This document shows, one piece after another, positions 1 to 64,000 of a DNA stretch of 64,000 nt (position 1 is its first letter; each line of letters starts with the position of its first letter). Source of the stretch: Desulfosporosinus sp. Sb-LF (lineage in GTDB: Bacteria; Bacillota; Desulfitobacteriia; Desulfitobacteriales; Desulfitobacteriaceae). The position numbers and the translations under genes were made by a program. The stretch spans positions 496,001 to 560,000 of the forward strand of contig NZ_SPQR01000001.1 in the NCBI RefSeq assembly GCF_004766055.1, in the 5' to 3' direction. The notes beneath the pieces are model-generated. The model saw only the letters and a list, made by a program, of their open reading frames with translations. It was not told where the DNA came from and made no database searches.

Positions 1-1
1 C

Positions 2-217
2 CCTGGTCTCGTTCTAACCACTACGGCTCTGACTGAGAGCGGAAAAGACTACACCCGAGAAGAGATTAAGCGAGAACTTTCAGGTCATTTATGCCGTTGT
101 ACAGGGTATCAGGACATTCTAAAAGCAGCGGAAAAATCCTTGGAAGGGCATATTTGCACGTGCGTCGATAGCCCCCATTATAAGCAGCAACAAGCAGAGA
201 AAGTTGAGGAGCGATAA
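2..217 (+). CDS. [2Fe-2S] subunit of a xanthine dehydrogenase-type hydroxylase (C-terminal part)
   Basis: The reading frame is open from the window edge and ends one base before ygfK. The 71 visible residues contain HLCRCTGYQDI, the C-terminal Cys-x-Cys [2Fe-2S] signature of small iron-sulfur subunits of molybdenum hydroxylases (XdhC, CoxS, NdhS). A short tail with CTC follows. In the family this subunit passes electrons from the molybdenum centre to FAD. Its start and the first cluster motif lie outside the window. The tight spacing to ygfK implies co-transcription, so it may feed electrons to or from the YgfK flavoprotein. That pairing is inferred from position only. Confidence 0.85.
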   Translation, partial: PGLVLTTTALTESGKDYTREEIKRELSGHLCRCTGYQDILKAAEKSLEGHICTCVDSPHYKQQQAEKVEER

Positions 218-218
218 T

Positions 219-3200
219 ATGAGTGACAAGATGGAACTAATTCCTTTTAAGAAACTAATTCATTGGGTGATTTCTGAATACAAACAGAATAAAACTATTT
301 ACGGTATACCTGAAACAAAATTTTACCGTAAAGCGGATGACAAGCACATTCAACTTTTTGGGGAAGTTCTCGACACTCCAGTCGGGCCAGCGGCTGGCCC
401 ACATTCCCAACTAGCCCAAAATATTATTGCATCGTATTTAAGCGGAAGTCGTTTTTTTGAGCTGAAATCCGTTCAAATCATGGATGAGTTAGAAATTCCT
501 AAACCATGTATCCTTGCAGAAGATGAATGCTACAATACTGAGTGGTCCACGGAACTTCCAATTATGGGTGCGTTTGACGAGTATGTGAAGGCATGGTTTG
601 TCCTTCATGTACTTCAGAAAGAGCTGTTTAAGCAAAGCGACCGTCGCTTTATGTTCAATATGAGTGTGGGATATGATCTCAAGGGGATTCAATCACCCAA
701 AGTGGATCAATTCGTTGAAGGACTGAAAGATGCGTCTAAGACTGATATTTTCAAAGAATGCCAAGCGGCTTTACTCGAGGAACTAGGGAACTTTGAGACG
801 GTGGATCGCGAATTTGTAGAGGGTATTTCACCTAATATTTGTTCGTCTATTACCTTATCGACCATGCACGGCTGCCCACCTGCAGAGATTGAAGCTATTA
901 TCAAATACCTACTCAGCGAAAAGAAATTGCACACGTTTGTAAAGATGAATCCGACGCTACTGGGGTATCAGTATGTGCGAGATACCTTTGATAAGATGGG
1001 CTACAACTATATTGAACTGAAAGAAGAGTCCTTTACTCATGACCTTCAGTTTGATGACGGTGTTGCTATGTTAAGACGACTTAAAGCCTTTGCTCTGGAC
1101 CATAAGAAGGACTTCGGTGTTAAGATGTCCAACACATTGCCGGTTAGAATTGGTAAATCCGAACTGCCGGGCGAAGAGATGTACATGTCTGGACGAGCGC
1201 TCTATCCTTTGACGATAAATTTGGCGTTGAAATTGGCGTCTGAGTTCGATGGTGATCTAAAGATTTCCTATTCGGGCGGTGCCGATGCCTTCAATATTGA
1301 GCGGATTTTTGCAACAGGAATCCGACCGATTACCGTGGCTACAACCCTTCTAAAGCCGGGTGGGTACCAACGCTTTAAGCAACTTGCGGAAATTTTGGAT
1401 TCTCAGCTAGATAATATGGAGTCGAGCAAATTAGATGTGGAAAAGTTAAAGAGTCTCGCTGAAAGTGCGTTTGATGATGCCAATCATTTGAAAGAGAAGA
1501 GAGATATCATAAATCGCAAAACGGAACTAAAGCTACCTATCACAGATTGCTTCATCGCGCCTTGTGCTGTAGGCTGCCCGATTGAACAGGACATTCCTGA
1601 ATATATCCGCTTGGTGGGTGAAAAGCGTTATGAGGAAGCGTTTGATGTCGTAGTCTCCAAAAATCCGTTACCTTTCATTACTGGGACGATCTGTACTCAT
1701 AATTGTATGACGAAGTGTACTCGTCTGGACTATGATGAATCTGTGCATATCCGTGGGCAAAAATTGGTCGCCGCTCAAAACGGGTATGAGGGATATATGA
1801 AGAAGATTTCTACACCTAGTTCCAAATCATCTGCTAAAGTTGGAATTATTGGAGCAGGGCCTTCTGGTCTTGCAGCGGCATATTTCTTGGCTAAAGCGGG
1901 TTTGGATGTCACCGTTTTTGATAAACGTGAAAAGGCTGGCGGTACGGTCGAATACGTGATTCCGGATTTTAGGATCTCTAGAGAAGCCATCAATAAAGAT
2001 ATTGAACTTATCAGGAAAATGGGTGTGAAGTTCGAGTTCGGAATTAATCCTAATTTTTCCGTGACTGACTACAAAGCCAAAGGATTTAACTACGTCTACC
2101 TTGCGATTGGGGCAGGCAAAACGAATGCTCTCGATATAAAAGGGGATACCGAAAAGGTTATGGGAGCCATTCCGTTCTTAGAAACATATAACACGAACAG
2201 GGATTCCTTAAAGCTCGGGAAGAATGTAGCAGTAGTCGGAGGCGGTAATTCGGCCATGGATGCGGCGCGAGCTGCCTTACGTGTTAAAGGCGTAGAGAAT
2301 GTCTACATCATCTATCGTCGAACGAAAGAGTACATGCCAGCAGATAAAGAGGAATTACATTTTGCGACTGAGGATGGGGTTATTTTCAAAGAGCTTCTTG
2401 CTCCAATCTCTTTAACAGAGGGAGTGTTGAAGTGTCAGACGATGGAACTGGGACAACCGGATGCTTCTGGACGCAGGAGCCCGAAGGCCAAAGAAGGAGC
2501 CTTTGAAGAGTTAACGATCGACACCGTTTTAGCGGCGATTGGGGAACTGGTTGATTATGATCTTCTGAAGGATAATGGAATCAAACTTGAGGGTAAGGGT
2601 AAAATCATTGTCAATGACAAGACACTCGAGACCAGTGTCGAGAATGTCTTTGTTGGTGGGGATGCCTTAGCGGGGCCGTGGACTGTGGTCGGAGCTATTA
2701 AGCATGGTACGCAAGTTGCCAAGGCAATTCTAGCGAAAGAAGCGTTTGAATTAAATCAAGAGTTTGCTTCACGAATCTCGTTTGAGAAGGAAAAGCAGTT
2801 ATTGGAAATTACTGAGAAAAAAGCAGTTATGAAGGCAGTTTGCGATAACGAAGAAGAAGCAGGCCGATGTTTAGAATGTAATAAAGTATGTGATATTTGT
2901 GCGGAGGTTTGCCCGAATCGTGCAAACCTGATGATTCCTGTTAAAGGACCTGGCTTGACTAATCAAAATCAGATCCTTCATGTCGACGGAATGTGTAATG
3001 AATGCGGTAACTGCGCGACCTTCTGTCCGTATTCAAGTGAGCCATACAAAGCTAAATTAACACTATTCTGGAGTGAAAAGGAATTCCAAGAAAGCGCCAA
3101 TTCTGGTTTCGTACTCCTGAGTGATGGAGCAGAGCCGGAATTCAAACTTCGCCTTAATGAGGAAATTACTAATATTAAATTTAATGAATCTGGTAAACCG

Positions 3201-3272
3201 AACGTGTCCATCGATGACTCTATTGCGGCCATTATCTGGACTTCCTTCGATCAGCATCGTTATATTTTCTAA
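219..3272 (+). CDS. ygfK: YgfK-type FAD/NAD(P) iron-sulfur oxidoreductase of the urate-degradation cluster
   Basis: This 1017-aa protein starts at ATG 219, with GAGGAG 7 nt upstream; an in-frame codon at 204 has no ribosome site. Residues about 1-430 form a dihydroorotate dehydrogenase-like barrel. Cysteines from about residue 444 (CFIAPCAVGC) and 492 (CTHNCMTKC) form the GltD-type Fe-S entry. A dinucleotide fold GIIGAGPSGLAAA lies near 541 and a second, VVGGGNSAMDAA, near 670. The C-terminus has ferredoxin motifs CLECNKVCDICAEVC and CNECGNCATFC (about 884-937). The family is often annotated as putative selenate reductase, but its genomic association is with anaerobic urate breakdown, where a reductive ring step is expected. 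The exact substrate is inferred, not shown. Confidence 0.93.
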   Translation: MSDKMELIPFKKLIHWVISEYKQNKTIYGIPETKFYRKADDKHIQLFGEVLDTPVGPAAGPHSQLAQNIIASYLSGSRFFELKSVQIMDELEIPKPCILAEDECYNTEWSTELPIMGAFDEYVKAWFVLHVLQKELFKQSDRRFMFNMSVGYDLKGIQSPKVDQFVEGLKDASKTDIFKECQAALLEELGNFETVDREFVEGISPNICSSITLSTMHGCPPAEIEAIIKYLLSEKKLHTFVKMNPTLLGYQYVRDTFDKMGYNYIELKEESFTHDLQFDDGVAMLRRLKAFALDHKKDFGVKMSNTLPVRIGKSELPGEEMYMSGRALYPLTINLALKLASEFDGDLKISYSGGADAFNIERIFATGIRPITVATTLLKPGGYQRFKQLAEILDSQLDNMESSKLDVEKLKSLAESAFDDANHLKEKRDIINRKTELKLPITDCFIAPCAVGCPIEQDIPEYIRLVGEKRYEEAFDVVVSKNPLPFITGTICTHNCMTKCTRLDYDESVHIRGQKLVAAQNGYEGYMKKISTPSSKSSAKVGIIGAGPSGLAAAYFLAKAGLDVTVFDKREKAGGTVEYVIPDFRISREAINKDIELIRKMGVKFEFGINPNFSVTDYKAKGFNYVYLAIGAGKTNALDIKGDTEKVMGAIPFLETYNTNRDSLKLGKNVAVVGGGNSAMDAARAALRVKGVENVYIIYRRTKEYMPADKEELHFATEDGVIFKELLAPISLTEGVLKCQTMELGQPDASGRRSPKAKEGAFEELTIDTVLAAIGELVDYDLLKDNGIKLEGKGKIIVNDKTLETSVENVFVGGDALAGPWTVVGAIKHGTQVAKAILAKEAFELNQEFASRISFEKEKQLLEITEKKAVMKAVCDNEEEAGRCLECNKVCDICAEVCPNRANLMIPVKGPGLTNQNQILHVDGMCNECGNCATFCPYSSEPYKAKLTLFWSEKEFQESANSGFVLLSDGAEPEFKLRLNEEITNIKFNESGKPNVSIDDSIAAIIWTSFDQHRYIF

Positions 3273-3305
3273 GCTTAGATTTAAGAAGTTTTCTTAGTTT
3301 ATGAA

Positions 3306-3329
3306 GGGGTTAAGGTCCGCCTTGGCCCC
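3306..3329 (+). terminator. Weak hairpin after ygfK
   Basis: GGGGTTAAGG pairs with CCTTGGCCCC around a four-base loop, with G-U pairs in the middle. Only a short T-rich stretch follows, so termination may be partial. Confidence 0.4.
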
Positions 3330-3453
3330 TTGCTCCTTATCAATTTAGTAATATACTTATCATAGTGAGAAGAATATTGTGCGAGCTTCTTGTGAAATTA
3401 GTGCTATATGCTTGCGTTTATTGAGAGATTCTTCAGAAATCCAAATCTGAGTT

Positions 3454-3466
3454 TATCATTTTGAGA
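3454..3466. promoter_or_regulatory. Candidate YgeV operator upstream of the NCS2 permease
   Basis: The sequence TATCA-TTT-TGAGA has the same half-sites and 3-bp spacer as two sites upstream of ygeY. It lies about 70 bp before the -24 element, a normal place for a bacterial enhancer-binding-protein site. Assignment to YgeV is inference. Confidence 0.5.
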
Positions 3467-3530
3467 TAAAGACTTATGATAGTGTCGGCACAAAGTCCTG
3501 TCTTGACTCGTTTGTAGTATTTTGTCTAAT

Positions 3531-3547
3531 TGGCACGAAACTTGCAT
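3531..3547 (+). promoter_or_regulatory. Sigma-54 promoter of the NCS2 permease
   Basis: TGGCAC, five bases (GAAAC), then TTGCAT exactly matches the -24/-12 sigma-54 consensus. Transcription should start near 3556-3560, leaving a leader of about 125 nt. The activator is probably YgeV, encoded at 19.2 kb. Confidence 0.9.
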
Positions 3548-3682
3548 CGTTTACTGAATGGAAGCGTTAAATTGCTTCCTGACCTTGAAGTAGTGGCGGG
3601 ACTTTATTCAAGGACGATGAAAAGACGGAGGTGACTGAGACTTATAGAGTTAACCCGCATTGGAAATAGAGGAGGAAAGTAA

Positions 3683-5035
3683 ATGGCTAACACGAAAGGT
3701 TCAGTCGCCCCTGTCGATGAGATGATGCCCGCTGGAAAACTATTCATTTATGGGCTTCAACATGTACTGGCGATGTACGCTGGAGCGGTTGCGGTGCCCT
3801 TGATTATTGCTGCAGCAGCTGGTCTCTCGAAATCACAAACGGCTTTTCTAATTAATGCTGACTTATTTACCTGTGGTCTGGCTACACTACTCCAAACATT
3901 AGGTATCTGGAAAATAGGAATCAAAATTCCCGTCATTCAAGGGGTCACCTTTGCTGCGGTAACACCGATGATCATGATTGCTAAAACGGGTGGCATGCCC
4001 ACAGTCTTTGGGTCTGTTATTGTAGCGGGACTCGTGACGTTCCTATTGGCTCCTTTCTTTAGCAAACTGATCCGCTTTTTCCCACCCATTGTTACAGGGA
4101 GTGTTATTACAGTCATCGGTATTTCTCTCTTGCCGGTAGGGATAGCCTGGGCTGCGGGAGGAACGGGGAATAAGAATTATGGTTCCTTAACCTTCCTAGG
4201 TGTTGCCGGTGTTGTACTTTTAACGATTCTCTTGATCAATAAACTATTCACGGGCTTTCTCGCCCATATTTCTGTTTTGATAGGTTTATGTGTCGGTCTT
4301 ATAATTGCTATTCCCTTAGGACTTGTAAACTTTTCGGGAGTTTCGTCAGCTGCTTGGATCGGTATTGACACTCCATTTGCCTATGGTATGCCCATATTCG
4401 ATGTCGGCGCGATCGTCGCCATGATTATTGTTATGTTGGTGGTTATGGTTGAGTCCACTGGTGATTTCCTGGCTATTGGTGAGATGGTAGGGAAAAAGAT
4501 CGGCGAGAAAGAACTCACTGCGGGACTACGTGCAGATGGCATAGCTACGACACTGGGTGGCATTTTCAATGCTTTCCCCTACACTGCATTTGCACAGAAT
4601 GTCGGCTTGGTGGGTTTGACGGGTGTCAAGAGTCGTTTCGTCGTTGCAACCTCAGGGGTGATCTTAGTTGTGATGGGTCTTTTCCCTAAATTAGCCACAA
4701 TTATTGCCTCACTGCCGAATGCGGTGCTCGGTGGTGCAGGGATCGCCATGTTTGGAATTGTTGCTGCAAGTGGAATTAAGACGCTTGCTAAAGTGGACTT
4801 CGAGAAAAATGCTAACAATATTTTCATTGTTGCTATTAGTATCGGGATGGGTGTAATTCCAGTGGTGGATCCGAAGTTTTTCCAACTCTTTCCTAACTGG
4901 AGCCAGACAATACTACACAGTGGAATTACCTTAGGTTCACTAACGGCTATTATCCTCAATGCTTTCTTTAATGGGAGCAAAGGCGGAGAGGACGTTAAAA
5001 AAGAACTTGCAGCAAATGCAGGAATTAGAGAATAA
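3683..5035 (+). CDS. NCS2 family xanthine/urate-type permease
   Basis: This is a 450-aa multi-pass membrane protein of the nucleobase-ascorbate transporter (NCS2, COG2233) family. The NAT signature is intact as QNVGLVGLTGVKSR from about residue 305, and the family's first helix motif (LQHVLAMYAGAV) is near residue 26. The Q-N-x-G-L-x-x-L-T-G form is typical of xanthine and urate carriers such as PbuX, XanQ and UacT rather than uracil carriers. It has a strong GAGGAGG ribosome site and its own sigma-54 promoter. Import of urate or xanthine by proton symport fits the surrounding catabolic genes. The precise substrate cannot be read from sequence. Confidence 0.9.
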   Translation: MANTKGSVAPVDEMMPAGKLFIYGLQHVLAMYAGAVAVPLIIAAAAGLSKSQTAFLINADLFTCGLATLLQTLGIWKIGIKIPVIQGVTFAAVTPMIMIAKTGGMPTVFGSVIVAGLVTFLLAPFFSKLIRFFPPIVTGSVITVIGISLLPVGIAWAAGGTGNKNYGSLTFLGVAGVVLLTILLINKLFTGFLAHISVLIGLCVGLIIAIPLGLVNFSGVSSAAWIGIDTPFAYGMPIFDVGAIVAMIIVMLVVMVESTGDFLAIGEMVGKKIGEKELTAGLRADGIATTLGGIFNAFPYTAFAQNVGLVGLTGVKSRFVVATSGVILVVMGLFPKLATIIASLPNAVLGGAGIAMFGIVAASGIKTLAKVDFEKNANNIFIVAISIGMGVIPVVDPKFFQLFPNWSQTILHSGITLGSLTAIILNAFFNGSKGGEDVKKELAANAGIRE

Positions 5036-5042
5036 TTTTTAT

Positions 5043-5073
5043 GGTGGGAAAGTGAGTCCTTTCCCACCTTTTC
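5043..5073 (+). terminator. Rho-independent terminator after the permease
   Basis: GGTGGGAAAG and CTTTCCCACC form a perfect 10-bp stem with a six-base loop, followed by a short T run. The PreA-like gene downstream may depend on read-through or its own promoter. Confidence 0.75.
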
Positions 5074-5121
5074 CACCTTTATAACTTAAGACAAATCCGG
5101 TGACGCGAAGGGGTTATGGAA

Positions 5122-6306
5122 ATGCCAGTCGATTTATCGGTAGATTTTTGCGGACTTAGACTAGAAAACCCTTTTATCTTGGCTCCCTCGCCTAGTACAG
5201 ATCATCTCGATCTCTTAATACAGGCTTTCGAAGCCGGTTGGGCTGGGGCTGTGTTGAAGACGGTCGCAGTAGGTTCCAATATAGTGAGTCGTGTTTTTCC
5301 TTTGGTCATGAGTATTGAACATGAGGCTGGTTTTTTAGGCCTGCAGAACATAGATCTCGTTTCTGAACATTCGGTAGAGCACATAGAACAAAACGTGAGA
5401 AGTTTAAAAAAACGTTTTCCAACTAAAATAGTAATCCCCAGTATCATGGCTAGCACCAAGGAAGATTGGCAATCCCTGGCCAAAAGGTTTGCCGATGCGG
5501 GAGCAGACATTATAGAGTGTAGTATTTGGTGTCCGCATGGAGCGGAATGGGGTTTATGTACTAGGGTTCAAGAGCCCGTTGGTACAGAGCAAATCGCTCG
5601 TTGGGTGAAGGAAGCTGTCGGAGACGTTCCCGTTGTCATCAAATTATCAGCACAGGATTCCGACATCATTGCCACAGCCGAAGCCGTACAACGTAGTGGA
5701 GCTGATGGAGTGTGTGCTATAAATACCATAAAAAGTATAACTGGCGTTAACCTAGATACCTTGATTCCTTACCCCAATGTAGCCGGGCTTTCAACCTACG
5801 GAGGCCTTTCTGGGCCAGCTATAAAACCAATTGCTTTGCGTTGTACTGCGGAGATCGCGCAAAAAGTGGATCTGGATATCGCGGGAAGCGGTGGGATTAC
5901 CACTTGGCAAGATAGTGCTGAATTCCTTCTTCTTGGAGCGAGCACCTTACAAGTTTGCACTGCGGTCTTGCGTTTCGGTATAGGAATCATTGGAGAGTTT
6001 ATACTAGGATTGGACGGCTGGATGGAGGAAAAAGGTTTCCAGAGTATGACGGATGTTATAGGACGTTCATTACCTTACTTAGTTGAACATTCTCAGCTTC
6101 CAAGGGGTATTCAAGTTGTTTCACATATTCGGACAGAAGACTGCGATGGCTGTGGTAGTTGTTATACCGCGTGTAGAACAGGTGGGCATGAAGCAATTGC
6201 TTTAGTCGAAGGACTTCCACAGGTTATCAGGAGTGAATGTATAGGGTGCGGTCTTTGTCGGGCGATGTGTTCCGCAAAGGCCATAACTTTAATTCGACCC
6301 GTTTGA
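5122..6306 (+). CDS. PreA-like dihydropyrimidine dehydrogenase (FMN and 2x[4Fe-4S] subunit)
   Basis: This 394-aa protein is an N-terminal dihydroorotate dehydrogenase-like FMN barrel followed by a ferredoxin tail. The active-site loop has CPHGAEWG, aligned with the catalytic-Cys loop of PreA/DPYD. The tail carries CDGCGSCYTAC and CIGCGLCRAMC, two [4Fe-4S] sites. ATG 5122 is preferred over ATG 5116 because AAGGGG lies 8 nt before the former and only 2 before the latter. PreA normally reduces or oxidises the pyrimidine 5,6 bond with partner PreT, and no PreT gene is here. YgfK, which has a similar GltD-type module, is a possible partner. Action on a purine-derived ring is inference from context. 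Confidence 0.85.
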   Translation: MPVDLSVDFCGLRLENPFILAPSPSTDHLDLLIQAFEAGWAGAVLKTVAVGSNIVSRVFPLVMSIEHEAGFLGLQNIDLVSEHSVEHIEQNVRSLKKRFPTKIVIPSIMASTKEDWQSLAKRFADAGADIIECSIWCPHGAEWGLCTRVQEPVGTEQIARWVKEAVGDVPVVIKLSAQDSDIIATAEAVQRSGADGVCAINTIKSITGVNLDTLIPYPNVAGLSTYGGLSGPAIKPIALRCTAEIAQKVDLDIAGSGGITTWQDSAEFLLLGASTLQVCTAVLRFGIGIIGEFILGLDGWMEEKGFQSMTDVIGRSLPYLVEHSQLPRGIQVVSHIRTEDCDGCGSCYTACRTGGHEAIALVEGLPQVIRSECIGCGLCRAMCSAKAITLIRPV

Positions 6307-6367
6307 GACATAAGGCGTAGCGTACAAAGTATTCTAGGAAAATTAATTACTAGAGAGGATGAATTCA

Positions 6368-7696
6368 ATGCTACTAATTGGTAATGGTACAGTTTTAACC
6401 CTCGGCAAACGTAATCAAGTGATTCCAAATGGCGCCGTTCTAATTCAAGAAAGTAAGGTGCAAGAAATCGGATCAACGCAAGATCTAAAAACACGCTTTC
6501 CTGACGCGAGGTTTATCGATGCTCATGGTAAGCTGATTATGCCGGGGATGATCAATACCCACATGCATCTCTACAGCACCTTTGCTCGGGGAATGGATTC
6601 CAAAAGTAAATCACCCGAAAACTTTCGCGATATATTAGAAGGACTTTGGTGGAAACTTGATAAATTGCTTTCGCTCGAGGATGTTTATTATAGCGCACTG
6701 ACTCCTTTGATTGAGTGCATCAAAACAGGTACAACGACGATTATTGATCATCATGCTAGCCCTATGGCTATCACGGGAAGCTTGTCCACCCTTGCCAAGG
6801 CGGCTAAAGAAATGGGAATTCGTGCAGCTTTTTGTTATGAGGTTTCTGATCGAGATGGGGATCAAATAGCACAAGAAGGCATTAAGGAAAATGCTGACTT
6901 CATTGCGGCTTGTCAGGCTCAGCCGGATTCCATGGTTGCTGGGATGTTTGGGCTCCATGCTTCGTTAACGTTATCAGATCAAACCTTGGCTGCGAGTAGT
7001 GAATCAGCCAAACGGCTCGGAGCAGGTTTTCATGTTCATGTTGCCGAAGGGATTGAAGATGTGGAAGACTGTCTCGCGAAACACGGAATGCGTGTGGTGG
7101 AACGTTTGAATAAATTTGGCGTCCTGGGACCCAAGAGCATCGCAGCGCACTGCGTGCATATTAATGATCATGAAATTGGACTGCTTAAGGCTTCAAAAAC
7201 TCAAGTTGTGCATAACCCTGAATCAAATATGGGCAACGCTGTAGGAGTCACTCCAGTTCTTAAAATGCTAAGCGAAGGGGTCTTAGTGGGACTGGGAACG
7301 GATGGGTATACCTGCGATATGTTCGAAAGTGCTAAAGTGGAAAATGTACTCCAAAAACATGCGGCAGCCAATCCTAGTGTGGCTTGGGCTGAAGTTCCGC
7401 AAATGCTTTATGCAAATAACCCGCAGATCGCTTCAGGCCTTTTCGGCGGGACGTTCGGCGAATTGAGTGAAGGAGCATGGGCGGATGTCATCGTGGTTGA
7501 TTATGTGCCGCCAACCCCCATGGATGCGAACAATTGGAGCGGACACCTTCTATTTGGCGTTTCGGGGCACTGTGTTGAAACGACGGTTATTAATGGGCGC
7601 GTGCGCATGCTCGACAGAAAACTCATAGATATTGACGAAGAAGCCATCTGTGCCCGTTCAAGGGAATTGGCGCAGGACATTTGGAAGAGAATTTGA
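6368..7696 (+). CDS. ssnA: Putative aminohydrolase SsnA (amidohydrolase superfamily)
   Basis: This 442-aa metal-dependent hydrolase belongs to the TrzN/AtzB/guanine deaminase group. Metal and catalytic positions are visible: NTHMHLYSTFARG (HxH), HVHVAEG, AAHCVHI and GLGTDGY (Asp). ATG 6368 is chosen because TAGAGAGG lies 9 nt upstream; ATG 6359 would sit directly on that site. SsnA is a constant member of the anaerobic urate gene set, where it is expected to hydrolyse a ring or amidine bond of a reduced urate intermediate. The protein ends 10 nt before the start of the next gene, so the two are translationally linked. Confidence 0.9.
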   Translation: MLLIGNGTVLTLGKRNQVIPNGAVLIQESKVQEIGSTQDLKTRFPDARFIDAHGKLIMPGMINTHMHLYSTFARGMDSKSKSPENFRDILEGLWWKLDKLLSLEDVYYSALTPLIECIKTGTTTIIDHHASPMAITGSLSTLAKAAKEMGIRAAFCYEVSDRDGDQIAQEGIKENADFIAACQAQPDSMVAGMFGLHASLTLSDQTLAASSESAKRLGAGFHVHVAEGIEDVEDCLAKHGMRVVERLNKFGVLGPKSIAAHCVHINDHEIGLLKASKTQVVHNPESNMGNAVGVTPVLKMLSEGVLVGLGTDGYTCDMFESAKVENVLQKHAAANPSVAWAEVPQMLYANNPQIASGLFGGTFGELSEGAWADVIVVDYVPPTPMDANNWSGHLLFGVSGHCVETTVINGRVRMLDRKLIDIDEEAICARSRELAQDIWKRI

Positions 7697-7706
7697 GGTG
7701 ATTGAG

Positions 7707-8948
7707 TTGAAAAACGTATTGGGATTACGCTGTGTTCAATGTGGCAAGGAACATCTTGCTGAGGCAGGGACGTATACTTGCCCGACTTGCGGCTCAAAGG
7801 GCGGGATCATGGATGTCGAATACGACTATAAAGAGATTAATCGACTGACCTCTCGTGAGCAAATAAGTCAATCAAAAGATAATTCCATCTTTCGCTATCT
7901 ACCTTTTCTGCCGATTCGTCCTGATTCTGCCCGCCCCCATCTGAGAGTGGGCTGGAGCCCTCTTTACAAACCTCAAGGGCTGGGCAAGAGTTTGGGAATG
8001 AGTAACCTTTATATCAAAGACGATGGACAGAATCCGACCGCTTCCTTGAAAGATCGGGCCTCGATTATTGCTGTCATTAAAGCAGTCGAGGAAAAGGCCC
8101 CGACGGTTGCCGCTTCTTCGACGGGTAATGCGGCCTCATCATTGGCCGGAAGCGCTGCTGCTATGGGAATAAAATCAGTTATCTTTGTCCCAAGTCGCGC
8201 ACCACAAGGAAAGATTGCCCAGTTGCTGGTCTTCGGCGCAACGGTGATCAGTGTTCAGGGGTCTTATGAAGATACCTTTAGACTTTCTGCAGAGGCGATT
8301 GATCGCTTCGGTTGGTATAATAGAAATGCAGCGATAAATCCTTACCTTGTTGAAGGTAAAAAGACGGTTGCGTTGGAAATCGCGGAGCAGTTAAATTGGG
8401 AAGTGCCTGACTGGGTGATCCTTTCCGTTGGGGACGGTTGCACCATAGCGGGGGTTTGGAAAGGTTTTAAGGATCTCTATCAAGCTGGGTGGATCGAACG
8501 CTTGCCTAAAATTGCGGGAGTTCAGTCAACAGGATGTTGTCCACTCGTCGATGCCTTCTTGGAAGATCGCCCTTGGCGTCCAAAGGAAGAGAACACAATC
8601 GCTGATAGTATTGCCGTCGGAGTGCCGCGCAACCCAGATAAGGCCTTAAACGCTGTTCGCGAATCGGGTGGTACAATGGTTGCTGTATCCGATGAGGCGA
8701 TCTTGGATGCGATGCGCGAGTTAGGTCGAACTAGTGGTATTTTCGGGGAACCAGCAGGTGTGACAGGAACAGCGGGGCTTAAAGTTTTGGTGGAAAAAGG
8801 AATTATAGGAACCGATGAAAAAGTGGTTTCTATTGTCACCGGTAATGGATTAAAGGATGTAAGCAATGCAATTAAGGCTGTGGGTGAGCCCATCAAAGTC
8901 GAGCCTTCATTGAAAGAACTGTTGGTGAAGTTGGATGGCAAGATCTAA
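7707..8948 (+). CDS. Threonine synthase-like fold-type-II PLP enzyme
   Basis: This 413-aa protein starts at TTG 7707, with GAGGTG 6 nt upstream inside the end of ssnA. It opens with a zinc-ribbon-like CVQCG...CPTCG pair (about residues 8-28). The PLP lysine lies in PTASLKDRAS, the SxKDR signature of threonine synthase and threonine dehydratase. A phosphate-cradle region SSTGNAASSLA and a C-terminal GNGLKD complete the fold. Threonine synthase itself is possible, but an isolated copy between ssnA and another PLP enzyme in a purine operon suggests a beta-replacement or elimination on a urate-derived amino acid such as 2,3-diaminopropionate. That role is inference. Confidence 0.82.
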   Translation: MKNVLGLRCVQCGKEHLAEAGTYTCPTCGSKGGIMDVEYDYKEINRLTSREQISQSKDNSIFRYLPFLPIRPDSARPHLRVGWSPLYKPQGLGKSLGMSNLYIKDDGQNPTASLKDRASIIAVIKAVEEKAPTVAASSTGNAASSLAGSAAAMGIKSVIFVPSRAPQGKIAQLLVFGATVISVQGSYEDTFRLSAEAIDRFGWYNRNAAINPYLVEGKKTVALEIAEQLNWEVPDWVILSVGDGCTIAGVWKGFKDLYQAGWIERLPKIAGVQSTGCCPLVDAFLEDRPWRPKEENTIADSIAVGVPRNPDKALNAVRESGGTMVAVSDEAILDAMRELGRTSGIFGEPAGVTGTAGLKVLVEKGIIGTDEKVVSIVTGNGLKDVSNAIKAVGEPIKVEPSLKELLVKLDGKI

Positions 8949-9070
8949 AGTATTTAGTGATGTATGGAATGTGATATTCTAACCTCGTACATCGAAGCCG
9001 TAGAAATCGGATGAGAATCAAGTTGCCTTGGGCAGCAGATAATCTAAAATTGATTGCGGGAGGTAGTAGA

Positions 9071-10555
9071 ATGAAAAACTTGATCGATTTAACCATTAAT
9101 GAGGAACAACTTAAAAAAACGGTGCAGAGTGTTAAAGAAAAAAACGTCGTAATCCCAACTCTAGCTCAGATGAAGGATCCTAATAAGATACCTGCAACTG
9201 TAAAAGAGAAGTTGAAGAAGACTGGGTTATGGGACGTGGACCCCATTAATTTATTTAGAATCTCTTGGAAAAACGAACCGGTCAAAGAAAGCGGATTATA
9301 CAATAAATTACCAAATTATGTAGAGATCCCGCCTGAAATCTCAGGTGTTAAAGCAAGGATTATTGCTATGGCGGGGAAATATTTTCCGACAGGCGCGCAC
9401 AAAGTTGGAGCAAGTTTTGCTTGTTTAGTTCCTCGTTTAGTGACTGGACAATTTGATCCAAAATATCATGAAGCTGTTTGGCCTTCAACAGGTAACTACT
9501 GTCGAGGCGGAGCGTATAATTCAGCGTTATTAGGCTGTAAGTCAATTGCTATTTTACCGGAAAATATGAGTAAAGAGCGTTTCGAATGGCTTAAAACAGT
9601 CGCCGGTGAAGTTATTGCGACGCCTGGTTGTGAAAGTAACGTGAAGGAAATTTATGATAAAACTTGGGAACTAAGAAGAACCCGAGATAATGTTGTGATT
9701 TTTAATCAATTCGGAGAACTTGGCAATCATTTATGGCATTATGAAGTCACGGGTAATGCCATGGATGAGATTATCAAAGCAGAAGCCGGTTCAAAGGGCA
9801 GACTTGCAGGGGTATGTTTAACTTCAGGTTCTGCTGGCACACTTGGTAGCGGAGATTACTTGAAAGATCAATATCCGAATGCTAAAATTGCAGTGGGTGA
9901 AGCACTACAATGTCCAACGTTACTAAATAACGGTTTTGGCGACCATAGAATTGAAGGTATTGGGGATAAACATATACCTTGGATTCATAATGTTAAGAAT
10001 ACCGATATGGTGATCGCGATTGATGACAATGATAGTTTGGGCATGTTCCGTCTCTTTAATGAACCTGCTGGGCAGGACTATCTAAGAGAACAAGGGATTT
10101 CTGAAGAGGTCATTTCCAAGCTTTCCTGGGTAGGGATTTCTGGTGCAGCTAATATTCTATCCTGCATCAAATTTGCAAAATACTACGAGCTGACAGAGGA
10201 TGATATTGTCATAACAGTCCTCACAGACTCTGCGGAAATGTATCAGTCGAGATTGCAAGAAATGCAAGCTGAGAGAGGTAAAGAGTATACTTCCCTGAAT
10301 GCGGCCGTTGATCACAACAGAAATGTTTTGGGTGTTAGAACCGACAGTATGGAAGAGTTAACGTACCAAAGCAAAAAGCGCATTCATAACCTCAAGTATT
10401 ACACTTGGATTGAACAACAAGAGTATGATCTGGATGAGCTGAATGCACAATGGTACGATTATGATGAATACTGGGGTAAGTTACATCAAATGGGGCCAGA
10501 TCTCGATAAACTAATCGAACGATTCAATGAACAAACGGGCTTGACAAGCAAATAA
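9071..10555 (+). CDS. TrpB/cysteine-synthase-like fold-type-II PLP enzyme of unknown substrate
   Basis: This 494-aa protein starts at ATG 9071, with GGGAGG 6 nt upstream; the open frame back to 9011 lacks a ribosome site. The motif TGAHKVGASFA near residue 110 resembles the PLP-lysine region of TrpB-type enzymes (GxHKxN). WPSTGNYCRGGAYNSAL is the asparagine/glycine loop that contacts the cofactor, and TSGSAGTLGSGDYL resembles the phosphate-binding glycine loop. It is longer than CysK and has an extra C-terminal helix-rich region. I do not recognise a characterised homologue. It lies in the same direction as ssnA and the threonine-synthase-like gene and ends at a terminator, so it probably closes that operon. 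Confidence 0.78.
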   Translation: MKNLIDLTINEEQLKKTVQSVKEKNVVIPTLAQMKDPNKIPATVKEKLKKTGLWDVDPINLFRISWKNEPVKESGLYNKLPNYVEIPPEISGVKARIIAMAGKYFPTGAHKVGASFACLVPRLVTGQFDPKYHEAVWPSTGNYCRGGAYNSALLGCKSIAILPENMSKERFEWLKTVAGEVIATPGCESNVKEIYDKTWELRRTRDNVVIFNQFGELGNHLWHYEVTGNAMDEIIKAEAGSKGRLAGVCLTSGSAGTLGSGDYLKDQYPNAKIAVGEALQCPTLLNNGFGDHRIEGIGDKHIPWIHNVKNTDMVIAIDDNDSLGMFRLFNEPAGQDYLREQGISEEVISKLSWVGISGAANILSCIKFAKYYELTEDDIVITVLTDSAEMYQSRLQEMQAERGKEYTSLNAAVDHNRNVLGVRTDSMEELTYQSKKRIHNLKYYTWIEQQEYDLDELNAQWYDYDEYWGKLHQMGPDLDKLIERFNEQTGLTSK

Positions 10556-10623
10556 TTAAATTTCCTTGCCCAACATTGCTTACTATAAGGGTTTATTCAT
10601 TTGTAAAATAGTTAGATAAAAAG

Positions 10624-10664
10624 AAGGCAGCGGTTCTTGCGCAGGAACCACTGCCTCTTTTTTA
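10624..10664 (+). terminator. Terminator after the TrpB-like gene
   Basis: GGCAG-C-GGTTC pairs with GAACC-A-CTGCC around a seven-base loop and is followed by TCTTTTTT. It separates the PLP-enzyme operon from the 8-oxoguanine deaminase gene. Confidence 0.85.
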
Positions 10665-10682
10665 AAGAAAGGGGATACTTCC

Positions 10683-12062
10683 TTGTCACTTTTAATCAAA
10701 AATGCTTCTTATCTAGTTACCTTTAATGATCGTAACGAAATAGTAGAGAATAGCGATCTTCTAATAGAAGGAGAAAAAATTCTTGCGGTTGGGTCAGATT
10801 TGAGTTTAACTCCTTCTGAGAACACTCAAATTATTGACGCACGAGGAATGGTCGTCCTTCCGGGGTTAGTGAATACTCATCACCATCTCTATCAGACCTT
10901 GTTTCGTGGGCTTCCAGAAGTTCAGGGAATGCCACTTTTCTCTTGGCTTATTAATCTTTATGAGTTTTGGCGTCATATCACCCCAGACGCAGTTTATTAT
11001 GGGGCTATGGTAGGTTTTAGCGAGCTTCTGCGTACGGGCTGTACCTTAACAACCGATCACCATTATGTTTTTCCGAGAGGACAAGCTAATGATTTAATTG
11101 ATTCACAAATCACGGCAGCTCGTGAGATCGGAATTCGCTTTCACGCTACCCGTGGCTCTATGTCCTTAGGTAAAAGCGAAGGGGGGCTCCCCCCGGATGA
11201 AGTGGTTCAGGATGCAGAGACCATTCTTAGAGATTCGCTACGTCTGATTGAGCGGTACCATGATTCGTCTCCTTATGCCATGACTCGACTGGCACTGGCC
11301 CCTTGTTCGCCATTTTCTGTGAGCCTTGACTTGATGCGCCAGTCTCAAATCTTGGCAGGAGAAAAAGGAGTTATGCTTCATACTCATTTGGCAGAAACAC
11401 TCGATGAAGAAACGTTTTGCTTGGAACGCTACGGACGTCGTCCAGTTGAATTAATGGAAGATGTGGGCTGGATAGGACCGAACGTCTGGTTTGCCCATGC
11501 CATTCATCTCAGTGAGCGAGAAATTGATCTATTGGCCCGGAGTGGATCTGGAGTCGCACACTGTCCAAGCTCGAATATGAAACTCGGAAGTGGGATTTGC
11601 CCAACTTCAGATCTGGTCAACGCGGGTGCCAAGCTTGGGATTGCGGTTGATGGAAGTGCTAGTAATGATGGCTCAAATATGTGGGAAGAAGTCCGTAGGG
11701 CTTATCTGTTAAATCATCTGCGTTATAAAGATCAAGGTCTATCAGCTTACGAGACCCTGAAATGTGCTACGCGTGGGGGAGCAGATGTCTTAGGACGTCC
11801 AGATACTGGGCGACTTGAAGCGGGTAAAGCGGCGGATATCATCCTTATTGATCTCCAAGACGTGGCCTATGCGGGCTGTCATGATCCATTGGTTTCACTC
11901 GTGTGCTGCGGGAACCAGAGCCTGGTAGACACCACAATTGTTAACGGAAAAGTGGTTGTGAAGAAGGGACAACTTCTCACTCAAGATACTGAAGAAATTC
12001 GGAAAAAAGCTCATCAAGTGGCTAGCGAACTCGTGCAGAAGGAGCGGGGATTGAAAAAATAA
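10683..12062 (+). CDS. 8-oxoguanine deaminase
   Basis: This 459-aa protein starts at TTG 10683, with AAAGGGG about 9 nt upstream. It is a COG0402 amidohydrolase with NTHHHLYQTLFRG, HTHLAET, HAIHLS and AVDGSASNDG, which supply the zinc ligands and catalytic Asp. The stretch GGLPPDEVVQD, the ILRDS..LI.RYHD segment and LAPCSPFSV are distinctive of the Pseudomonas Pa0142-type 8-oxoguanine deaminases rather than TrzN or guanine deaminase. The family converts 8-oxoguanine to urate and ammonia, which would feed the urate pathway encoded on both sides. It stands alone between a terminator and a long palindrome. Confidence 0.88.
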   Translation: MSLLIKNASYLVTFNDRNEIVENSDLLIEGEKILAVGSDLSLTPSENTQIIDARGMVVLPGLVNTHHHLYQTLFRGLPEVQGMPLFSWLINLYEFWRHITPDAVYYGAMVGFSELLRTGCTLTTDHHYVFPRGQANDLIDSQITAAREIGIRFHATRGSMSLGKSEGGLPPDEVVQDAETILRDSLRLIERYHDSSPYAMTRLALAPCSPFSVSLDLMRQSQILAGEKGVMLHTHLAETLDEETFCLERYGRRPVELMEDVGWIGPNVWFAHAIHLSEREIDLLARSGSGVAHCPSSNMKLGSGICPTSDLVNAGAKLGIAVDGSASNDGSNMWEEVRRAYLLNHLRYKDQGLSAYETLKCATRGGADVLGRPDTGRLEAGKAADIILIDLQDVAYAGCHDPLVSLVCCGNQSLVDTTIVNGKVVVKKGQLLTQDTEEIRKKAHQVASELVQKERGLKK

Positions 12063-12095
12063 ATTGGTACCGCTAAATCAAAGTGGGTGGAGCTC

Positions 12096-12201
12096 AAAAC
12101 ACCGTCATCAGACACTATAAAATGTACACCTTGGAGTAGACAGTATAAAAAAGTCTATTCTGTAGAGCACATTTTACTATGTTTCGATGACGGTGTTTTT
12201 T
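12096..12201. repeat. Long imperfect palindrome ending in a T run
   Basis: Fourteen perfect base pairs (AAAACACCGTCATC at 12096-12109 with GATGACGGTGTTTT at 12186-12199) continue inward as a mostly paired stem, including AAAATGT/ACATTTT and GTAGAC/GTCTAT, around an A-rich loop near 12140-12150. The TTTTTT end makes it a likely terminator for the deaminase gene and for the convergent gene at 12228. Its length, over 100 nt, is more like a small inverted-repeat mobile element than a plain terminator. A short open frame inside it is not treated as a gene. Confidence 0.7.
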
Positions 12202-12227
12202 GCTTAATTATCTCCAATTTATTTGTC

Positions 12228-12527
12228 TTAGACAGAAGGTCGCTTAAAAGGTATCACCTTGCCTTCACGTTTCCTAGGTGAGGGCTCGCTGTCACTGCAA
12301 GATTCGCATCCTCCGCCACAGCCCGTTTTATTACCAATAAATATTTTGCGCCAAAAAACTTGCCATTTTTCATCTGTTTGTTCGACACGGGTTTCTACTT
12401 CATACTGGGGTCCGCGTTGTTGATTAGCTAACCTTGCTTCGGTCGTAGCAACAATATTGGCGGTTTTTAAGGCTTGTTTCTCCGAGTCATAGAGGGTCTG
12501 GATTTTTACCCATTCCATTAATTCCAT
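12228..12527 (-). CDS. Hypothetical small Cys-rich protein
   Basis: This is a 99-aa protein, convergent with the deaminase gene. The second of two adjacent ATGs (12527) is preferred because AGGGAG lies 7 nt upstream. The N-terminal half is helical and polar. The only striking motif is CGGGCESC near residue 70, which could bind a metal, followed by a basic tail (PSPRKREGKV). I do not recognise the family. A good ribosome site and a normal amino-acid composition support a real gene. Confidence 0.6.
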   Translation of the reverse strand: MELMEWVKIQTLYDSEKQALKTANIVATTEARLANQQRGPQYEVETRVEQTDEKWQVFWRKIFIGNKTGCGGGCESCSDSEPSPRKREGKVIPFKRPSV

Positions 12528-12620
12528 CATATCGCTCCCTTAATGAACATCTTTCTTCCTATAATAACCATTTAATTAGAGATATTGCAAGATAATCGCA
12601 AAAGAATCACTGAGTTTTTT

Positions 12621-12720
12621 CAACTATATCACTTCTACTCTGTTCCTACCCATATTTTTATCTTTATACAATGCATTATCGGCATCTTCTACAATCATTT
12701 CTAAATTAGTTGTGGTGTTG
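12621..12720 (-). pseudogene. C-terminal relic of a GGDEF diguanylate cyclase
   Basis: Reading the minus strand from about 12720 gives LEMIVEDADNALYKDKN and then MGRNRVEVI before a stop. This is the conserved end of GGDEF domains (ADxALYxAKxxGRNRV). No upstream GGDEF region or in-frame remainder is present, so only about the last 35 residues of an old gene survive. Confidence 0.75.
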
Positions 12721-12878
12721 GAAATGAAGAACATCAAAAAATTTCAAACAAGAAACAAGTATAATGATTTGTTATATTTTTTAAGAAATAGAATAAAAGA
12801 GGATAAGGGGGGTGAGATAATGGCTTAGCAAACGTTAATAAGCTGTGTCTTAAATGAAGGGAAGAAAGGGTGAAAAAC

Positions 12879-14357
12879 ATGATCTCGGAGGGTGAACTTT
12901 TCCAAAAGAAACCAGTGCTCAAAAGTGAAGATTGGTGGGCGGTCTGGCTTGGGTTGTTTGTCTTTGTGCTAAGTCTCGGTCCCATTATCGGGATGGATTT
13001 GTTGGGGTGGGTTGTCAAATTTAATGTTTGGATCGACACGTCCAAGGCACTGGCGCCGGTGTCCAAAACCTTTCAAACTATGTCTGGCACTAACGCCGCC
13101 TTGTTAACCTATCTGTTTTTGTTAGTAATAACCACCATCGGCGCAGTGGCTATGGGCGCAAGGCCCGCGAAATACCTCGTCGGTTTTAGCATAATTTACT
13201 GGATAACGTTTGCATGCTTGTTTTTAGGTAACTATGCTTTTATTGCCGCCACCCCGGATAAACAAGCAAGTCTAAAAATTCCCTGGTCTTTGAGCCTGGG
13301 AGAGATGGGCTTTGTTTTTGCTATGATTATCGGACTTATTATTGGTAATTTTTTTCTCGGTTTTGCTAAGTTTCTGGAAGAGGCTGCTAAGCCAGAATGG
13401 TTCATTAAAACAGGGATCGTGATTCTGGGCGCCGCTATCGGTATAAAGACTGTTGGTGCAATGGGACTGGCCAGCACGGTCATTGTCCGTGGACTTTGCG
13501 CAGTGGTCGAAGCCTATCTGATTTATTGGCCAATAGTTTACTTCATTTCGCGTAAATACTTTAAATTCACACCAGAATGGGCTGCACCTCTGGCGTCCGG
13601 CATCTCTATCTGTGGGGTTGCGGCAGCCATCGCCACGGGTGGGGCAATACGAGCCCGGCAAATGATACCGGTTGTTTTGTCTGCAGTTATTATTGTATTT
13701 GTAGCCGTGGAACTGCTCTTTTTGCCTTGGCTGGCACAGTCTTGGCTATTTCGTGAACCAATGGTAGCCGGAGCCTGGATGGGCCTGGCCGTGAAGAGTG
13801 ACGGCGGTGCGGTAGCTAGCGGCGCGATCACTGATTCGCTTATTAGAGCCAAGGCATTGAAAGAACTTGGGATTAATTGGCAAGAAGGTTGGATCCTGAT
13901 GGCTGCCACTACTACCAAAGTATTTATTGATGTATTTATTGGTGTTTGGGCATTTATCCTAGCGGTCATCTGGTCTGTTTTCCGGATTGATAAATCCAAG
14001 AACCCGAATGCGGGAAGCAAGGTTTCAGCGGGGGAGATCTGGGAGCGTTTCCCTAAATTTGTTATCGGTTTTGTACTGACCTTTGTGATACTGCTTGTGA
14101 TGGGCTTGAAGAACCCAGGTATTGTAAAGGCCGCGACAGCAGGCTCAGATCAGGCAAACGCTTTGAGGACATTTTTCTTTGCTTTGTGTTTCTTCTCAAT
14201 AGGTCTGGTAACCAACGTACGGAAGCTCTGGGCCGCAGGTATGGGCCGTATTGTAGGGGTTTATGCCGTTTGCCTGTTTGGCTTTATTCTTTGGATCGGT
14301 CTCTTTGTCTCCTGGATTTTCTACCACGGTATTACACCACCAGTAATTGGCGGCTAG
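12879..14357 (+). CDS. YeiH/UPF0324-type integral membrane protein (putative sulfate/anion exporter family)
   Basis: This 492-aa protein has about 11-12 hydrophobic segments. It matches the UPF0324 (Cons_hypoth698, YeiH) family in the central GIVILGAAIGIKTVGA segment, the SGISICGVAAAIATGGAIRA segment, and AGAWMGLAVKSDGGAVASGA near residue 305. It is longer than typical YeiH (about 340 aa), with extra N-terminal helices. ATG 12879 is chosen because GAAAGGG lies 8 nt upstream; GTG 12870 overlaps that site. Some members are called sulfate exporters, but transport is not well established. No link to purines is visible beyond position. A small membrane protein follows. Confidence 0.8.
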   Translation: MISEGELFQKKPVLKSEDWWAVWLGLFVFVLSLGPIIGMDLLGWVVKFNVWIDTSKALAPVSKTFQTMSGTNAALLTYLFLLVITTIGAVAMGARPAKYLVGFSIIYWITFACLFLGNYAFIAATPDKQASLKIPWSLSLGEMGFVFAMIIGLIIGNFFLGFAKFLEEAAKPEWFIKTGIVILGAAIGIKTVGAMGLASTVIVRGLCAVVEAYLIYWPIVYFISRKYFKFTPEWAAPLASGISICGVAAAIATGGAIRARQMIPVVLSAVIIVFVAVELLFLPWLAQSWLFREPMVAGAWMGLAVKSDGGAVASGAITDSLIRAKALKELGINWQEGWILMAATTTKVFIDVFIGVWAFILAVIWSVFRIDKSKNPNAGSKVSAGEIWERFPKFVIGFVLTFVILLVMGLKNPGIVKAATAGSDQANALRTFFFALCFFSIGLVTNVRKLWAAGMGRIVGVYAVCLFGFILWIGLFVSWIFYHGITPPVIGG

Positions 14358-14386
14358 CTTATAACGCGATAGAGAGGGGTGTGACT

Positions 14387-14560
14387 ATGGAAAAAACTCA
14401 ATTCAGTAAAGCTAAGCAGCCAACAGCGACTCAGCCAGAGCTCGAAGTGGATGAGTGGTACGACTTGCTGCCCATCGAGAAAAAACTTATTTCCTATACA
14501 TTAGGGCTTGGTTTGGTATTGCTGGCCATCTTTACAATATCTTTTGGGGTATTTAAGTAA
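14387..14560 (+). CDS. Small single-pass membrane protein
   Basis: This 57-aa protein starts at ATG 14387, 29 nt after the UPF0324 gene, with GAGAGGGG 8 nt upstream. The first 35 residues are polar (ELEVDEWYDLLPIEKK) and the last 20 form one membrane helix. No family is recognised. Its position suggests an accessory subunit of the preceding transporter-like protein. Confidence 0.65.
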   Translation: MEKTQFSKAKQPTATQPELEVDEWYDLLPIEKKLISYTLGLGLVLLAIFTISFGVFK

Positions 14561-14617
14561 TCAAGTATCTACTGGACTAAAGTATCAGCCCAAACTATTG
14601 GTGCGGACACGCTTTTA

Positions 14618-14678
14618 GCGTAAAGAAATAACTTGCTGGATACCAATTTTGGTTGTTCAGTGAGTTATTTCTTTATGC
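14618..14678 (+). terminator. Extended hairpin after the UPF0324 operon
   Basis: A 16-bp arm (GCGTAAAGAAATAACT) pairs with AGTTATTTCTTTATGC with one G-U pair, and an inner ACCAA/TTGGT stem caps it. No long T run follows the 3' arm, but the size and position suit a terminator or processed 3' end. Confidence 0.6.
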
Positions 14679-14823
14679 TCGATGAGCGCAATCACTAACA
14701 TAATACGACAAACTTCTACTAGTGCTGGAGGTACAATAGAGATACTTATTAGATAGGACACAACGTTATGTAACTCTTGAGACGTTGACGTTGCTAGCAT
14801 TTCGAAAAATGGAGGAAGCTATT

Positions 14824-17502
14824 TTGTACTATCAGTTTATAATTAATGTGATTGTAGTCTTATTTCTCTGTGGCGTTGTTACCTTCCTAGACTTGTCGTT
14901 TAATAGAAAATACTCACGTTACATTTTGGGAATTATGTTCGGTCTGATTACTATTTTCACAATGACTGGCAAAATCATGGTTATCGAAGGTCGCTTTTAT
15001 GATTTTCGGCATATCACTATGACGATGGCGGGCTTCGCCGGTGGTCCAGTGACCGCTATAATTGCCGCTATGATCAGTTCTCTGTATCGGTATAATGTGG
15101 GCGGAAGTGGTTCGATGGGCGGAATCACAAATATTCTTGTTTTTGCGTGTTTTGGAAGTATCTTGGGTAGACGTGTAAAGAGTAGCCAAAATGGAAAGAA
15201 AGTATTATTCTGGTTTATCGTCGGCATAGTTATGGCATTTATTTTAATATTTATTATTGCCTTTATCCCCCCGTGGAAAAGCGATTCCGTCAAGGTTCTT
15301 AGAATTGTTGCCGGCCCTTTTTTAATAATTACTCCGTTGGCAACTACTATAATATTTAACTTTTACTTCTGGATCTATGAATTCTTGGGTAAAGCTTCGA
15401 TTTTAAATACTATAATTAACTTCAGTCCCATAAACCTAATGATTTTTGATACCAATGGACCAATCCTACTCAGTAAAAATCTAAAAAGACAACAAGGACT
15501 TTCCTCAAACATCGAAAATTCGATCCTGTTGGACACCGATAAAACGTGGCCGAATGGGGAAAACCAGCAATTCAGATACATTACCACAGAAGACGGAAGG
15601 CACTTTGCTACTGATTTATCTAGTTTTCAGATGCCTAGTGGAACATCTGCATGTTTAGCAATTATAAACGATGTAACTGAGCGGAAATGGGAACAGGAAA
15701 TGTTCAGAGGAGCAAAAGAGAGATTCGCTAAAGCTTTTCAATTAGGGCCCCATATGATGACCATTATTAGGAAGTCAGACTATAGATATGTGGATGTAAA
15801 CCGTCGTTTCCTTGAAGCACGGGGTTTTGCCTATGAAGATGCTATCGGTAAAACACCCATCGAACTTGGTGTATCCGGAAGTGAATTTAAAAGAATCATT
15901 AAGACTCTTGAGGAACGAGGTTCAGTACAAAACTTGGAATGTGCCCTATTTACGAAATATGGTTCAAAAGGTTCAGTAATTCTTTCTGCTGAAACGATAC
16001 ATGTAGATGATCAGGAATGTATTTTGTTTGCGTATAATGACGTTACTGAAATGAAACGAATGCAAACAGAAAGAGTAGAACAACTTACCAAACATTTAGA
16101 ATTAGAGGCGGAACTTTCTAAAAGTAACCAACTTATAGCAGATCTTATTGATAATATGCCAGACGGTTTTTATGCCTTAGATAATCAATGGCGTTTTACA
16201 TTTATAAATAAAAAAGCAGAGGAGTTAATGCTAAAAACACGTGAGGAGCTTTTAGGTAAAGTTCTCTGGGAGGTAATTCCTGAAACGAGAGGTAGCTTAC
16301 TCAAACCGAATTATCAAAAGGCGAAGAATGATTGCGTTTCTATCACGTTTGAAAATCCAAGTCTTTTCCTTAGAGACACATGGTATCAAGTAACCGTGTA
16401 CCCCTCTCAGATTGGATTGTCAGTTTATTATAGGGATATTACTGAACAGAAATTATCGCGTGAGAAATTAACTAAGTCACAAGAAGAGACAGCTTCAATT
16501 CTCGAAAGCATGACAGATTGTTTTTTTGCCATGGATAGGAATTGGCAAATTACTTATGTCAATCGCGCAGGAGAAATAGCCTTCGGGAATTCTCGTGATG
16601 AGTTGTTGGGCCGAAACTTCACTGAAGTATTTGAGATCAACGATACCTCCCAACTACACTTTCATGAAGTAATGAACGAGAAGAGGTCTGTTAATTTTGA
16701 AATTATTTCTGAACTTTTAGGTAACAAATGGCTAGAGATAAGTCTCTACCCATCGGAAACTGGACTGACCTGTTATTTTCGTGATATAACAAGTCGCAAG
16801 ATAGCAGAAAATGAAATTGCTAGACTCGACCGTCTCAACCTAGTAGGGCAATTGGCTGCTGGAATCGGACACGAAATAAGGAATCCTATGACTACCGTGC
16901 GTGGTTACCTCCAACTCTTGGGTGAAAAACCTGATTATGCAGCTCAAAAATCTACCTTCGCGTTAATGATTTCGGAATTAGATCGCGCAAACTCGATTAT
17001 TACAGAATTCCTCTCTCTAGCTCGTACGAAACAAACTGAACTAAAATCTCAAAATCTAAATGACATTCTAAACAATTTATACCCTCTATTAGAAGCGGAC
17101 ACGTTTACTCAAAATAAACAAATTCGTTTCATCCCGGGAGAGATTTTCAACCTAAAACTAAATGGGAAAGAAATTTCCCAACTGGTTCTTAACTTGGCTC
17201 GTAATGGACTTGAAGCCATGAAGGAAAGAGGTTCCCTGACCATTAAAAGTTATGTAGAGGATGATAAGGTAGTTCTTGCGATTGAGGATGAGGGATGTGG
17301 TATACCGCTAGAAAATCTTAATAAGTTAGGAACCCCCTTCTTTACTACCAAAGATAGCGGGACTGGATTGGGCCTGGCAACATGCTACAAAATTGCAGAA
17401 TCTCATAACGCCAAAATACATATCGATTCAAGTGCCAAAGGGACTACATTCCTTATATTTTTTCCCATTCCTAAGCAGGATCAAAATGAAATCATCGCCT
17501 AA
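14824..17502 (+). CDS. Multi-PAS sensor histidine kinase, sporulation-kinase type (paralogue 1)
   Basis: This 892-aa protein starts at TTG 14824, with GGAGG 8 nt upstream, the same start type as its paralogue at 54691. About 180 residues of membrane helices with a 5TMR-LYT-like pattern (GFAGGPVTAIIAAMISS) come first. Four PAS-like domains follow, at about 195-280, 300-410, 430-545 and 555-650. The DHp helix is GQLAAGIGHEIRNPMTTVRGYLQLL, written here in parts as GQLAAGIGHEIR then NPMTTVRGYLQLL, and the ATPase has NLARNGLEAM, DEGCGIP and GTGLGLA. The HEIRNPMTTVRG form is typical of Bacillus KinB/KinE-like phosphorelay kinases. No response regulator is adjacent. It may feed Spo0F or Spo0A, and the ligand is unknown. 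Confidence 0.9.
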   Translation: MYYQFIINVIVVLFLCGVVTFLDLSFNRKYSRYILGIMFGLITIFTMTGKIMVIEGRFYDFRHITMTMAGFAGGPVTAIIAAMISSLYRYNVGGSGSMGGITNILVFACFGSILGRRVKSSQNGKKVLFWFIVGIVMAFILIFIIAFIPPWKSDSVKVLRIVAGPFLIITPLATTIIFNFYFWIYEFLGKASILNTIINFSPINLMIFDTNGPILLSKNLKRQQGLSSNIENSILLDTDKTWPNGENQQFRYITTEDGRHFATDLSSFQMPSGTSACLAIINDVTERKWEQEMFRGAKERFAKAFQLGPHMMTIIRKSDYRYVDVNRRFLEARGFAYEDAIGKTPIELGVSGSEFKRIIKTLEERGSVQNLECALFTKYGSKGSVILSAETIHVDDQECILFAYNDVTEMKRMQTERVEQLTKHLELEAELSKSNQLIADLIDNMPDGFYALDNQWRFTFINKKAEELMLKTREELLGKVLWEVIPETRGSLLKPNYQKAKNDCVSITFENPSLFLRDTWYQVTVYPSQIGLSVYYRDITEQKLSREKLTKSQEETASILESMTDCFFAMDRNWQITYVNRAGEIAFGNSRDELLGRNFTEVFEINDTSQLHFHEVMNEKRSVNFEIISELLGNKWLEISLYPSETGLTCYFRDITSRKIAENEIARLDRLNLVGQLAAGIGHEIRNPMTTVRGYLQLLGEKPDYAAQKSTFALMISELDRANSIITEFLSLARTKQTELKSQNLNDILNNLYPLLEADTFTQNKQIRFIPGEIFNLKLNGKEISQLVLNLARNGLEAMKERGSLTIKSYVEDDKVVLAIEDEGCGIPLENLNKLGTPFFTTKDSGTGLGLATCYKIAESHNAKIHIDSSAKGTTFLIFFPIPKQDQNEIIA

Positions 17503-17557
17503 CTCCCGAAAACTGCAAATTGCAGCAACAAAATAAGCAAGAGCTGTAACATTTTAA

Positions 17558-17602
17558 AATAATCATGAGGTCACTAATAATGCCTTAGGATTATTTTTTT
17601 TC
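17558..17602 (+). terminator. Terminator after kinase 1
   Basis: AATAATC pairs with GATTATT, with a further GAGG/CCTT stem inside, and eight T residues follow. It insulates kinase 1 from the sigma-54 promoter of ygeX. Confidence 0.75.
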
Positions 17603-17629
17603 AAATTTTTTCAAGGAAAATCTAGAAGC

Positions 17630-17646
17630 TGGCACAATGATTGCAT
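17630..17646 (+). promoter_or_regulatory. Sigma-54 promoter of ygeX
   Basis: TGGCAC, five bases (AATGA), then TTGCAT is a perfect -24/-12 element. The start should be near 17656, giving a leader of about 130 nt before ygeX. No clear copy of the TMTCA-N3-TGAGA motif was seen upstream. Confidence 0.9.
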
Positions 17647-17787
17647 TAATTTCTAAGTGAAAACCAAGGATCAATCAATTCGTTTAGGGGGAGATATAGA
17701 GTTATAAAGAAACAAGAAATTGTTTTTTGATACCGTATGGAAAGTGCTTTTTGGTTACACAATATCAAGGAATAGGAGAGGATTAAT

Positions 17788-19011
17788 ATGAACGATAAAA
17801 TTAAATGGGTACAAAACAATATGCTTAAAAACGCTGGAGGCGGTGTTTCCACCGAACTTTTTAGTAAGCTGGAAATAGATAAAGCCAGGAAATTCCACTC
17901 GACATTCCCTGATTATGAGCCCACTCCGTTGCGTTCACTAAAGAAACTTGCACTGAATTATGGTGTAGGCGGAATCTATGTTAAAGATGAGTCTTATCGT
18001 TTTGGATTGAATGCGTTTAAGGCCCTAGGGGGTTCGTATGCGATCGGTAAATACCTCGCACGGCAGCTTAACAAGGATATTAGTGAACTGCCCTATGATG
18101 TTCTCACTTCCCCCGAGGTTAAGGAACAATTGGGGGACATTACGTTTGCTACCACTACGGACGGTAATCATGGTAGGGGAATTGCTTGGACTGCTAGGCA
18201 ATTGTGGCAAAAATCCGTGGTCTATATGCCAAAGGGATCTTCACAATACCGTCTAGACAAAATAAGAGAGGAAGGCGCATATGCAGAAATCACAGATCTA
18301 AATTACGATGATGCTGTGCGTATGACGGCTGAAGAGGCTGAAAAGAATGGTTGGGTGATTGTACAAGATACGTCTTGGGAAGGGTATGAGGAAATTCCCA
18401 GTTGGATTATGCAAGGGTATGGTACGATGTCAGCAGAGGCCTTAGAACAGTTGAATAACTTAGGCGTGGAGAAACCTACCCACATTTTTGTTCAGGCAGG
18501 TGTAGGAGCCTTAGCGGGGTCTGTGCAAGGTTTTTTTGCGTCCATGTTTAAAGAAGATCGCCCTAAAACTGTGATTGTTGAGGCCAACCAGGCGGATTGC
18601 TTATATAAATCAGCCCTAGCGGGGGATGGCAAACCAAGGGTAGTCGGTGGAGATATGCCAACGATTATGGCTGGACTAGCCTGTGGAGAACCTAATCTGA
18701 TTGGGTGGAATATTTTGCGAGATTACAGCGACATGTTTGTTTCTTGCCCTGACTGGATTGCTGCAAAGGGAATGCGAGTATTGGCTAATCCTCTACTTGG
18801 GGATCCGAAAGTAATCTCTGGCGAGTCCGGTGCTGTGACAGCCGGGTTGCTCAGTTCGTTCCTGCTAGACGAAGCATTCAAAGGGGCACGAGAAGCACTC
18901 CAACTGGATGAAAAATCACAGATATTAGTCTTTAATACAGAAGGAAATACTGATCCGTATAAATACCGAAGCATTGTGTGGGATGGAGAACTACCATCGG
19001 CTGGCCGATAA
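17788..19011 (+). CDS. ygeX: 2,3-diaminopropionate ammonia-lyase
   Basis: This is a 407-aa fold-type-II PLP enzyme, the usual length for the family. The PLP lysine is in FGLNAFKALGGSYA near residue 78, and the TTDGNHGRGIAW loop and GVGALAGSVQGF phosphate loop follow the YgeX pattern. The reaction is 2,3-diaminopropionate to pyruvate plus two ammonia. In the urate pathway this is the last carbon-releasing step. A GGAGAGG site precedes ATG 17788. It has its own sigma-54 promoter and a strong terminator, so it is a single-gene unit likely induced by YgeV. Confidence 0.95.
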   Translation: MNDKIKWVQNNMLKNAGGGVSTELFSKLEIDKARKFHSTFPDYEPTPLRSLKKLALNYGVGGIYVKDESYRFGLNAFKALGGSYAIGKYLARQLNKDISELPYDVLTSPEVKEQLGDITFATTTDGNHGRGIAWTARQLWQKSVVYMPKGSSQYRLDKIREEGAYAEITDLNYDDAVRMTAEEAEKNGWVIVQDTSWEGYEEIPSWIMQGYGTMSAEALEQLNNLGVEKPTHIFVQAGVGALAGSVQGFFASMFKEDRPKTVIVEANQADCLYKSALAGDGKPRVVGGDMPTIMAGLACGEPNLIGWNILRDYSDMFVSCPDWIAAKGMRVLANPLLGDPKVISGESGAVTAGLLSSFLLDEAFKGAREALQLDEKSQILVFNTEGNTDPYKYRSIVWDGELPSAGR

Positions 19012-19020
19012 TTAATAAGT

Positions 19021-19064
19021 AAGGGAAGCACACGGTCTTTGGAGATTATGGTGCTTCCCTTTTA
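19021..19064 (+). terminator. Terminator after ygeX
   Basis: AAGGGAAGCAC and GTGCTTCCCTT form an 11-bp stem followed by a T run. Confidence 0.85.
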
Positions 19065-19135
19065 GTTTGATGAATTTGGTTATTACACCTTTTGAATTAA
19101 GATACTAGGGAAAAGCACCTAAGAGTCGTATATAA

Positions 19136-19148
19136 TATCATTTAGAGC
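19136..19148. promoter_or_regulatory. Weak operator-like site before ygeV
   Basis: TATCATTTAGAGC matches 11 of 13 positions of the site at 3454 (TATCATTTTGAGA). It overlaps a TATAAT-like sequence at 19131-19136 and lies 22 nt before ygeV, so autoregulation is possible. The half-site match is partial and may be chance. Confidence 0.3.
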
Positions 19149-19169
19149 AAATAATATGAGGTGTAAAGC

Positions 19170-20933
19170 ATGTATCACCTGCGCGATATCAAAAGTACAG
19201 TACAACAGACTGCTGACGCTATTGCTGAAGCGCTAAAAATCGAGGTCGAAATTGCAGATGCCGATCTCATACGGGTTGCAGGGACGGGAAAGTATAAAAG
19301 TCGATGCGGTTGCCCCATGGACGCGGGTTTTGTCTATCGACATGTGATGAAAACTGGGGTAGCGGTTATTATTGACAATCCCGGATTTAATGAGCTTTGT
19401 CAGCCTTGTACTTGCCGGGGAAACTGTTTAGAGTATGCCGAAGTAGCGATACCCATTCGTGTCGAAGATCAAATCATTGGGGTTATTGGCTTAGTCAGCT
19501 TTGACGAGGAGCAGACAAAACGGTTGATGGACAATAAAAAGTCCCTTCAGCTCTTTCTGGAAAAGATGGCCGAACTTCTCGTCGGAAAGGTCGTCGAAAG
19601 TCAGCAGAATGATGAGCAACAACGGCTAACAAGTCAACTGCTTACTGTCTTAAATCTATTACATGATGGAATACTTCTGATCAATAACCAACAGCAGGTG
19701 ACACATTATAATACGTTGGCTGGAAAGATGTTGGATATTGACGCGCAAAAAGAGCACGCTTTATATCAATTGTTAGATAATAAGAAACTTTGGCTTGCAG
19801 TGGAACGGGGTGAACCGTTCTCTGGTCCGATCAAGGGGAAGCGGGTCGCCACTCAACTCTACTGTGATGTAGTGCCTATCAAAAACAATGAGGTTATTGA
19901 AGGCGCTGTTATTACTCTTAGAGATATGCAGCAAATCAAGAAGTTAGTTAAAGCGGCTACCGTTAGTGAAATTGAAACCCATTTTTCTCAGATTGTCGGT
20001 AATTCTACCCGGATGAAGGAACTAAAGGCAATGGCTTTGCACGTGGCTCCTAGTAAGGCAACTTTATTGATTCAAGGTGAAAGTGGAACGGGGAAAGAGC
20101 TGTTAGCTCGCGCGATTCATCAGAGTAGTAGCCGAAAAGGGCATGCGTTTATCGCCATAAATTGCGGTGCTATTCCTGAAAATCTACTAGAAAGTGAATT
20201 GTTTGGGTATGAAGAAGGCTCATTTACCGGTGCTAAACGTGGGGGGAAATTAGGGAAATTCGAGCTGTCACACAATGGTACGATCTTTTTAGATGAGATA
20301 GGGGATATGCCGCTTCACTTGCAAGTCAAAATCTTAAGAGTCTTGCAGGAAAGACGAGTTGAACGCATCGGCAGTACGCGTTCAATTCCCCTGGATGTTC
20401 GCGTGATCGCTGCAACTCACCGAGACTTAGATGAAATGGTGAAAACGGGAGAGTTCCGAGAGGATCTTTACTATCGATTAAATGTAATTCCTTTAACGAT
20501 TCCGCCACTTCGTGATCGTAGGGAAGATGTTCCAGCGTTAATCCAATTTTATTTGGATTATTATTCGACGGTAACTGACAGGTCGGTGAGCGGAATTACC
20601 CAGGAAACTATAGAAATCTTGACCCGCTATCCTTGGCCGGGTAATGTTCGAGAACTAGGTAATGTGATTGAATACTGCGTTACAATGGTGGCAGGAGGTA
20701 TGATTACTTCGGAATTTTTGCCACAAAGGATTAAAACGGGACCCAAACCTGAATTCCAGATTTCCTCCTTAAACTTAAAAGAGCTGGAACGGGAAGCGAT
20801 CATGAAGGCCTTAACTCTCGTGGAGACCGAGGGGCACAAGGAGGATGTGGCGAAACTATTGGGAATTAGCAGAGCATCTCTCTATCGTAAGATTAAGGAA
20901 TATCAAATCGAAGAAAGTAAAAGATTTTCTTAG
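19170..20933 (+). CDS. ygeV: YgeV-type sigma-54-dependent transcriptional activator
   Basis: This 587-aa protein has a GAF-like sensor (about 1-150) containing CGCP near residue 48 and CQPCTCRGNC near 76-85, a Cys cluster that could bind Fe-S or a metal. A PAS-like segment (about 155-265) follows. The AAA+ domain has GESGTGKE (Walker A), the sigma-54 contact loop as GSFTGA rather than GAFTGA, and GTIFLDEIGDM (Walker B). The Fis-type helix-turn-helix is near 565-580 (LLGISRASLYRKIKEYQ). YgeV is the activator associated with the urate genes in E. coli. The three sigma-54 promoters nearby are its obvious targets. GAGGTG precedes ATG 19170. Confidence 0.92.
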   Translation: MYHLRDIKSTVQQTADAIAEALKIEVEIADADLIRVAGTGKYKSRCGCPMDAGFVYRHVMKTGVAVIIDNPGFNELCQPCTCRGNCLEYAEVAIPIRVEDQIIGVIGLVSFDEEQTKRLMDNKKSLQLFLEKMAELLVGKVVESQQNDEQQRLTSQLLTVLNLLHDGILLINNQQQVTHYNTLAGKMLDIDAQKEHALYQLLDNKKLWLAVERGEPFSGPIKGKRVATQLYCDVVPIKNNEVIEGAVITLRDMQQIKKLVKAATVSEIETHFSQIVGNSTRMKELKAMALHVAPSKATLLIQGESGTGKELLARAIHQSSSRKGHAFIAINCGAIPENLLESELFGYEEGSFTGAKRGGKLGKFELSHNGTIFLDEIGDMPLHLQVKILRVLQERRVERIGSTRSIPLDVRVIAATHRDLDEMVKTGEFREDLYYRLNVIPLTIPPLRDRREDVPALIQFYLDYYSTVTDRSVSGITQETIEILTRYPWPGNVRELGNVIEYCVTMVAGGMITSEFLPQRIKTGPKPEFQISSLNLKELEREAIMKALTLVETEGHKEDVAKLLGISRASLYRKIKEYQIEESKRFS

Positions 20934-20998
20934 TTTGTGTTGTTTAAATAGGGTGTCTTATTGCCCATGAAGATTGGTGTATCATAGATAGACGAATG

Positions 20999-21011
20999 TA
21001 TCAAAATGAGA
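20999..21011. promoter_or_regulatory. Candidate YgeV operator, distal site for ygeY
   Basis: TATCA-AAA-TGAGA has the same half-sites as the site upstream of the permease, about 175 bp before the ygeY -24 element. Confidence 0.5.
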
Positions 21012-21078
21012 TTGGTTGCAAAATAAGTCGAATTGATAACCGCTTTGGAGAGAATAATCAGGCATTTTCATTTAGATT

Positions 21079-21097
21079 CAGTCTCAATATGAGACTG
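21079..21097. promoter_or_regulatory. Candidate YgeV operator, proximal site for ygeY
   Basis: CAGTCTCA-ATA-TGAGACTG is a perfect 8-bp inverted repeat with a 3-bp spacer and contains the TCTCA-N3-TGAGA core. It lies about 85-90 bp before the -24 element, an ideal upstream activating position. It is the best-formed of the three sites. Confidence 0.65.
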
Positions 21098-21178
21098 CTA
21101 TGGGGACAAATTGCGGTGAATTAAGGCTAAGGCCGCATTAAACAAGGCAAAAGATTGTCTTAAAGACTAAATAAGTCT

Positions 21179-21195
21179 TGGCACGGTTCTTGCAA
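21179..21195 (+). promoter_or_regulatory. Sigma-54 promoter of ygeY
   Basis: TGGCAC, five bases (GGTTC), then TTGCAA is a perfect -24/-12 element. The start should be near 21205, about 65 nt before the TTG start of ygeY. Confidence 0.9.
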
Positions 21196-21269
21196 TATTT
21201 AAGTCGTGAAAGATCATATTAAACCATGATCAGACTAATATCCAAGAGTAGCGGAAAGGGGAATTTATT

Positions 21270-22523
21270 TTGAAAACAGATTTTGCAAAAGTTTTTGATC
21301 TAGCAAAGAAATATGAACCGGAAATGAGTCGGTTTTTACGAGACCTTATCGCCATCCCGGGGGAAAGCTGTGAAGAAAAAGGGACAGTACTTCGCATCAA
21401 GGAAGAGATGGAAAAAGTCGGCTTTGATAAAGTTGAGATTGACCCGCAGGGTAACGTTCTTGGTTATATTGGACATGGTAAACACCTAATTGCTATGGAT
21501 GCACATATTGACACAGTGGGCGTAGGTAGTCTTGAAAATTGGCAGTATGACCCTTACAAAGGATTTGAAGATGATGAGATCATCATCGGCCGAGGAGCCT
21601 CAGACCAAATCGGTGGAATGGCCTCGATGGTCTATGCTGGTAAGATTATTAAGGATCTTGGCTTAGAAGATGATTACACCCTGGTTGTTGTCGGTTCCGT
21701 ACAAGAAGAAGATTGTGATGGATTATGCTGGCAGTACATTATTAAAGAAGACAAGGTTGTACCCGAATTTGTTGTAATTACCGAACCAACTGATGGCAAG
21801 ATTTATCGCGGACATCGCGGTCGTATGGAAATTAAGGTATTGACGAAAGGTATTAGTTGTCATGGCTCTGCTCCTGAACGTGGCGACAATGCAATTTACA
21901 AAATGGCTCCGATTCTACAAGAACTTCGTAGCTTACATGAAAACCTCATGGATCATCCGTTTCTTGGTAAAGGTAGCTTGACAGTTTCGGAAATCTTTCA
22001 TACTTCTCCTTCACGTTGCGCAGTTGCGGATAGCTGCTGGATCTCCGTCGATCGTCGCTTAACTGCTGGAGAGTCATGGGAATATGCTGTACAACAGATT
22101 AAAAACCTTCCTTCGGTCAAAGCTGCAGGAGCGGAAGTCACGATGTACACCTATGAAAGACCATCCTACACTAATCTTGTTTATCCTACGGAATGCTATT
22201 TCCCAACATGGCTTATTGAAGAGGGTCATCCGGTAACCAGCACTCTCGAGGATGCTTACAAAGGATTATTTGGCAAAGATCCAGTGGTAGACAAGTGGAC
22301 ATTCTCCACAAATGGCGTTTCAATCATGGGACGTTATGGAATCCCTTGTATCGGTTTTGGACCAGGACATGAAGACCAAGCACATGCTCCGAATGAGCGG
22401 ACTTGGAAAAAGGAACTCGTGGATTGTGCAGCTATGTATGCAGCGATTCCAAGTATTTATGTTCAGGAGTATGCTGATAAGATGCCGAAGGATACAGAGA
22501 ATTTAGTAGAGATTAAGAAATAA
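21270..22523 (+). CDS. ygeY: YgeY-family M20 metallohydrolase (selenium metabolism/urate-linked)
   Basis: This 417-aa protein starts at TTG 21270, with AAAGGGG 8 nt upstream. It is an M20 di-zinc aminoacylase/peptidase: MDAHIDTVG (first metal His and Asp), [12 protein letters not shown] (bridging Asp), VQEEDCDG (catalytic and metal Glu), EPTD, and a late [15 protein letters not shown] supplying the last His. In the urate gene set it is expected to hydrolyse a ureido or amide intermediate on the way to 2,3-diaminopropionate. The family name links it to selenium metabolism only through gene co-occurrence. The sigma-54 promoter makes it the first gene of the ygeY-ygeW-yqeA series, although a large palindrome separates it from ygeW. 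Confidence 0.93.
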
Positions 22524-22537
22524 GTTTTGAATGGAGT

Positions 22538-22713
22538 AGGAGGCGTCATTACTCCATTCACACACGTTGCGTCGCTACTCCGGCTGTCACTGAAGCTAAA
22601 ACGTCTAAACCCTTGTGCTTTCTGCATGTGAACCACGACGTTTCTTCACGCTTCAGCGTCAGCCTCCGCTTACGCGACTCCACTAAAGTGTTCATTCTGT
22701 AATGACGCCTCCT
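22538..22713. repeat. 176-nt long palindromic element between ygeY and ygeW
   Basis: The outer arms are a perfect 15-bp inverted repeat (AGGAGGCGTCATTAC at 22538-22552; complement at 22699-22713). Inside, CTGTCACTGAAGC pairs with GCTTCAGCGTCAG and AAACGTC with GACGTTT, giving one giant imperfect stem with a loop near 22608-22637. A further 145 nt of G+C-rich sequence without a gene follows, up to the ygeW leader. It looks like a dispersed palindromic repeat or an mRNA-stabilising or processing structure rather than a terminator, since no T run follows. Confidence 0.8.
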
Positions 22714-22909
22714 GTTGCAAGGTCGCGGGTGGCTGGGGACGACGGGGGCTTTGTCGCGATTAGGCGTTGACTTTCGGTTAACGCTACTGCGCTCCGGGGT
22801 TACCTTAGGATACTTATAAGGTTGCGCCAGAGATAGTTATATTAATTTTGTAGTCTTCATGGCTACTGTAATAAAGTTAAAACGAACAATTTTTAGGAGG
22901 AATATATTA

Positions 22910-23914
22910 ATGAATACAGTATTCAGAGGAAGACATTTTATCAACTTAGAGGACTTTACTAAAGAAGAAATTGACACAATGCTTGACGTTTCCTTAGATC
23001 TTAAGAGGAAGTTTGCGATGGGCGAAGATACTGATTATCTTCATAATAAAACGGGCTTTTTGATGTTCTTCGAGCAATCCACTAGGACCAGAAACTCGAT
23101 GGAAGCGGGTATGGCTCAATTGGGTGGGCATGCAAATTTCTTGGATTCTAGCACAATGCAGGTTGCCCATGGTGAAACTGCGAAGGATACCGCGATCATT
23201 CTTTCCCGATTTGGACATATGATTGCTTGTCGATATTGCAACTGGGGTAGAGGAAATGACTACTTGAATGAAATGGCTAAATGGTCCTCAGTTCCGATCA
23301 TGAACTTACAGTGTGACCTTTACCACCCATTCCAAGGTTTGGCAGATTTGTTGACGATTAAAGAGAAACATTCAGATTTACGTCGTAAAAAGATTTCGAT
23401 CATCTGGGCATACGCTGAGAGCCACAAGAAACCGATTTCTGTGCCTGTAACCCAAGTTCTACTCTTCCCTCGTTATGGTATGGATGTATGGTTGGCTTAT
23501 CCAAAAGGCTGGGAGCTTCCTGAGTGGGTTATTACTCAAGCTAGAGAGAATGCTGAGAAACATGGTGGTACTCTGACAATTACTCATGACGAAGCGGCAG
23601 CGTATAAAGATGCTGATATCGTTATTCCCAAGAGTTGGGGCAACTGGGTTACTGACCAAACTGGAGCTTCTGTTGCTGGGGCTACTGCAGTTATTGACGA
23701 TGCTCTTGTTGCAAATAAGAGCTGGAAGTGCACTGAAGCTAAGATGGCTACTGCTAGCAAAGATGTAATGTATATGCATGCATTGCCTGCTGACCGTAAC
23801 AATGAAGTTGAAGACTCTGTTATTGATGGACCACATTCTATCGCTTATGATGCAGCAGAAAACCGTTTGCATACAGCTAAAGCTATTATGACATTAATGG
23901 TAGGTGGAAAATAA
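22910..23914 (+). CDS. ygeW: Knotted carbamoyltransferase YgeW
   Basis: This 334-aa aspartate/ornithine carbamoyltransferase-fold protein starts at ATG 22910, 9 nt after AGGAGG. Carbamoyl-phosphate contacts are visible in FEQSTRTRNS and HPFQGLADLL, and a C-terminal HALPADRNNEV replaces the usual ornithine-site motif, as in YgeW. In the urate pathway YgeW is thought to work in the phosphorolytic direction on a ureido compound (2,3-diureidopropionate has been proposed), giving carbamoyl phosphate for YqeA. It is followed by yqeA after only 2 nt. Confidence 0.94.
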   Translation: MNTVFRGRHFINLEDFTKEEIDTMLDVSLDLKRKFAMGEDTDYLHNKTGFLMFFEQSTRTRNSMEAGMAQLGGHANFLDSSTMQVAHGETAKDTAIILSRFGHMIACRYCNWGRGNDYLNEMAKWSSVPIMNLQCDLYHPFQGLADLLTIKEKHSDLRRKKISIIWAYAESHKKPISVPVTQVLLFPRYGMDVWLAYPKGWELPEWVITQARENAEKHGGTLTITHDEAAAYKDADIVIPKSWGNWVTDQTGASVAGATAVIDDALVANKSWKCTEAKMATASKDVMYMHALPADRNNEVEDSVIDGPHSIAYDAAENRLHTAKAIMTLMVGGK

Positions 23915-23916
23915 TA

Positions 23917-24867
23917 GTGAGTACATTAGCTGTAGTAGCCATTGGTGGGAATTCTCTGATTCGTGATAACGCGCATGAATCCGTAGAGGACCAATATCTG
24001 GCTGTTGTTGAAACAGCTAAGCATATTGTTGGGATGATCGAGCAGGGCTATAATGTTATTATTACACATGGTAACGGCCCACAAGTTGGATTTATCTTAA
24101 GAAGGTCGGAAATTGCGACAGATGTGGCGGCTATGCACAGAGTGCCTTTAGTCAGTTGTGGTGCAGATACGCAAGGGGCTATTGGTTATCAAATTCAACA
24201 AGCCATGGATAATGAGTTCAAAAAGCGTGGTATGGATAAATCGGCTGTAACGATTGTGACCCAAGTTGTGGTTTCAGAAGATGACCAGGCTTTTCAAAAA
24301 CCCACAAAACCTATTGGCTCGTTTTATTCCAAAGAGCAGGTTGATTTAATTCAAGCCAATAACCCGTCTTGGGTCATGGTTGAAGATGCTGGTAGGGGGT
24401 ATCGTCGAATGGTGGCTTCTCCAGCTCCTCAAGAAATTGTGGAAAAGGATGTCATCAATAAACTGGTACGTGATGGATATTGTGTTATCAGTGTTGGTGG
24501 TGGTGGAATTCCTGTGGTCAAACGCGCGGACGGTTCGTTGCAGGGTGTGGACGCGGTCATTGATAAGGATTTTGCGACGAGTCTTCTAGCCTCAGATATT
24601 AAGGCAGACGTGTTAATCATTTCGACTGGGGTACCAACAGTTTATCTGAACTATGGCAAGCCGAATGAAAAGGCGTTAGATAAGGTAACATTGGCTGAAC
24701 TGAAGCAATATGTGTTAGAAAATCATTTTGCTCCTGGAAGTATGCTTCCTAAGGTTCAGTCGGTTATTAACTTCCTGGAGAATGGTGGCAAAGAAGCGAT
24801 CATTACTAACCCGGAATCGCTGGAAGATGCCGTTGCTGGAAAGACAGGAACCCATATTTTTGCATAA
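23917..24867 (+). CDS. yqeA: Carbamate kinase (YqeA/ArcC family)
   Basis: This 316-aa protein starts at GTG 23917, 2 nt after ygeW. It is an amino-acid-kinase fold with AIGGNSLI at the start, ITHGNGPQVGFI near residue 48, and AGRGYRRMVASPAPQEIVE and VSVGGGGIPV-type loops downstream. It transfers phosphate from carbamoyl phosphate to ADP, the ATP-yielding step of ureido-compound fermentation. Coupling with YgeW explains how urate breakdown can conserve energy anaerobically. A strong hairpin follows the gene. Confidence 0.95.
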   Translation: MSTLAVVAIGGNSLIRDNAHESVEDQYLAVVETAKHIVGMIEQGYNVIITHGNGPQVGFILRRSEIATDVAAMHRVPLVSCGADTQGAIGYQIQQAMDNEFKKRGMDKSAVTIVTQVVVSEDDQAFQKPTKPIGSFYSKEQVDLIQANNPSWVMVEDAGRGYRRMVASPAPQEIVEKDVINKLVRDGYCVISVGGGGIPVVKRADGSLQGVDAVIDKDFATSLLASDIKADVLIISTGVPTVYLNYGKPNEKALDKVTLAELKQYVLENHFAPGSMLPKVQSVINFLENGGKEAIITNPESLEDAVAGKTGTHIFA

Positions 24868-24955
24868 GTTTCCTCTATGCCCATAGTGTATATAGAAAAC
24901 TGCATGCATAATTAATGAGAAGAGCGAACGTTAGTTTAAGAAGCTTTTTGAATAA

Positions 24956-25003
24956 GAATTGCGCAGAGTCGTTTTCCCCTAGGGAAGTGCTCTGCGTCAA
25001 TTC
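24956..25003 (+). terminator. Hairpin after yqeA
   Basis: GAATTGCGCAGAG pairs with CTCTGCGTCAATTC (one bulge), with an inner TTCCC/GGGAA stem. A T-rich stretch (TTTATCTTCT) follows. Downstream at 25060-25095 a short repeat of TCGCGCATCG occurs before hyuA. Confidence 0.7.
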
Positions 25004-25112
25004 TTTATCTTCTACGTCCGTGGCGTGGTATGAAGTTCGAGAGTTTGAAGTTCTATGTTCGCGTATCGCGCATCGTGCATCTCACTTCGCGCATCGCAAA
25101 GGAGAAATGAAC

Positions 25113-26516
25113 ATGGGTATAGTGTTAAACGGTGGAACGATTGTTACGGCTGCAGATGTGTATCAAGCAGACGTCCGCATTGAAAGCGAGAGAATTGTGG
25201 CTATTGGCTACGAGATCAAGCAACCTGGTGATCAGGTAATCTCTGTGGATGGCTGTTTTTTGTTTCCAGGAGGAATTGACCCACATACTCACTTTGATCT
25301 TCCCGTAGGAGAGATTTCGACGTCGGATAATTTTTCATCTGGTACGAAAGCAGCCTTGCTGGGTGGGACAACAACCATCCTTGATTTTGCGACACAGTTT
25401 AAAGGGGAAACCCTGAAACAAGGCTTGGATAATTGGCACGCGAAGGCTGATGGCAAGTGTTTCGTAGACTATGGCTTTCATATGGCAATCACAGATTGGA
25501 ATGATCAGGTTGCACGAGAAATGAGAGAAATGATACAGCGAGAGGGTGTCACATCCTTTAAACTTTATATGGCCTATAAAAATGTCTTGCAAGTGGATGA
25601 CGGTGCCTTGTTACAGGCATTGCGCCAGGCTGGGGAGTGTGGGGCACTTGTTTGTGTTCATTGTGAAAATGGAGATGTCATTGCTGATTTAGTACAGAAT
25701 GCTCGTGCTCAAGGGAAAACGGCTCCTAAGTATCACCCGCTGACACGACCGGCTGAAGCAGAAGAAGAAGCAACTTCCAGAGTTATTACTCTGGCACGGC
25801 TTGCAGAGGCTCCTCTCTACGTGGTTCATCTCACTTGCAGCGGAGCACTACAAGCTGTGATCGATGCGAAGCTTAAAGGATTAGAGATTTACGCTGAAAC
25901 TTGCCCGCAATATCTCTTGTTAGATGACAGCGTTTACAGCGCTGAGGGCTTTAACGGTGCAAAGTATGTAATTTCTCCCCCACTGCGCCCGATTTATCAT
26001 CAAGAAGTATTATGGTCTGGGTTAAAAACAGGGGTCATAGATACCGTTGCAACAGACCATTGTGCGTTTAATTATAAAGGACAAAAAGACTTAGGGTTAA
26101 ACGATTTTAGTAAGATTCCGAGTGGGGCACCTGGGGTGGAAACCCGCATGGGGTTGCTGTACACCTATGGGGTCATGGCTGGGAAATTAACGATCAACGA
26201 ATTTGTAGCACTGACATCCACAAATGCGGCCAAACTATTTGGCTTGTTTCCTCGTAAAGGAACCATTGCACCTGGTAGTGATGCGGATATTGTGGTGTGG
26301 GATCCTCGTGTTTCATCGGTGGTGACGGCGAAAACCCTTCATCAAGCTGTAGATTATACGCCTTATGAGGGCTTTGAACAGGTAGGCCAAGCAATTCGTG
26401 TTTTTATACGTGGCAAGCAAGTCGTACAGGACGGTAAACTTGGGGTGGAGAACCCCACAGGGAACTATTTATTCCGTAAACCATTTCTGAGGAGAAAGGG
26501 TGGGGAGAATGTTTAA
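25113..26516 (+). CDS. hyuA: Dihydropyrimidinase/hydantoinase-type amidohydrolase
   Basis: This 467-aa protein starts at ATG 25113 because GGAG lies 8 nt upstream; ATG 25107 is too close. Metal-site features of cyclic amidohydrolases are intact: DPHTHFDLP, the carbamylated-lysine region SFKLYMAYKN, VHCENGD, VYVVHLTCSG-type His and ATDHCAFNYKGQ (Asp). Family enzymes open dihydropyrimidine or hydantoin rings. In the urate gene set HyuA is assigned a ring-opening hydrolysis. It overlaps the xanthine dehydrogenase gene by 8 nt, so the two are co-translated. Confidence 0.93.
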   Translation: MGIVLNGGTIVTAADVYQADVRIESERIVAIGYEIKQPGDQVISVDGCFLFPGGIDPHTHFDLPVGEISTSDNFSSGTKAALLGGTTTILDFATQFKGETLKQGLDNWHAKADGKCFVDYGFHMAITDWNDQVAREMREMIQREGVTSFKLYMAYKNVLQVDDGALLQALRQAGECGALVCVHCENGDVIADLVQNARAQGKTAPKYHPLTRPAEAEEEATSRVITLARLAEAPLYVVHLTCSGALQAVIDAKLKGLEIYAETCPQYLLLDDSVYSAEGFNGAKYVISPPLRPIYHQEVLWSGLKTGVIDTVATDHCAFNYKGQKDLGLNDFSKIPSGAPGVETRMGLLYTYGVMAGKLTINEFVALTSTNAAKLFGLFPRKGTIAPGSDADIVVWDPRVSSVVTAKTLHQAVDYTPYEGFEQVGQAIRVFIRGKQVVQDGKLGVENPTGNYLFRKPFLRRKGGENV

Positions 26517-29067
26517 TCTTGAAATTAATGGTACAGTGTATACTGTACAAGAAGATATGAACCTTATGGATTATTTGCGTGATCAACTCCATATGACTTC
26601 GCTCAAAAACGGGTGTGGCGAAGGGGTCTGTGGCGCATGCTCGTTGTTGGTTGACGGTAAAAAGTTGCGGGCATGTACCTTGACCTTGGCGAAAGTTTCT
26701 GGAAAAAAGGTTTTAACAGTGGAGGGGCTATCTGAACGAGAGAAAGAAGCTTATGCTTGGGCGTTCGCCGAGGCGGGAGCAGTCCAGTGTGGTTTTTGCA
26801 TACCAGGAATGGTTATTAGTGCTAAGGCTGTCATCGATAAGTCTCCAAATCCTACGGCTCAAGAAATCAAAGAGGGGATTCGGGGAAATATTTGTCGTTG
26901 CACGGGGTATGTGAAGATTGAACAAGGGATTATGCTAGCTGCTAAAGTATTACGAGGAGAGATCCAACCTAAGTCAACTTTACAGCACGGGGCTGGGATA
27001 GGGTCAAGCATACAACGTGTAGATGCTCGTGAAAAAGTTCTTGGAACGGGACAATATGTCGATGATATGTACCTTGATCAGATGCTTCACGCTGCAGTGC
27101 TCAGGTCTAGGTATGCACGTGCAATTGTCAAGAGCATTGATGTTTCGGCAGCAAGAGCTTATCCTGGTGTAGAAGCAGTCATGACTGCGGAAGATATTCC
27201 AGGTGAACGTGATCATGGCCATATTTTTCATGATTGGCCTACGTTGGTCTCCGTTGGGACTGAAACGCGTTATGTTGGAGATGCGATTGTCCTCGTGGCA
27301 GCCCAGACGAAAAAACAAGCTCGTGAAGCATTAGCTTTAATTGAGGTTGAGTATGAAGAACTTGAACCGATACTTAGCCCTACACAGGCGCTTGCTAATC
27401 AAGCTCCTAGCATTCATCCAAAGGGAAATCTGCTAAGCACCACGAAGATTAATCGAGGGAATGCCCAGGAAGAGCTGGCAAAATCCGCCCATGTTGTGTC
27501 TCATCGTTATTCTACCCCTCCGACAGAACATGCGTTTATGGAGCCAGAAAGCGCCTTGGCTATCCCTGGAGAAGATGGGGGAGTCATTGTCTATGTTGGA
27601 GATCAAAGTGTTTATGATGACCAACATGGAATCATGGGTATTCTTGGCCTTCCGGCGGAAAAGGTTCGCGTGATCAGCAAGTTGGTCGGAGGCGGTTTCG
27701 GTGGCAAAGAGGATCTAACCGTCCAGCATCATGCGGCTTTACTGGCCATGAAAACTCAAAAGCCTGTGAAACTCACCTTGTCCCGTAAGGAAAGTATTTT
27801 GGTACATCCCAAGCGGCACGCTATGGAATTGGATATAACAACAGGGTGTGATGCGGAAGGTAAATTGACCGTTATGGTGGCTCATATCGTGGCGGATACA
27901 GGAGCCTATGCATCACTAGGGACCGCTGTTTTGCAACGCGCATGTACCCATGTCAGCGGGCCTTATCAGATACCCAATGTAGATATTACGGGTCTATGTG
28001 TTTATACAAATAATCCTCCGGGAGGGGCGTTCAGGGGTTTTGGAGTGACTCAGGCTGCTTTTGCCTCGGAAACCAACATGGATCTCTTAGCAGAAAAGGT
28101 GGGGATTTCTCCGTGGGAAATCCGTTATCTTAATGCTCTAGAACCAGGCATGGTGAATTCCACGGGTCAGATAACAGATGAGGGGACGGCGATTAAGGAA
28201 ACGTTAATTGCGGTTCGTGAAGTATATGAGTCTCATCCGTTTGCAGCGGGTATTGCTTGTGCTATGAAAAATACAGGCATTGGGGTCGGTCTTGCAGATA
28301 CTGGTCGGGTAAAACTGAAAATCCTTAATGGAAAAGCAGTGGTCTTTACAAGTGCTGCTTGCATAGGACAAGGATTTGCTACTATCGCGACTCAGATTGT
28401 TAATGAAGCTACCGGCTTACCATTAGAAAGTATTGAAGTTAACGCACCCGATACGTTTTTAACACCTGATTCTGGTACGACAACTGCTTCGCGTCAAACC
28501 CTATTTTCCGGTGAAGCTGTGCGCCAGGCAGCTCTTAAACTTCAGCAAGCGTTGCATGAATCCTCCTTAGAGCGGTTGGAAGGTCGCGAATTCAAGGGAG
28601 AGTATATCGGAAGTACTGACCCGATGAATTCTGACAAGTTAAACCCAATTAGCCATGTTGCCTATAGCTATGCAACAAATGTTGTATTGTTAAATGAACA
28701 AGGGAAATTGGAAAAGGTTGTGGCAGCACACGATGTGGGTCGGGCCATCAATCCGAAGGCAGTGGAAGGGCAGATTGAAGGCGGGATAGCCATGGGATTA
28801 GGTTATGCTTTGCGTGAAGATTTTCCCCTTGAAAAGGGTAGGCCAACCATTAAATTCGGGACGTTGGGTCTCTTCCGTTCCACGGAAATGCCTGAAATAG
28901 AGTCTATAATCATTGAGAAGAATTCCTCCCCGCTAGCTTATGGCGCCAAAGGGGTGGGCGAGATTGCTTCTATTCCGATCACGCCAGCGGTTAATTCCGC
29001 TTATTACAAGTATGATGGCAAGCTTAGGTGTGTCCTCCCTCTACGTGAAACACCTTATAAGAAATAA
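26509..29067 (+). CDS. Selenium-dependent xanthine dehydrogenase (fused 2Fe-2S and molybdopterin domains)
   Basis: This 852-aa protein starts at ATG 26509, with AGGAGAAAGGG about 8 nt upstream. Residues 1-155 carry two [2Fe-2S] motifs: GCGEGVCGACS plus a later Cys, and CGFCIPGM with CRCTGY. After a linker the molybdopterin part shows the a/b hammerhead domain, then GGGFGGKEDL near 390 and GGAFRGFG near 500. The late Glu of the active site is in AKGVGEIASIP. There is no FAD domain. This layout matches XdhD and the clostridial selenium-dependent xanthine dehydrogenases, in which selenium is a labile cofactor rather than selenocysteine. Substrates are probably xanthine or hypoxanthine. Confidence 0.92.
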   Translation: MFNLEINGTVYTVQEDMNLMDYLRDQLHMTSLKNGCGEGVCGACSLLVDGKKLRACTLTLAKVSGKKVLTVEGLSEREKEAYAWAFAEAGAVQCGFCIPGMVISAKAVIDKSPNPTAQEIKEGIRGNICRCTGYVKIEQGIMLAAKVLRGEIQPKSTLQHGAGIGSSIQRVDAREKVLGTGQYVDDMYLDQMLHAAVLRSRYARAIVKSIDVSAARAYPGVEAVMTAEDIPGERDHGHIFHDWPTLVSVGTETRYVGDAIVLVAAQTKKQAREALALIEVEYEELEPILSPTQALANQAPSIHPKGNLLSTTKINRGNAQEELAKSAHVVSHRYSTPPTEHAFMEPESALAIPGEDGGVIVYVGDQSVYDDQHGIMGILGLPAEKVRVISKLVGGGFGGKEDLTVQHHAALLAMKTQKPVKLTLSRKESILVHPKRHAMELDITTGCDAEGKLTVMVAHIVADTGAYASLGTAVLQRACTHVSGPYQIPNVDITGLCVYTNNPPGGAFRGFGVTQAAFASETNMDLLAEKVGISPWEIRYLNALEPGMVNSTGQITDEGTAIKETLIAVREVYESHPFAAGIACAMKNTGIGVGLADTGRVKLKILNGKAVVFTSAACIGQGFATIATQIVNEATGLPLESIEVNAPDTFLTPDSGTTTASRQTLFSGEAVRQAALKLQQALHESSLERLEGREFKGEYIGSTDPMNSDKLNPISHVAYSYATNVVLLNEQGKLEKVVAAHDVGRAINPKAVEGQIEGGIAMGLGYALREDFPLEKGRPTIKFGTLGLFRSTEMPEIESIIIEKNSSPLAYGAKGVGEIASIPITPAVNSAYYKYDGKLRCVLPLRETPYKK

Positions 29068-29077
29068 CGGCGTCTGT

Positions 29078-29103
29078 GGGGCGATAAATATATGAATCGC
29101 CCC
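29078..29103 (+). terminator. Small hairpin between the xanthine dehydrogenase gene and yqeC
   Basis: GGGGCGAT and ATCGCCCC pair around a 10-base A+T-rich loop and an A run follows. It may lower expression of the cofactor genes relative to the enzyme rather than end transcription. Confidence 0.45.
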
Positions 29104-29128
29104 TGCAAAAAAACTACAGGAGAAAAAC

Positions 29129-29941
29129 ATGGTTAGTTCATTAACAGGGCCAACTTCGGATTGGGCAAGCGGCGGTCTTTGGGATATGACAGAAAGGGTC
29201 CAGGTCATTACGTTCATTGGGGCCGGAGGAAAGACGACTTGTCTTCGATCTATAACTCAAGAAATTGAATCCGCAGGGCAGCTGGTCATTGCAACGACCA
29301 CGACGAAAGTTTTTCCGGAGAAACATTTTAAAGCTTGGAGAAATCTTTTACCGCCGCTACAAGACCAAGAGAATGCATGCTTTTGGTATGCTAAAGTAGA
29401 GGATGAAAGCGGTAAATGGGTCGGTCCATCCATAAAAATGGTTAATGATGCCCTTGCTAGAGATCTCCTTTCTATACCTAAACGTTTTTGGGTAATCGAA
29501 GGTGATGGGGCCCGTGAGCGCAAGTTGAAATGCTGGGGTCCCCATGAACCTCAAATCCCTATGTTCACGAAATGTGCAGTTTTGGTTGTTGATCGTGGCT
29601 TATGGGGAGAGATCCTTCAGGAGACTCAAGTTCATAGGCCGGAGCGTTGTCAAGGTTTACTTGGGCAAGTTTGGAATGCGGAGAACGCTTGGAGTTACTT
29701 TTTGAAATCTCCTGTTTTCGCTCCCAGATATGGGCATTTGTCTTGGGTTATTCTTCTGAACAGTCCTGATGAATGCGCAGAAAACAAAGAATCAATGAGC
29801 CCGAAGGATCTACAAGAGCTTTGCCATAGGTGGGTGGGAATTCGGCAGGATTTGGACGAACAAAACCATAGACCTAAGCATTTGAGATTAGCCGCGGGGG
29901 ATGCCAAGGGGGAAAAACTACAGTGGTTCGATTTGTGGTGA
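29129..29941 (+). CDS. yqeC: Selenium-dependent hydroxylase accessory protein YqeC
   Basis: This 270-aa protein has a P-loop FIGAGGKTTCL near residue 30, ATTTTKVF near 55 and the family stretch EGDGARERKLK followed by HEPQIP near 127-145. YqeC occurs with selenium-dependent molybdenum hydroxylases and is thought to help prepare their cofactor; the biochemistry is not settled. AGGAGA precedes ATG 29129. It overlaps the mocA-like gene by 19 nt, so the two are translationally coupled. Confidence 0.9.
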   Translation: MVSSLTGPTSDWASGGLWDMTERVQVITFIGAGGKTTCLRSITQEIESAGQLVIATTTTKVFPEKHFKAWRNLLPPLQDQENACFWYAKVEDESGKWVGPSIKMVNDALARDLLSIPKRFWVIEGDGARERKLKCWGPHEPQIPMFTKCAVLVVDRGLWGEILQETQVHRPERCQGLLGQVWNAENAWSYFLKSPVFAPRYGHLSWVILLNSPDECAENKESMSPKDLQELCHRWVGIRQDLDEQNHRPKHLRLAAGDAKGEKLQWFDLW

Positions 29942-30591
29942 TGGCGGCTGGCCTCGCTACCCGGATGGGAAAAGATAAACTTGCACTTCCTTGGAGAGAA
30001 ACGACTGTGCTCGGTTATGTGCTTCAAACGGTGCTTGAGGCTTTCGAGGCACTTAAGCCCCAAGATAAATCCTTTGGAGATTTATCCTCTTACTCGAGAT
30101 TAACAGATATTCGAGTTGTAGCTAGATACCCGATAGAGACCTATTTGTCAGTGAAGGACATTAACAGGTTCCGCGCTTGTGGTGGGTTTTGGCTTAAAGT
30201 ACCGAGTCCTAAACCCCTTGCAAAAACGATTTGCTTGGGTTTACAAGACTTGAACAACGAAGTTCAAGTGATTGGTTTCCTACCCGGCGATCAAGTAGGG
30301 ATTACGGCACAAGGATTAGAAGCCTGTTTGCGACAGGTGATACATAATGTCCCAGATTTTCTAGTGCCGATTGCTGGTGATAAGACGGGGTCGCCTGTAT
30401 TTTTCCATCGGAGATATGTTCAGGAGCTTTTGTCCCTCCGAGAGGAACAAGGGGGAAGAGAAGTCCTAAATCGTTACCCTGAACGATGGAGGATGTTCCC
30501 TGTTATAGAAAGTTCATTTCAAGATGTTGATACGCCAGAAGAATACCAGGCGTTATTGAAAACTCTTAACGGATCTGACGGTTATTGCTAG
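29923..30591 (+). CDS. mocA: MocA/YgfJ-type molybdenum cofactor nucleotidyltransferase
   Basis: This 222-aa protein starts at GTG 29923, inside the end of yqeC. The nucleotidyltransferase signature is MAAGLATRMGKDKL (the L-x-G-G/A-x-S-x-R-M-G-x-x-K pattern). A mid-protein GFLPGDQVGIT and late DVDTPEEY are also typical. MocA adds CMP to Mo-molybdopterin to make the dinucleotide cofactor of xanthine dehydrogenase-family enzymes. The insert around residues 45-65 (PQDKSFGDLSSY) is longer than in E. coli MocA. Context with yqeC and yqeB supports the call. Confidence 0.88.
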   Translation: MVRFVVMAAGLATRMGKDKLALPWRETTVLGYVLQTVLEAFEALKPQDKSFGDLSSYSRLTDIRVVARYPIETYLSVKDINRFRACGGFWLKVPSPKPLAKTICLGLQDLNNEVQVIGFLPGDQVGITAQGLEACLRQVIHNVPDFLVPIAGDKTGSPVFFHRRYVQELLSLREEQGGREVLNRYPERWRMFPVIESSFQDVDTPEEYQALLKTLNGSDGYC

Positions 30592-30616
30592 TTAACTTGG
30601 TAAGGAGAAACTACGG

Positions 30617-31465
30617 ATGGTAAACAAACTTCTCATGAATGGACCAGTGATTCTCGTGCGCGGGGCTGGGGAACAAGCCTCAGGAGTAGGTTGGGTTTTG
30701 GCAAAGGCAGGGTTTCGAGTGGTGATGACAGAAGTAGCTAAGCCGCTCATGGTTCGTTGGCCGGTTTGTTTTGGAACGGCTGTTCCAGAAAAAAGATGGC
30801 AAGTGGAGGGGGTTTCGGCTTGCTATGTCGAGAATTCCATTGTGGATTGCGAAACTGCTTGGAAAGCAGGGGAAATTCCAATTTTGGTTGACCCTCATCT
30901 TGAAGCCCTCTCTAAACTCAATCCTGTTGTCTTAGTTGATGCTATCATGGCCAAACGAAACTTAGGGACAAAGAGAGACATGGCTCCACAGACCATTGGT
31001 TTGGGGCCTGGTTTTACAGCGGGAGTTGATGTCGATCTCGTCGTTGAAACTAACCGTGGGCATTATTTGGGCAAACTCATTTATGCTGGGGCGGCACAAC
31101 CTAATACTGGCACGCCTGGGGTAATAGCGGGGTTTTCTCGGGAGCGGGTTGTCTATTCGCCCAAGGCTGGAATCTTCAAAGCTAAGCGGGACATTGGAGA
31201 ACAGGTTTCAGCAGGAGATAGTTTGGGTGAAATTGATGACGGGGTAAGATCTGAAAAAGTTCTTTCTACCATTGATGGTACATTAAGAGGGTTATTAAGA
31301 ACCAATACTTGTATCCCTGCAAATGTTAAAATAGGAGATATCGATCCCCGAGGGCATCAGGAATATTGTTGGACTGTTTCAGAGAAAGCTCGTGCTATAG
31401 GGTCGTCGGTTTTGCTGGGAATTATGGAAAGCGGAATTCTGAGCCCGCCGATTCTCAGAGTATAG
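30617..31465 (+). CDS. yqeB: Selenium-dependent molybdenum hydroxylase system protein YqeB
   Basis: This 282-aa protein starts at ATG 30617 after AAGGAGA. A nucleotide-binding-like start (VILVRGAGEQASGVGW) and the segment IGLGPGFTAGVDVDLVVETNRGH identify the EF2563/YqeB family, written here in parts around GLGPGF. The C-terminal half has a lipoyl-like KAGIFKAKRDIGEQVSAGD turn. The family is a marker of selenium-dependent molybdenum hydroxylases, with proposed roles in inserting labile selenium or sulfur. It is the last gene of the yqeC-mocA-yqeB set. Confidence 0.9.
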   Translation: MVNKLLMNGPVILVRGAGEQASGVGWVLAKAGFRVVMTEVAKPLMVRWPVCFGTAVPEKRWQVEGVSACYVENSIVDCETAWKAGEIPILVDPHLEALSKLNPVVLVDAIMAKRNLGTKRDMAPQTIGLGPGFTAGVDVDLVVETNRGHYLGKLIYAGAAQPNTGTPGVIAGFSRERVVYSPKAGIFKAKRDIGEQVSAGDSLGEIDDGVRSEKVLSTIDGTLRGLLRTNTCIPANVKIGDIDPRGHQEYCWTVSEKARAIGSSVLLGIMESGILSPPILRV

Positions 31466-31771
31466 AAGATACTCAAGTGATCGAGTTGAACTAAAAGCCT
31501 TTATTTTTGAATAAAATACCAAGTAGTGATAAAAATTCTATAAATGTAAATTAATTTATTATCGAACTTAGTAGGAAAATGCAGATTAATGACGAATAAG
31601 TATAGTGTTAAGAAAAAAGTGAATAGTCTAAAGTATACTCATATATCCTTGATAATTGGATCAAGGGTTTCTACGAGGCAACCGTAATTGCTTCTCTATG
31701 AGCCAGGAATGGTTTATGGGGTATTGTGATTGCGGTTGCTTTTTGTGTGTTTACTATGAGGGGGTGGGAGA
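31466..31771 (+). promoter_or_regulatory. Leader of the NdhFSLM-like operon
   Basis: This 306-bp gap contains A+T-rich sequence with probable promoter elements in its first half (no clear match chosen) and a purine riboswitch with terminator in its second half, listed next. The first gene's ribosome site (GGGGGTGGGAG) follows the terminator. Confidence 0.7.
31636..31744 (+). ncRNA. Purine riboswitch (variant aptamer) with an ON-type terminator platform
   Basis: The aptamer folds as P1 CTCATA/TATGAG (31638-31643 with 31697-31702), P2 CCTTGAT/ATCAAGG, P3 GAGGCA/TGCTTC, with loop bases GG (31658-31659) and CC (31682-31683) able to make the L2-L3 kissing pairs. Core bases fit the purine class: GTTTCTAC in J2/3 (U47 and U51) and C at position 74, which favours guanine-like ligands. 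J1/2 is one base short and position 73 is U instead of A. A terminator stem (31678-31691 with 31726-31739, 14 continuous pairs including three G-U, then TTTTT) uses the P3 bases, so a ligand-bound aptamer should prevent termination. Confidence 0.88.
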
Positions 31772-32614
31772 ATGAAGTATTATCAACCGCGGAGTGTAAG
31801 TGATGCTCTTGAAATAGCACAGACATCTGAGGGGACTTTTTTGGCAGGAGGAACTGATCTCGTACTCCACATGCAAACTGGTAAAGCTCAGCCGTTAGGT
31901 CTTATCGATCTAGGGAAGATATCAGAACTCAGTGAAATCAAGGAAACTGATGGGTATTTGGATATTGGTAGCATGGCAACCTTCGCTGACATGGGACGGA
32001 GTGAACTCGTTTTGAGGAATGCTTCTGCCCTATGGCTGGCTTGTCAAACTATGGGTTCTCCGCAAATTCGGAACCAGGCGACATTGGGTGGAAACTTAGG
32101 TAATTGCTCGCCCGCTGCGGACGGATTACCACCGTTACTTGCGTTGGGAGCGGAAGTTCATCTCATTTCAAAGAAGGGTGATGAGGTCGTTTCGCTAGAG
32201 ACCCTATTGAGTCGCTCGCCCCTTCTTGCACAGGAGACCCTCATTCGAGGATTTCGTATCCCCCTAAAAGGCTTAAAAAGTGGGTTTGCCAAACTGGGAC
32301 GACGTCAGGCTTTAGCCATTGCTCGACTGAGTGTAGCCGTAGCCGTTGAAATGGATGGGTCGAAGGCAGGGAATGTTCGTGTTGCCTTAGGCGCGGTGGG
32401 CAGACGTGCTTTCTTGAGTGAATCATTTTCTCAGAAATTAAGCGACGGGGAATTAAATGGGGTCTGGATCGAACGAGGGGTTGAAGAAGTTCAAAGGGTT
32501 GTCCGGGAGGCCCTTGGGGCACGTGCGTCAGCACAATATAAACGAGTAGCAGTGTCTGGAGTCTTTCGTGAGGCTGTGTCGACGCTTATTTCGGAGGGAG
32601 GGAAAAAGGCATGA
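31772..32614 (+). CDS. FAD subunit of a four-subunit molybdenum hydroxylase (NdhF/XdhB-like)
   Basis: This 280-aa protein has the FAD-binding motif FLAGGTDLVLHM near residue 26 and LGGNLGNCSPAAD near residue 108, both typical of the CO dehydrogenase/xanthine dehydrogenase medium subunit. It has a normal length and a strong GGGAG site at ATG 31772. It passes electrons from the Fe-S subunit to NAD(P) or another acceptor. It overlaps the next gene by 4 nt (ATGA) and is the first gene behind the riboswitch. Confidence 0.92.
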   Translation: MKYYQPRSVSDALEIAQTSEGTFLAGGTDLVLHMQTGKAQPLGLIDLGKISELSEIKETDGYLDIGSMATFADMGRSELVLRNASALWLACQTMGSPQIRNQATLGGNLGNCSPAADGLPPLLALGAEVHLISKKGDEVVSLETLLSRSPLLAQETLIRGFRIPLKGLKSGFAKLGRRQALAIARLSVAVAVEMDGSKAGNVRVALGAVGRRAFLSESFSQKLSDGELNGVWIERGVEEVQRVVREALGARASAQYKRVAVSGVFREAVSTLISEGGKKA

Positions 32615-33078
32615 TAGACATTCAACTTGTTGTTAATCAGAAGACCTATAACTTGAACATTGACCCGAGTGAACGTTTATTGGATGTCTTACGCACTCGC
32701 TTAGGGCTTATGGGAACTAAAGAAGGATGTGGAGAAGGAGAATGTGGTGCCTGTACCGTGATCATTGACGGGAAAACCGTGAACTCCTGTCTTATTCTCG
32801 CAGCTCAGGCCGACGGGTGTGAAATCACCACAATCGAAGGGGTAGGAGATCGGCGCTCACCACATCCAGTGCAAAAGGCCTTTGTTGAAGTTGGGGCTGT
32901 GCAATGTGGTTTTTGTACTCCTGGCATGGTGCTTTCTGCGAAAAACTTACTTGACAAGAACTCACATCCTAGCCATGCCGAAATAGCTGTTGCCATGTCT
33001 GGAAACCTTTGCCGTTGTACTGGATATGATAAAATCCTGCGTGCCGTTAAATTGGCAGCTGAGGAGGGGGTAAGATGA
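32611..33078 (+). CDS. [2Fe-2S] subunit of the molybdenum hydroxylase (NdhS/XdhC-like)
   Basis: This 155-aa protein has both cluster motifs: GCGEGECGACTV with a later NSC for the plant-type cluster, and CGFCTPGM with CRCTGY for the second. Its length is normal for the family. It overlaps both neighbours by 4 nt, a tightly coupled FAD-FeS-Mo order. It relays electrons from the molybdenum subunits to the FAD subunit. Confidence 0.94.
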   Translation: MIDIQLVVNQKTYNLNIDPSERLLDVLRTRLGLMGTKEGCGEGECGACTVIIDGKTVNSCLILAAQADGCEITTIEGVGDRRSPHPVQKAFVEVGAVQCGFCTPGMVLSAKNLLDKNSHPSHAEIAVAMSGNLCRCTGYDKILRAVKLAAEEGVR

Positions 33079-34340
33079 ACACAACCGTAGTGGGTTCCAG
33101 GGTTGTCCGAGAAGATGCGTGGGGGAAAGTTTTCGGGCAGACCAAGTTCCCGGCTGATGTGAATTTGCCGGAACAACTTTATGGGGTGGTTGTGCGTAGC
33201 CCTCATCCTCATGCCCGAGTTCGAGGAATTAATATCGAAAAGGCGATGGGCTTAGGCGGTGTGGTGGCAGTATTGTCGGCAAAAGATGTCCCACATAATT
33301 CGCACGGCGTGCTTTTTCGTGATCAGCCTGTCTTAGCAGATTATGTGCGCATGGTCGGAGACCCAGTAGCCGTGGTTGGGGCTGAAACCTTGGAAATTGC
33401 CAGAGCTGCGGCGAAACTTGTCGAAGTGGATTATGAGGTGTTGCCCGCGGTGTTTAATCCAGAGGAGGCCATGATGCCTGACGTACTCCCTCTTCATCCA
33501 GATCTTCGCCCAACGAATGTCCTCTTTCATATGCCGATTCGTCGTGGAACGATGGAAGAGGGCTGGGCCCTAGCTGATGTGGTGATAGAAAAAGACTACA
33601 ATACGCAACACGTTGACCATGCCTTTTTGCAACCAGAGGCAGTGCTAGCCTATGTAGATGAACGCGGACATATGGTGGTGCAAACTGCAACCCAATATGC
33701 TCACTATGATCGTGGGGAAATCGCCCACGCTTTAGGTCTACGCTTTAGCCAGGTCCAAGTTAAAACTTTGGCTGTAGGAGGGGCTTTCGGAGGGCGTGAA
33801 GACATCTCTCTCCAGATCATAGCAGCTTTAATGGCTCAGACGACGCTCAGACCGGTAAAAATGGAAAACACCAGGGAAGAGTCATTTTATTCTCATTCCA
33901 AGCGTCATCCCATGCGGATGCATTATAAAACAGGTGCGACGAAAGAGGGTAAACTAGTGGCGATGGAAGCCAAAATTATCGGGGATGCAGGCGCTTATGC
34001 TTCGTGGAGTATTAATGTTTTGCGTAAATCGGCGGTTCATGGTACCGGACCGTATGTAATCCCGAATGTTTCCATTGATAGCTATGCAGTGTTTACCAAC
34101 AACCCCTTTACAGGAGCAATGCGGGGGTTTGGAGCGGCTCAAACCGTACTTGCGTACGAGAGCCAAATGGATCTTTTGGCAAAGGAACTAGGGATTTCTC
34201 CTCTTGAAATTCGATTGCGCAATCTTTTTAGGGTGGGAAGTACGACGGCCACTGGACAGGTGCTCACTGGTAGTGTCCCTCTTGACCAGTGTCTAGCAAA
34301 AATCGCACCTTATCTCCAGAGAGGGGAGGGTACTGTATGA
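33075..34340 (+). CDS. Molybdopterin subunit, N-terminal half (NdhL-like)
   Basis: This 421-aa protein carries the a/b hammerhead domain (about 15-125) and the first molybdopterin-binding domain, with GGAFGGREDI near residue 236 and GAMRGFGAAQ near 350. In XdhA and CoxL these are the front half of one 750-800-aa chain. Here the chain stops cleanly and the next gene begins with an ATGA overlap and its own ribosome site. The Eubacterium barkeri nicotinate dehydrogenase has the same split (NdhL and NdhM). The substrate is probably a purine, given the riboswitch and neighbours. Confidence 0.88.
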   Translation: MNTTVVGSRVVREDAWGKVFGQTKFPADVNLPEQLYGVVVRSPHPHARVRGINIEKAMGLGGVVAVLSAKDVPHNSHGVLFRDQPVLADYVRMVGDPVAVVGAETLEIARAAAKLVEVDYEVLPAVFNPEEAMMPDVLPLHPDLRPTNVLFHMPIRRGTMEEGWALADVVIEKDYNTQHVDHAFLQPEAVLAYVDERGHMVVQTATQYAHYDRGEIAHALGLRFSQVQVKTLAVGGAFGGREDISLQIIAALMAQTTLRPVKMENTREESFYSHSKRHPMRMHYKTGATKEGKLVAMEAKIIGDAGAYASWSINVLRKSAVHGTGPYVIPNVSIDSYAVFTNNPFTGAMRGFGAAQTVLAYESQMDLLAKELGISPLEIRLRNLFRVGSTTATGQVLTGSVPLDQCLAKIAPYLQRGEGTV

Positions 34341-35347
34341 AAAAACGGGGAATCGGTTTAGGCTGTGCATGGTACGGAACGGGTTATGGAAACGGCTTTC
34401 CGGATGTTTCTAGTGCCTTTGTGGAAATTCATGACGACGGCTCGGCGACGGTACTGACCGGGGCTGTTGATGTGGGTCAAGGAAGTAACTCGATCTATGC
34501 TCAAATCGTTGCAGAAGAACTTGGTCTTCAAGCTCAGGATATCTGTGTCTATTCAGCCGACACAGATGCGACGCCGGATTCGGGGACGACGGCAGCAACT
34601 CGGCAAACCTATAACACAGGGAATGCAGTACTGAAAGCAGTTCGTCAGGCGAAAGTTCGTTTATTGGATTATGCAGCACACAAATTTTCTTGTCCGACTT
34701 CGGAAGGAATCGAATTAAAAGAGGGCTTTATCGGGGTTAAGGGTGATCCTACCCGCCGGATGTTCTTGGCTGACATGGTCTTTCAGGCTCGTATAAATGG
34801 TGAACGGTTTATCAGTGCAGAGAGTTCGACTGCGCGTTCGACCCCGGTTGATCCAGAAACCGGGCAGGGGGCTCCCTACTGGCCTTATTCTTTCGGATGT
34901 CAGTCGGCCGAAGTTGAGGTCGATACCGAAACAGGAATTGTCCGTGTTCTAAAAGTCGTTGCAGTTCATGATGTTGGAAAAGCCTTAAATCCTACACAAG
35001 TAGAAGGGCAAATTGCAGGTGGGGTAGTCCAAGGAATTGGGTTCGCTTTGCTTGAGGAACTGGAATTACAAGAGGGAAGAATTAAAAATCCTGCCTTTTC
35101 CAGTTATTTGATTCCCACGGCCTTAGATGTGCCTAATATAGAAGCCTTCTTCGTAGAAGAGGCAGAGTGTACGGGCCCTTTTGGAGCAAAGGGGCTTGGC
35201 GAGCCTGCTATGCTACCAACGGTCGCAGCCGTAATCAATGCGATCGATGACGCTGTGGGAGTAAGGATCACGTCTTTACCAGCGACTCCGGAAAAAATTC
35301 TACAAGCGCTAGCAGAGATGAAACAAGGGAGGGATACAGAAAACTAA
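34337..35347 (+). CDS. Molybdopterin subunit, C-terminal half (NdhM-like)
   Basis: This 336-aa protein starts at ATG 34337, overlapping the previous stop, with GAGGGGAGGG upstream. It contains the second molybdopterin-binding domain: GAVDVGQGSNSI, DSGTTAATRQTY, VHDVGKALNP and the active-site Glu region GAKGLGEPAML. Together with the preceding gene it makes one complete XdhA-like molybdenum subunit. It matches NdhM of nicotinate dehydrogenase in position and size. As in that enzyme, labile selenium is likely, given the YqeB and YqeC genes just upstream. Confidence 0.88.
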   Translation: MKKRGIGLGCAWYGTGYGNGFPDVSSAFVEIHDDGSATVLTGAVDVGQGSNSIYAQIVAEELGLQAQDICVYSADTDATPDSGTTAATRQTYNTGNAVLKAVRQAKVRLLDYAAHKFSCPTSEGIELKEGFIGVKGDPTRRMFLADMVFQARINGERFISAESSTARSTPVDPETGQGAPYWPYSFGCQSAEVEVDTETGIVRVLKVVAVHDVGKALNPTQVEGQIAGGVVQGIGFALLEELELQEGRIKNPAFSSYLIPTALDVPNIEAFFVEEAECTGPFGAKGLGEPAMLPTVAAVINAIDDAVGVRITSLPATPEKILQALAEMKQGRDTEN

Positions 35348-35531
35348 ACTGTGTAAACTAGGGAGAAGCTAGAAGACAATAAGTAGAAACCTAAAAGTAA
35401 ACTGAATATGGCACGTCAAGTTAAGTCGACTATCTGAGTGGAACTCAGGCGCACAAGAACATATTCTTGTTATTCGCAAATTTGTTCGGATACAGGGATG
35501 ATGTGGGGAAATTATTTTGGGGGGGCTGTGC

Positions 35532-36896
35532 ATGTCAACGATGCCAAAGAATATGCCACCGGCAAGTAATGCCAATGGCTTATTGGAAAAAATCTTTCAT
35601 TTATCGGAATTAGGGACAAACGTACGGACTGAAATTCTCGCGGGCATCACCACATTTGTGACCATGGCCTATATTCTTTTTGTTAACCCGAATATATTGA
35701 AGGATGCTGGAATGCCTGTGAATGCGACGTTTGCTGCAACGGCTATTGCTGCAGCGGTCGCCACATTGATCATGGGTGTGTATGCAAACTATCCGATCGC
35801 CTTGGCTCCAGGCATGGGGCTTAATGCGTTCTTCACGTATGCTGTAGTACTTGGCATGAAGCTTCCTTGGCAAACTGCACTTGGAGCAGTCTTCATCTCT
35901 GGCTTTGTCTTTTTTCTAATGACCGTAACAAGGGTTCGGGAATGGATTATCGAAGGAGTTCCTCCGGTGTTGAGGCTCTCTATCGGGGTCGGGATTGGTC
36001 TGTTTATTGCTTTTATTGGACTAAAAGATGGGGGTCTAGTTGTAGCGGATCCAGCAACGTTTGTCGCACTTGGTCACATGAAATCTCCTGGTGTACTTGT
36101 GACTGTTTTTGGCTTGATTGTGACAGGATTTTTAATGGCGAAGCGAGTCAAGGGTGGCATGTTGATCGGAATTTTCTTCACCACAATTTTCAGTATGATT
36201 ATGGGCGTTTCTCCGCTTCCAACAGGGATATCCAGTTTTGTCAGTCCTACTAATCCTATTGCAGCAATCGCGCCGATCGCGTTCCATTTGGATATTATGG
36301 GTGCTTTTAACTATGGCCTAATTTCAATTCTCTTTGCTTTTACGTTTGTAGATTTATTTGATAATATTGGCACACTGCTCGGAGTTTCCCGTAAAGCTGG
36401 CCTTCTGGACGAGAAAGGGAATTTACCACGTGCCGGTAAAGCTCTGATGGCGGACTCAATTGGGACAATGTTTGGGGCTGCTATGGGGACCCCTACGGTG
36501 ACCTCTTACATCGAGAGTGCATCTGGTGTATCCGAAGGTGGCAAAAGCGGCTTGACTGCAGTGACAGTCGCAGCTCTCTTTGCAATCTCGATTATCTTTG
36601 CACCACTAGTTGGCTTGATTCCCGGACAAGCGACTGCACCTGTTCTTATTTTAGTGGGTGTTTTGATGATGAGCGAAGTAACTCAAATTAACTTTGAGGA
36701 CTTTACAGACGCTTTTCCAGCCTTTATGACGATAGTCATGATGCCTTTAACGTTCTCTATTGCTCAAGGTTTAGCATTTGGATTTATGTCTTTTACAATT
36801 ATTAAATTAGTTACTGGAAAGCACAAGGAAAACAATGCTGTCACATATACTTTAACGGTCCTATTTATCATTCACTTTATACTCGGTGGCGGTTGA
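35532..36896 (+). CDS. AzgA/PbuG-type hypoxanthine/guanine/adenine permease
   Basis: This 454-aa protein starts at ATG 35532, about 6 nt after a GGGGGGG run; the TTG at 35517 lies before that site. It is a multi-helix NCS2/AzgA transporter with AGITTFVTMAYILFVNP near residue 36, ALAPGMGLNAFFTY near 90, FVDLFDNIGTLLG and GTPTVTSYIESASGV, all hallmarks of COG2252. These carriers import hypoxanthine, guanine or adenine by proton symport, unlike the xanthine/urate-type permease at 3683. The upstream 180 bp show small hairpins but no recognisable riboswitch. Confidence 0.92.
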   Translation: MSTMPKNMPPASNANGLLEKIFHLSELGTNVRTEILAGITTFVTMAYILFVNPNILKDAGMPVNATFAATAIAAAVATLIMGVYANYPIALAPGMGLNAFFTYAVVLGMKLPWQTALGAVFISGFVFFLMTVTRVREWIIEGVPPVLRLSIGVGIGLFIAFIGLKDGGLVVADPATFVALGHMKSPGVLVTVFGLIVTGFLMAKRVKGGMLIGIFFTTIFSMIMGVSPLPTGISSFVSPTNPIAAIAPIAFHLDIMGAFNYGLISILFAFTFVDLFDNIGTLLGVSRKAGLLDEKGNLPRAGKALMADSIGTMFGAAMGTPTVTSYIESASGVSEGGKSGLTAVTVAALFAISIIFAPLVGLIPGQATAPVLILVGVLMMSEVTQINFEDFTDAFPAFMTIVMMPLTFSIAQGLAFGFMSFTIIKLVTGKHKENNAVTYTLTVLFIIHFILGGG

Positions 36897-36957
36897 TCTA
36901 ACCCTATAAATGTCTTAGAGAGATATGTGCTAGAACGCATTTCTCCCAAAAGTTTCT

Positions 36958-36985
36958 GTAGGGGCAATTCACGAATTGCCCCTAC
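36958..36985. repeat. Perfect 28-nt palindrome
   Basis: GTAGGGGCAATTC, two bases, then GAATTGCCCCTAC gives a 13-bp perfect stem. Similar GGGGCAATTC hairpins are familiar as dispersed repeats in several bacterial genomes. It lies between the permease and an amidohydrolase gene and may also act as a transcription stop. A second hairpin, CCCTTC-GCAA-GAAGGG, follows at about 37000-37015. Confidence 0.7.
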
Positions 36986-37032
36986 TTATGAGGAAAAAGC
37001 CCTTCGCAAGAAGGGAAAGGGTGGGAATAGAT

Positions 37033-38364
37033 ATGCTTACTCTTTTTAAGAATGCTAAGATTGTGACTATGAATGCACAACGAGAGATTATTCAAGGAGA
37101 TTTACTAGTCGATGGGTCTCAGATTGTGGCGGTGGGAGGAGTTATTGAACAACAGGCAGATCAAGTGATCGACCTCCGTGGTGATTTACTGATTCCCGGT
37201 TTGATTCAGACTCATATTCATCTCTGCCAGACTCTTTTTCGGGGACAGGCGGATGATTTGGAACTTTTGGATTGGCTTAAACAACGTATTTGGCCGCTAG
37301 AAGGCGGTCATGATTCTGAATCCTTAAGCGATTCCGCATTACTCGGAATTGGAGAATTGTTCCTTGGAGGGACTACGACGATCGTGGATATGGAAACCGT
37401 GCATCACACGGAACATGCTTTTGAGGCTATCCTCTCCAGTGGCCTGAGGGCTTTGGCGGGAAAGGTAATGATGGATGATCCGAATGGAGATATTCCACGT
37501 TCTTTGCAGGAGACGACGGAGGATTCTTTGCAAGAAAGTGTGGACTTATATGAGAAATATCACGGGAAAGGAAATGGGCGACTGGAAGTTGTTTTCACGC
37601 CTCGTTTCGTTATTTCCTGTACCGATACGTTATTAAAAGAAGTTTCGCGAATTGCTCGTGGGAAAAATGCCTTTGTGCACACTCACGCTTCAGAAAATCG
37701 AGGAGAAATCCAGCTTGTAGAGAGCACTCGCGGAATGCGCAATATCATCTATTTAGATAAGGTTGGCTTAACCGGCCCGAAGCTTATTCTTGCTCACTGC
37801 ATCTGGCTGGATGAAGCGGAAAAAGAAATCCTGGTTCAGAGTAAAACAAGGATCTCCCATTGCCCTTCTTCAAATTTGAAACTGGCTTCAGGGATCGCGC
37901 CGATTCCGGAACTTATTTTGCGCGGGGCAGAGATTTCCCTAAGTGCAGATGGAGCTCCTTGTAGTAATAACCTAGATGGGTTCAGGGAGATGCGCCACGC
38001 TGCCTTGATTCAAAAACCGTTGCATGGACCGACGGTAATGCCAGCCCAAAAGGTCTTTGAACTTGCAACCCTTGGTGGTGCTCGGGCCATAGGACACGAA
38101 CATGATCTTGGAAGTTTGGAAATCGGGAAAAAAGCGGATTTGGCAGTTGTTAGCTTACAGGGTTTACACACTTGGCCTAATGAACACGTTGATGTCTATT
38201 CACAGTTGGTGTATCAAGCGACTTCATCAGATGTGCGTCTCACAATGGTAGATGGGCAAATCGTGATGCAAGATCGGCAGCTTTTAACGATCGATGTACC
38301 GCGGCTCAAAGAAAGCTCGACACGCAGTATAAATCGAGTGATGAAGAGGGTAGGACTCCTGTAA
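37033..38364 (+). CDS. Purine-type amidohydrolase (5'-deoxyadenosine/guanine deaminase-like, COG0402)
   Basis: This 443-aa protein has metal-site motifs QTHIHLCQTLFRG, HTHASENRGE, LAHCIWL and SADGAPCSNN. The segment around LDWLKQRIWPLEGGHD is typical of MtaD/DadD-like and TrzN-like deaminases. It differs clearly from SsnA and 8-oxoguanine deaminase in this window. ATG 37033 is chosen because GGGTGGGA lies 7 nt upstream; GTG 37021 is possible. Likely substrates are guanine or an adenosine derivative. The choice cannot be made from sequence alone. Confidence 0.8.
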   Translation: MLTLFKNAKIVTMNAQREIIQGDLLVDGSQIVAVGGVIEQQADQVIDLRGDLLIPGLIQTHIHLCQTLFRGQADDLELLDWLKQRIWPLEGGHDSESLSDSALLGIGELFLGGTTTIVDMETVHHTEHAFEAILSSGLRALAGKVMMDDPNGDIPRSLQETTEDSLQESVDLYEKYHGKGNGRLEVVFTPRFVISCTDTLLKEVSRIARGKNAFVHTHASENRGEIQLVESTRGMRNIIYLDKVGLTGPKLILAHCIWLDEAEKEILVQSKTRISHCPSSNLKLASGIAPIPELILRGAEISLSADGAPCSNNLDGFREMRHAALIQKPLHGPTVMPAQKVFELATLGGARAIGHEHDLGSLEIGKKADLAVVSLQGLHTWPNEHVDVYSQLVYQATSSDVRLTMVDGQIVMQDRQLLTIDVPRLKESSTRSINRVMKRVGLL

Positions 38365-38403
38365 GAGATTTTCAACTTGTTGCACATTGATAGGGAGGAA
38401 TAT

Positions 38404-38458
38404 GGACAGTTCGTGACTTGCATGAGAATCAAGGAAATAGGCAAGTTAAGAACTGTCC
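38404..38458 (+). promoter_or_regulatory. Stem-loop in the adenine deaminase leader
   Basis: GGACAGTTC with ACTTGC pairs with GCAAGT and GAACTGTCC across a 3-base internal loop. It lies about 30 nt before the ade start and is followed by a short T-rich patch. It could be an attenuator or an internal terminator. It does not match the purine aptamer. Confidence 0.5.
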
Positions 38459-38488
38459 TTATCTGTATTCGGAGGGAGTAAGAAGTAA

Positions 38489-40225
38489 ATGTCGAGTTTT
38501 AAGCAGAGGATGGATGAAGCTCGAGGGCTTGTGAAAATTGACCTAGTACTGAGAAGGGCGAGGTTGGTCAATGTTTTCTCGGGTGAAATTCACGAAACGG
38601 AAATCGGGATTCATGAAGGGAATTTTGTCGGTATTGGGTCATTCAAAGAAGCGGAGACAGAAGTTGACTTGTGTGGAAACTATGTTGTTCCTGGACTGAT
38701 CGATGGGCATGTTCATATTGAAAGCTCTCTTCTCTGTCCTGAGGAATTTTGTTCGCTCCTTCTTTCCCATGGAGTAACTACGGCTGTGGTGGATCCCCAT
38801 GAGATTGCCAATGTTTTAGGGGTCAAAGGCATTCGTTACATACTTGACAGTGTCGACACATTACCCTTTAACACGTTTGTAGCCCTTCCCTCCTGCGTTC
38901 CAGCAACAGAGCTGGAGACTTCCGGGGCTCATCTTGGAGCTGCGGATTTAGCTGAATTTATTGCGGATCCAAAAGTAATAGGACTTGGAGAAGTAATGGA
39001 TTATCAGGGAGTCATCGAAGCAAAACCAGACATGGTGGAAAAGTTAGAACTTCCTGTGATGTTCAAGGATGGTCATGCTCCAGGAATATCTCCCCAGGAT
39101 TTAAATGCGTATTATAAATCTGGGATACATACCGAACACGAATGTTCTACGGTGGAAGAGGTTAGAGAACGTCTACGGCGTGGGTTTCATGTTATGCTTC
39201 GAGAGGGAAGCGCTGCCAAAAACCTTTTGGACCTTTTACCGGCTGTGACGTCGGAAAATTCAGGACAGTGCCTCTTTGTGACAGATGATCGTCATCCAAT
39301 AGACCTTATCCAGGAAGGAAGCGTCGACCACCTTGTCCGCCTCGCCATTGAGGCTGGTATTGATCCAATACGAGCAATCCAAATGGCGACGATTAATGCG
39401 GCGCGAGCAATTGGGCTTCCTCGATTGGGTGCAGTGGCTCCCGGGTATCAAGCGGACTTCGTTATCCTAAAAGATCTTAATCGATTTGACATCAAGGAAG
39501 TCTATTGGCGTGGGGTAAAACAAAGTGGGAGTGATGTTAGTAGGAGAGAACGTCTGCGATTTCCACGCTTCAGTATAGCGGGGTTAACCGAGAGTGTTAA
39601 TCTTGGTAACTGGTCCGATAATAAACTCAAAGTCTCAGCTAGAGAAAAGGAAGCGAATCACGCCAAAGTTCAGGTAATTGGGGTTAAGGGGCATTCACTG
39701 GTGACGGCAGCCTTGTCGCGGAAACTTCCGGTAAAGAATGGGTTTGTTCAGACAGACCAGGCACAGGGAATCGCAAAAATTGCGGTGCTCGAACGGCATC
39801 ATGGGACCGGGAATGTCGGCGTCGGATTTGTTGAAGGCCTGGGGTTGGAAAAAGGAGCTATTGCTTCAACGGTTGCTCACGATTCTCACAATCTGGTCGT
39901 CGTAGGAATGAGTGATGAGGAAATGAATCTTGCGATTCAAACCTGCGCGGAAATGGGTGGCGGACTTTGTTTAGTCGATGGAGATCATGTGATTGGGAAG
40001 TTGCCTTTACCGATTGCCGGTCTTATGACAGATCAGGAGGCTGAACCAGTTACTCAAACCCTGAATGAGTTACATGAGAAAGCACATCTTCTGGGAATTA
40101 GTGAAAGTGTGGATCCATTTATGACACTGGCCTTTCTTTCACTACCGGTGATTCCTGAGTTAAAGTTGACAGATTTAGGGTTAGTCGATGTAGATCGCTT
40201 TCGATTGACAGAGACTGTCTTGTAG
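38489..40225 (+). CDS. ade: Adenine deaminase
   Basis: This 578-aa protein has the two-domain form of bacterial adenine deaminase. Motifs are DGHVHIESSLLCPEEF for the metal HxH, TTAVVDPHEIANVLG, FVALPSCVPATELETSG, GLGEVMDY for the bridging Glu, and a C-terminal AVATVAHDSHNL-like segment (IASTVAHDSHNLVVVG). The enzyme turns adenine into hypoxanthine, which the molybdenum hydroxylases in this window can oxidise. GGAGGGAG precedes ATG 38489. The stop codon directly abuts a transporter relic, so sequence after the gene has been deleted or rearranged. Confidence 0.95.
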   Translation: MSSFKQRMDEARGLVKIDLVLRRARLVNVFSGEIHETEIGIHEGNFVGIGSFKEAETEVDLCGNYVVPGLIDGHVHIESSLLCPEEFCSLLLSHGVTTAVVDPHEIANVLGVKGIRYILDSVDTLPFNTFVALPSCVPATELETSGAHLGAADLAEFIADPKVIGLGEVMDYQGVIEAKPDMVEKLELPVMFKDGHAPGISPQDLNAYYKSGIHTEHECSTVEEVRERLRRGFHVMLREGSAAKNLLDLLPAVTSENSGQCLFVTDDRHPIDLIQEGSVDHLVRLAIEAGIDPIRAIQMATINAARAIGLPRLGAVAPGYQADFVILKDLNRFDIKEVYWRGVKQSGSDVSRRERLRFPRFSIAGLTESVNLGNWSDNKLKVSAREKEANHAKVQVIGVKGHSLVTAALSRKLPVKNGFVQTDQAQGIAKIAVLERHHGTGNVGVGFVEGLGLEKGAIASTVAHDSHNLVVVGMSDEEMNLAIQTCAEMGGGLCLVDGDHVIGKLPLPIAGLMTDQEAEPVTQTLNELHEKAHLLGISESVDPFMTLAFLSLPVIPELKLTDLGLVDVDRFRLTETVL

Positions 40226-40663
40226 CTGCGGTACTTGGTTCCGCAGTGGGACTAGGAAACATCTGGAAATTCCCATATGTTATTGGGCTAATGGAGGGGC
40301 TGCTTTCATACTGGTATATCTGCTCTGCCTTGCTATGGTCGGCATACAAAAGCGAATGCTGACGGAGCGTTCAAAGCATTGGAACCTCATCGACCTTGGT
40401 ATTGAGTCGGTAGTGCAGGGGTGTTAAGCGCCTTCCTAATTATGGATTTTTACACAACAGTTGCTGGTTGGGTATATTCCTACATTTTTAAGGCAGCTGG
40501 AGGAGCTCTTCTTTCGACCAACCCGGAGGAAACTTCCCCTGTTTTCAAAACACTTGTGTCAGTGTGTTGGTGAACCTTTGAATACGTTGTACCGATTGCT
40601 ATAGCCTTTGTACTTTTAGCTGGTCTAAATATTATTTTTTTTAATAAATGTACTATAGGTTGA
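40226..40663 (+). pseudogene. Sodium:neurotransmitter symporter (NSS/SNF) family relic
   Basis: Directly after the ade stop, one frame reads AVLGSAVGLGNIWKFPYVIG, the first-helix signature of NSS transporters, and after a frameshift NGGAAFILVYLLCLAMVG. Further on, SAFLIMDFYTTVAGWVYSYI and TNPEETSPVF match the same family in yet other frames. Stops and frameshifts break the chain and the middle and end are missing. The N-terminal few residues are also lost at the ade junction. Confidence 0.88.
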
Positions 40664-40805
40664 CTAGGGGTTTAGAATAGGACTAAAGGGAAAATTTCAA
40701 GGACTTGGGTATTTGGAGAAGGTTATTCAATATATTTTGACGAATTATACAGATTCGTAGGGAGGGACTGGAACAGACATTAACTTAAGATAGGGTGAAG
40801 GATTC

Positions 40806-41873
40806 ATGCGTTTGGTAAACATACGTTATGTTGAGGAAGGATCAATTTTAGCTCGACAAGTGATCAATTCTTCTGGTATGGTTTTATTACAAGCAGGGGT
40901 TCGCTTGACGGCATCATATATTGGACGTTTAAAGACTATGGGGTATGACGTCTTGTTTATTCTGGATGATCGGCTGGATGATGTAGAATTTCAAACGGCA
41001 ATTACTGCTCAAACTCGAGAGGCCGCCTATCATACTATTGAAAAAGTCAGCAAATACATCGAAAGTGGTCAAGAAGATGCCCTAAGTGTGGAAAATATTC
41101 GCAAGACCATTCAGCAGATGATTAACGACTTGTTATTCAGTGCGGATATATTGGGAAATTTGTCAGAGATACAGGGATATGATGACTATACTTTTCATCA
41201 TTCGGTCAACACAACTATACTAGCCCTTGTCTTAGGAATTGCATCTGGATATTCAGAACCGAAATTAATCGAGCTTGGCATGGGTGTTCTCATGCATGAT
41301 ATCGGAAAGATAAAAGTCCCAGAGTACATTCTGAACAAGAAGACTCCACTGACAGAAGAAGAATTTGGAGAGATCAAGCAACATGCGACATATGGGTTTG
41401 ACATACTTCGTAAGAACAATGATTTAAGTTTGCTTTCTTCTCATATTGCCTTTCAACATCAGGAAAAATGGGATGGGTCTGGTTATCCGAGAGGACTCAA
41501 GGGAAGCGAAATTCATGAGTACGGAAGATTAGCTGCAATTGCGGATGTGTATGAAGCATTGACGAGTAAACGAGTTTACCGAAAGGCCGTCGAGCCTAAT
41601 GATGCTTACGAATATATTGTTGCTCAGTCAAACTCACATTTTGATCCACAAATGCTAGAGATATTTAAAAAACATATTGCCGTTTACCCATCTGGCTCTG
41701 GAATTTTATTGAGTAACGGGCAAAGAGGAAATGTTGTAAGACAAAACTCCGCTTTCCCGAATCGTCCCTTTGTGAGGATGCTTTACGAAAAAGAAGAAGA
41801 GTTAGTTTCTCCAATCGATTATAATTTGGCGGAAGTACCTTCTCTTATGATTGTCGCCGTGGATAATCGCTAG
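40806..41873 (+). CDS. HD-GYP domain protein, probable cyclic di-GMP phosphodiesterase
   Basis: This 355-aa protein has no membrane helix. After an N-terminal region of about 110 residues, the HD-GYP domain shows HHSVNTT, LMHDIGKIKVPEYIL, KQHATYGFDIL, and HQEKWDGSGYPRGLKG with IADVYEALTSKRVYR. All metal-ligand and GYP residues are present, so hydrolysis of cyclic di-GMP is likely. No receiver domain is attached. A GGTGAAGG site precedes ATG 40806. It stands alone before a bidirectional terminator. Confidence 0.92.
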   Translation: MRLVNIRYVEEGSILARQVINSSGMVLLQAGVRLTASYIGRLKTMGYDVLFILDDRLDDVEFQTAITAQTREAAYHTIEKVSKYIESGQEDALSVENIRKTIQQMINDLLFSADILGNLSEIQGYDDYTFHHSVNTTILALVLGIASGYSEPKLIELGMGVLMHDIGKIKVPEYILNKKTPLTEEEFGEIKQHATYGFDILRKNNDLSLLSSHIAFQHQEKWDGSGYPRGLKGSEIHEYGRLAAIADVYEALTSKRVYRKAVEPNDAYEYIVAQSNSHFDPQMLEIFKKHIAVYPSGSGILLSNGQRGNVVRQNSAFPNRPFVRMLYEKEEELVSPIDYNLAEVPSLMIVAVDNR

Positions 41874-41965
41874 CTTAGCAATAGTGCTTTTTGCAGTGAA
41901 ATCGTGAATTATTATGGATGATAAGGGCCTAAATGAATGAGGAGTAATTTGGAATATCAAATGCT

Positions 41966-42018
41966 AAGAGTAAGAAACAAGCTCACCCAATGGGGAAGCT
42001 TGTTTCTTACTCTTTTTA
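41966..42018. terminator. Bidirectional terminator between HD-GYP and yyaL genes
   Basis: AAGAGTAAGAAACAAGCT and its exact complement AGCTTGTTTCTTACTCTT form an 18-bp stem with T-rich flanks on one side, serving two convergent genes. Confidence 0.9.
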
Positions 42019-42024
42019 TTATTC

Positions 42025-44185
42025 TTAGGAGTTTGTCAAGAGAGTCTCGAATTCTCCGATCTGCTGAACGGGACGTTGACAGGTAAAGTTCTGGCACAGA
42101 TAAGCTGTAGTATGACCGGGTTCAAGGGGGTAATCTTGGACCCAAGGGACAATCTCGGTAAGGCTTCCTTCTTGGTAAAGAACAGAAGCATATGGGCGGA
42201 ATGTGGAAAAGAAGAGTTGCCGCATTTTGGGCAGTTGGGCTGAATCAAGAGAACCCGCTAGAATCAATTCCTGACTGGGATGAAGGGCAAACTGTAGGGC
42301 TTGAAGAAACGCTGTGTAACCAGAGGGATGTTCTTCGAGAACAGGGCGGAAATCCAGAAGTAGTTGTTCCGCTTTTTTTTCCCAACGTTCTTCACCTGTG
42401 AGTCGCGCTAATCGAAGAAGGTTGAGCGCAGTAATCGAATTGCCAGAAGGAAGTGCTCCGTCGTAACTCTCTTTAGGGCGGAAGAGAAGTTCTTCGGCAT
42501 CTGACCCGGTTAGATAATACCCTCCACCTTCTTCATCCCAAAAAAGCCGTTCCTGTTCCTCTTGAAGTTGAAGTGCGGTTCGGAGGTATTGTGGCTGACC
42601 AATAACAGAGTAAAGCTCTAGGAGCCCTGCTATAAAAAAGGCATAATCGTCCAAGTAACCTGGGTAGGCTGCATCCCCGTCTCGGTAACGAGCCAAGAGG
42701 CGTCCATCACTACGCAAAAGGTGGGTGAGAACAAACTTCACTGCTCTTTCTGCAGCTTCTAAATAGCTCTTGTTTCCAAGAACTTGTGCACCTTTCGCCA
42801 AAGCAGAGATCATCAGCCCGTTCCAGGCTGTCAAAATCTTATCGTCTTTATGAGGGTGGATCCGCTTCTCGCGTATGGTAAATAAGGTTTGGCGTGCCTC
42901 TTCCAGGGAATGTAGAACCTCATATTCGGAGAGGGAGTTGTCAAGTGCGATTTTCCCTAAAGAGCCAAGTAAAAGGTTGGGAATATTTTTCCCTTCAAAG
43001 TTACCTTCGGGGGTAATGTCATAAACCGCACAGTACCTCTCTGCTGTCTCTTTGCCTAGTGCGGCTTCTATCTCATCGGGGGTCCATACATGGAATTTTC
43101 CTTCCAAGCCCTCAGCGTCAGCATCTTCCGCGGAGTAGAAACCGCCTTCAGGGGAGGTCATGTCTCGAAGGACATAGGTGAAGATTTCTTGTGCTAGTTG
43201 TGCATCTTTAGGATGATGTCCAACTTGATGGCTTTCTAAGTAAGTTAAGGCAAGCAGTGCATTATCATAGAGCATTTTTTCGAAGTGAGGGACCAACCAC
43301 TTTTCATCTGTGCTGTACCTTGCAAACCCGAATCCGACATGATCATAGATCCCGCCTTGAGCCATGCCATCAAGTGTTTTCCGGACTATCTCGAGCGCCT
43401 TGGCTTCTGGATGGTCTTGAGCATAGCGCAGGAGGAAGGTTAGGGTATGGGGTGTGGGGAATTTCGGAGCACGACCAAAACCACCGTAATGCTCGTCGAA
43501 GCTGTGGGCTAGAGTGGAGTAAGCTTTATCGATCAGCTGTGTTCCCCACTTTTTAATGGCGTCGGAAGCTAAGTCCTGGCCGTCTTTTAATGAGAGGTCG
43601 TCGATTGGGGAAGTAAGGGGCGTTACTTTTTTGGATTTATTGGGGACGGACCTTTGAGAATGAACAGCTGACATGATCCGTTCTGCAGACTCCCTTACTT
43701 TGGCCTCATCGGTGTTCCAGAGTGTTCCCACTTGTTCCAACAGCTCCATAAGACCTTGACGGCCGTAACGTTGGGTTTTTGGGAAATAAGTTCCACAGAA
43801 AAATGGTTTTTTCTCCTCCGTCATCAGGATAGTGAGCGGCCAGCCGCCTGACCCAGTGAGAGCCTGGCAGAAAGCCATGTACAAATGGTCAACATCAGGA
43901 CGTTCCTCACGGTCAACTTTTATACAGACAAAGTAGCGATTCAGAATGTCTGCAACTTCCTGATCCTCAAAAGATTCTCTTTCCATAACATGGCACCAAT
44001 GGCAAGTCGGTTTCTTGCACCAACTACGAATACCCAATAGATAAGAAAATTGGCTTGTTCTCTGCCTTTGCAGTTTCGAACGCTTCTTCTCCCCAAGGAA
44101 ACCAGTTGACGGGATTGTTAGCGTGTTGGAGTAGATACGGGCTTTTTTCCTTGGTTAATCTATTGGGTGTTTTTGTAGTCGTCAT
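42025..44185 (-). pseudogene. YyaL/DUF255 thioredoxin-fold protein, disrupted near the N-terminus
   Basis: The main frame (42025-44037) encodes TCHWCHVMERESFEDQ followed by the long GH76-like (six-hairpin) region of the YyaL/spermatogenesis-associated-20 family. The missing start lies upstream in another frame: ATG 44185 gives 53 residues with the family N-terminus ([20 protein letters not shown]...PIFLSIGYS) and then TAG. Comparing IGYS-TCHWCH with the family shows that about 19 extra bases (44008-44026) cause both the stop and the frameshift. The gene is therefore probably non-functional, unless the reading is an assembly error. The CxxC thioredoxin-like motif itself is intact. Confidence 0.88.
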
Positions 44186-44489
44186 GGGCAATCACCACCT
44201 TTCAAACAAGTTTACTTTAGTTATTATCTGGTAGCGCATTACTAATTATACACCACTGCCTTGACGATTACCCCACGAAGACCTACAACAAAAGTTCGTC
44301 ACATAATTGAGTTTTATTTCATTGGCCCATAAAAAAATCGGATTTGAAGAACATAAAAATTCATTGAGAGAATGAGAACCTTCGTTTATAATAAGTAGGT
44401 AATAATCGATTGGGATAATGCGACGGTTATGAATTATCCTTTTCTGCTGTTAGTTACAGATTCTAATAAAGAAGGGTAGGCCATAAACC
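44186..44489. other. Divergent intergenic region
   Basis: About 300 bp between the yyaL and ynjB-like genes. It holds a sigma-A promoter for the ynjB operon, listed separately. Nothing else is recognisable. Confidence 0.5.
44364..44392 (+). promoter_or_regulatory. Sigma-A promoter of the ynjB-like operon
   Basis: TTGAGA, 17 bases, TATAAT matches the vegetative promoter consensus. It lies about 100 nt before the GTG start of the lipoprotein gene. Confidence 0.65.
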
Positions 44490-45746
44490 GTGCGAATAGG
44501 GAATTCTTCTGTGCTTCTAATCATTTTATCTATTTTTTTAGTCTTGACAGGCTGCTCACAAGTCCAGAAACGAAGTGATTCTTCTGCCGTACCGACAAAT
44601 CTTCTGAAGGCTGATTGGAACGAGGTTTTAACACAGGCTAAGGGACAGACCGTTAATATGTATATGTGGGGTGGAAGTGAATCCATCAATCGTTACATGG
44701 ATGAATGGATCGCCCCACGTTTAAAGAAGGATTACGGAGTTACCTTGAACCGTGTACCTGTCAATGATATTAACGATGTGATCAATAAGCTGCTTGCGGA
44801 AAAACAGGTCAACAAGACAGATGGCAGCGTTGATCTTATCTGGATCAACGGTGAAAATTTTAAAAATGCTAAAGAACATCAATTACTCTGGGGTTCCTTC
44901 GATAAGCAACTTCCTAATTTTAATCAATATATTGATGCTAATACACCAGATATTAAAGATGACTTCGGCTTGCCTACGGAGGGCTATGAAGCGCCATGGG
45001 GTAAAGCTCAGTTTGTCTTCATTTATGATTCCAATAAAATAAAGATTCCTCCGACTTCGATGTTACAGCTCGCTAATTGGGTTAAACAAAACCCAGGCAA
45101 GTTTACCTATCCTGCGCCTCCTGATTTTACAGGGAGCGCATTTGTACGTCATGCCCTATATGAAACAACAGGCGGCTATCAACAATACATGAAACCACTC
45201 GACTCTAAAACCCTCACACCTCAACTGACACCAGTCTGGGATTATCTTAAATCTATAAAGCCCTTTTTATGGAGGGAAGGATCAACTTATCCTGAAAGCT
45301 TAGCAAAATTAGATCAGCTTTATGCCAATGGAGAAGTCTGGATGACCATGGGATATGATCCAGCTAGGGCATCTAATGAGATTAAGAAGGGAACCTTCCC
45401 GGTGTCAACTCGTACCTTCGTGCTTGAAAAGGGGACCCTTGCTAATACTCATTATCTATCGATACCCTTTAACTCGACCCATCGAGCGGGGGCAATGGTT
45501 GCCATTAATTTCATGCTTTCTCCAGAAGCACAAATCGCTAAATTCGATCCCGTTAATTGGGGCGAAGATATGTCGTTGGATCTTAAGAAAATGTCCCCTG
45601 AAGACCAAAAACGCATCTCAGGTATCGACCGCGGAATTGCCACTTTGTCTGTCGGAGAATTGGCCAGTCATAGGCTTCCTGAGCTGCCAAGCGAATATGT
45701 CGACTTTCTTGACACTGGTTGGTTAGACTATGTGGCAAGAAAGTAA
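44490..45746 (+). CDS. ynjB: YnjB-like ABC transporter substrate-binding lipoprotein
   Basis: This 418-aa protein starts at GTG 44490. The signal peptide ends in a lipobox VLTGC (Cys22), so it is membrane-anchored outside the cell. The mature part starts with the typical MYMWGGSESINRYMDEW segment of the YnjB family, which is related to iron/thiamine/putrescine-type binding proteins. It is followed at once by two permeases and an ATPase, with the first permease overlapping by 17 nt. The transported substrate of YnjBCD is not known. Confidence 0.88.
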   Translation: MRIGNSSVLLIILSIFLVLTGCSQVQKRSDSSAVPTNLLKADWNEVLTQAKGQTVNMYMWGGSESINRYMDEWIAPRLKKDYGVTLNRVPVNDINDVINKLLAEKQVNKTDGSVDLIWINGENFKNAKEHQLLWGSFDKQLPNFNQYIDANTPDIKDDFGLPTEGYEAPWGKAQFVFIYDSNKIKIPPTSMLQLANWVKQNPGKFTYPAPPDFTGSAFVRHALYETTGGYQQYMKPLDSKTLTPQLTPVWDYLKSIKPFLWREGSTYPESLAKLDQLYANGEVWMTMGYDPARASNEIKKGTFPVSTRTFVLEKGTLANTHYLSIPFNSTHRAGAMVAINFMLSPEAQIAKFDPVNWGEDMSLDLKKMSPEDQKRISGIDRGIATLSVGELASHRLPELPSEYVDFLDTGWLDYVARK

Positions 45747-46611
45747 GCCTTATTGGCTTGTTCTACCCGCTGTAATTGTGATTATGATCTTGTTTTTTGG
45801 CGGTCTGATTGAGGGAGTGGCCCAAAGTGTCGGATACTTCCCCGCTGCGGGTCAATTTAATTTTTCTACAAACGCTTATCATAAATTATTAATCTCAAAG
45901 GATTTTTGGCTGGCGCTTTGGCTCACGTTGCGGATTTCTTTTTTATCCACTCTTCTAGCTGGGATTCTTGGTCTTGGAATCTCTCTTTTCTTTTTGCGAA
46001 ACGAACGTAGGAAATCAAGGCTTCGTCTCTGGCTCCAAGGCTTGTGCAATTTGCCTTTAGTCATCCCGCATTTTGTCGGTGCCTATATAATGATGCTTCT
46101 ATTGATGCAAAGTGGATATGTCTCACGGCTATGTTATTATTTAGGTTTGATTCAGCAACCCGAAGTGTTTCCCGTGTTAACGAATGATCCAACGGGCTGG
46201 GGGGTTATCTTAACGTATACGTGGAAAGAGGCCCCCTTTATAGCGTTGATGGTCTATCCGGTCCTTAGAAAAGTTTATTCTGATTGGCAGGAAGTAGCTA
46301 AGGTCTTTGGAGCAAAACCCTGGCAATTTTTTATCGAAGTATCCATGCCAATGCTTTTTCCAGCTTGGTCTTCAAGTTGCTTTATTGTGTTTTCTTTCAC
46401 GTTTTCCGCTTTTGAAGTGCCGTATTTAATGGGGATTACCTACCCCAAAATGCTGCCGGTATTATCTTATAGTCTCTATACAAATGGCGGCTGGAACAGG
46501 ATGCCAGAAGCAATGGCTATCAACGTCCTCTTGACGATCATTACCGCGTTTTTAGGGATACTTGCTTACAAGCTCAACCGAAGGTGGGGAACGCCGGGAA
46601 GGAGAAGTTGA
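45730..46611 (+). CDS. ABC transporter permease (first half of a YnjC-like pair)
   Basis: This 293-aa protein with six predicted helices starts at ATG 45730, overlapping ynjB. A binding-protein-dependent transport EAA-like loop is present near residue 200 (EVAKVFGAKPWQFFIEVSMP). In E. coli YnjC is one fused protein of about twice this size. Here the two halves are separate genes, as in many thiamine and iron transporters. Confidence in a transporter role is high. The substrate is unknown. Confidence 0.88.
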   Translation: MWQESKPYWLVLPAVIVIMILFFGGLIEGVAQSVGYFPAAGQFNFSTNAYHKLLISKDFWLALWLTLRISFLSTLLAGILGLGISLFFLRNERRKSRLRLWLQGLCNLPLVIPHFVGAYIMMLLLMQSGYVSRLCYYLGLIQQPEVFPVLTNDPTGWGVILTYTWKEAPFIALMVYPVLRKVYSDWQEVAKVFGAKPWQFFIEVSMPMLFPAWSSSCFIVFSFTFSAFEVPYLMGITYPKMLPVLSYSLYTNGGWNRMPEAMAINVLLTIITAFLGILAYKLNRRWGTPGRRS

Positions 46612-46621
46612 TGAAAAGTTG

Positions 46622-47446
46622 ATGAATAAGTTAATGATGAAGAGTTTAAGAAGAACTCTGCGTATCCTGATAAGCCTGCTCGCTGTTTTGATCTTGGCAC
46701 TACCGATTATTTCCTTACTAATAAATAGCTTTACATACGGTTGGCGATGGCCTGATCTATTTCCCCAAGCTTTTTCCTCTAGGGCTTGGAGTTATGTGTT
46801 AATACCGAGCTCGGGAACCTATAGGTCCATCGGGCTTAGCTTAGAAATCGCTTCGGCAGTAACAATCATAAATCTTCTAATGGGGATGCCGGCTGCCTTT
46901 GCTCTAGCTAGATATAACTTCAGAGGGAAGTTGCTGGTCGAGGGAATCATCTATGCGCCAATCATCATTCCCGCGTTTGTTTCAACCATGGGTATCCATA
47001 TGACCTTTCTCAAGCTTGGTTTAACGGAGTCTAATATGGGTGTTATTTTAGCCCATTTAGCACCAACGCTTCCCTATATGATCAGAGCTTTAGTGATTAG
47101 CTTTCAGACGCTTGAGCCTTCACTAGAGGATCAAGCAAGATCGCTTGGAGCTGGCCGGTGGCAATGCTATTGGTATATTATTTTGCCGCATCTTGTTCCT
47201 GGGATTGTTGCGGGGGCCAGCTTAAGTGTCCTTATCTCACTGAGCCAATATATGATCACGTTCTTGATCGGAAGTGGGCAAGTGGTGACTCTAACGCTTC
47301 TACTGTTTCCGTTTATCAATGGTGGGGATCTTGCTATTGGCAGTGCTTATGCCCTTCTTTTCGCAGGGATGGCGGGTCTTGCCCTTTACGTCATGGGTTG
47401 GCTGCTTAAGCAATATTACGGTAAGCGACTACACTTTCATCTATAA
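46622..47446 (+). CDS. ABC transporter permease (second half of a YnjC-like pair)
   Basis: This 274-aa protein has six helices and the EAA-type loop EDQARSLGAGRWQCYWYIILP near residue 180, written here in parts as EDQARSLGAG then RWQCYWYIILP. The start is uncertain: ATG 46622 is preferred, though the GGAAGGAG site is 17 nt away, and TTG 46619 is an alternative. It follows the first permease by 10 nt and completes the membrane channel. Confidence 0.85.
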   Translation: MNKLMMKSLRRTLRILISLLAVLILALPIISLLINSFTYGWRWPDLFPQAFSSRAWSYVLIPSSGTYRSIGLSLEIASAVTIINLLMGMPAAFALARYNFRGKLLVEGIIYAPIIIPAFVSTMGIHMTFLKLGLTESNMGVILAHLAPTLPYMIRALVISFQTLEPSLEDQARSLGAGRWQCYWYIILPHLVPGIVAGASLSVLISLSQYMITFLIGSGQVVTLTLLLFPFINGGDLAIGSAYALLFAGMAGLALYVMGWLLKQYYGKRLHFHL

Positions 47447-47539
47447 ATGAGATCAAATCAAAAAAGAACAATTTCACGTACCAGGCATTAATAACATCAT
47501 ACCAAACAGAACATTAAAGTGAGCCTTAAGGAGTAACAC

Positions 47540-48625
47540 ATGGATTATCTTCATTTAAAAGAAATAGAAAAGGGTTATTCCTCCTCCAACTCGGAGAATT
47601 TCTTCGAGCTGAACATTCCTGAATTAATCATTCAAGAGGGTGAGTTTTTCGCGCTATTAGGTCCTTCGGGCTGCGGTAAGACGACTCTACTTAAAGTGGT
47701 TGCTGGCTTGTTAAAGCTAGATAGGGGAGAAGTCTTTCTTAGAGACCAATCTATCACCCAAGTCCCAGCTGAAAAAAGAGGCTTTGGGATGGTTTTTCAA
47801 CAAGCGTTGCTTTTCCCTCATATGACAGTTGAGGCTAACGTGGCTTTTGGTCTAAAGATGAAAGGTGTCTCTAAAGCGCCACGGCTGGAAAAGGCTCGGG
47901 AGTTGCTCAAAGCAGTGGGACTTTCCGGTTTTGAAGGTCGGTTTCCGCCAGAGTTAAGCGGAGGGCAGCAACAGCGTGTATCCTTGGCAAGGGCCCTTGT
48001 GACATGTCCAAAAGTGCTATTAATGGATGAACCTTTTAGTTCCCTTGATCCAGAATTACGAGACGAAATGCGGAATTTGGTAAAACGATTACAACAAGAC
48101 TATAAGCAAACGACACTCTTCGTAACGCATGATGTTAATGAGGCATACATGTTAGCGGATAAGATCGGAATTATGAAGAAGGGTCGTCTTTTACAAATTG
48201 GTAAACCCCAGGAACTTTACGAAAACCCTTATAGCCCAGAAATTGCTTTGTTTTTAGGTGCTAAAAATGTCATCTGCGGTCAACTTTCCCAGGGGGTCTT
48301 TCAATCGGGCCTTTTTAAGCTGAAGATTGCAGGAACAGAGGAAATCTACAAACAATCAGGTTGGATCGTACTTCGATCAGAGACTTTGCAGCTAACCAAT
48401 GAAAGGGTTAGAGATAAGTTCAGAGAAACAAATGAAGAAACAATGCTCACGGGCATCGTCAGTCAATGTCTTTTTTCCCAAGGTTATTATTATTTGACAA
48501 TGCAAATAGCGTCTCAAGCTATAAACGTTTGTTTCCCAGCTAATTTGAGCTCAAGGCCACGTTTAGGTGAAACTTTTGAGTTAACCTATGATCCACGTTC
48601 TATACATTTTATTCCCGAACATTAA
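47540..48625 (+). CDS. ynjD: ABC transporter ATPase (YnjD-like)
   Basis: This 361-aa protein has Walker A GPSGCGKTT near residue 42, the signature LSGGQQQR near 140, Walker B VLLMDEPFSSLD and the switch His in VTHD. After about 235 residues a C-terminal TOBE-like domain follows, as in iron and polyamine importers. It powers the two permeases upstream. AAGGAG precedes ATG 47540. Confidence 0.92.
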   Translation: MDYLHLKEIEKGYSSSNSENFFELNIPELIIQEGEFFALLGPSGCGKTTLLKVVAGLLKLDRGEVFLRDQSITQVPAEKRGFGMVFQQALLFPHMTVEANVAFGLKMKGVSKAPRLEKARELLKAVGLSGFEGRFPPELSGGQQQRVSLARALVTCPKVLLMDEPFSSLDPELRDEMRNLVKRLQQDYKQTTLFVTHDVNEAYMLADKIGIMKKGRLLQIGKPQELYENPYSPEIALFLGAKNVICGQLSQGVFQSGLFKLKIAGTEEIYKQSGWIVLRSETLQLTNERVRDKFRETNEETMLTGIVSQCLFSQGYYYLTMQIASQAINVCFPANLSSRPRLGETFELTYDPRSIHFIPEH

Positions 48626-48643
48626 ATTAAAAAGGAGAGCGTT

Positions 48644-49225
48644 ATGCTTGATACACACGCCAGAAAATATATCCAACCGTTGATTGATTGGACAGCAGAT
48701 TTTCTTGATCGTTTCAATATTACGGCCAATCAGGTGACTAAAGCGGCTTTTGTGATGGGGATCTTTTCAGGAGTCGCCATACTGTTTAATCAACCAGTAT
48801 TAGCAGTTGCTTTGCTTTGGTTCTCTGGCTTTTTAGATGCAGTCGATGGATCAATTGCCCGAAAACACAACGCTGCTAGCTCTTGGGGAACCTTGATGGA
48901 CATTACGTTTGATAGACTTGTCGAACTTTCGGTAATCCTTGGGCTAGCTTGGCGCTATCCTGGAGTTCAGTTTTTACTACTTCTCTTAACTGCGGGAATC
49001 ATTTTTTCGATGACGGTTTTTTTAACCGTGGGTGTCTTGACTGAGAAAAAGGGTATAAAATCATTTTACTACCAGGCGGGACTTGCAGAGCGTACAGAAG
49101 GATTTATATTTCTTTCGTTAATGTCGTTATTACCCGGATGGATACACGTGGTTACAGGTCTCTTCATGGCTGCTGTAACATTCACTGCAATACAAAGACT
49201 GTGGGAAGCGAAAAGGATATTATAG
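48644..49225 (+). CDS. ynjF: CDP-alcohol phosphatidyltransferase family protein (YnjF-like)
   Basis: This 193-aa membrane protein has the full family signature: DGSIAR, eight residues, G, three residues, D, three residues, D, in the region DAVDGSIARKHNAAS to MDITFDR near residue 64-90. These enzymes transfer a phosphoalcohol group from a CDP-linked donor to another alcohol, as in phospholipid synthesis. YnjF sits after ynjBCDE in E. coli, and the same order here supports the symbol. AAAGGAGAG precedes ATG 48644. Confidence 0.88.
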   Translation: MLDTHARKYIQPLIDWTADFLDRFNITANQVTKAAFVMGIFSGVAILFNQPVLAVALLWFSGFLDAVDGSIARKHNAASSWGTLMDITFDRLVELSVILGLAWRYPGVQFLLLLLTAGIIFSMTVFLTVGVLTEKKGIKSFYYQAGLAERTEGFIFLSLMSLLPGWIHVVTGLFMAAVTFTAIQRLWEAKRIL

Positions 49226-49265
49226 CCCATGGGTAACATTTCTAAATGCATAATTAATTTATTAT

Positions 49266-49294
49266 TTGAATAGATAAGTTATAAGTTATATAAT
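49266..49294 (+). promoter_or_regulatory. Sigma-A promoter of the ydjX-like gene
   Basis: TTGAAT, 17 bases, TATAAT lies about 45 nt before the TTG start, with AGGAGGTGA as ribosome site. Confidence 0.7.
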
Positions 49295-49337
49295 AACTGT
49301 GTTATGAATGATACCTAGGACTTAAGGAGGTGAACAA

Positions 49338-50042
49338 TTGTCAATAGATAAGAAAAAAATCACAGCGGTAATCATCGTGGCCTTTTTGTTAATCTTCATT
49401 GTATTGTACCTATTAGTACCGTCGATAGCAGAACAACTGAATAAGTCATTTAATCTTCTTGCGCGTGCCGACATCAATGGAATGAGAACTTACTTAAGGG
49501 GTTTTGGTATCTGGGCCCCCATTGTTTCTATGGCTCTCATGGTTTTTCAGTCTCTAGCCGCTCCTTTACCAGCATTTGTGATAACCTTCGCGAATGCCTG
49601 GATCTTCGGTTGGGTTATGGGAGCTGTATACTCCTGGACTGGAGCAATGATTGGGGCTTCCCTCTGTTACATCATTGCTAAAGCGTTCGGTCGACCTGTT
49701 ATTGAGAAAATGGTTGGCAAAAAGAGTTTGGAAACAACGGACAGCTTTTTCAAAAAGTATGGCAAGCATTCCGTTATGATTGCCCGATTATTACCCATCG
49801 TCCCTTTTGATATTATCTCTTACGCTGCGGGCTTAACGACTATGGGTTTTTGGGAATTTTTCTGGGCCACCGGCCTAGGACAATTGCCTGCGACCATCGT
49901 CTATTCCTGGCTTGGAGAGAATATGTCTCCAACTGCCAAATATACCCTCTGGGCTCTTTGTGGTTTTATCATACTCTTGGTTGTCAGTCTAGCCATCAAG
50001 AAAAGGTTTGATCAAAGGCTCGCTGGTGATAGTAATGCTTAA
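49338..50042 (+). CDS. TVP38/TMEM64 (YdjX/YdjZ, VTT domain) membrane protein
   Basis: This 234-aa protein starts at TTG 49338, 6 nt after AGGAGGTGA. It has five or six helices and the VTT-domain segments WAPIVSMALMVFQSLAAPLPAF and GAVYSWTGAMIGASLCYIIAKAFGRP, cited in parts around FQSLAAPLPAF and GASLCYIIAKAFGR. The domain is linked to lipid scrambling or membrane homeostasis in other systems. Together with ynjBCDF and ydjY it rebuilds the E. coli ydjXYZ-ynj neighbourhood. It overlaps the next gene by 8 nt. Confidence 0.88.
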   Translation: MSIDKKKITAVIIVAFLLIFIVLYLLVPSIAEQLNKSFNLLARADINGMRTYLRGFGIWAPIVSMALMVFQSLAAPLPAFVITFANAWIFGWVMGAVYSWTGAMIGASLCYIIAKAFGRPVIEKMVGKKSLETTDSFFKKYGKHSVMIARLLPIVPFDIISYAAGLTTMGFWEFFWATGLGQLPATIVYSWLGENMSPTAKYTLWALCGFIILLVVSLAIKKRFDQRLAGDSNA

Positions 50043-51060
50043 CAAAAATCTAAAGTTGCTGCTTAGAATACTATTCTCCTTGATTCTTATAGGTTGGTTC
50101 ATCAAGGCTATTGATTGGTCTCAAATTATCGTTATGCTCGTCGGGATAAAACTAAAATGGTTGGTCGTGGCTATAGTGTGGATCGTTTTAGCAATGGTTG
50201 TCAGTACCGTTAAGTGGCAAGTCATTACTAAAGCTCAAGGACTTAAAGTAAGTTTTAGCGAGCTGTGGAGAGCCTATTGGGTAGGGATATTTTTTAATAA
50301 TTTCCTTCCTTCAAGCATTGGAGGAGATGCTCTGCGTATCCTTTGGGTAGCAAAGCTCAGTGGAGACTCACCTGGTGCAACCTCTTCCGTGGTCATTGAG
50401 AGGATTTTAGCGACGACAGGATTAGCCGTTTTAGGCCTCTTTGGTTGTATGCTTGTCGACAATCCTGATCAGAGACTAATTACTCTATTTTGCTTTCTCA
50501 TTATTCTTACCCTTGCCTTATTAGCTTTGATCATGAGCGGGAGAGTTCCAAAATTTATACTGGTAAGCCAAAATAAAGTTTTTGTATTCCTAGTTGGAAT
50601 GATTAGGCACGGGTTACGAGTTAAAGAACATCCTCTTTCCATCTTCAAAGCGTTTGTATGGTCGGTAATTTTTCAAATCTGCATCGTTGGAACGAATCAC
50701 GCCTTATTTCAGGGTCTTTCGTTAAACATGGTCGATGTATTTAAGTCAATCTATGTTATACCTGCAACCTCAGTAGCATCAATGTTGCCTTTAGGAATCA
50801 ATGGTTACGGCCTAAGAGAGGGAGCGTATGTTATGTTATTAACCCCTTTCGGAGTGCCAAAGGCTGGAGCTTTCAGTAGTTCTGTACTATTTGCCTTCTT
50901 AGTTAGCATTTGCAGCCTTTGGGGTGGTTGGATATGGTTGTTTTGGCGAAAAAAAGCAGCTTTTCAAATTCAAAAGGAAAAGAAATGTTTACTAAAGAAA
51001 TCTGCATTAATGAGGGGAGAATTTAATACAAATGAAATTAATAACAAACAGAGTAGCTAA
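50035..51060 (+). CDS. YbhN/UPF0104-type lysylphosphatidylglycerol synthase-like membrane protein
   Basis: This 341-aa protein with about eight helices belongs to the flippase-like LPG_synthase_TM family: WRAYWVGIFFNNFLPSSIGGD near residue 80 and LPLGINGYGLREGAY near 258 are family hallmarks, cited in part as FFNNFLPSSIGGD. It lacks the catalytic GNAT-like lysyl transferase domain of MprF, so it is a membrane-only member. The start ATG 50035 overlaps the previous gene; GTG 50026 is possible. The role is unknown, perhaps lipid flipping. Confidence 0.85.
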   Translation: MLNKNLKLLLRILFSLILIGWFIKAIDWSQIIVMLVGIKLKWLVVAIVWIVLAMVVSTVKWQVITKAQGLKVSFSELWRAYWVGIFFNNFLPSSIGGDALRILWVAKLSGDSPGATSSVVIERILATTGLAVLGLFGCMLVDNPDQRLITLFCFLIILTLALLALIMSGRVPKFILVSQNKVFVFLVGMIRHGLRVKEHPLSIFKAFVWSVIFQICIVGTNHALFQGLSLNMVDVFKSIYVIPATSVASMLPLGINGYGLREGAYVMLLTPFGVPKAGAFSSSVLFAFLVSICSLWGGWIWLFWRKKAAFQIQKEKKCLLKKSALMRGEFNTNEINNKQSS

Positions 51061-51736
51061 AATGAGTAAGGTTTTATTATCAGCAGCACTAACAGTGGCA
51101 ATTGCTGTCTCTCTCACAGGATGTAGTTCAAATGAACCTGCAAAAAGTTCTGGAACAACGTCTGCACCTGTGGCCAGCTCCGAGAAGGCCGTGAGTCAAA
51201 CTAATCCAATCATTATTGATAAAGTGGCCAAAACTGTAAAAGTTTACACTGAAGTCAACGGAAAATACTTCGTAGAACCCACACGTCACGGTGTCGTTTT
51301 CAAAGATGGTTCCAACGGCTCTAAGTCTGTGCTGAAAGCTTGGGGAAATCAAAACGACTTTTATAACGCCTTAACAACCATCGGTGCAAAACCTGGCAAC
51401 AATTTAAAATTGGATTCCGTGGGAGTGGCTGTCGAAGGCGATCCTCTTGATGTGTCGATCACTTGGGACGGAGCGGGGAAAGAACTTCCGTTTGGAGATG
51501 CAATTCTTGATTCCACGAAAAAGAACTTCGATTTCCGGTTTGGCGGTAACCAAGAAAATGCCAAGGCTAAAAACACCGGATGTATTCTATGCTTAGATAG
51601 CTGTCCGGTAGGGATTACAAGTAACGCTGCTCATCCAACGAAGGATTTTGATAACAAAATCGCTGAATTTAAAGGAAACAACAAGGTACTTCCAGCAGAT
51701 GGAACTCCCGTCGTTGTCACATTTAAGCTTAAATAG
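51032..51736 (+). CDS. ydjY: YdjY-domain lipoprotein
   Basis: This 234-aa protein has a lipobox SLTGC (Cys31), so it is exported and lipidated. The mature part matches the YdjY domain: EPTRHGVVFKDGSNGSKS, GAKPGNNL, and FRFGGNQ followed by NTGCILCLDSCPVG, whose C-x2-C-x3-C could bind a metal or Fe-S centre outside the cell. ATG 51032 is used; ATG 51062 is an alternative but leaves a shorter signal. Its presence beside the TVP38-like and ynj genes mirrors E. coli. Confidence 0.9.
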   Translation: MKLITNRVAKMSKVLLSAALTVAIAVSLTGCSSNEPAKSSGTTSAPVASSEKAVSQTNPIIIDKVAKTVKVYTEVNGKYFVEPTRHGVVFKDGSNGSKSVLKAWGNQNDFYNALTTIGAKPGNNLKLDSVGVAVEGDPLDVSITWDGAGKELPFGDAILDSTKKNFDFRFGGNQENAKAKNTGCILCLDSCPVGITSNAAHPTKDFDNKIAEFKGNNKVLPADGTPVVVTFKLK

Positions 51737-51752
51737 GTGAGTGATAGAAACT

Positions 51753-52184
51753 ATGAATTCTAGACCAAAGAGATGGTTAAACGTCGTTTACTCTGGATTG
51801 GTAGGATTTAATTTCGGGTTTGTTGTAGCACTCTTGCTTGCTCAATGGACTTGGCTGGAGCTTAGGTTTAATACAGGTTTGGCAATTCTGGTAGGAGCAG
51901 TGATAGGATTAGGCATAGGCTTTTTTCGAGAAGTTAAGCATCCTTTAGCGGTGACTGGTATTTCCTTAATGGCTGCCCTTATCCCTGCATTAATAATCAC
52001 CGATGCCGAACTACCCTCCTTACTAATCCTAACTGGATACACGATCAGAGAAGGGTTATTAATGCCTGATTTATCGATGCAAGTCGCTAATATTGCGTTT
52101 AGCCTTACGATTTTATGTACTATTTTAGTTTCTTTTTTCCTCAATCGTAACAGAGCGCTTCGTCCGCGTGAAAATCAGTATTAG
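51753..52184 (+). CDS. Four-helix membrane protein of unknown function
   Basis: This 143-aa protein has four clear hydrophobic helices (about 10-35, 43-62, 70-92 and 108-133). No enzymatic motif is visible. It starts at ATG 51753, 16 nt after ydjY, with AGGTGAG about 11 nt upstream; GTG 51741 is an alternative. It probably belongs to the same operon. Confidence 0.7.
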   Translation: MNSRPKRWLNVVYSGLVGFNFGFVVALLLAQWTWLELRFNTGLAILVGAVIGLGIGFFREVKHPLAVTGISLMAALIPALIITDAELPSLLILTGYTIREGLLMPDLSMQVANIAFSLTILCTILVSFFLNRNRALRPRENQY

Positions 52185-52203
52185 GCGATTGGAGGAGTGG
52201 GCC

Positions 52204-52656
52204 TTGCAAGAATTAATAACACTTAAATTACGAGCACCTGAAATTGCTAAAGATGCCATGCAGCGTGGGCTGAACTGTTGTGAATCCGTTCTAACTGCTG
52301 CTAATGAAGTGTGGAAGCTTAATCTAAGCAAAGACATGTTTTTTGCCGCTAGCCTATTTAAAGAGGGGATGGGCAGTGGCTGTACCTGCGGTGCACTTGT
52401 TGGCATTGTCATGGCCTCTGGAATTATTCGAGAAAGATATGGCTTGAAAGAGGATCAAGATCTTGCTAAGCGTCTACACTCAGGTTTTAAACAAGAGTAC
52501 AAGTCTTCCTGTTGTGCTGTACTACGTAAAAAACAATCATTTTTAGCTCGTATCAGCCAAAAAGGTTGCATCCACATAACCGAAGGTGCGGTAGCCATAC
52601 TGGTTAAAGAGTGGGATCACTTACATTCACAAACTTTAGAAGAAAAATCCTTGTAA
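52204..52656 (+). CDS. C_GCAxxG_C_C family redox protein
   Basis: This 150-aa protein starts at TTG 52204, 6 nt after GGAGGAG. The family pattern is visible as GLNCCESVL, GMGSGCTCGALVGIVMASG, SSCCAVLRKK and KGCIHITEGA, although GC-TCG replaces the usual GCAxxG. Five or more conserved cysteines suggest a redox or metal role. The family is common in anaerobes and its function is not known. It ends the ynj-ydj block. Confidence 0.82.
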   Translation: MQELITLKLRAPEIAKDAMQRGLNCCESVLTAANEVWKLNLSKDMFFAASLFKEGMGSGCTCGALVGIVMASGIIRERYGLKEDQDLAKRLHSGFKQEYKSSCCAVLRKKQSFLARISQKGCIHITEGAVAILVKEWDHLHSQTLEEKSL

Positions 52657-53124
52657 AAAATATTTACAAAAGACATTATTAACCAATACTCACAAAACAT
52701 TGTTATGTTAAAGTACTGCCCTTATTAGATGAGTGGAAGGTTCGTAAGACTCACGAAGAGTTTATTGAAGAATTAGACCTATCGCTGTAAAAGAAACTTT
52801 GTGGTAAAGAAACTCATATATAAATCCCCTCCTACGAGGGGATTTATATATGAGTTTCTCTTTCTTTCGCTGGAAGTTGTATGAATCTCTCTCGTACAAA
52901 ATTACTAGGGAGGAAATAGGGGTGTATGAACAAATTAAAATGAAATTAAGCAGGATTATTATGTGAAAAACTTTCCAATGAAGGTCAGCGTTTTTTAGCT
53001 TGGTATTTAAGGAATACCCGTCAATTTGATGAAAAAAAGACTGGTTCTGAAAATAGTTATAATTTGTGCGCAACGGGCATTTCGTATTTAAAAGTAAATA
53101 GTAGGTAGTAAGGAGTTAGTCGTC
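52657..53124. other. Degenerate intergenic region with gene relics
   Basis: About 470 bp without an intact gene. Two coding-like scraps are visible: LPLLDEWKVRKTHEEFIEE ending at a stop near 52789, and, after the hairpin, EGQRFLAWYLRNTRQFDEKK followed by YNLCATGISYLK ending near 53107. Neither family is recognised. Both look like C-terminal remnants. Confidence 0.45.
52809..52858. terminator. Perfect 23-bp hairpin
   Basis: GAAACTCATATATAAATCCC and CTC form the left arm and pair without mismatch to the right arm across a CTAC loop. T-rich sequence follows on the plus side. It is a strong candidate terminator for the ydj operon. Confidence 0.85.
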
Positions 53125-53886
53125 TTATCTAGTCTTAATCTTAAAGAGAGTGAAACTAACTGCTAAGGTCAATAAGGAGAAAAGCAAGGCAATCGACGAT
53201 AAAGAAATAATGTAAATGTTATATCGCGTCACGACTGAGAAGTATTTAATAAGATTCAAATGAATGGAATTTACAATCATCGTTATAAAGAATAGGGTAA
53301 TAAAAAGCGTGATAAGACCTTCAGCAGCCCCCTTCAAATCAGCGGCACTTAAAACCATATGCGAAGAAATTCCTATCGCGATTATTAGGAAGAGCCAAAA
53401 ATACGGATTTACCAAATTTCTTAATGTAAAGATACTGCCTATTAGATTCAAATTAGCATGAAATAGCTTTTCTAGGAAAAGCGTATTTAGAGATTGGATA
53501 TTTATTTCCGAGCTTAAGGAGGTTTGCAATACTTTGAATGAATCAGGTAATAAACAGTAAAGGCTTAATAATAAGGCTCCAATACCACTTAAAATAGGCG
53601 CAATACCAATAAAAAAATTACCGATGTTTTGATAGATACTTTCTTTGTTATATGAGTGTGTTACATAACCAAGTCTTTGGTCGGTAGGGTGAAGGCTAAA
53701 TAAGCGAATGTCCGTAATCTGATGCTTAAAGACTAGACACATTAACGCGTGGCCTAGCTCATGGACGGGTGTTCCAATCCAAGAGGTAGCCAGGATACCC
53801 TTGTAGCCAAATGCCGAGAAAAGATATTTGTTGGAGGCTTTCTGGATTATACCAAAGATGAACCCTATGAGGATTAAGAGTCCCAC
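53125..53886 (-). CDS. Putative M50-like zinc metalloprotease
   Basis: This protein of at least 253 aa has six or seven hydrophobic segments. GTPVHELGHALMC near residue 40 supplies the HExxH zinc motif typical of site-2-protease-like M50 enzymes. The annotated start is GTG 53886, but no ribosome site precedes it and the frame stays open for another 20 codons with family-like hydrophobic sequence (FFLQVLKFSLIELICFVG). A TTGGAGTG site lies before 53946, where only ATA or GTA codons are available, so the true start may be non-standard or mutated. Substrate and role are unknown. Confidence 0.72.
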   Translation of the reverse strand: MGLLILIGFIFGIIQKASNKYLFSAFGYKGILATSWIGTPVHELGHALMCLVFKHQITDIRLFSLHPTDQRLGYVTHSYNKESIYQNIGNFFIGIAPILSGIGALLLSLYCLLPDSFKVLQTSLSSEINIQSLNTLFLEKLFHANLNLIGSIFTLRNLVNPYFWLFLIIAIGISSHMVLSAADLKGAAEGLITLFITLFFITMIVNSIHLNLIKYFSVVTRYNIYIISLSSIALLFSLLTLAVSFTLFKIKTR

Positions 53887-54444
53887 AAAACATATAAGTT
53901 CTATCAGGCTGAATTTTAGTACTTGTAGAAAAAACTGTTGTATTACTTATACACTCCAATCTTTCAATATATTTCGGTTAAAGCTGAATATTAAGATTAA
54001 ATCTCTAAAAATCATAAGATATGAGCTCGTTTTCATTTTTAGGAGCTATGGCAAGGCAGAAGGAGACGGTGAATGAGACAAGCCATATTATATACTTTAA
54101 ACATGGGTTTCTCATCATTATTATTATACGATGAGAATGCATATTTACAAATAAAGTCCAGATATAATAAACCTGGCAAAAGGAATTATTATATTGACAA
54201 GACGTAATACAGAAACAAATGATGCTTAAAAGACACAACCTCTTTAGTTCGAGGTGTGTACAGTCAAGAATGTTATGGAAGATATGGAGACTTGTCATGG
54301 ACTGGAGAATTTGGTTTGCACCACCCATTGTAACGAACGGAAGCGAATTCATCATGGGTGTATACCAGCACAATGACTTATAAAGGCAATGATAAGCCGT
54401 AGTTAGGTAATTAAGGAAGGAGGACCATTTGCTACACCAGATAA

Positions 54445-54482
54445 ACATAAAAGCAGGAGCAGACGTGCTCCTGCTTTTATGT
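54445..54482. terminator. Perfect 17-bp hairpin
   Basis: ACATAAAAGCAGGAGCA pairs exactly with TGCTCCTGCTTTTATGT across a GACG loop. T residues near the end suit a terminator in either direction, although the flanking gene it served may be lost. Confidence 0.8.
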
Positions 54483-54606
54483 ATTAATTTAAAGAAAGAA
54501 TAGATTATCGATATGAGATCCATTGAACACAGAACGTCCGAGGGATTTGTTGTATTGTAATTCAAAATAAATTCCTGCTTTTAGCGACTAGAATAATCGA
54601 GTTATT

Positions 54607-54655
54607 AGCACAATGTGACAAATTCCTTCTATTACTGGATGTACAATTGAAACGG
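54607..54655 (+). promoter_or_regulatory. Upstream segment conserved between the two kinase paralogues
   Basis: The segment shares GACAAA, TTCTA, a TGGA core and GTACAAT with 14697-14750 upstream of kinase 1, in the same order and similar spacing. It is likely the common promoter region. No standard -35/-10 spacing could be fixed. Confidence 0.45.
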
Positions 54656-54690
54656 TGTGATGTATATCTTGTCAAAAGGAGGTAGATATT

Positions 54691-57600
54691 TTGTATTATA
54701 ACTTTGTAATAAGTGGTATTATGGTCTTATTTCTCTGCGGTGTCGCCATTTTGCTAGACTTATTACTCAAAAGAAAGTATTCTGATTATTTGCTTGGCGT
54801 TATGTTCGGTCTAATTACTATATTTGTAATGGGTAGTAGAATGGGTATGCGAAGTAGCTCTTTGGATTTTCGACATATTACTATGACTATGGCAGGTTTT
54901 ATCGGTGGGCCAGTAACCGCACTGATCGCAGCGATTATAAGTGCACTGTATAGATACTTTTCAGGTGGAAGTGGTCTGATAGGTAGTATTACAATTATTA
55001 TTGTATTTGGTTGCTTTGGAACAGTTTTAGGAAAGAATTTGCGAAGTAAGCAAAATGGAAAAAAACTAATATTTTGGTTCCTTGTAGGTATCGTAATGTC
55101 GATTATGCTTCTATTAATCATTGGATTTTTCTCACCATGGACAAAACATGCTCAAGCGATTCTAAGAATTGTCTGGGGACCATATTTAATCATCACCCCA
55201 TTGGCAACGACGATAATATTTAACTTCTATTATTGGGTGTATGGATGTGTTAGCAAAGCTTCGATCCTAAATGCCATAATAAACTCCAGTCCTATAAACA
55301 TAATGATTTTTGATGCTCAAGGCTCAATTATGATCAGCAAAAATATAAAAACCGAACTCAAAGCTTACCCGTTTATTGAAAACTTGTTTCCATCATTATA
55401 CACCGATAAAACATGGCCTAATACGACAGAACCACAACATAGAGAAATTAATACAGAAGATGGAAAGCACTTTGTCACGGACTTATCTAGTTTTAAAATG
55501 CCATGTGGCGAAAACGCTTTTGTTGCAATTATAAACGATGTGACTGATCGGAAAAGTGAACAAGAAAAGCTAAGAGCAGCAAACGAAAAGTTTTACAAAG
55601 CATTTCAGCTGGGACCCCATATGATGGCTATTATTAGAAAGTCTGACTATAGATATGTTGATGTTAATCGACGTTTCCTTGAAGCAAGGGATTTCCAATA
55701 TGAAGATGTAATTGGTAAAACACCCATCGAAATTGGTGTGCCCCAAAGTGAATTTTCAGGAGTTTTTGAGGCTATCCAGGAACAAGGGTCAGTTAAAAAT
55801 GTTGAAAGTACAATCGTTTCAAAATACGGTTCAAGAGGTACCGCTATTCTTTCAGCTGAAACGATACAAATTGACGATCAAGAATGCATTTTGTTTGCTT
55901 ATAATGACGTTACTGAAATGAAACGAATGCAAACGGAAAGGCTAGAACAACTCACCAAAAACTTAGAATTAGAGGCGGACCTTGCCAAGAGTAATCAATT
56001 TATTGCAGACATTATCAATAATATGCCAGATGGATTCTACGCTCTCGATAATCAATGGCGGTTTACGTTCGTAAATAAGAAGGTAGAGGAATTGTTCCTG
56101 AAAACACAAGAAGAACTTATAGGAGAAGTTTTATGGGTAGTAGACCCCCAAGCACGAGGAACTATACTTGAACTCAATTTCAGTAAAGCAAGAACTGATT
56201 TCCTACCCATAACGTTTGAATATCTTAGTTCTTTGCATATAGACTCATGGCATCAAATTACGGCATACCCTTCTGAAGTTGGCATGTCTGTTTATTATAG
56301 GGATGTTACCGAAGAAAAATTAGCGAGCGAGAAATTAATTAAATCTCAAGAAGAGAAGGTTTCTATTCTCGAAAGTATGACAGATTGTTTTTATGCAATG
56401 GATCGGGACTTGCAATTTACTTACATAAATCACGCAGCTGAAATAGCTTTTGGGAAATCCCGTGGTCAGCTGTTGGGCAAAAAAATGACTGAAGTATTTA
56501 AGGCCAATGATACCGCCCTATATTACTATCATGAAGTAATAAACGAAAAAAGGTCGGTAACTTTTGAAATTATTTCTGAAGCTTTAGGTGGTAAATGGTT
56601 AGAGATCAGTGTTTATCATACAAAAACTGGTGTAACATGTTATTTCCGAGATATTACTAGCCGTAAGACGGCAGAAGAAACCCTGCGTCAATCCGAAGAG
56701 AAATTCTCCAAAGCCTTTCATGGCGGACCAATTATGATGTTGATGGCCACTATTGAAGAAGGGCAATTCATAGATGTTAATGAGGCATTGTGTTCTAGTA
56801 CGGGTTATACCCGCGAGGAGATTATCGGTCACACCTCAAAAGAATTGAATTTTTTCGTAGAAGCGGATAAGAGGCAGAAGCTTAAAAAGATGCTTGTGGA
56901 ACAGAGTAAGACAGAGAATGAAGAATTTGATTTCCGCACAAAATCAGGCGAAATCCGTTATGGACTTAGTTGGAGCCAACTATTCTATTTAGACGGAAAT
57001 CCTTGTCACATAACAGGACTTATTGACGTTACTGAGCAAAAGCGTATTCAAAAAGAGATGGCTAAGCTGGACCGTCTAAACCTGATTGGTCAATTGGCTG
57101 CTGGTATCGCGCATGAAATAAGGAATCCGATGACGACGGTGAGGGGTTACCTCCAACTTATAGGTGCAAAACCAGATTATTCAGCACTGAAAGATACATT
57201 CGCGCTGATGATTTCGGAGCTAGATCGTGCAAACTTTATTATTACCGAATTTCTCTCGCTGGCTCAGACAAAACCAACTGAACTAAAATCCCAAAACCTT
57301 AACGACATTATTAATCATTTATACCCGCTTTTGGAAGCGGACACGTTCACTCAAAACAAACAACTATATTTTATTCCAGGTAAAATTCCCAATCTTGACC
57401 TTAATAGAAACGAAATCTTCCAAATGATTCTGAATTTAACCCGCAACGGACTTGAAGCAATGGAGCAAGGCGGTTCATTAACCATTAAAAGTTATGTAGA
57501 GGACAGTAAGGTAGTGCTGTCAATTGCGGATGAGGGGTGCGGCATTCCACAAGAAAATCTTAACAAATTAGGAATCCCGTTCTTTACGACTAAAGACACT

Positions 57601-57750
57601 GGTACTGGTTTGGGCATAGCAACATGCTACAGAATTTCAGAATCTCATTGCGCCAAGATCAATATCGATTCTAGTCCTAGTGGGACAACCATCAGTATAC
57701 TCTTCCCTATTCCAGATGAGAAGCCGGAAATAGTATGCTCACCTGATTAA
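54691..57750 (+). CDS. Multi-PAS sensor histidine kinase, sporulation-kinase type (paralogue 2)
   Basis: This 1019-aa protein starts at TTG 54691, with AAGGAGG upstream. It is closely similar to the kinase at 14824 over its whole length: 5TMR-LYT-like membrane part (GFIGGPVTALIAAIIS), the same PAS series, and DHp HEIRNPMTTVRGYLQL. It has one extra PAS domain, at about residues 670-780 (FSKAFHGGPIMMLMATIEEG). The ATPase has NLTRNGLEAM, DEGCGIP and GTGLGIA. Downstream lie a DHp-like mini-protein and a Spo0F-like regulator, so this copy is the more likely phosphorelay kinase of the locus. The signal sensed is unknown. Confidence 0.9.
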   Translation: MYYNFVISGIMVLFLCGVAILLDLLLKRKYSDYLLGVMFGLITIFVMGSRMGMRSSSLDFRHITMTMAGFIGGPVTALIAAIISALYRYFSGGSGLIGSITIIIVFGCFGTVLGKNLRSKQNGKKLIFWFLVGIVMSIMLLLIIGFFSPWTKHAQAILRIVWGPYLIITPLATTIIFNFYYWVYGCVSKASILNAIINSSPINIMIFDAQGSIMISKNIKTELKAYPFIENLFPSLYTDKTWPNTTEPQHREINTEDGKHFVTDLSSFKMPCGENAFVAIINDVTDRKSEQEKLRAANEKFYKAFQLGPHMMAIIRKSDYRYVDVNRRFLEARDFQYEDVIGKTPIEIGVPQSEFSGVFEAIQEQGSVKNVESTIVSKYGSRGTAILSAETIQIDDQECILFAYNDVTEMKRMQTERLEQLTKNLELEADLAKSNQFIADIINNMPDGFYALDNQWRFTFVNKKVEELFLKTQEELIGEVLWVVDPQARGTILELNFSKARTDFLPITFEYLSSLHIDSWHQITAYPSEVGMSVYYRDVTEEKLASEKLIKSQEEKVSILESMTDCFYAMDRDLQFTYINHAAEIAFGKSRGQLLGKKMTEVFKANDTALYYYHEVINEKRSVTFEIISEALGGKWLEISVYHTKTGVTCYFRDITSRKTAEETLRQSEEKFSKAFHGGPIMMLMATIEEGQFIDVNEALCSSTGYTREEIIGHTSKELNFFVEADKRQKLKKMLVEQSKTENEEFDFRTKSGEIRYGLSWSQLFYLDGNPCHITGLIDVTEQKRIQKEMAKLDRLNLIGQLAAGIAHEIRNPMTTVRGYLQLIGAKPDYSALKDTFALMISELDRANFIITEFLSLAQTKPTELKSQNLNDIINHLYPLLEADTFTQNKQLYFIPGKIPNLDLNRNEIFQMILNLTRNGLEAMEQGGSLTIKSYVEDSKVVLSIADEGCGIPQENLNKLGIPFFTTKDTGTGLGIATCYRISESHCAKINIDSSPSGTTISILFPIPDEKPEIVCSPD

Positions 57751-57764
57751 GCGCCAAAAAGCTC

Positions 57765-57944
57765 GCTAGTATAAAAGGTGCTCCCAATTACAATCAAGCC
57801 AAGGAATTAATTGACATAGTAATAACCAACTTAAGCTTTGTTGAGAACGATAAAAGTTGGGGTATACACAATCTTGACTACATTAAAACTATTATGGACG
57901 ACCTGAATAAGAGGTTAGTACAAGCCGAGCAATTATTAAATTAA
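57765..57944 (+). pseudogene. C-terminal relic, possibly of a multihaem cytochrome
   Basis: Just after kinase 2 an open frame without a start reads APNYNQAKELIDIVITNL, then NDKSWGIHNLDYIKTIMDDL and a natural stop. The D-x-S-x-G-x-H-N-x-x-Y pattern recalls the end of NrfA-like or other multihaem cytochromes. No haem motif remains. The family is a tentative guess. Confidence 0.45.
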
Positions 57945-57970
57945 TTTTTCTATTTTTGTCGTACAAAAGC

Positions 57971-58015
57971 AAACACAGCAAAACTGCATTAGCGGGTTCT
58001 GCTGTGTTTTGTTTT
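57971..58015 (+). terminator. Terminator after the cytochrome-like relic
   Basis: AAACACAGCA and TGCTGTGTTT form a 10-bp stem followed by a T-rich tail (TGTTTTGTTG). Confidence 0.7.
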
Positions 58016-58081
58016 GTTGTTTGCGTGAAACTCTTTGTACTATTGCATGTCATAAAAATAATAATTATTTGTTATCAGTAT

Positions 58082-58088
58082 TTCGACA
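58082..58088. promoter_or_regulatory. Spo0A box
   Basis: TTCGACA on the plus strand is the exact complement of the Spo0A box TGTCGAA. It lies about 150 nt before the mini-protein gene and 380 nt before the Spo0F-like gene. A 7-bp match alone can be chance, but the context is apt. Confidence 0.45.
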
Positions 58089-58235
58089 AATTTCAATAAA
58101 GTATACCCTTGTATTTGTTTATTTGAGACAGTAGACTATAATTATACTAATTTTGGAAGAAAAATGAATGTCTTTAATCAAATTGTTTAATATTTCAAAC
58201 AGGATTATAGGACCTCCATGTAGAAAGGAGATAGA

Positions 58236-58421
58236 ATGGACAAAGAACAAATATTAAATCTTTGTGATAACTTAATCGACCAATTCACTGTGCTTAAAGG
58301 ATATATACAACTGGATAAGATGAATAACAAAATTGACCATTCGATTGTTAAAATGCAGGAAGTAGATAATCTGGAAAAAGTAATTAATGGATTAGTTAAT
58401 CTATTAATTACGCTGGACTAA
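58236..58421 (+). CDS. 61-aa helical hairpin resembling a histidine-kinase DHp domain without the His
   Basis: ATG 58236 follows AAAGGAGAT, so it is probably translated. The first helix ends FTVLKGYIQL, matching the post-His part of the kinase DHp helix (TTVRGYLQL). Counting back, the phosphorylated His position is Asp (DNLIDQ against HEIRNP). The second helix has EVDNLEKVINGLVNLL, matching ELDRANSIITEFLSL in the two kinases of this window. There is no ATPase domain. It resembles a stand-alone Spo0B-type or decoy DHp hairpin. Its location just before a Spo0F-like gene suggests it binds that regulator or the kinase. That function is inference. Confidence 0.68.
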   Translation: MDKEQILNLCDNLIDQFTVLKGYIQLDKMNNKIDHSIVKMQEVDNLEKVINGLVNLLITLD

Positions 58422-58466
58422 TATTATTGGTGTACTAGGTATGCATGACATAAGGGAGGTGTAATT

Positions 58467-58856
58467 TTGTCACGTGATTATCATATTTTAGTGGTTGATG
58501 ATAATTATGGTATACGCAGATTTTTGAAAGAGTTTCTAACTCAAGAAGGTTTCTATGTTACAGAAGCATCGGATGGAATGAGCGCTTTGAAACTTGCAAT
58601 TGAGGAGAAACCTAGCCTGATATTACTTGATATGCGAATGCCCGGAATAAGTGGTATGCAAACCATAGCTAAATTAAGAGATTTGGTTCCGAAAACAATA
58701 GTAGTAGCGATGAGTGCTTATGTTAATGCAAGAGATATAAGAGAAGCACTCCAAGAAGGGTTGATTCAACACTTTATAATGAAACCATTTGACCTAGTAG
58801 AAATACGTGTTCTCTTAAATGATTTACTTAACAACTTATTTCGTATCCAATCATAA
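58467..58856 (+). CDS. Spo0F-like single-domain response regulator
   Basis: This 129-aa protein starts at TTG 58467 after GGGAGGTG. It is a stand-alone receiver domain: acidic pair VVDDN (Asp11, Asp12 region), phospho-acceptor in LILLDMRMPG, Ser/Thr switch in MSAY and the lysine in FIMKPFDLVEIR. ILVVDDNYGIRRFL and the KPFD-x-x-EIR ending are closer to Spo0F than to CheY. It would carry phosphate from kinases such as those at 14824 and 54691 towards Spo0A. The symbol is withheld because a separate Spo0F gene may exist elsewhere. Confidence 0.85.
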   Translation: MSRDYHILVVDDNYGIRRFLKEFLTQEGFYVTEASDGMSALKLAIEEKPSLILLDMRMPGISGMQTIAKLRDLVPKTIVVAMSAYVNARDIREALQEGLIQHFIMKPFDLVEIRVLLNDLLNNLFRIQS

Positions 58857-58998
58857 GCCTCGTAAAGAAAGCAGTGAACCTTCCTTCATGTAGAAGCAAG
58901 CACAAATAGTACACAACAAGCCCTGTAATTAAAAACAGCATTGAGAGCTTGATCTTTATCGTGCAAAAATCACTATAGATGAATATCAAACTCTCAAG

Positions 58999-59030
58999 GA
59001 AAGAAGCCCCCGTGCACGGGGGTTTCTTTC
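58999..59030. terminator. G+C-rich palindrome
   Basis: GAAAGAAGCCCCCGTG pairs with CACGGGGGTTTCTTTC with one G-U pair and practically no loop. T-rich sequence follows. Confidence 0.75.
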
Positions 59031-59106
59031 TACCCTTATTGTAGTCGCCCTGAACCACCATCAAATTTAGACCATCAGGGGTAGTTGAAGCCATCGGCAT
59101 ATTAGT

Positions 59107-59209
59107 GTATGGTTATTTACTATCCAGAGTAATATTCACATTCTCAAGAATCATAGCAAGCAGGCTCCGACGTTTAATACGTTGGAGCCTGCTTGCTATG
59201 GATAAATTT
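59107..59209. repeat. Repeat unit, copy 1, with an AGCAGGCT hairpin
   Basis: It begins with GTATGGTTATTTACTATCCA and ends with a hairpin whose arms ATAGCAAGCAGGCTCC and GGAGCCTGCTTGCTAT pair perfectly, followed by GGATAAA. Both parts recur at 62143-62350 in the same order. Confidence 0.75.
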
Positions 59210-59420
59210 ATTTGATATACAATTATAGGCAATCTTCATATGACCGAAACCTATCCATAGGAAGTCAAAAAAGAAAGATGCCAAAGTACCATAAACACTA
59301 AAGAAATAAATAACGATCTAAAGAATACAGATTAAATAAATCGCTGGATAATATATCGATGGTTAAAAATATCTTGTAAATGACGAAACGTTAATTATTA
59401 GAGAACTTCAAAGTAGTTAA

Positions 59421-60086
59421 TTATCTACGTTGAGATCGGGTCCTAATCAGCCTATCGATAGAAACAGTTCCAGCTCCGTTAATTAAAAAGAAGAGTGCGA
59501 TCAAGAAAAGTACAAAAACATATTCGACTCCACCCTTGTCTAGAAAGAAACCATTAGGTAGATGAACCGTAACAGCTGCACCTAACATAACTATAGCTAT
59601 CCCCAGAGCGGCAGGTCTAGTTAAAAACCCTAAGATTAGAGCTATTCCGGCAAAGAACTCAAGTAAAATTACCACCCCCGCTATTGGAGTGGCTAGATGC
59701 ACAGTTTGAGTTAAATAGCCCATTGTGCCACTCCAACCATATCCCCCAAACCAACCTAACAATTTTTGTGCTCCATGAGCGAAAAAAACTATTCCAAGAG
59801 CAAGACGCAAAAATAGATCAGTTTGTAGTGAAGTACCTGAAAAGACTTTTTCACATAGGCTTTTCTCTTCAGCTAATATACCAACTACAGGGAAGTTAGT
59901 AAAAATATCTTCTTTATGAGGACCTTTGGCAAAGTCTTCGCTTAAATCTTTGCCGGCTTTCATCCCAGCATGTACGCCATCTTTAAATATATTAGATACA
60001 TCATAAACTTTTCCTTGATAACCAATGTAGGCAGGATTCTTGATTCCGTCAAAAGCACTTAATTGAATCACTGTAAATTTTCTCAT
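59421..60086 (-). CDS. Cytochrome-b5-like domain fused to a DoxX membrane protein
   Basis: This 221-aa protein has an N-terminal cytochrome-b5/steroid-binding-like domain (about 1-75): NPAYIGYQGKVYDVSN, HAGMKAGKDLSEDF and FTNFPVVGIL. From about residue 85 a DoxX domain follows with four helices (LRLALGIVFFAHGAQKLLGW, cited as LGIVFFAHGAQKLLGWFGG). DoxX proteins are linked to thiosulfate:quinone oxidoreductase or thiol stress. The b5-like domain could bind haem or a hydrophobic ligand, though only one clear His (in VHAGM) is in the usual region. GAGGGAG precedes ATG 60086. The fusion is uncommon to my knowledge. Confidence 0.85.
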   Translation of the reverse strand: MRKFTVIQLSAFDGIKNPAYIGYQGKVYDVSNIFKDGVHAGMKAGKDLSEDFAKGPHKEDIFTNFPVVGILAEEKSLCEKVFSGTSLQTDLFLRLALGIVFFAHGAQKLLGWFGGYGWSGTMGYLTQTVHLATPIAGVVILLEFFAGIALILGFLTRPAALGIAIVMLGAAVTVHLPNGFFLDKGGVEYVFVLFLIALFFLINGAGTVSIDRLIRTRSQRR

Positions 60087-60602
60087 GATATTAACTCCCT
60101 CGTTTAATCTATTTATTCTTGCCCAGGCGGTACCAACCTAAGCTTCTACTATTAAGACGGATTAGTTTTCATTTGGATAGCAAAAGTGTTTTCTCAAAAA
60201 GGAAACAGATCAGTTGTATCGATTTTTCCATAAATACTAATATTAGTAACTACATTTTTTAGAAAATCTACACGACAAAAAATACCCTGTACTTCAAAGA
60301 GAACAGGGTAGACTAAATTTTGCTTTAAACAACCTGACATCGTTTATACTTTCACTTTGAACAAATTAGCTCTGTTTAAACTAATAATTGCTTTATATCT
60401 TGATGATTTCGTAAAAGCCTGCCATTCCAAGGGCTCAGCCTTATGATCGTTATGTAATGAGAAGAGCTTACTATCAATTCCTGTATATAATACCCTAATA
60501 TAGAGAATCATAAGTTAGTTAGAAACATGAAGAATTTACAAGTTTAAAAAGAAAGTTGTTACCAGGTGATCAATGTAAAGTAAAGGATTATTGGGGTAAA
60601 TA
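60087..60602. other. Divergent intergenic region
   Basis: About 515 bp without a gene. A TACCCTGT/ACAGGGTA hairpin at 60283-60310 is flanked by an A run, reading as a terminator on the minus strand. A TATAAT-like sequence at about 60486 may be part of the promoter of the following gene. Nothing else is recognised. Confidence 0.5.
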
Positions 60603-62012
60603 ATGGCGACATTTTCAAACAACTCGATATGGTTACCTATATTAGTTTCTGATATTTTACTTTTGCCACTTATTTTTGGATTACTGATGTTTTTTTTAGC
60701 CAAACCTATGTTTCGTTATTACATGAATAGAATTAGCGATTATTCGATCAGAAGATTACTCTCTGACAAATATTCTGAGAATCTTACGGAGATCATCACT
60801 TCATTAAAACGAATGTCGATCCTGAACATGATTGAATTTAACATGCGAGCTCAAGATGGAAAAACCATCGAACGTCCGTTAGGGTCTAATAAGCATTTCC
60901 CCGGCTATGATATGCTAATGTTTGCTCCCTCAATTATGACGAAATTCTCGCTTCTTGAAAGTGCCAAGATCGATATGCGAGTGACCATCGGCCCGGAGGC
61001 TACTAAGCCGCTCACTATCAATATTCCTTTGATGATTAGCGGTATGGCCTATGGTTTAGCTCTTAGTGAAGAAGAAAAGCTGGCCCTGGCCAAAGCGGCA
61101 AAAACCATGGAGACTACCACTGGTTCAGGAGAAGGACCGTTGTTACCTGAGGAACGACAAGAGGCAGGTAAATACATTTTACAAATTTCTCGCTGGCCTT
61201 GGGGCGGAAGAACTGACGAACAGATATCCTCGGCAGATATGTTGGAAGTTCAGATGGGCCAAGGGGCAGCGATGGGAACTTATAAGGTGGAAGCAATGCA
61301 AGGGAAAGCCCAAACGCTGGCAGGATTAATTCCTGGTCAATCAGTGGCTTCTCTTCCGGCACCCCCAGGTGTTAATACTCCTGACGATTGGCCTTCTTTT
61401 ATGGCAACTTTGCGCAAGAGAGCCAAGGGGATTCCAATAGGATTAAAATTAATGCCAACAGGACGTCTAGAGGAGGATCTGGACGTCGCTATAGATTTGG
61501 GATTTGATGCCATCGTTCTTGACGGGGCACAAGGCGGAACCTACGGGTCAGCCCCAATTAAACAAGATGACTTCGGTATTCCGACTTTAAATGCTTTAGT
61601 ACGTGCCGACCGTTTCTTAAAGGCACGAGGGGTGCGTCAACAGATAAGTTTAATCACAGCTGGAGGATATTTTACTCCAGGGGAGTGTCTTAAAGCCTTG
61701 GCATTAGGCGCAGATGCAATTAATCTCGGTTCTATCGTCATAATGGCCTCTTCCAGTAATCAAACTGAAAAGGTTATTCCCTTTGAACCGCCAAATACAA
61801 TCGTATTCTATGATTCATCTACTAACGTGAAGGAACTTAATGTCAATCAGGCAGCAACAAGTGTTGTTAATTTGCTAACGTCTATGGTGGCGGAAATGGA
61901 AGAAGCTATGCGCGCACTTGGAAAAACCTCTCTGAAAGAACTTAACCCTGATGATTTAGTCGCCTTAGACTCTTATACAGCTGAAGTCACCGGAGTGAAA
62001 CGGATTTATTAA
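60603..62012 (+). CDS. FMN-binding glutamate synthase-family protein with an N-terminal membrane helix
   Basis: This 469-aa protein has one hydrophobic helix at about 10-35, then a glutamate synthase central/FMN barrel: INIPLMISGMAYGLALSEEE, TTTGSGEGPLLPEER, EVQMGQGA, IGLKLMPTGRLEEDLD, VLDGAQGGTYGSAP and ITAGGYFTPGECLKALALGAD. The glutaminase domain and the Fe-S cluster of full GltB are absent. Such short membrane-anchored forms occur in many anaerobes and their substrate is not settled. The start ATG 60603 has a weak ribosome site (GGGG) nearby. Confidence 0.85.
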   Translation: MATFSNNSIWLPILVSDILLLPLIFGLLMFFLAKPMFRYYMNRISDYSIRRLLSDKYSENLTEIITSLKRMSILNMIEFNMRAQDGKTIERPLGSNKHFPGYDMLMFAPSIMTKFSLLESAKIDMRVTIGPEATKPLTINIPLMISGMAYGLALSEEEKLALAKAAKTMETTTGSGEGPLLPEERQEAGKYILQISRWPWGGRTDEQISSADMLEVQMGQGAAMGTYKVEAMQGKAQTLAGLIPGQSVASLPAPPGVNTPDDWPSFMATLRKRAKGIPIGLKLMPTGRLEEDLDVAIDLGFDAIVLDGAQGGTYGSAPIKQDDFGIPTLNALVRADRFLKARGVRQQISLITAGGYFTPGECLKALALGADAINLGSIVIMASSSNQTEKVIPFEPPNTIVFYDSSTNVKELNVNQAATSVVNLLTSMVAEMEEAMRALGKTSLKELNPDDLVALDSYTAEVTGVKRIY

Positions 62013-62542
62013 ACTGGTTTTTATAGATGTTCTAATAAGGGAGACAAGTAATGGTACACATTGTAGTGGTCGAATTCTATTCGATTTAGGGCGGACGGTC
62101 CCAATGCTTATAAAAATTCTAGCGGTGCGCTTTGCGCACTAAGTATGGTTATTTACTATCCACAGTAGTAGTTTGAATACAGGGACTTTGCCCGAGCGCT
62201 GGTCCGTGGTGTACTACTGCATAGGGTCAGATCCGAGGCTTATAGACCAACAAGGTTTAGACTGACAATCTTTTTCTTAACACATCATAAAGAGCGAAGG
62301 AAGCAGGCTTCGACGTCTTTTACGTCTGAGCCTGCTTCCTATGGATAAAACCGATTTACTATTGTAAGACTATTTGCTTCTAAGATAAGAGTTTCTCCTA
62401 TTTTGAGAGAGGAGAAGACTCTTATCTGGTATGTGTTCATTAGATGTGCAATATTTTTGGCAAACTGTAACCATAAATGAGCGGCTACCCATTTTAAATT
62501 CCTTAGCTAGTTAATTTATAGTCAAAGACGTAGAGAATCAGG
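62013..62542. other. Intergenic region with repeat copy 2
   Basis: About 530 bp without a gene. It contains a GTGCGC-TTT-GCGCAC hairpin near 62125 and the second copy of the AGCAGGCT repeat (62143-62350). The remainder is A+T-rich and unassigned. Confidence 0.6.
62143..62350. repeat. Repeat unit, copy 2, with an AGCAGGCT hairpin
   Basis: It begins with GTATGGTTATTTACTATCCA, identical to copy 1, and ends with the hairpin GGAAGCAGGCT...AGCCTGCTTCC with an inner GACGT/ACGTC stem, followed by TATGGATAAA as in copy 1. It has about 100 nt more between the two parts. The arms differ from copy 1 by paired changes (AGC to GAA and so on), so pairing is preserved. Confidence 0.75.
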
Positions 62543-62743
62543 TCAATAAGAGGATGCCTTATTTAACGTTATATAATAGAACCTATTAAGTTCCGTATCT
62601 AGATCTTGACTTAACTTCAACACGAAGGGATCCAGTGGATTCTTCCCTTGTCCTATAGTGAGGTTTAATTCCTCGCGAAGATCTTCAATAACCTTAAGAA
62701 GGGTTTTCAATTCAATGTTAGCATCTTTAACATTTCTACACAT
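62543..62743 (-). CDS. Spo0E-like aspartyl-phosphate phosphatase
   Basis: This 66-aa helical hairpin starts at ATG 62743, preceded by AAGGAGGTAAGGAG. The first helix has LKVIEDLREELN and the second KLSQDLDTELNRFY, which matches the Spo0E signature S-Q-x-L-D followed by a tyrosine-rich end. Family members remove phosphate from Spo0A and so delay sporulation. It stands alone, with the phosphorelay-type genes 4-8 kb away. Confidence 0.85.
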   Translation of the reverse strand: MCRNVKDANIELKTLLKVIEDLREELNLTIGQGKNPLDPFVLKLSQDLDTELNRFYYITLNKASSY

Positions 62744-63104
62744 CTCCTTACCTCCTTAACCAATATTAACATATAATGAGCGAATGAAATGTGATTCATA
62801 TCGCAGATGATATGTGATGATGAATGAGTCATGAAGTCTAAAGTGTTTGCTGATGTGTGTTTTAGATCGGAGTAAGGTTGTTCACTTTCGAGCGATTCTG
62901 GAAATTACCATTGAATCAGCTGAACAGACATCATTATCCTGCTCGATTTGTAACTATCTTGAAACGTTAGCCTGGAGTGATCCACCAGCGTTTTTTTAAT
63001 TGAAAGAATATGAAACAGAGGATATAGTACTATTATGAAATCATCAAAGCTCTAAAATATAAAGAGTTTGATAAAAACCATGAGGTTTGAAGGAGTTTAA
63101 AATC
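62744..63104. other. Intergenic region with an unrecognised short open frame
   Basis: About 360 bp. A 48-codon frame at 62853-62999 encodes a CSICNYLETLAW-like segment that looks natural, but it has no ribosome site. It may be the end of a lost gene. A normal ribosome site for the GNAT gene lies at the end. Confidence 0.35.
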
Positions 63105-63614
63105 ATGAGAAAAGCTCAATTCGAGGATATCAATGAAATAATGGACATTATCAGGCTGACTATTTTTGAGATGCATTCCTACAACAATTATCAATGGGAT
63201 GAGAATTATCCTCAGGAAAAGGATTTCATAACGGATATTAATGAGGGTAATTTATACGTTCTGGAGAGGGATGGAAGGGTTGTTGCTTTTATTTGTGTAA
63301 ATCAGATAGAACCTGAGGAATATAGTGAGCTCGATTGGTCTTCAAAAGAAGTAGGAATGGTAATCCACAGGATGTCCGTTCACCCTGAGTATAGAAGAAC
63401 CGGGGTTGGATCCAAACTTATGAAATTCGCCGAGGTTTTAGCTAAGAACAACAAAATCAATTATTTAAAAATAGATACTAATTCGATCAATGAAAAGATG
63501 AAAGCACTTTTCATTAAATGTGGCTATAATTTTATTGGAGAAATGCAATTTTTAGGTAAAGAAGAACCGTTTTATTGTTACGATAAAATTCTAGTAGAAG
63601 AACCAAAACGTTAA
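63105..63614 (+). CDS. GNAT-family N-acetyltransferase
   Basis: This 169-aa protein starts at ATG 63105 after AAGGAG; TTG 63087 lies before that site. The acetyl-CoA-binding motif VHPEYRRTGVGSKLMKF (R-x-x-G-x-G pattern) is near residue 95, with preceding beta-strand residues VGMVIHRMS. The N-terminal FEDINEIMDIIR is typical of RimI-like members. The substrate is unknown. Confidence 0.88.
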   Translation: MRKAQFEDINEIMDIIRLTIFEMHSYNNYQWDENYPQEKDFITDINEGNLYVLERDGRVVAFICVNQIEPEEYSELDWSSKEVGMVIHRMSVHPEYRRTGVGSKLMKFAEVLAKNNKINYLKIDTNSINEKMKALFIKCGYNFIGEMQFLGKEEPFYCYDKILVEEPKR

Positions 63615-63727
63615 TCTCAGGGGCGTTGAGGGCACTCCCTCAGGTTTAATACATACTAAAGCAATTCTCGAATTAGATGTCAAATTGTGACGTAATGAGC
63701 TTAAGATATTGAGCTTGGAATCCAGTT

Positions 63728-64000
63728 CTAGCTTGGTCGCCAATCCTTTACTCCGTTATCCTCTATTATCCCTAAAGTGACATCGGTGACTTCAGCGTAA
63801 CCCAAGAGCAAATCCCTAATCCTAGATTTGATGTTATCAGCCTCCGCCAAGGTTAACCCTCGGCGGAGTTCAATGTAGCTTTCAACATGATAAAAACGCC
63901 CTTCTTGCAGGATACGCATTTTGTTGATGTCCGTAACATCAGGATCTGAAAAGATAATCAGCGATACTTTGTCTTCCACTTCCTTGGGTGCAGAAACTCC
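63728..64000 (-). CDS. Cation diffusion facilitator, C-terminal cytoplasmic domain (partial)
   Basis: The frame is open to the window edge, so the membrane part lies outside. The 90 visible residues end with EGRFYHVESYIELRRGLTLAEAD, cited in part as FYHVESYIELRRG, followed by a short helix and EVTDVTLGIIED. The beta-alpha-beta layout is the ZT-dimer domain of CDF metal efflux pumps. GTG 63979 is only an internal codon. The protein probably exports a divalent metal, which is inferred from family. Confidence 0.75.
   Translation of the reverse strand, partial: GVSAPKEVEDKVSLIIFSDPDVTDINKMRILQEGRFYHVESYIELRRGLTLAEADNIKSRIRDLLLGYAEVTDVTLGIIEDNGVKDWRPS

Follow-up and report, generated by a model that had tools for sequence, protein, structure and literature searches.

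What is a guanine-class riboswitch doing in front of genes that would break purines down, and in which direction does it act? An initial annotation of the window (the whole 64 kb stretch of the Desulfosporosinus sp. Sb-LF genome analysed here, 64,000 nucleotides) had placed a purine riboswitch before a molybdenum hydroxylase operon and proposed that it turns the operon on. We think it likely that a guanine-class purine riboswitch, acting on transcription as an ON switch, lies before an operon of the xanthine dehydrogenase (XDH) type.

The proposed target is catabolic. The operon (all features given here lie on the + strand) begins with the FAD subunit of an XDH-type molybdenum hydroxylase (31772-32614; NF043083, 145.6 bits), followed by a 2Fe-2S subunit (32611-33078; NF043084, 193.5 bits) and a molybdopterin subunit divided between two open reading frames, one for the N-terminal half (33075-34340; TIGR03196, 390.9 bits) and a separate one for the C-terminal half (34289-35347, likely start ATG at 34337; TIGR03194, 247.5 bits). 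These XDH-type matches all fall under the curated equivalog cut-offs; with that limit, the three kinds of subunit agree with the annotated molybdenum hydroxylase operon. The two molybdopterin frames probably overlap by ATGA. The split is common to most relatives (the gene is unbroken in L045 and L047) and recalls the split subunits of nicotinate dehydrogenase. A purine permease-like transporter (35517-36896, an open reading frame read by eye, with no NCBIfam match) probably belongs to the same operon, and beyond it lie an amidohydrolase related to guanine deaminase, which passes the 5'-deoxyadenosine deaminase model (36976-38364; NF005557, 670 bits, cut-off 522), and an adenine deaminase (38489-40225; TIGR01178, 605 bits, cut-off 472.5). 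Upstream, matches above cut-off identify a selenium-dependent xanthine dehydrogenase (TIGR03311), a hydantoinase (TIGR02033) and YqeB (TIGR03309), and a carbamoyltransferase, a carbamate kinase and others were named by eye; this upstream set may be read as an anaerobic purine degradation cluster.

The claim of a purine riboswitch is borne out by an Rfam scan, in which Purine (RF00167) was the sole RNA family in the window: the match at 31619-31718 (+) is full-length and scores 67.2 bits against a gathering threshold of 37 (E 1.3e-9). Folded in isolation, the aptamer forms a three-way junction. Its helices, read from the fold, are P1 (31638-31643 with 31697-31702, the 5' strand also supported by the RF00167 alignment), P2 (31647-31666; 31647-31653 with 31660-31666, closing a 6-nt loop L2) and P3 (31675-31694; 31675-31681 with 31688-31694, closing a 6-nt loop L3, also supported by the genus alignment). 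The joining segments, read from alignments, are J1/2 (31644-31646, aligned to RF00167 and R1), J2/3 (GUUUCUAC, 31667-31674) and J3/1 (31695-31696, UC), the last two without insertions. Numbered as in B. subtilis xpt, positions 31644, 31668, 31672, 31695 and 31696 are U22, U47, U51, U73 and C74. The ligand-contacting residues U22, U47, U51 and C74 are thus all retained, including the guanine-class C74 that had been annotated. The annotation was silent on its neighbour: A73, the guanine consensus base in J3/1, is replaced by U. A73 is common in the guanine class, yet lies outside the ligand-contacting bases. Judged from sequence, U73 makes a standard guanine-I aptamer a less secure label and leaves the purine-family assignment standing. 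The consensus pair C54-G72 is also changed, to G54-C72.

How does this aptamer compare with known members of the fold? Four candidate classes were rejected. An adenine riboswitch requires U74, and the window has C74; xanthine-II carries U51G and insertions in J2/3 and J3/1, all absent here; guanine-II has a one-nucleotide J2/3 insertion that is likewise absent; and xanthine-I (NMT1) is a separate hairpin motif, whereas no family other than RF00167 attains its cut-off in the window. The 8-oxoguanine riboswitch of Paenibacillaceae is an ON variant of the purine fold on a purine deaminase gene. Guanine-I (the xpt-pbuX type, RF00167) shares with the window switch the U22, U47, U51, C74 pocket and the absence of junction insertions, but it is usually an OFF switch on synthesis, salvage or uptake genes. 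Xanthine-II is a variant of the same fold that is associated with xanthine dehydrogenase among other genes, including purine degradation genes, and it is predicted to act as an ON switch, with ON architecture predicted in some examples (PMC9295807). Guanine-II resembles the window switch in its guanine-type residues and its predicted ON direction (PMC9295807), but it differs in J2/3 and other junction variations, and it is found mostly on phosphoribosyltransferase genes.

The direction of the response is best judged from the terminator. The initial annotation described a stem of 14 pairs (31678-31691 with 31726-31739) that is followed by TTTTT (31740-31744) and reuses P3 and L3, and this proved exact; the stem is further lengthened by pairing of 31675-31677 with 31740-31742. 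The overlap had been understated, because an apical hairpin of 12 pairs (31694-31705 with 31710-31721, 4-nt loop) also takes the 3' strand of P1 and J3/1. Basal stem (31678-31739) and apical hairpin (31694-31721) together form one long hairpin that consumes P3, L3, J3/1 and the P1 3' strand. Since P1 and P3 are both lost in it, aptamer and terminator are mutually exclusive, which is the architecture of an ON switch. Fold energies are well under those of shuffled sequences (z -7 to -9): 31678-31744 folds at -36.7 kcal/mol against -14.25 +/- 2.65 for shuffles (z -8.5), and the full 31636-31744 has a z of -9.0. No separate terminator was found after P1, where 31703-31750 folds at -7.0 kcal/mol (z -0.2), and the long hairpin is the only terminator before the XDH-type operon.

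These observations weigh heavily on the reading in which ligand promotes termination or blocks translation. Such an OFF switch would follow the usual direction of guanine riboswitches (PMC5912903, PMC9295807), and the other purine copies in this genome have no P3-overlapping terminator. But the sole terminator here cannot coexist with the aptamer, the RNA after P1 offers no other, and XDH-linked switches share the overlap, with tracking changes (below). We consider an OFF switch very unlikely, and the ON architecture originally proposed holds.

The closest parallel for an ON switch of this kind is the B. subtilis pbuE adenine riboswitch. It too is a purine three-way junction and an ON switch (as predicted here) whose intrinsic terminator forms at the expense of P1 and of P3 including L3 (PMC7707468), and the window terminator likewise overlaps the P1 3' strand and P3/L3. 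The pbuE switch differs in having U74, sensing adenine and controlling an efflux pump, whereas the window switch has C74, an XDH-type operon and a sigma-H-type promoter. In pbuE, bound ligand blocks a strand exchange that otherwise proceeds kinetically through P1, J3/1 and P3 (PMC7707468). Stepwise folding of the window RNA gave a similar picture: until the RNA extends to about 31715 the aptamer is the main state, lying within 0.7 kcal/mol of the ensemble; at 31718-31730 a hairpin competing with P1 leads by 3 to 9 kcal/mol; and from 31739 the full terminator is ahead by about 22 kcal/mol. As this last lead exceeds what ligand binding can repay, the switch must work kinetically, and ligand would have to act before terminator formation is finished, as for pbuE.

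Is the aptamer still under selection? It has the lowest purine score in its genome (67.2 against 76.6-83 bits) and carries U73, and both would fit a relic that senses no purine, with a terminator that is constitutive or responds to something else. A search of 30 genomes of the genus showed that the lower-scoring purine copies form a set apart from the usual ones. In the alignment of 26 such copies, window included, U73 and G54-C72 are present in all 26, and the junction residues are nearly invariant while P2 changes in a compensatory manner, three pairs having changed on both sides. What loss looks like is illustrated by Desulfosporosinus UBA8487, in which a decayed duplicate (L109:534-605) lies upstream of an intact switch: core residues 22, 46 and 52 are changed, and helices are broken by the loss of several pairs. 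A relic seems most improbable, and a functional aptamer is the preferred reading. Most of the aligned copies stand before the XDH operon; in some genomes the gene directly after the copy is the permease or the amidohydrolase, and in two of these a remnant of the molybdopterin gene intervenes. The higher-scoring purine copies of the genus have A73, and nearly all terminators found for them sit downstream of the aptamer.

Several other aptamers were observed in these genomes. On contig C3 of the window's own genome, a second XDH-like operon and an adjoining class V aminotransferase gene are preceded by A73 aptamers of the canonical kind (L115:2585-2659 and L115:4185-4259) with terminators downstream only, a design opposite to that of the window switch. 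The same contig has an aptamer before purE (L116:2755-2931), followed by a match to Guanidine-I (ykkC) at 47.5 bits against a threshold of 63; such a leader fits a tandem guanine-PRPP riboswitch. In three genomes of the genus there is a U51G variant with a longer J3/1 (L039:1016-1091, L040:3013-3088, L046:3013-3089), upstream of a different molybdenum hydroxylase and with a terminator that overlaps the aptamer. It resembles xanthine-II, which has been reported from Paenibacillus and others.

The arrangement extends beyond the genus. A protein-profile search yielded 80 named XDH relatives, and 28 of these loci have a clear purine aptamer, which precedes the XDH genes in all but one (L202 differs); at the other 52 (for example Caloramator, Tissierella and Alkaliphilus) no such match was found within the flanks examined. 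Wherever an XDH-preceding aptamer was scored, the terminator hairpin begins inside P3. One copy (L152) fell outside hairpin scoring owing to its U-tract, with a complementary arm visible by eye, and in D. sp. I2 (L146) the terminator helix is imperfect. The same overlap is found before orthologous operons in Desulfosporosinus spp., Paradesulfitobacterium ferrireducens, Acididesulfobacillus acetoxydans and CEB3, and also in Moorella thermoacetica, M. stamsii, M. mulderi and a Thermanaeromonas MAG; a phylum-level sample added further XDH-linked copies with the overlap (L117, L122, L125, L131 and L137).

If one strand serves two partners, the terminator arm should follow P3/L3 as sequences diverge. 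In a swap test at 18 sites, 16 nt from P3/L3 were paired with the 23 nt up to the U-tract, using either the real or swapped partners. The real pairs summed to -329.3 kcal/mol against -234.8 +/- 17.4 for swapped ones; with one site per lineage (9 sites), which does not fully remove shared ancestry, the sums were -194.6 and -138.5 +/- 13.6 kcal/mol. None of 20,000 swaps was as low as the real partners in either test. The 3' terminator arm changes along with P3/L3 across lineages and, since P3 pairing is also kept, one strand is held complementary to two partners, as a mutually exclusive switch predicts. A duplex-energy cut-off was tried as an ON/OFF classifier and dropped: a limit of -9 kcal/mol picked up 32 of the 33 XDH-linked sites together with many unrelated ones. 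Given this lack of specificity, we rely on whole-hairpin folds and the swap test.

Which purine would be sensed is a separate matter, and position 73 is central to it. The same ON switch might have a ligand shifted by this base; an oxidised purine would then be preferred to guanine, be it hypoxanthine, xanthine, urate or a further substrate of the hydroxylase. All genus copies examined have U73, G73 occurs in Moorella, DJKA97, Soudan17 and L125, nearly all non-XDH purine copies have A73, and in known variants J3/1 changes go with altered specificity (PMC9295807). Against this, every residue reported as ligand-contacting is retained, and the orthologous XDH-linked switches of sister genera keep A73 with the same target genes, so that the target does not need the change. 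We regard a shifted ligand as possible but doubtful, and favour a guanine-class pocket in which U73, beside C74, might lower or alter binding. In ordinary guanine aptamers the discrimination against hypoxanthine and xanthine is only about tenfold (PMC9295807), and with discrimination this weak, substrates of the operon could act directly as ligand. In Paradesulfitobacterium ferrireducens, a variant relative with G54-C72, G73 and a sigma-H-type element (L098:4807-4880) stands before an unrelated-looking large open reading frame.

Alignment of the regions upstream of the switches revealed a second conserved element, which matches the sigma-H consensus, RNAGGAWWW-N11-12-RNNGAAT. In the window it is GTAGGAAAATGCAGATTAATGACGAAT (31571-31597, +), the only match to AGGAWWW-N10-12-RNNGAAT in 64 kb, where about one is expected by chance. 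A strict form of the pattern does not pick up copies whose first -10 base is C, and a looser one with its own shuffle control was used for the counts: the element (AGGA...GAAT) precedes 31 of 34 XDH-linked switches (1.4 expected by chance) and 4 of 69 other purine switches (2.0 expected). As a control we used spoVG, a known sigma-H target in B. subtilis, which has the element upstream in six of six genomes; it also precedes spoIIAA in three of eight, and was found in none of 10 spo0A upstream regions within 260 nt. A sigH gene is present in the genome (377.7 bits, cut-off 294.8), and a scan of 31300-31900 found no sigma-70 promoter. Assignment to sigma-H, which rests on the motif, is likely; promoters of this type serve cells that have ceased to grow. 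The element also accompanies an aptamer with a P3-overlapping terminator before a lipoprotein gene, by its look a purine or nucleoside ABC transporter component (L124:1501-1573); the pairing of overlap and promoter may thus extend to purine uptake.

The promoter also bears on whether the operon is mainly transcribed from elsewhere, by read-through from the yqeB side or from an internal start, leaving the switch with little weight. The genes upstream run in the same direction and are part of the same pathway, but the gap of about 150 nt after yqeB contains the conserved promoter element, and upstream read-through would still meet the terminator. We give this reading little credence and retain a switch that governs the operon.

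Under the favoured model, RNA polymerase would start at the sigma-H-type promoter about 30 nt before the aptamer, and the aptamer would fold first. Without ligand, RNA emerging after 31718 would pair with the P1 3' strand and then invade P3 and L3, and transcription would end in the U-tract (31740-31744). Once bound, a purine base (guanine, hypoxanthine or xanthine, to judge from U22, U47, U51 and C74) would hold P1 and the junction and bar this invasion, letting polymerase proceed into the molybdenum hydroxylase, permease and deaminase genes. The combined rule would be that growth arrest and purine together lead to purine oxidation; we infer the ligand, the direction of the response, promoter use and this rule. 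More speculatively, the position-73 variants (U in Desulfosporosinus, G in Moorella) might form an aptamer class with specificity shifted to a hydroxylase substrate. With the sigma-H promoter they would act as a two-input gate, and purine oxidation would be permitted when free purine coincides with entry into stationary phase or sporulation.

In the part of the literature covered, no guanine-class ON switch was described for XDH genes, nor such an arrangement for purine catabolism or for Moorella. What appears new is a guanine-class pocket as a predicted ON switch before XDH genes, joined to a sigma-H-type promoter; the principle is already known from pbuE. The guanine-class pocket would gain a natural ON platform, conserved over several genera, among genes for purine degradation, and a single genome would offer this pocket for comparison in both OFF and ON contexts. 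The recurrent change at position 73 in the XDH-linked set offers a natural test of that base's role. Purine nucleotide levels influence sporulation, and the sigma-H-type link suggests a tie between growth arrest and the breakdown of purines.
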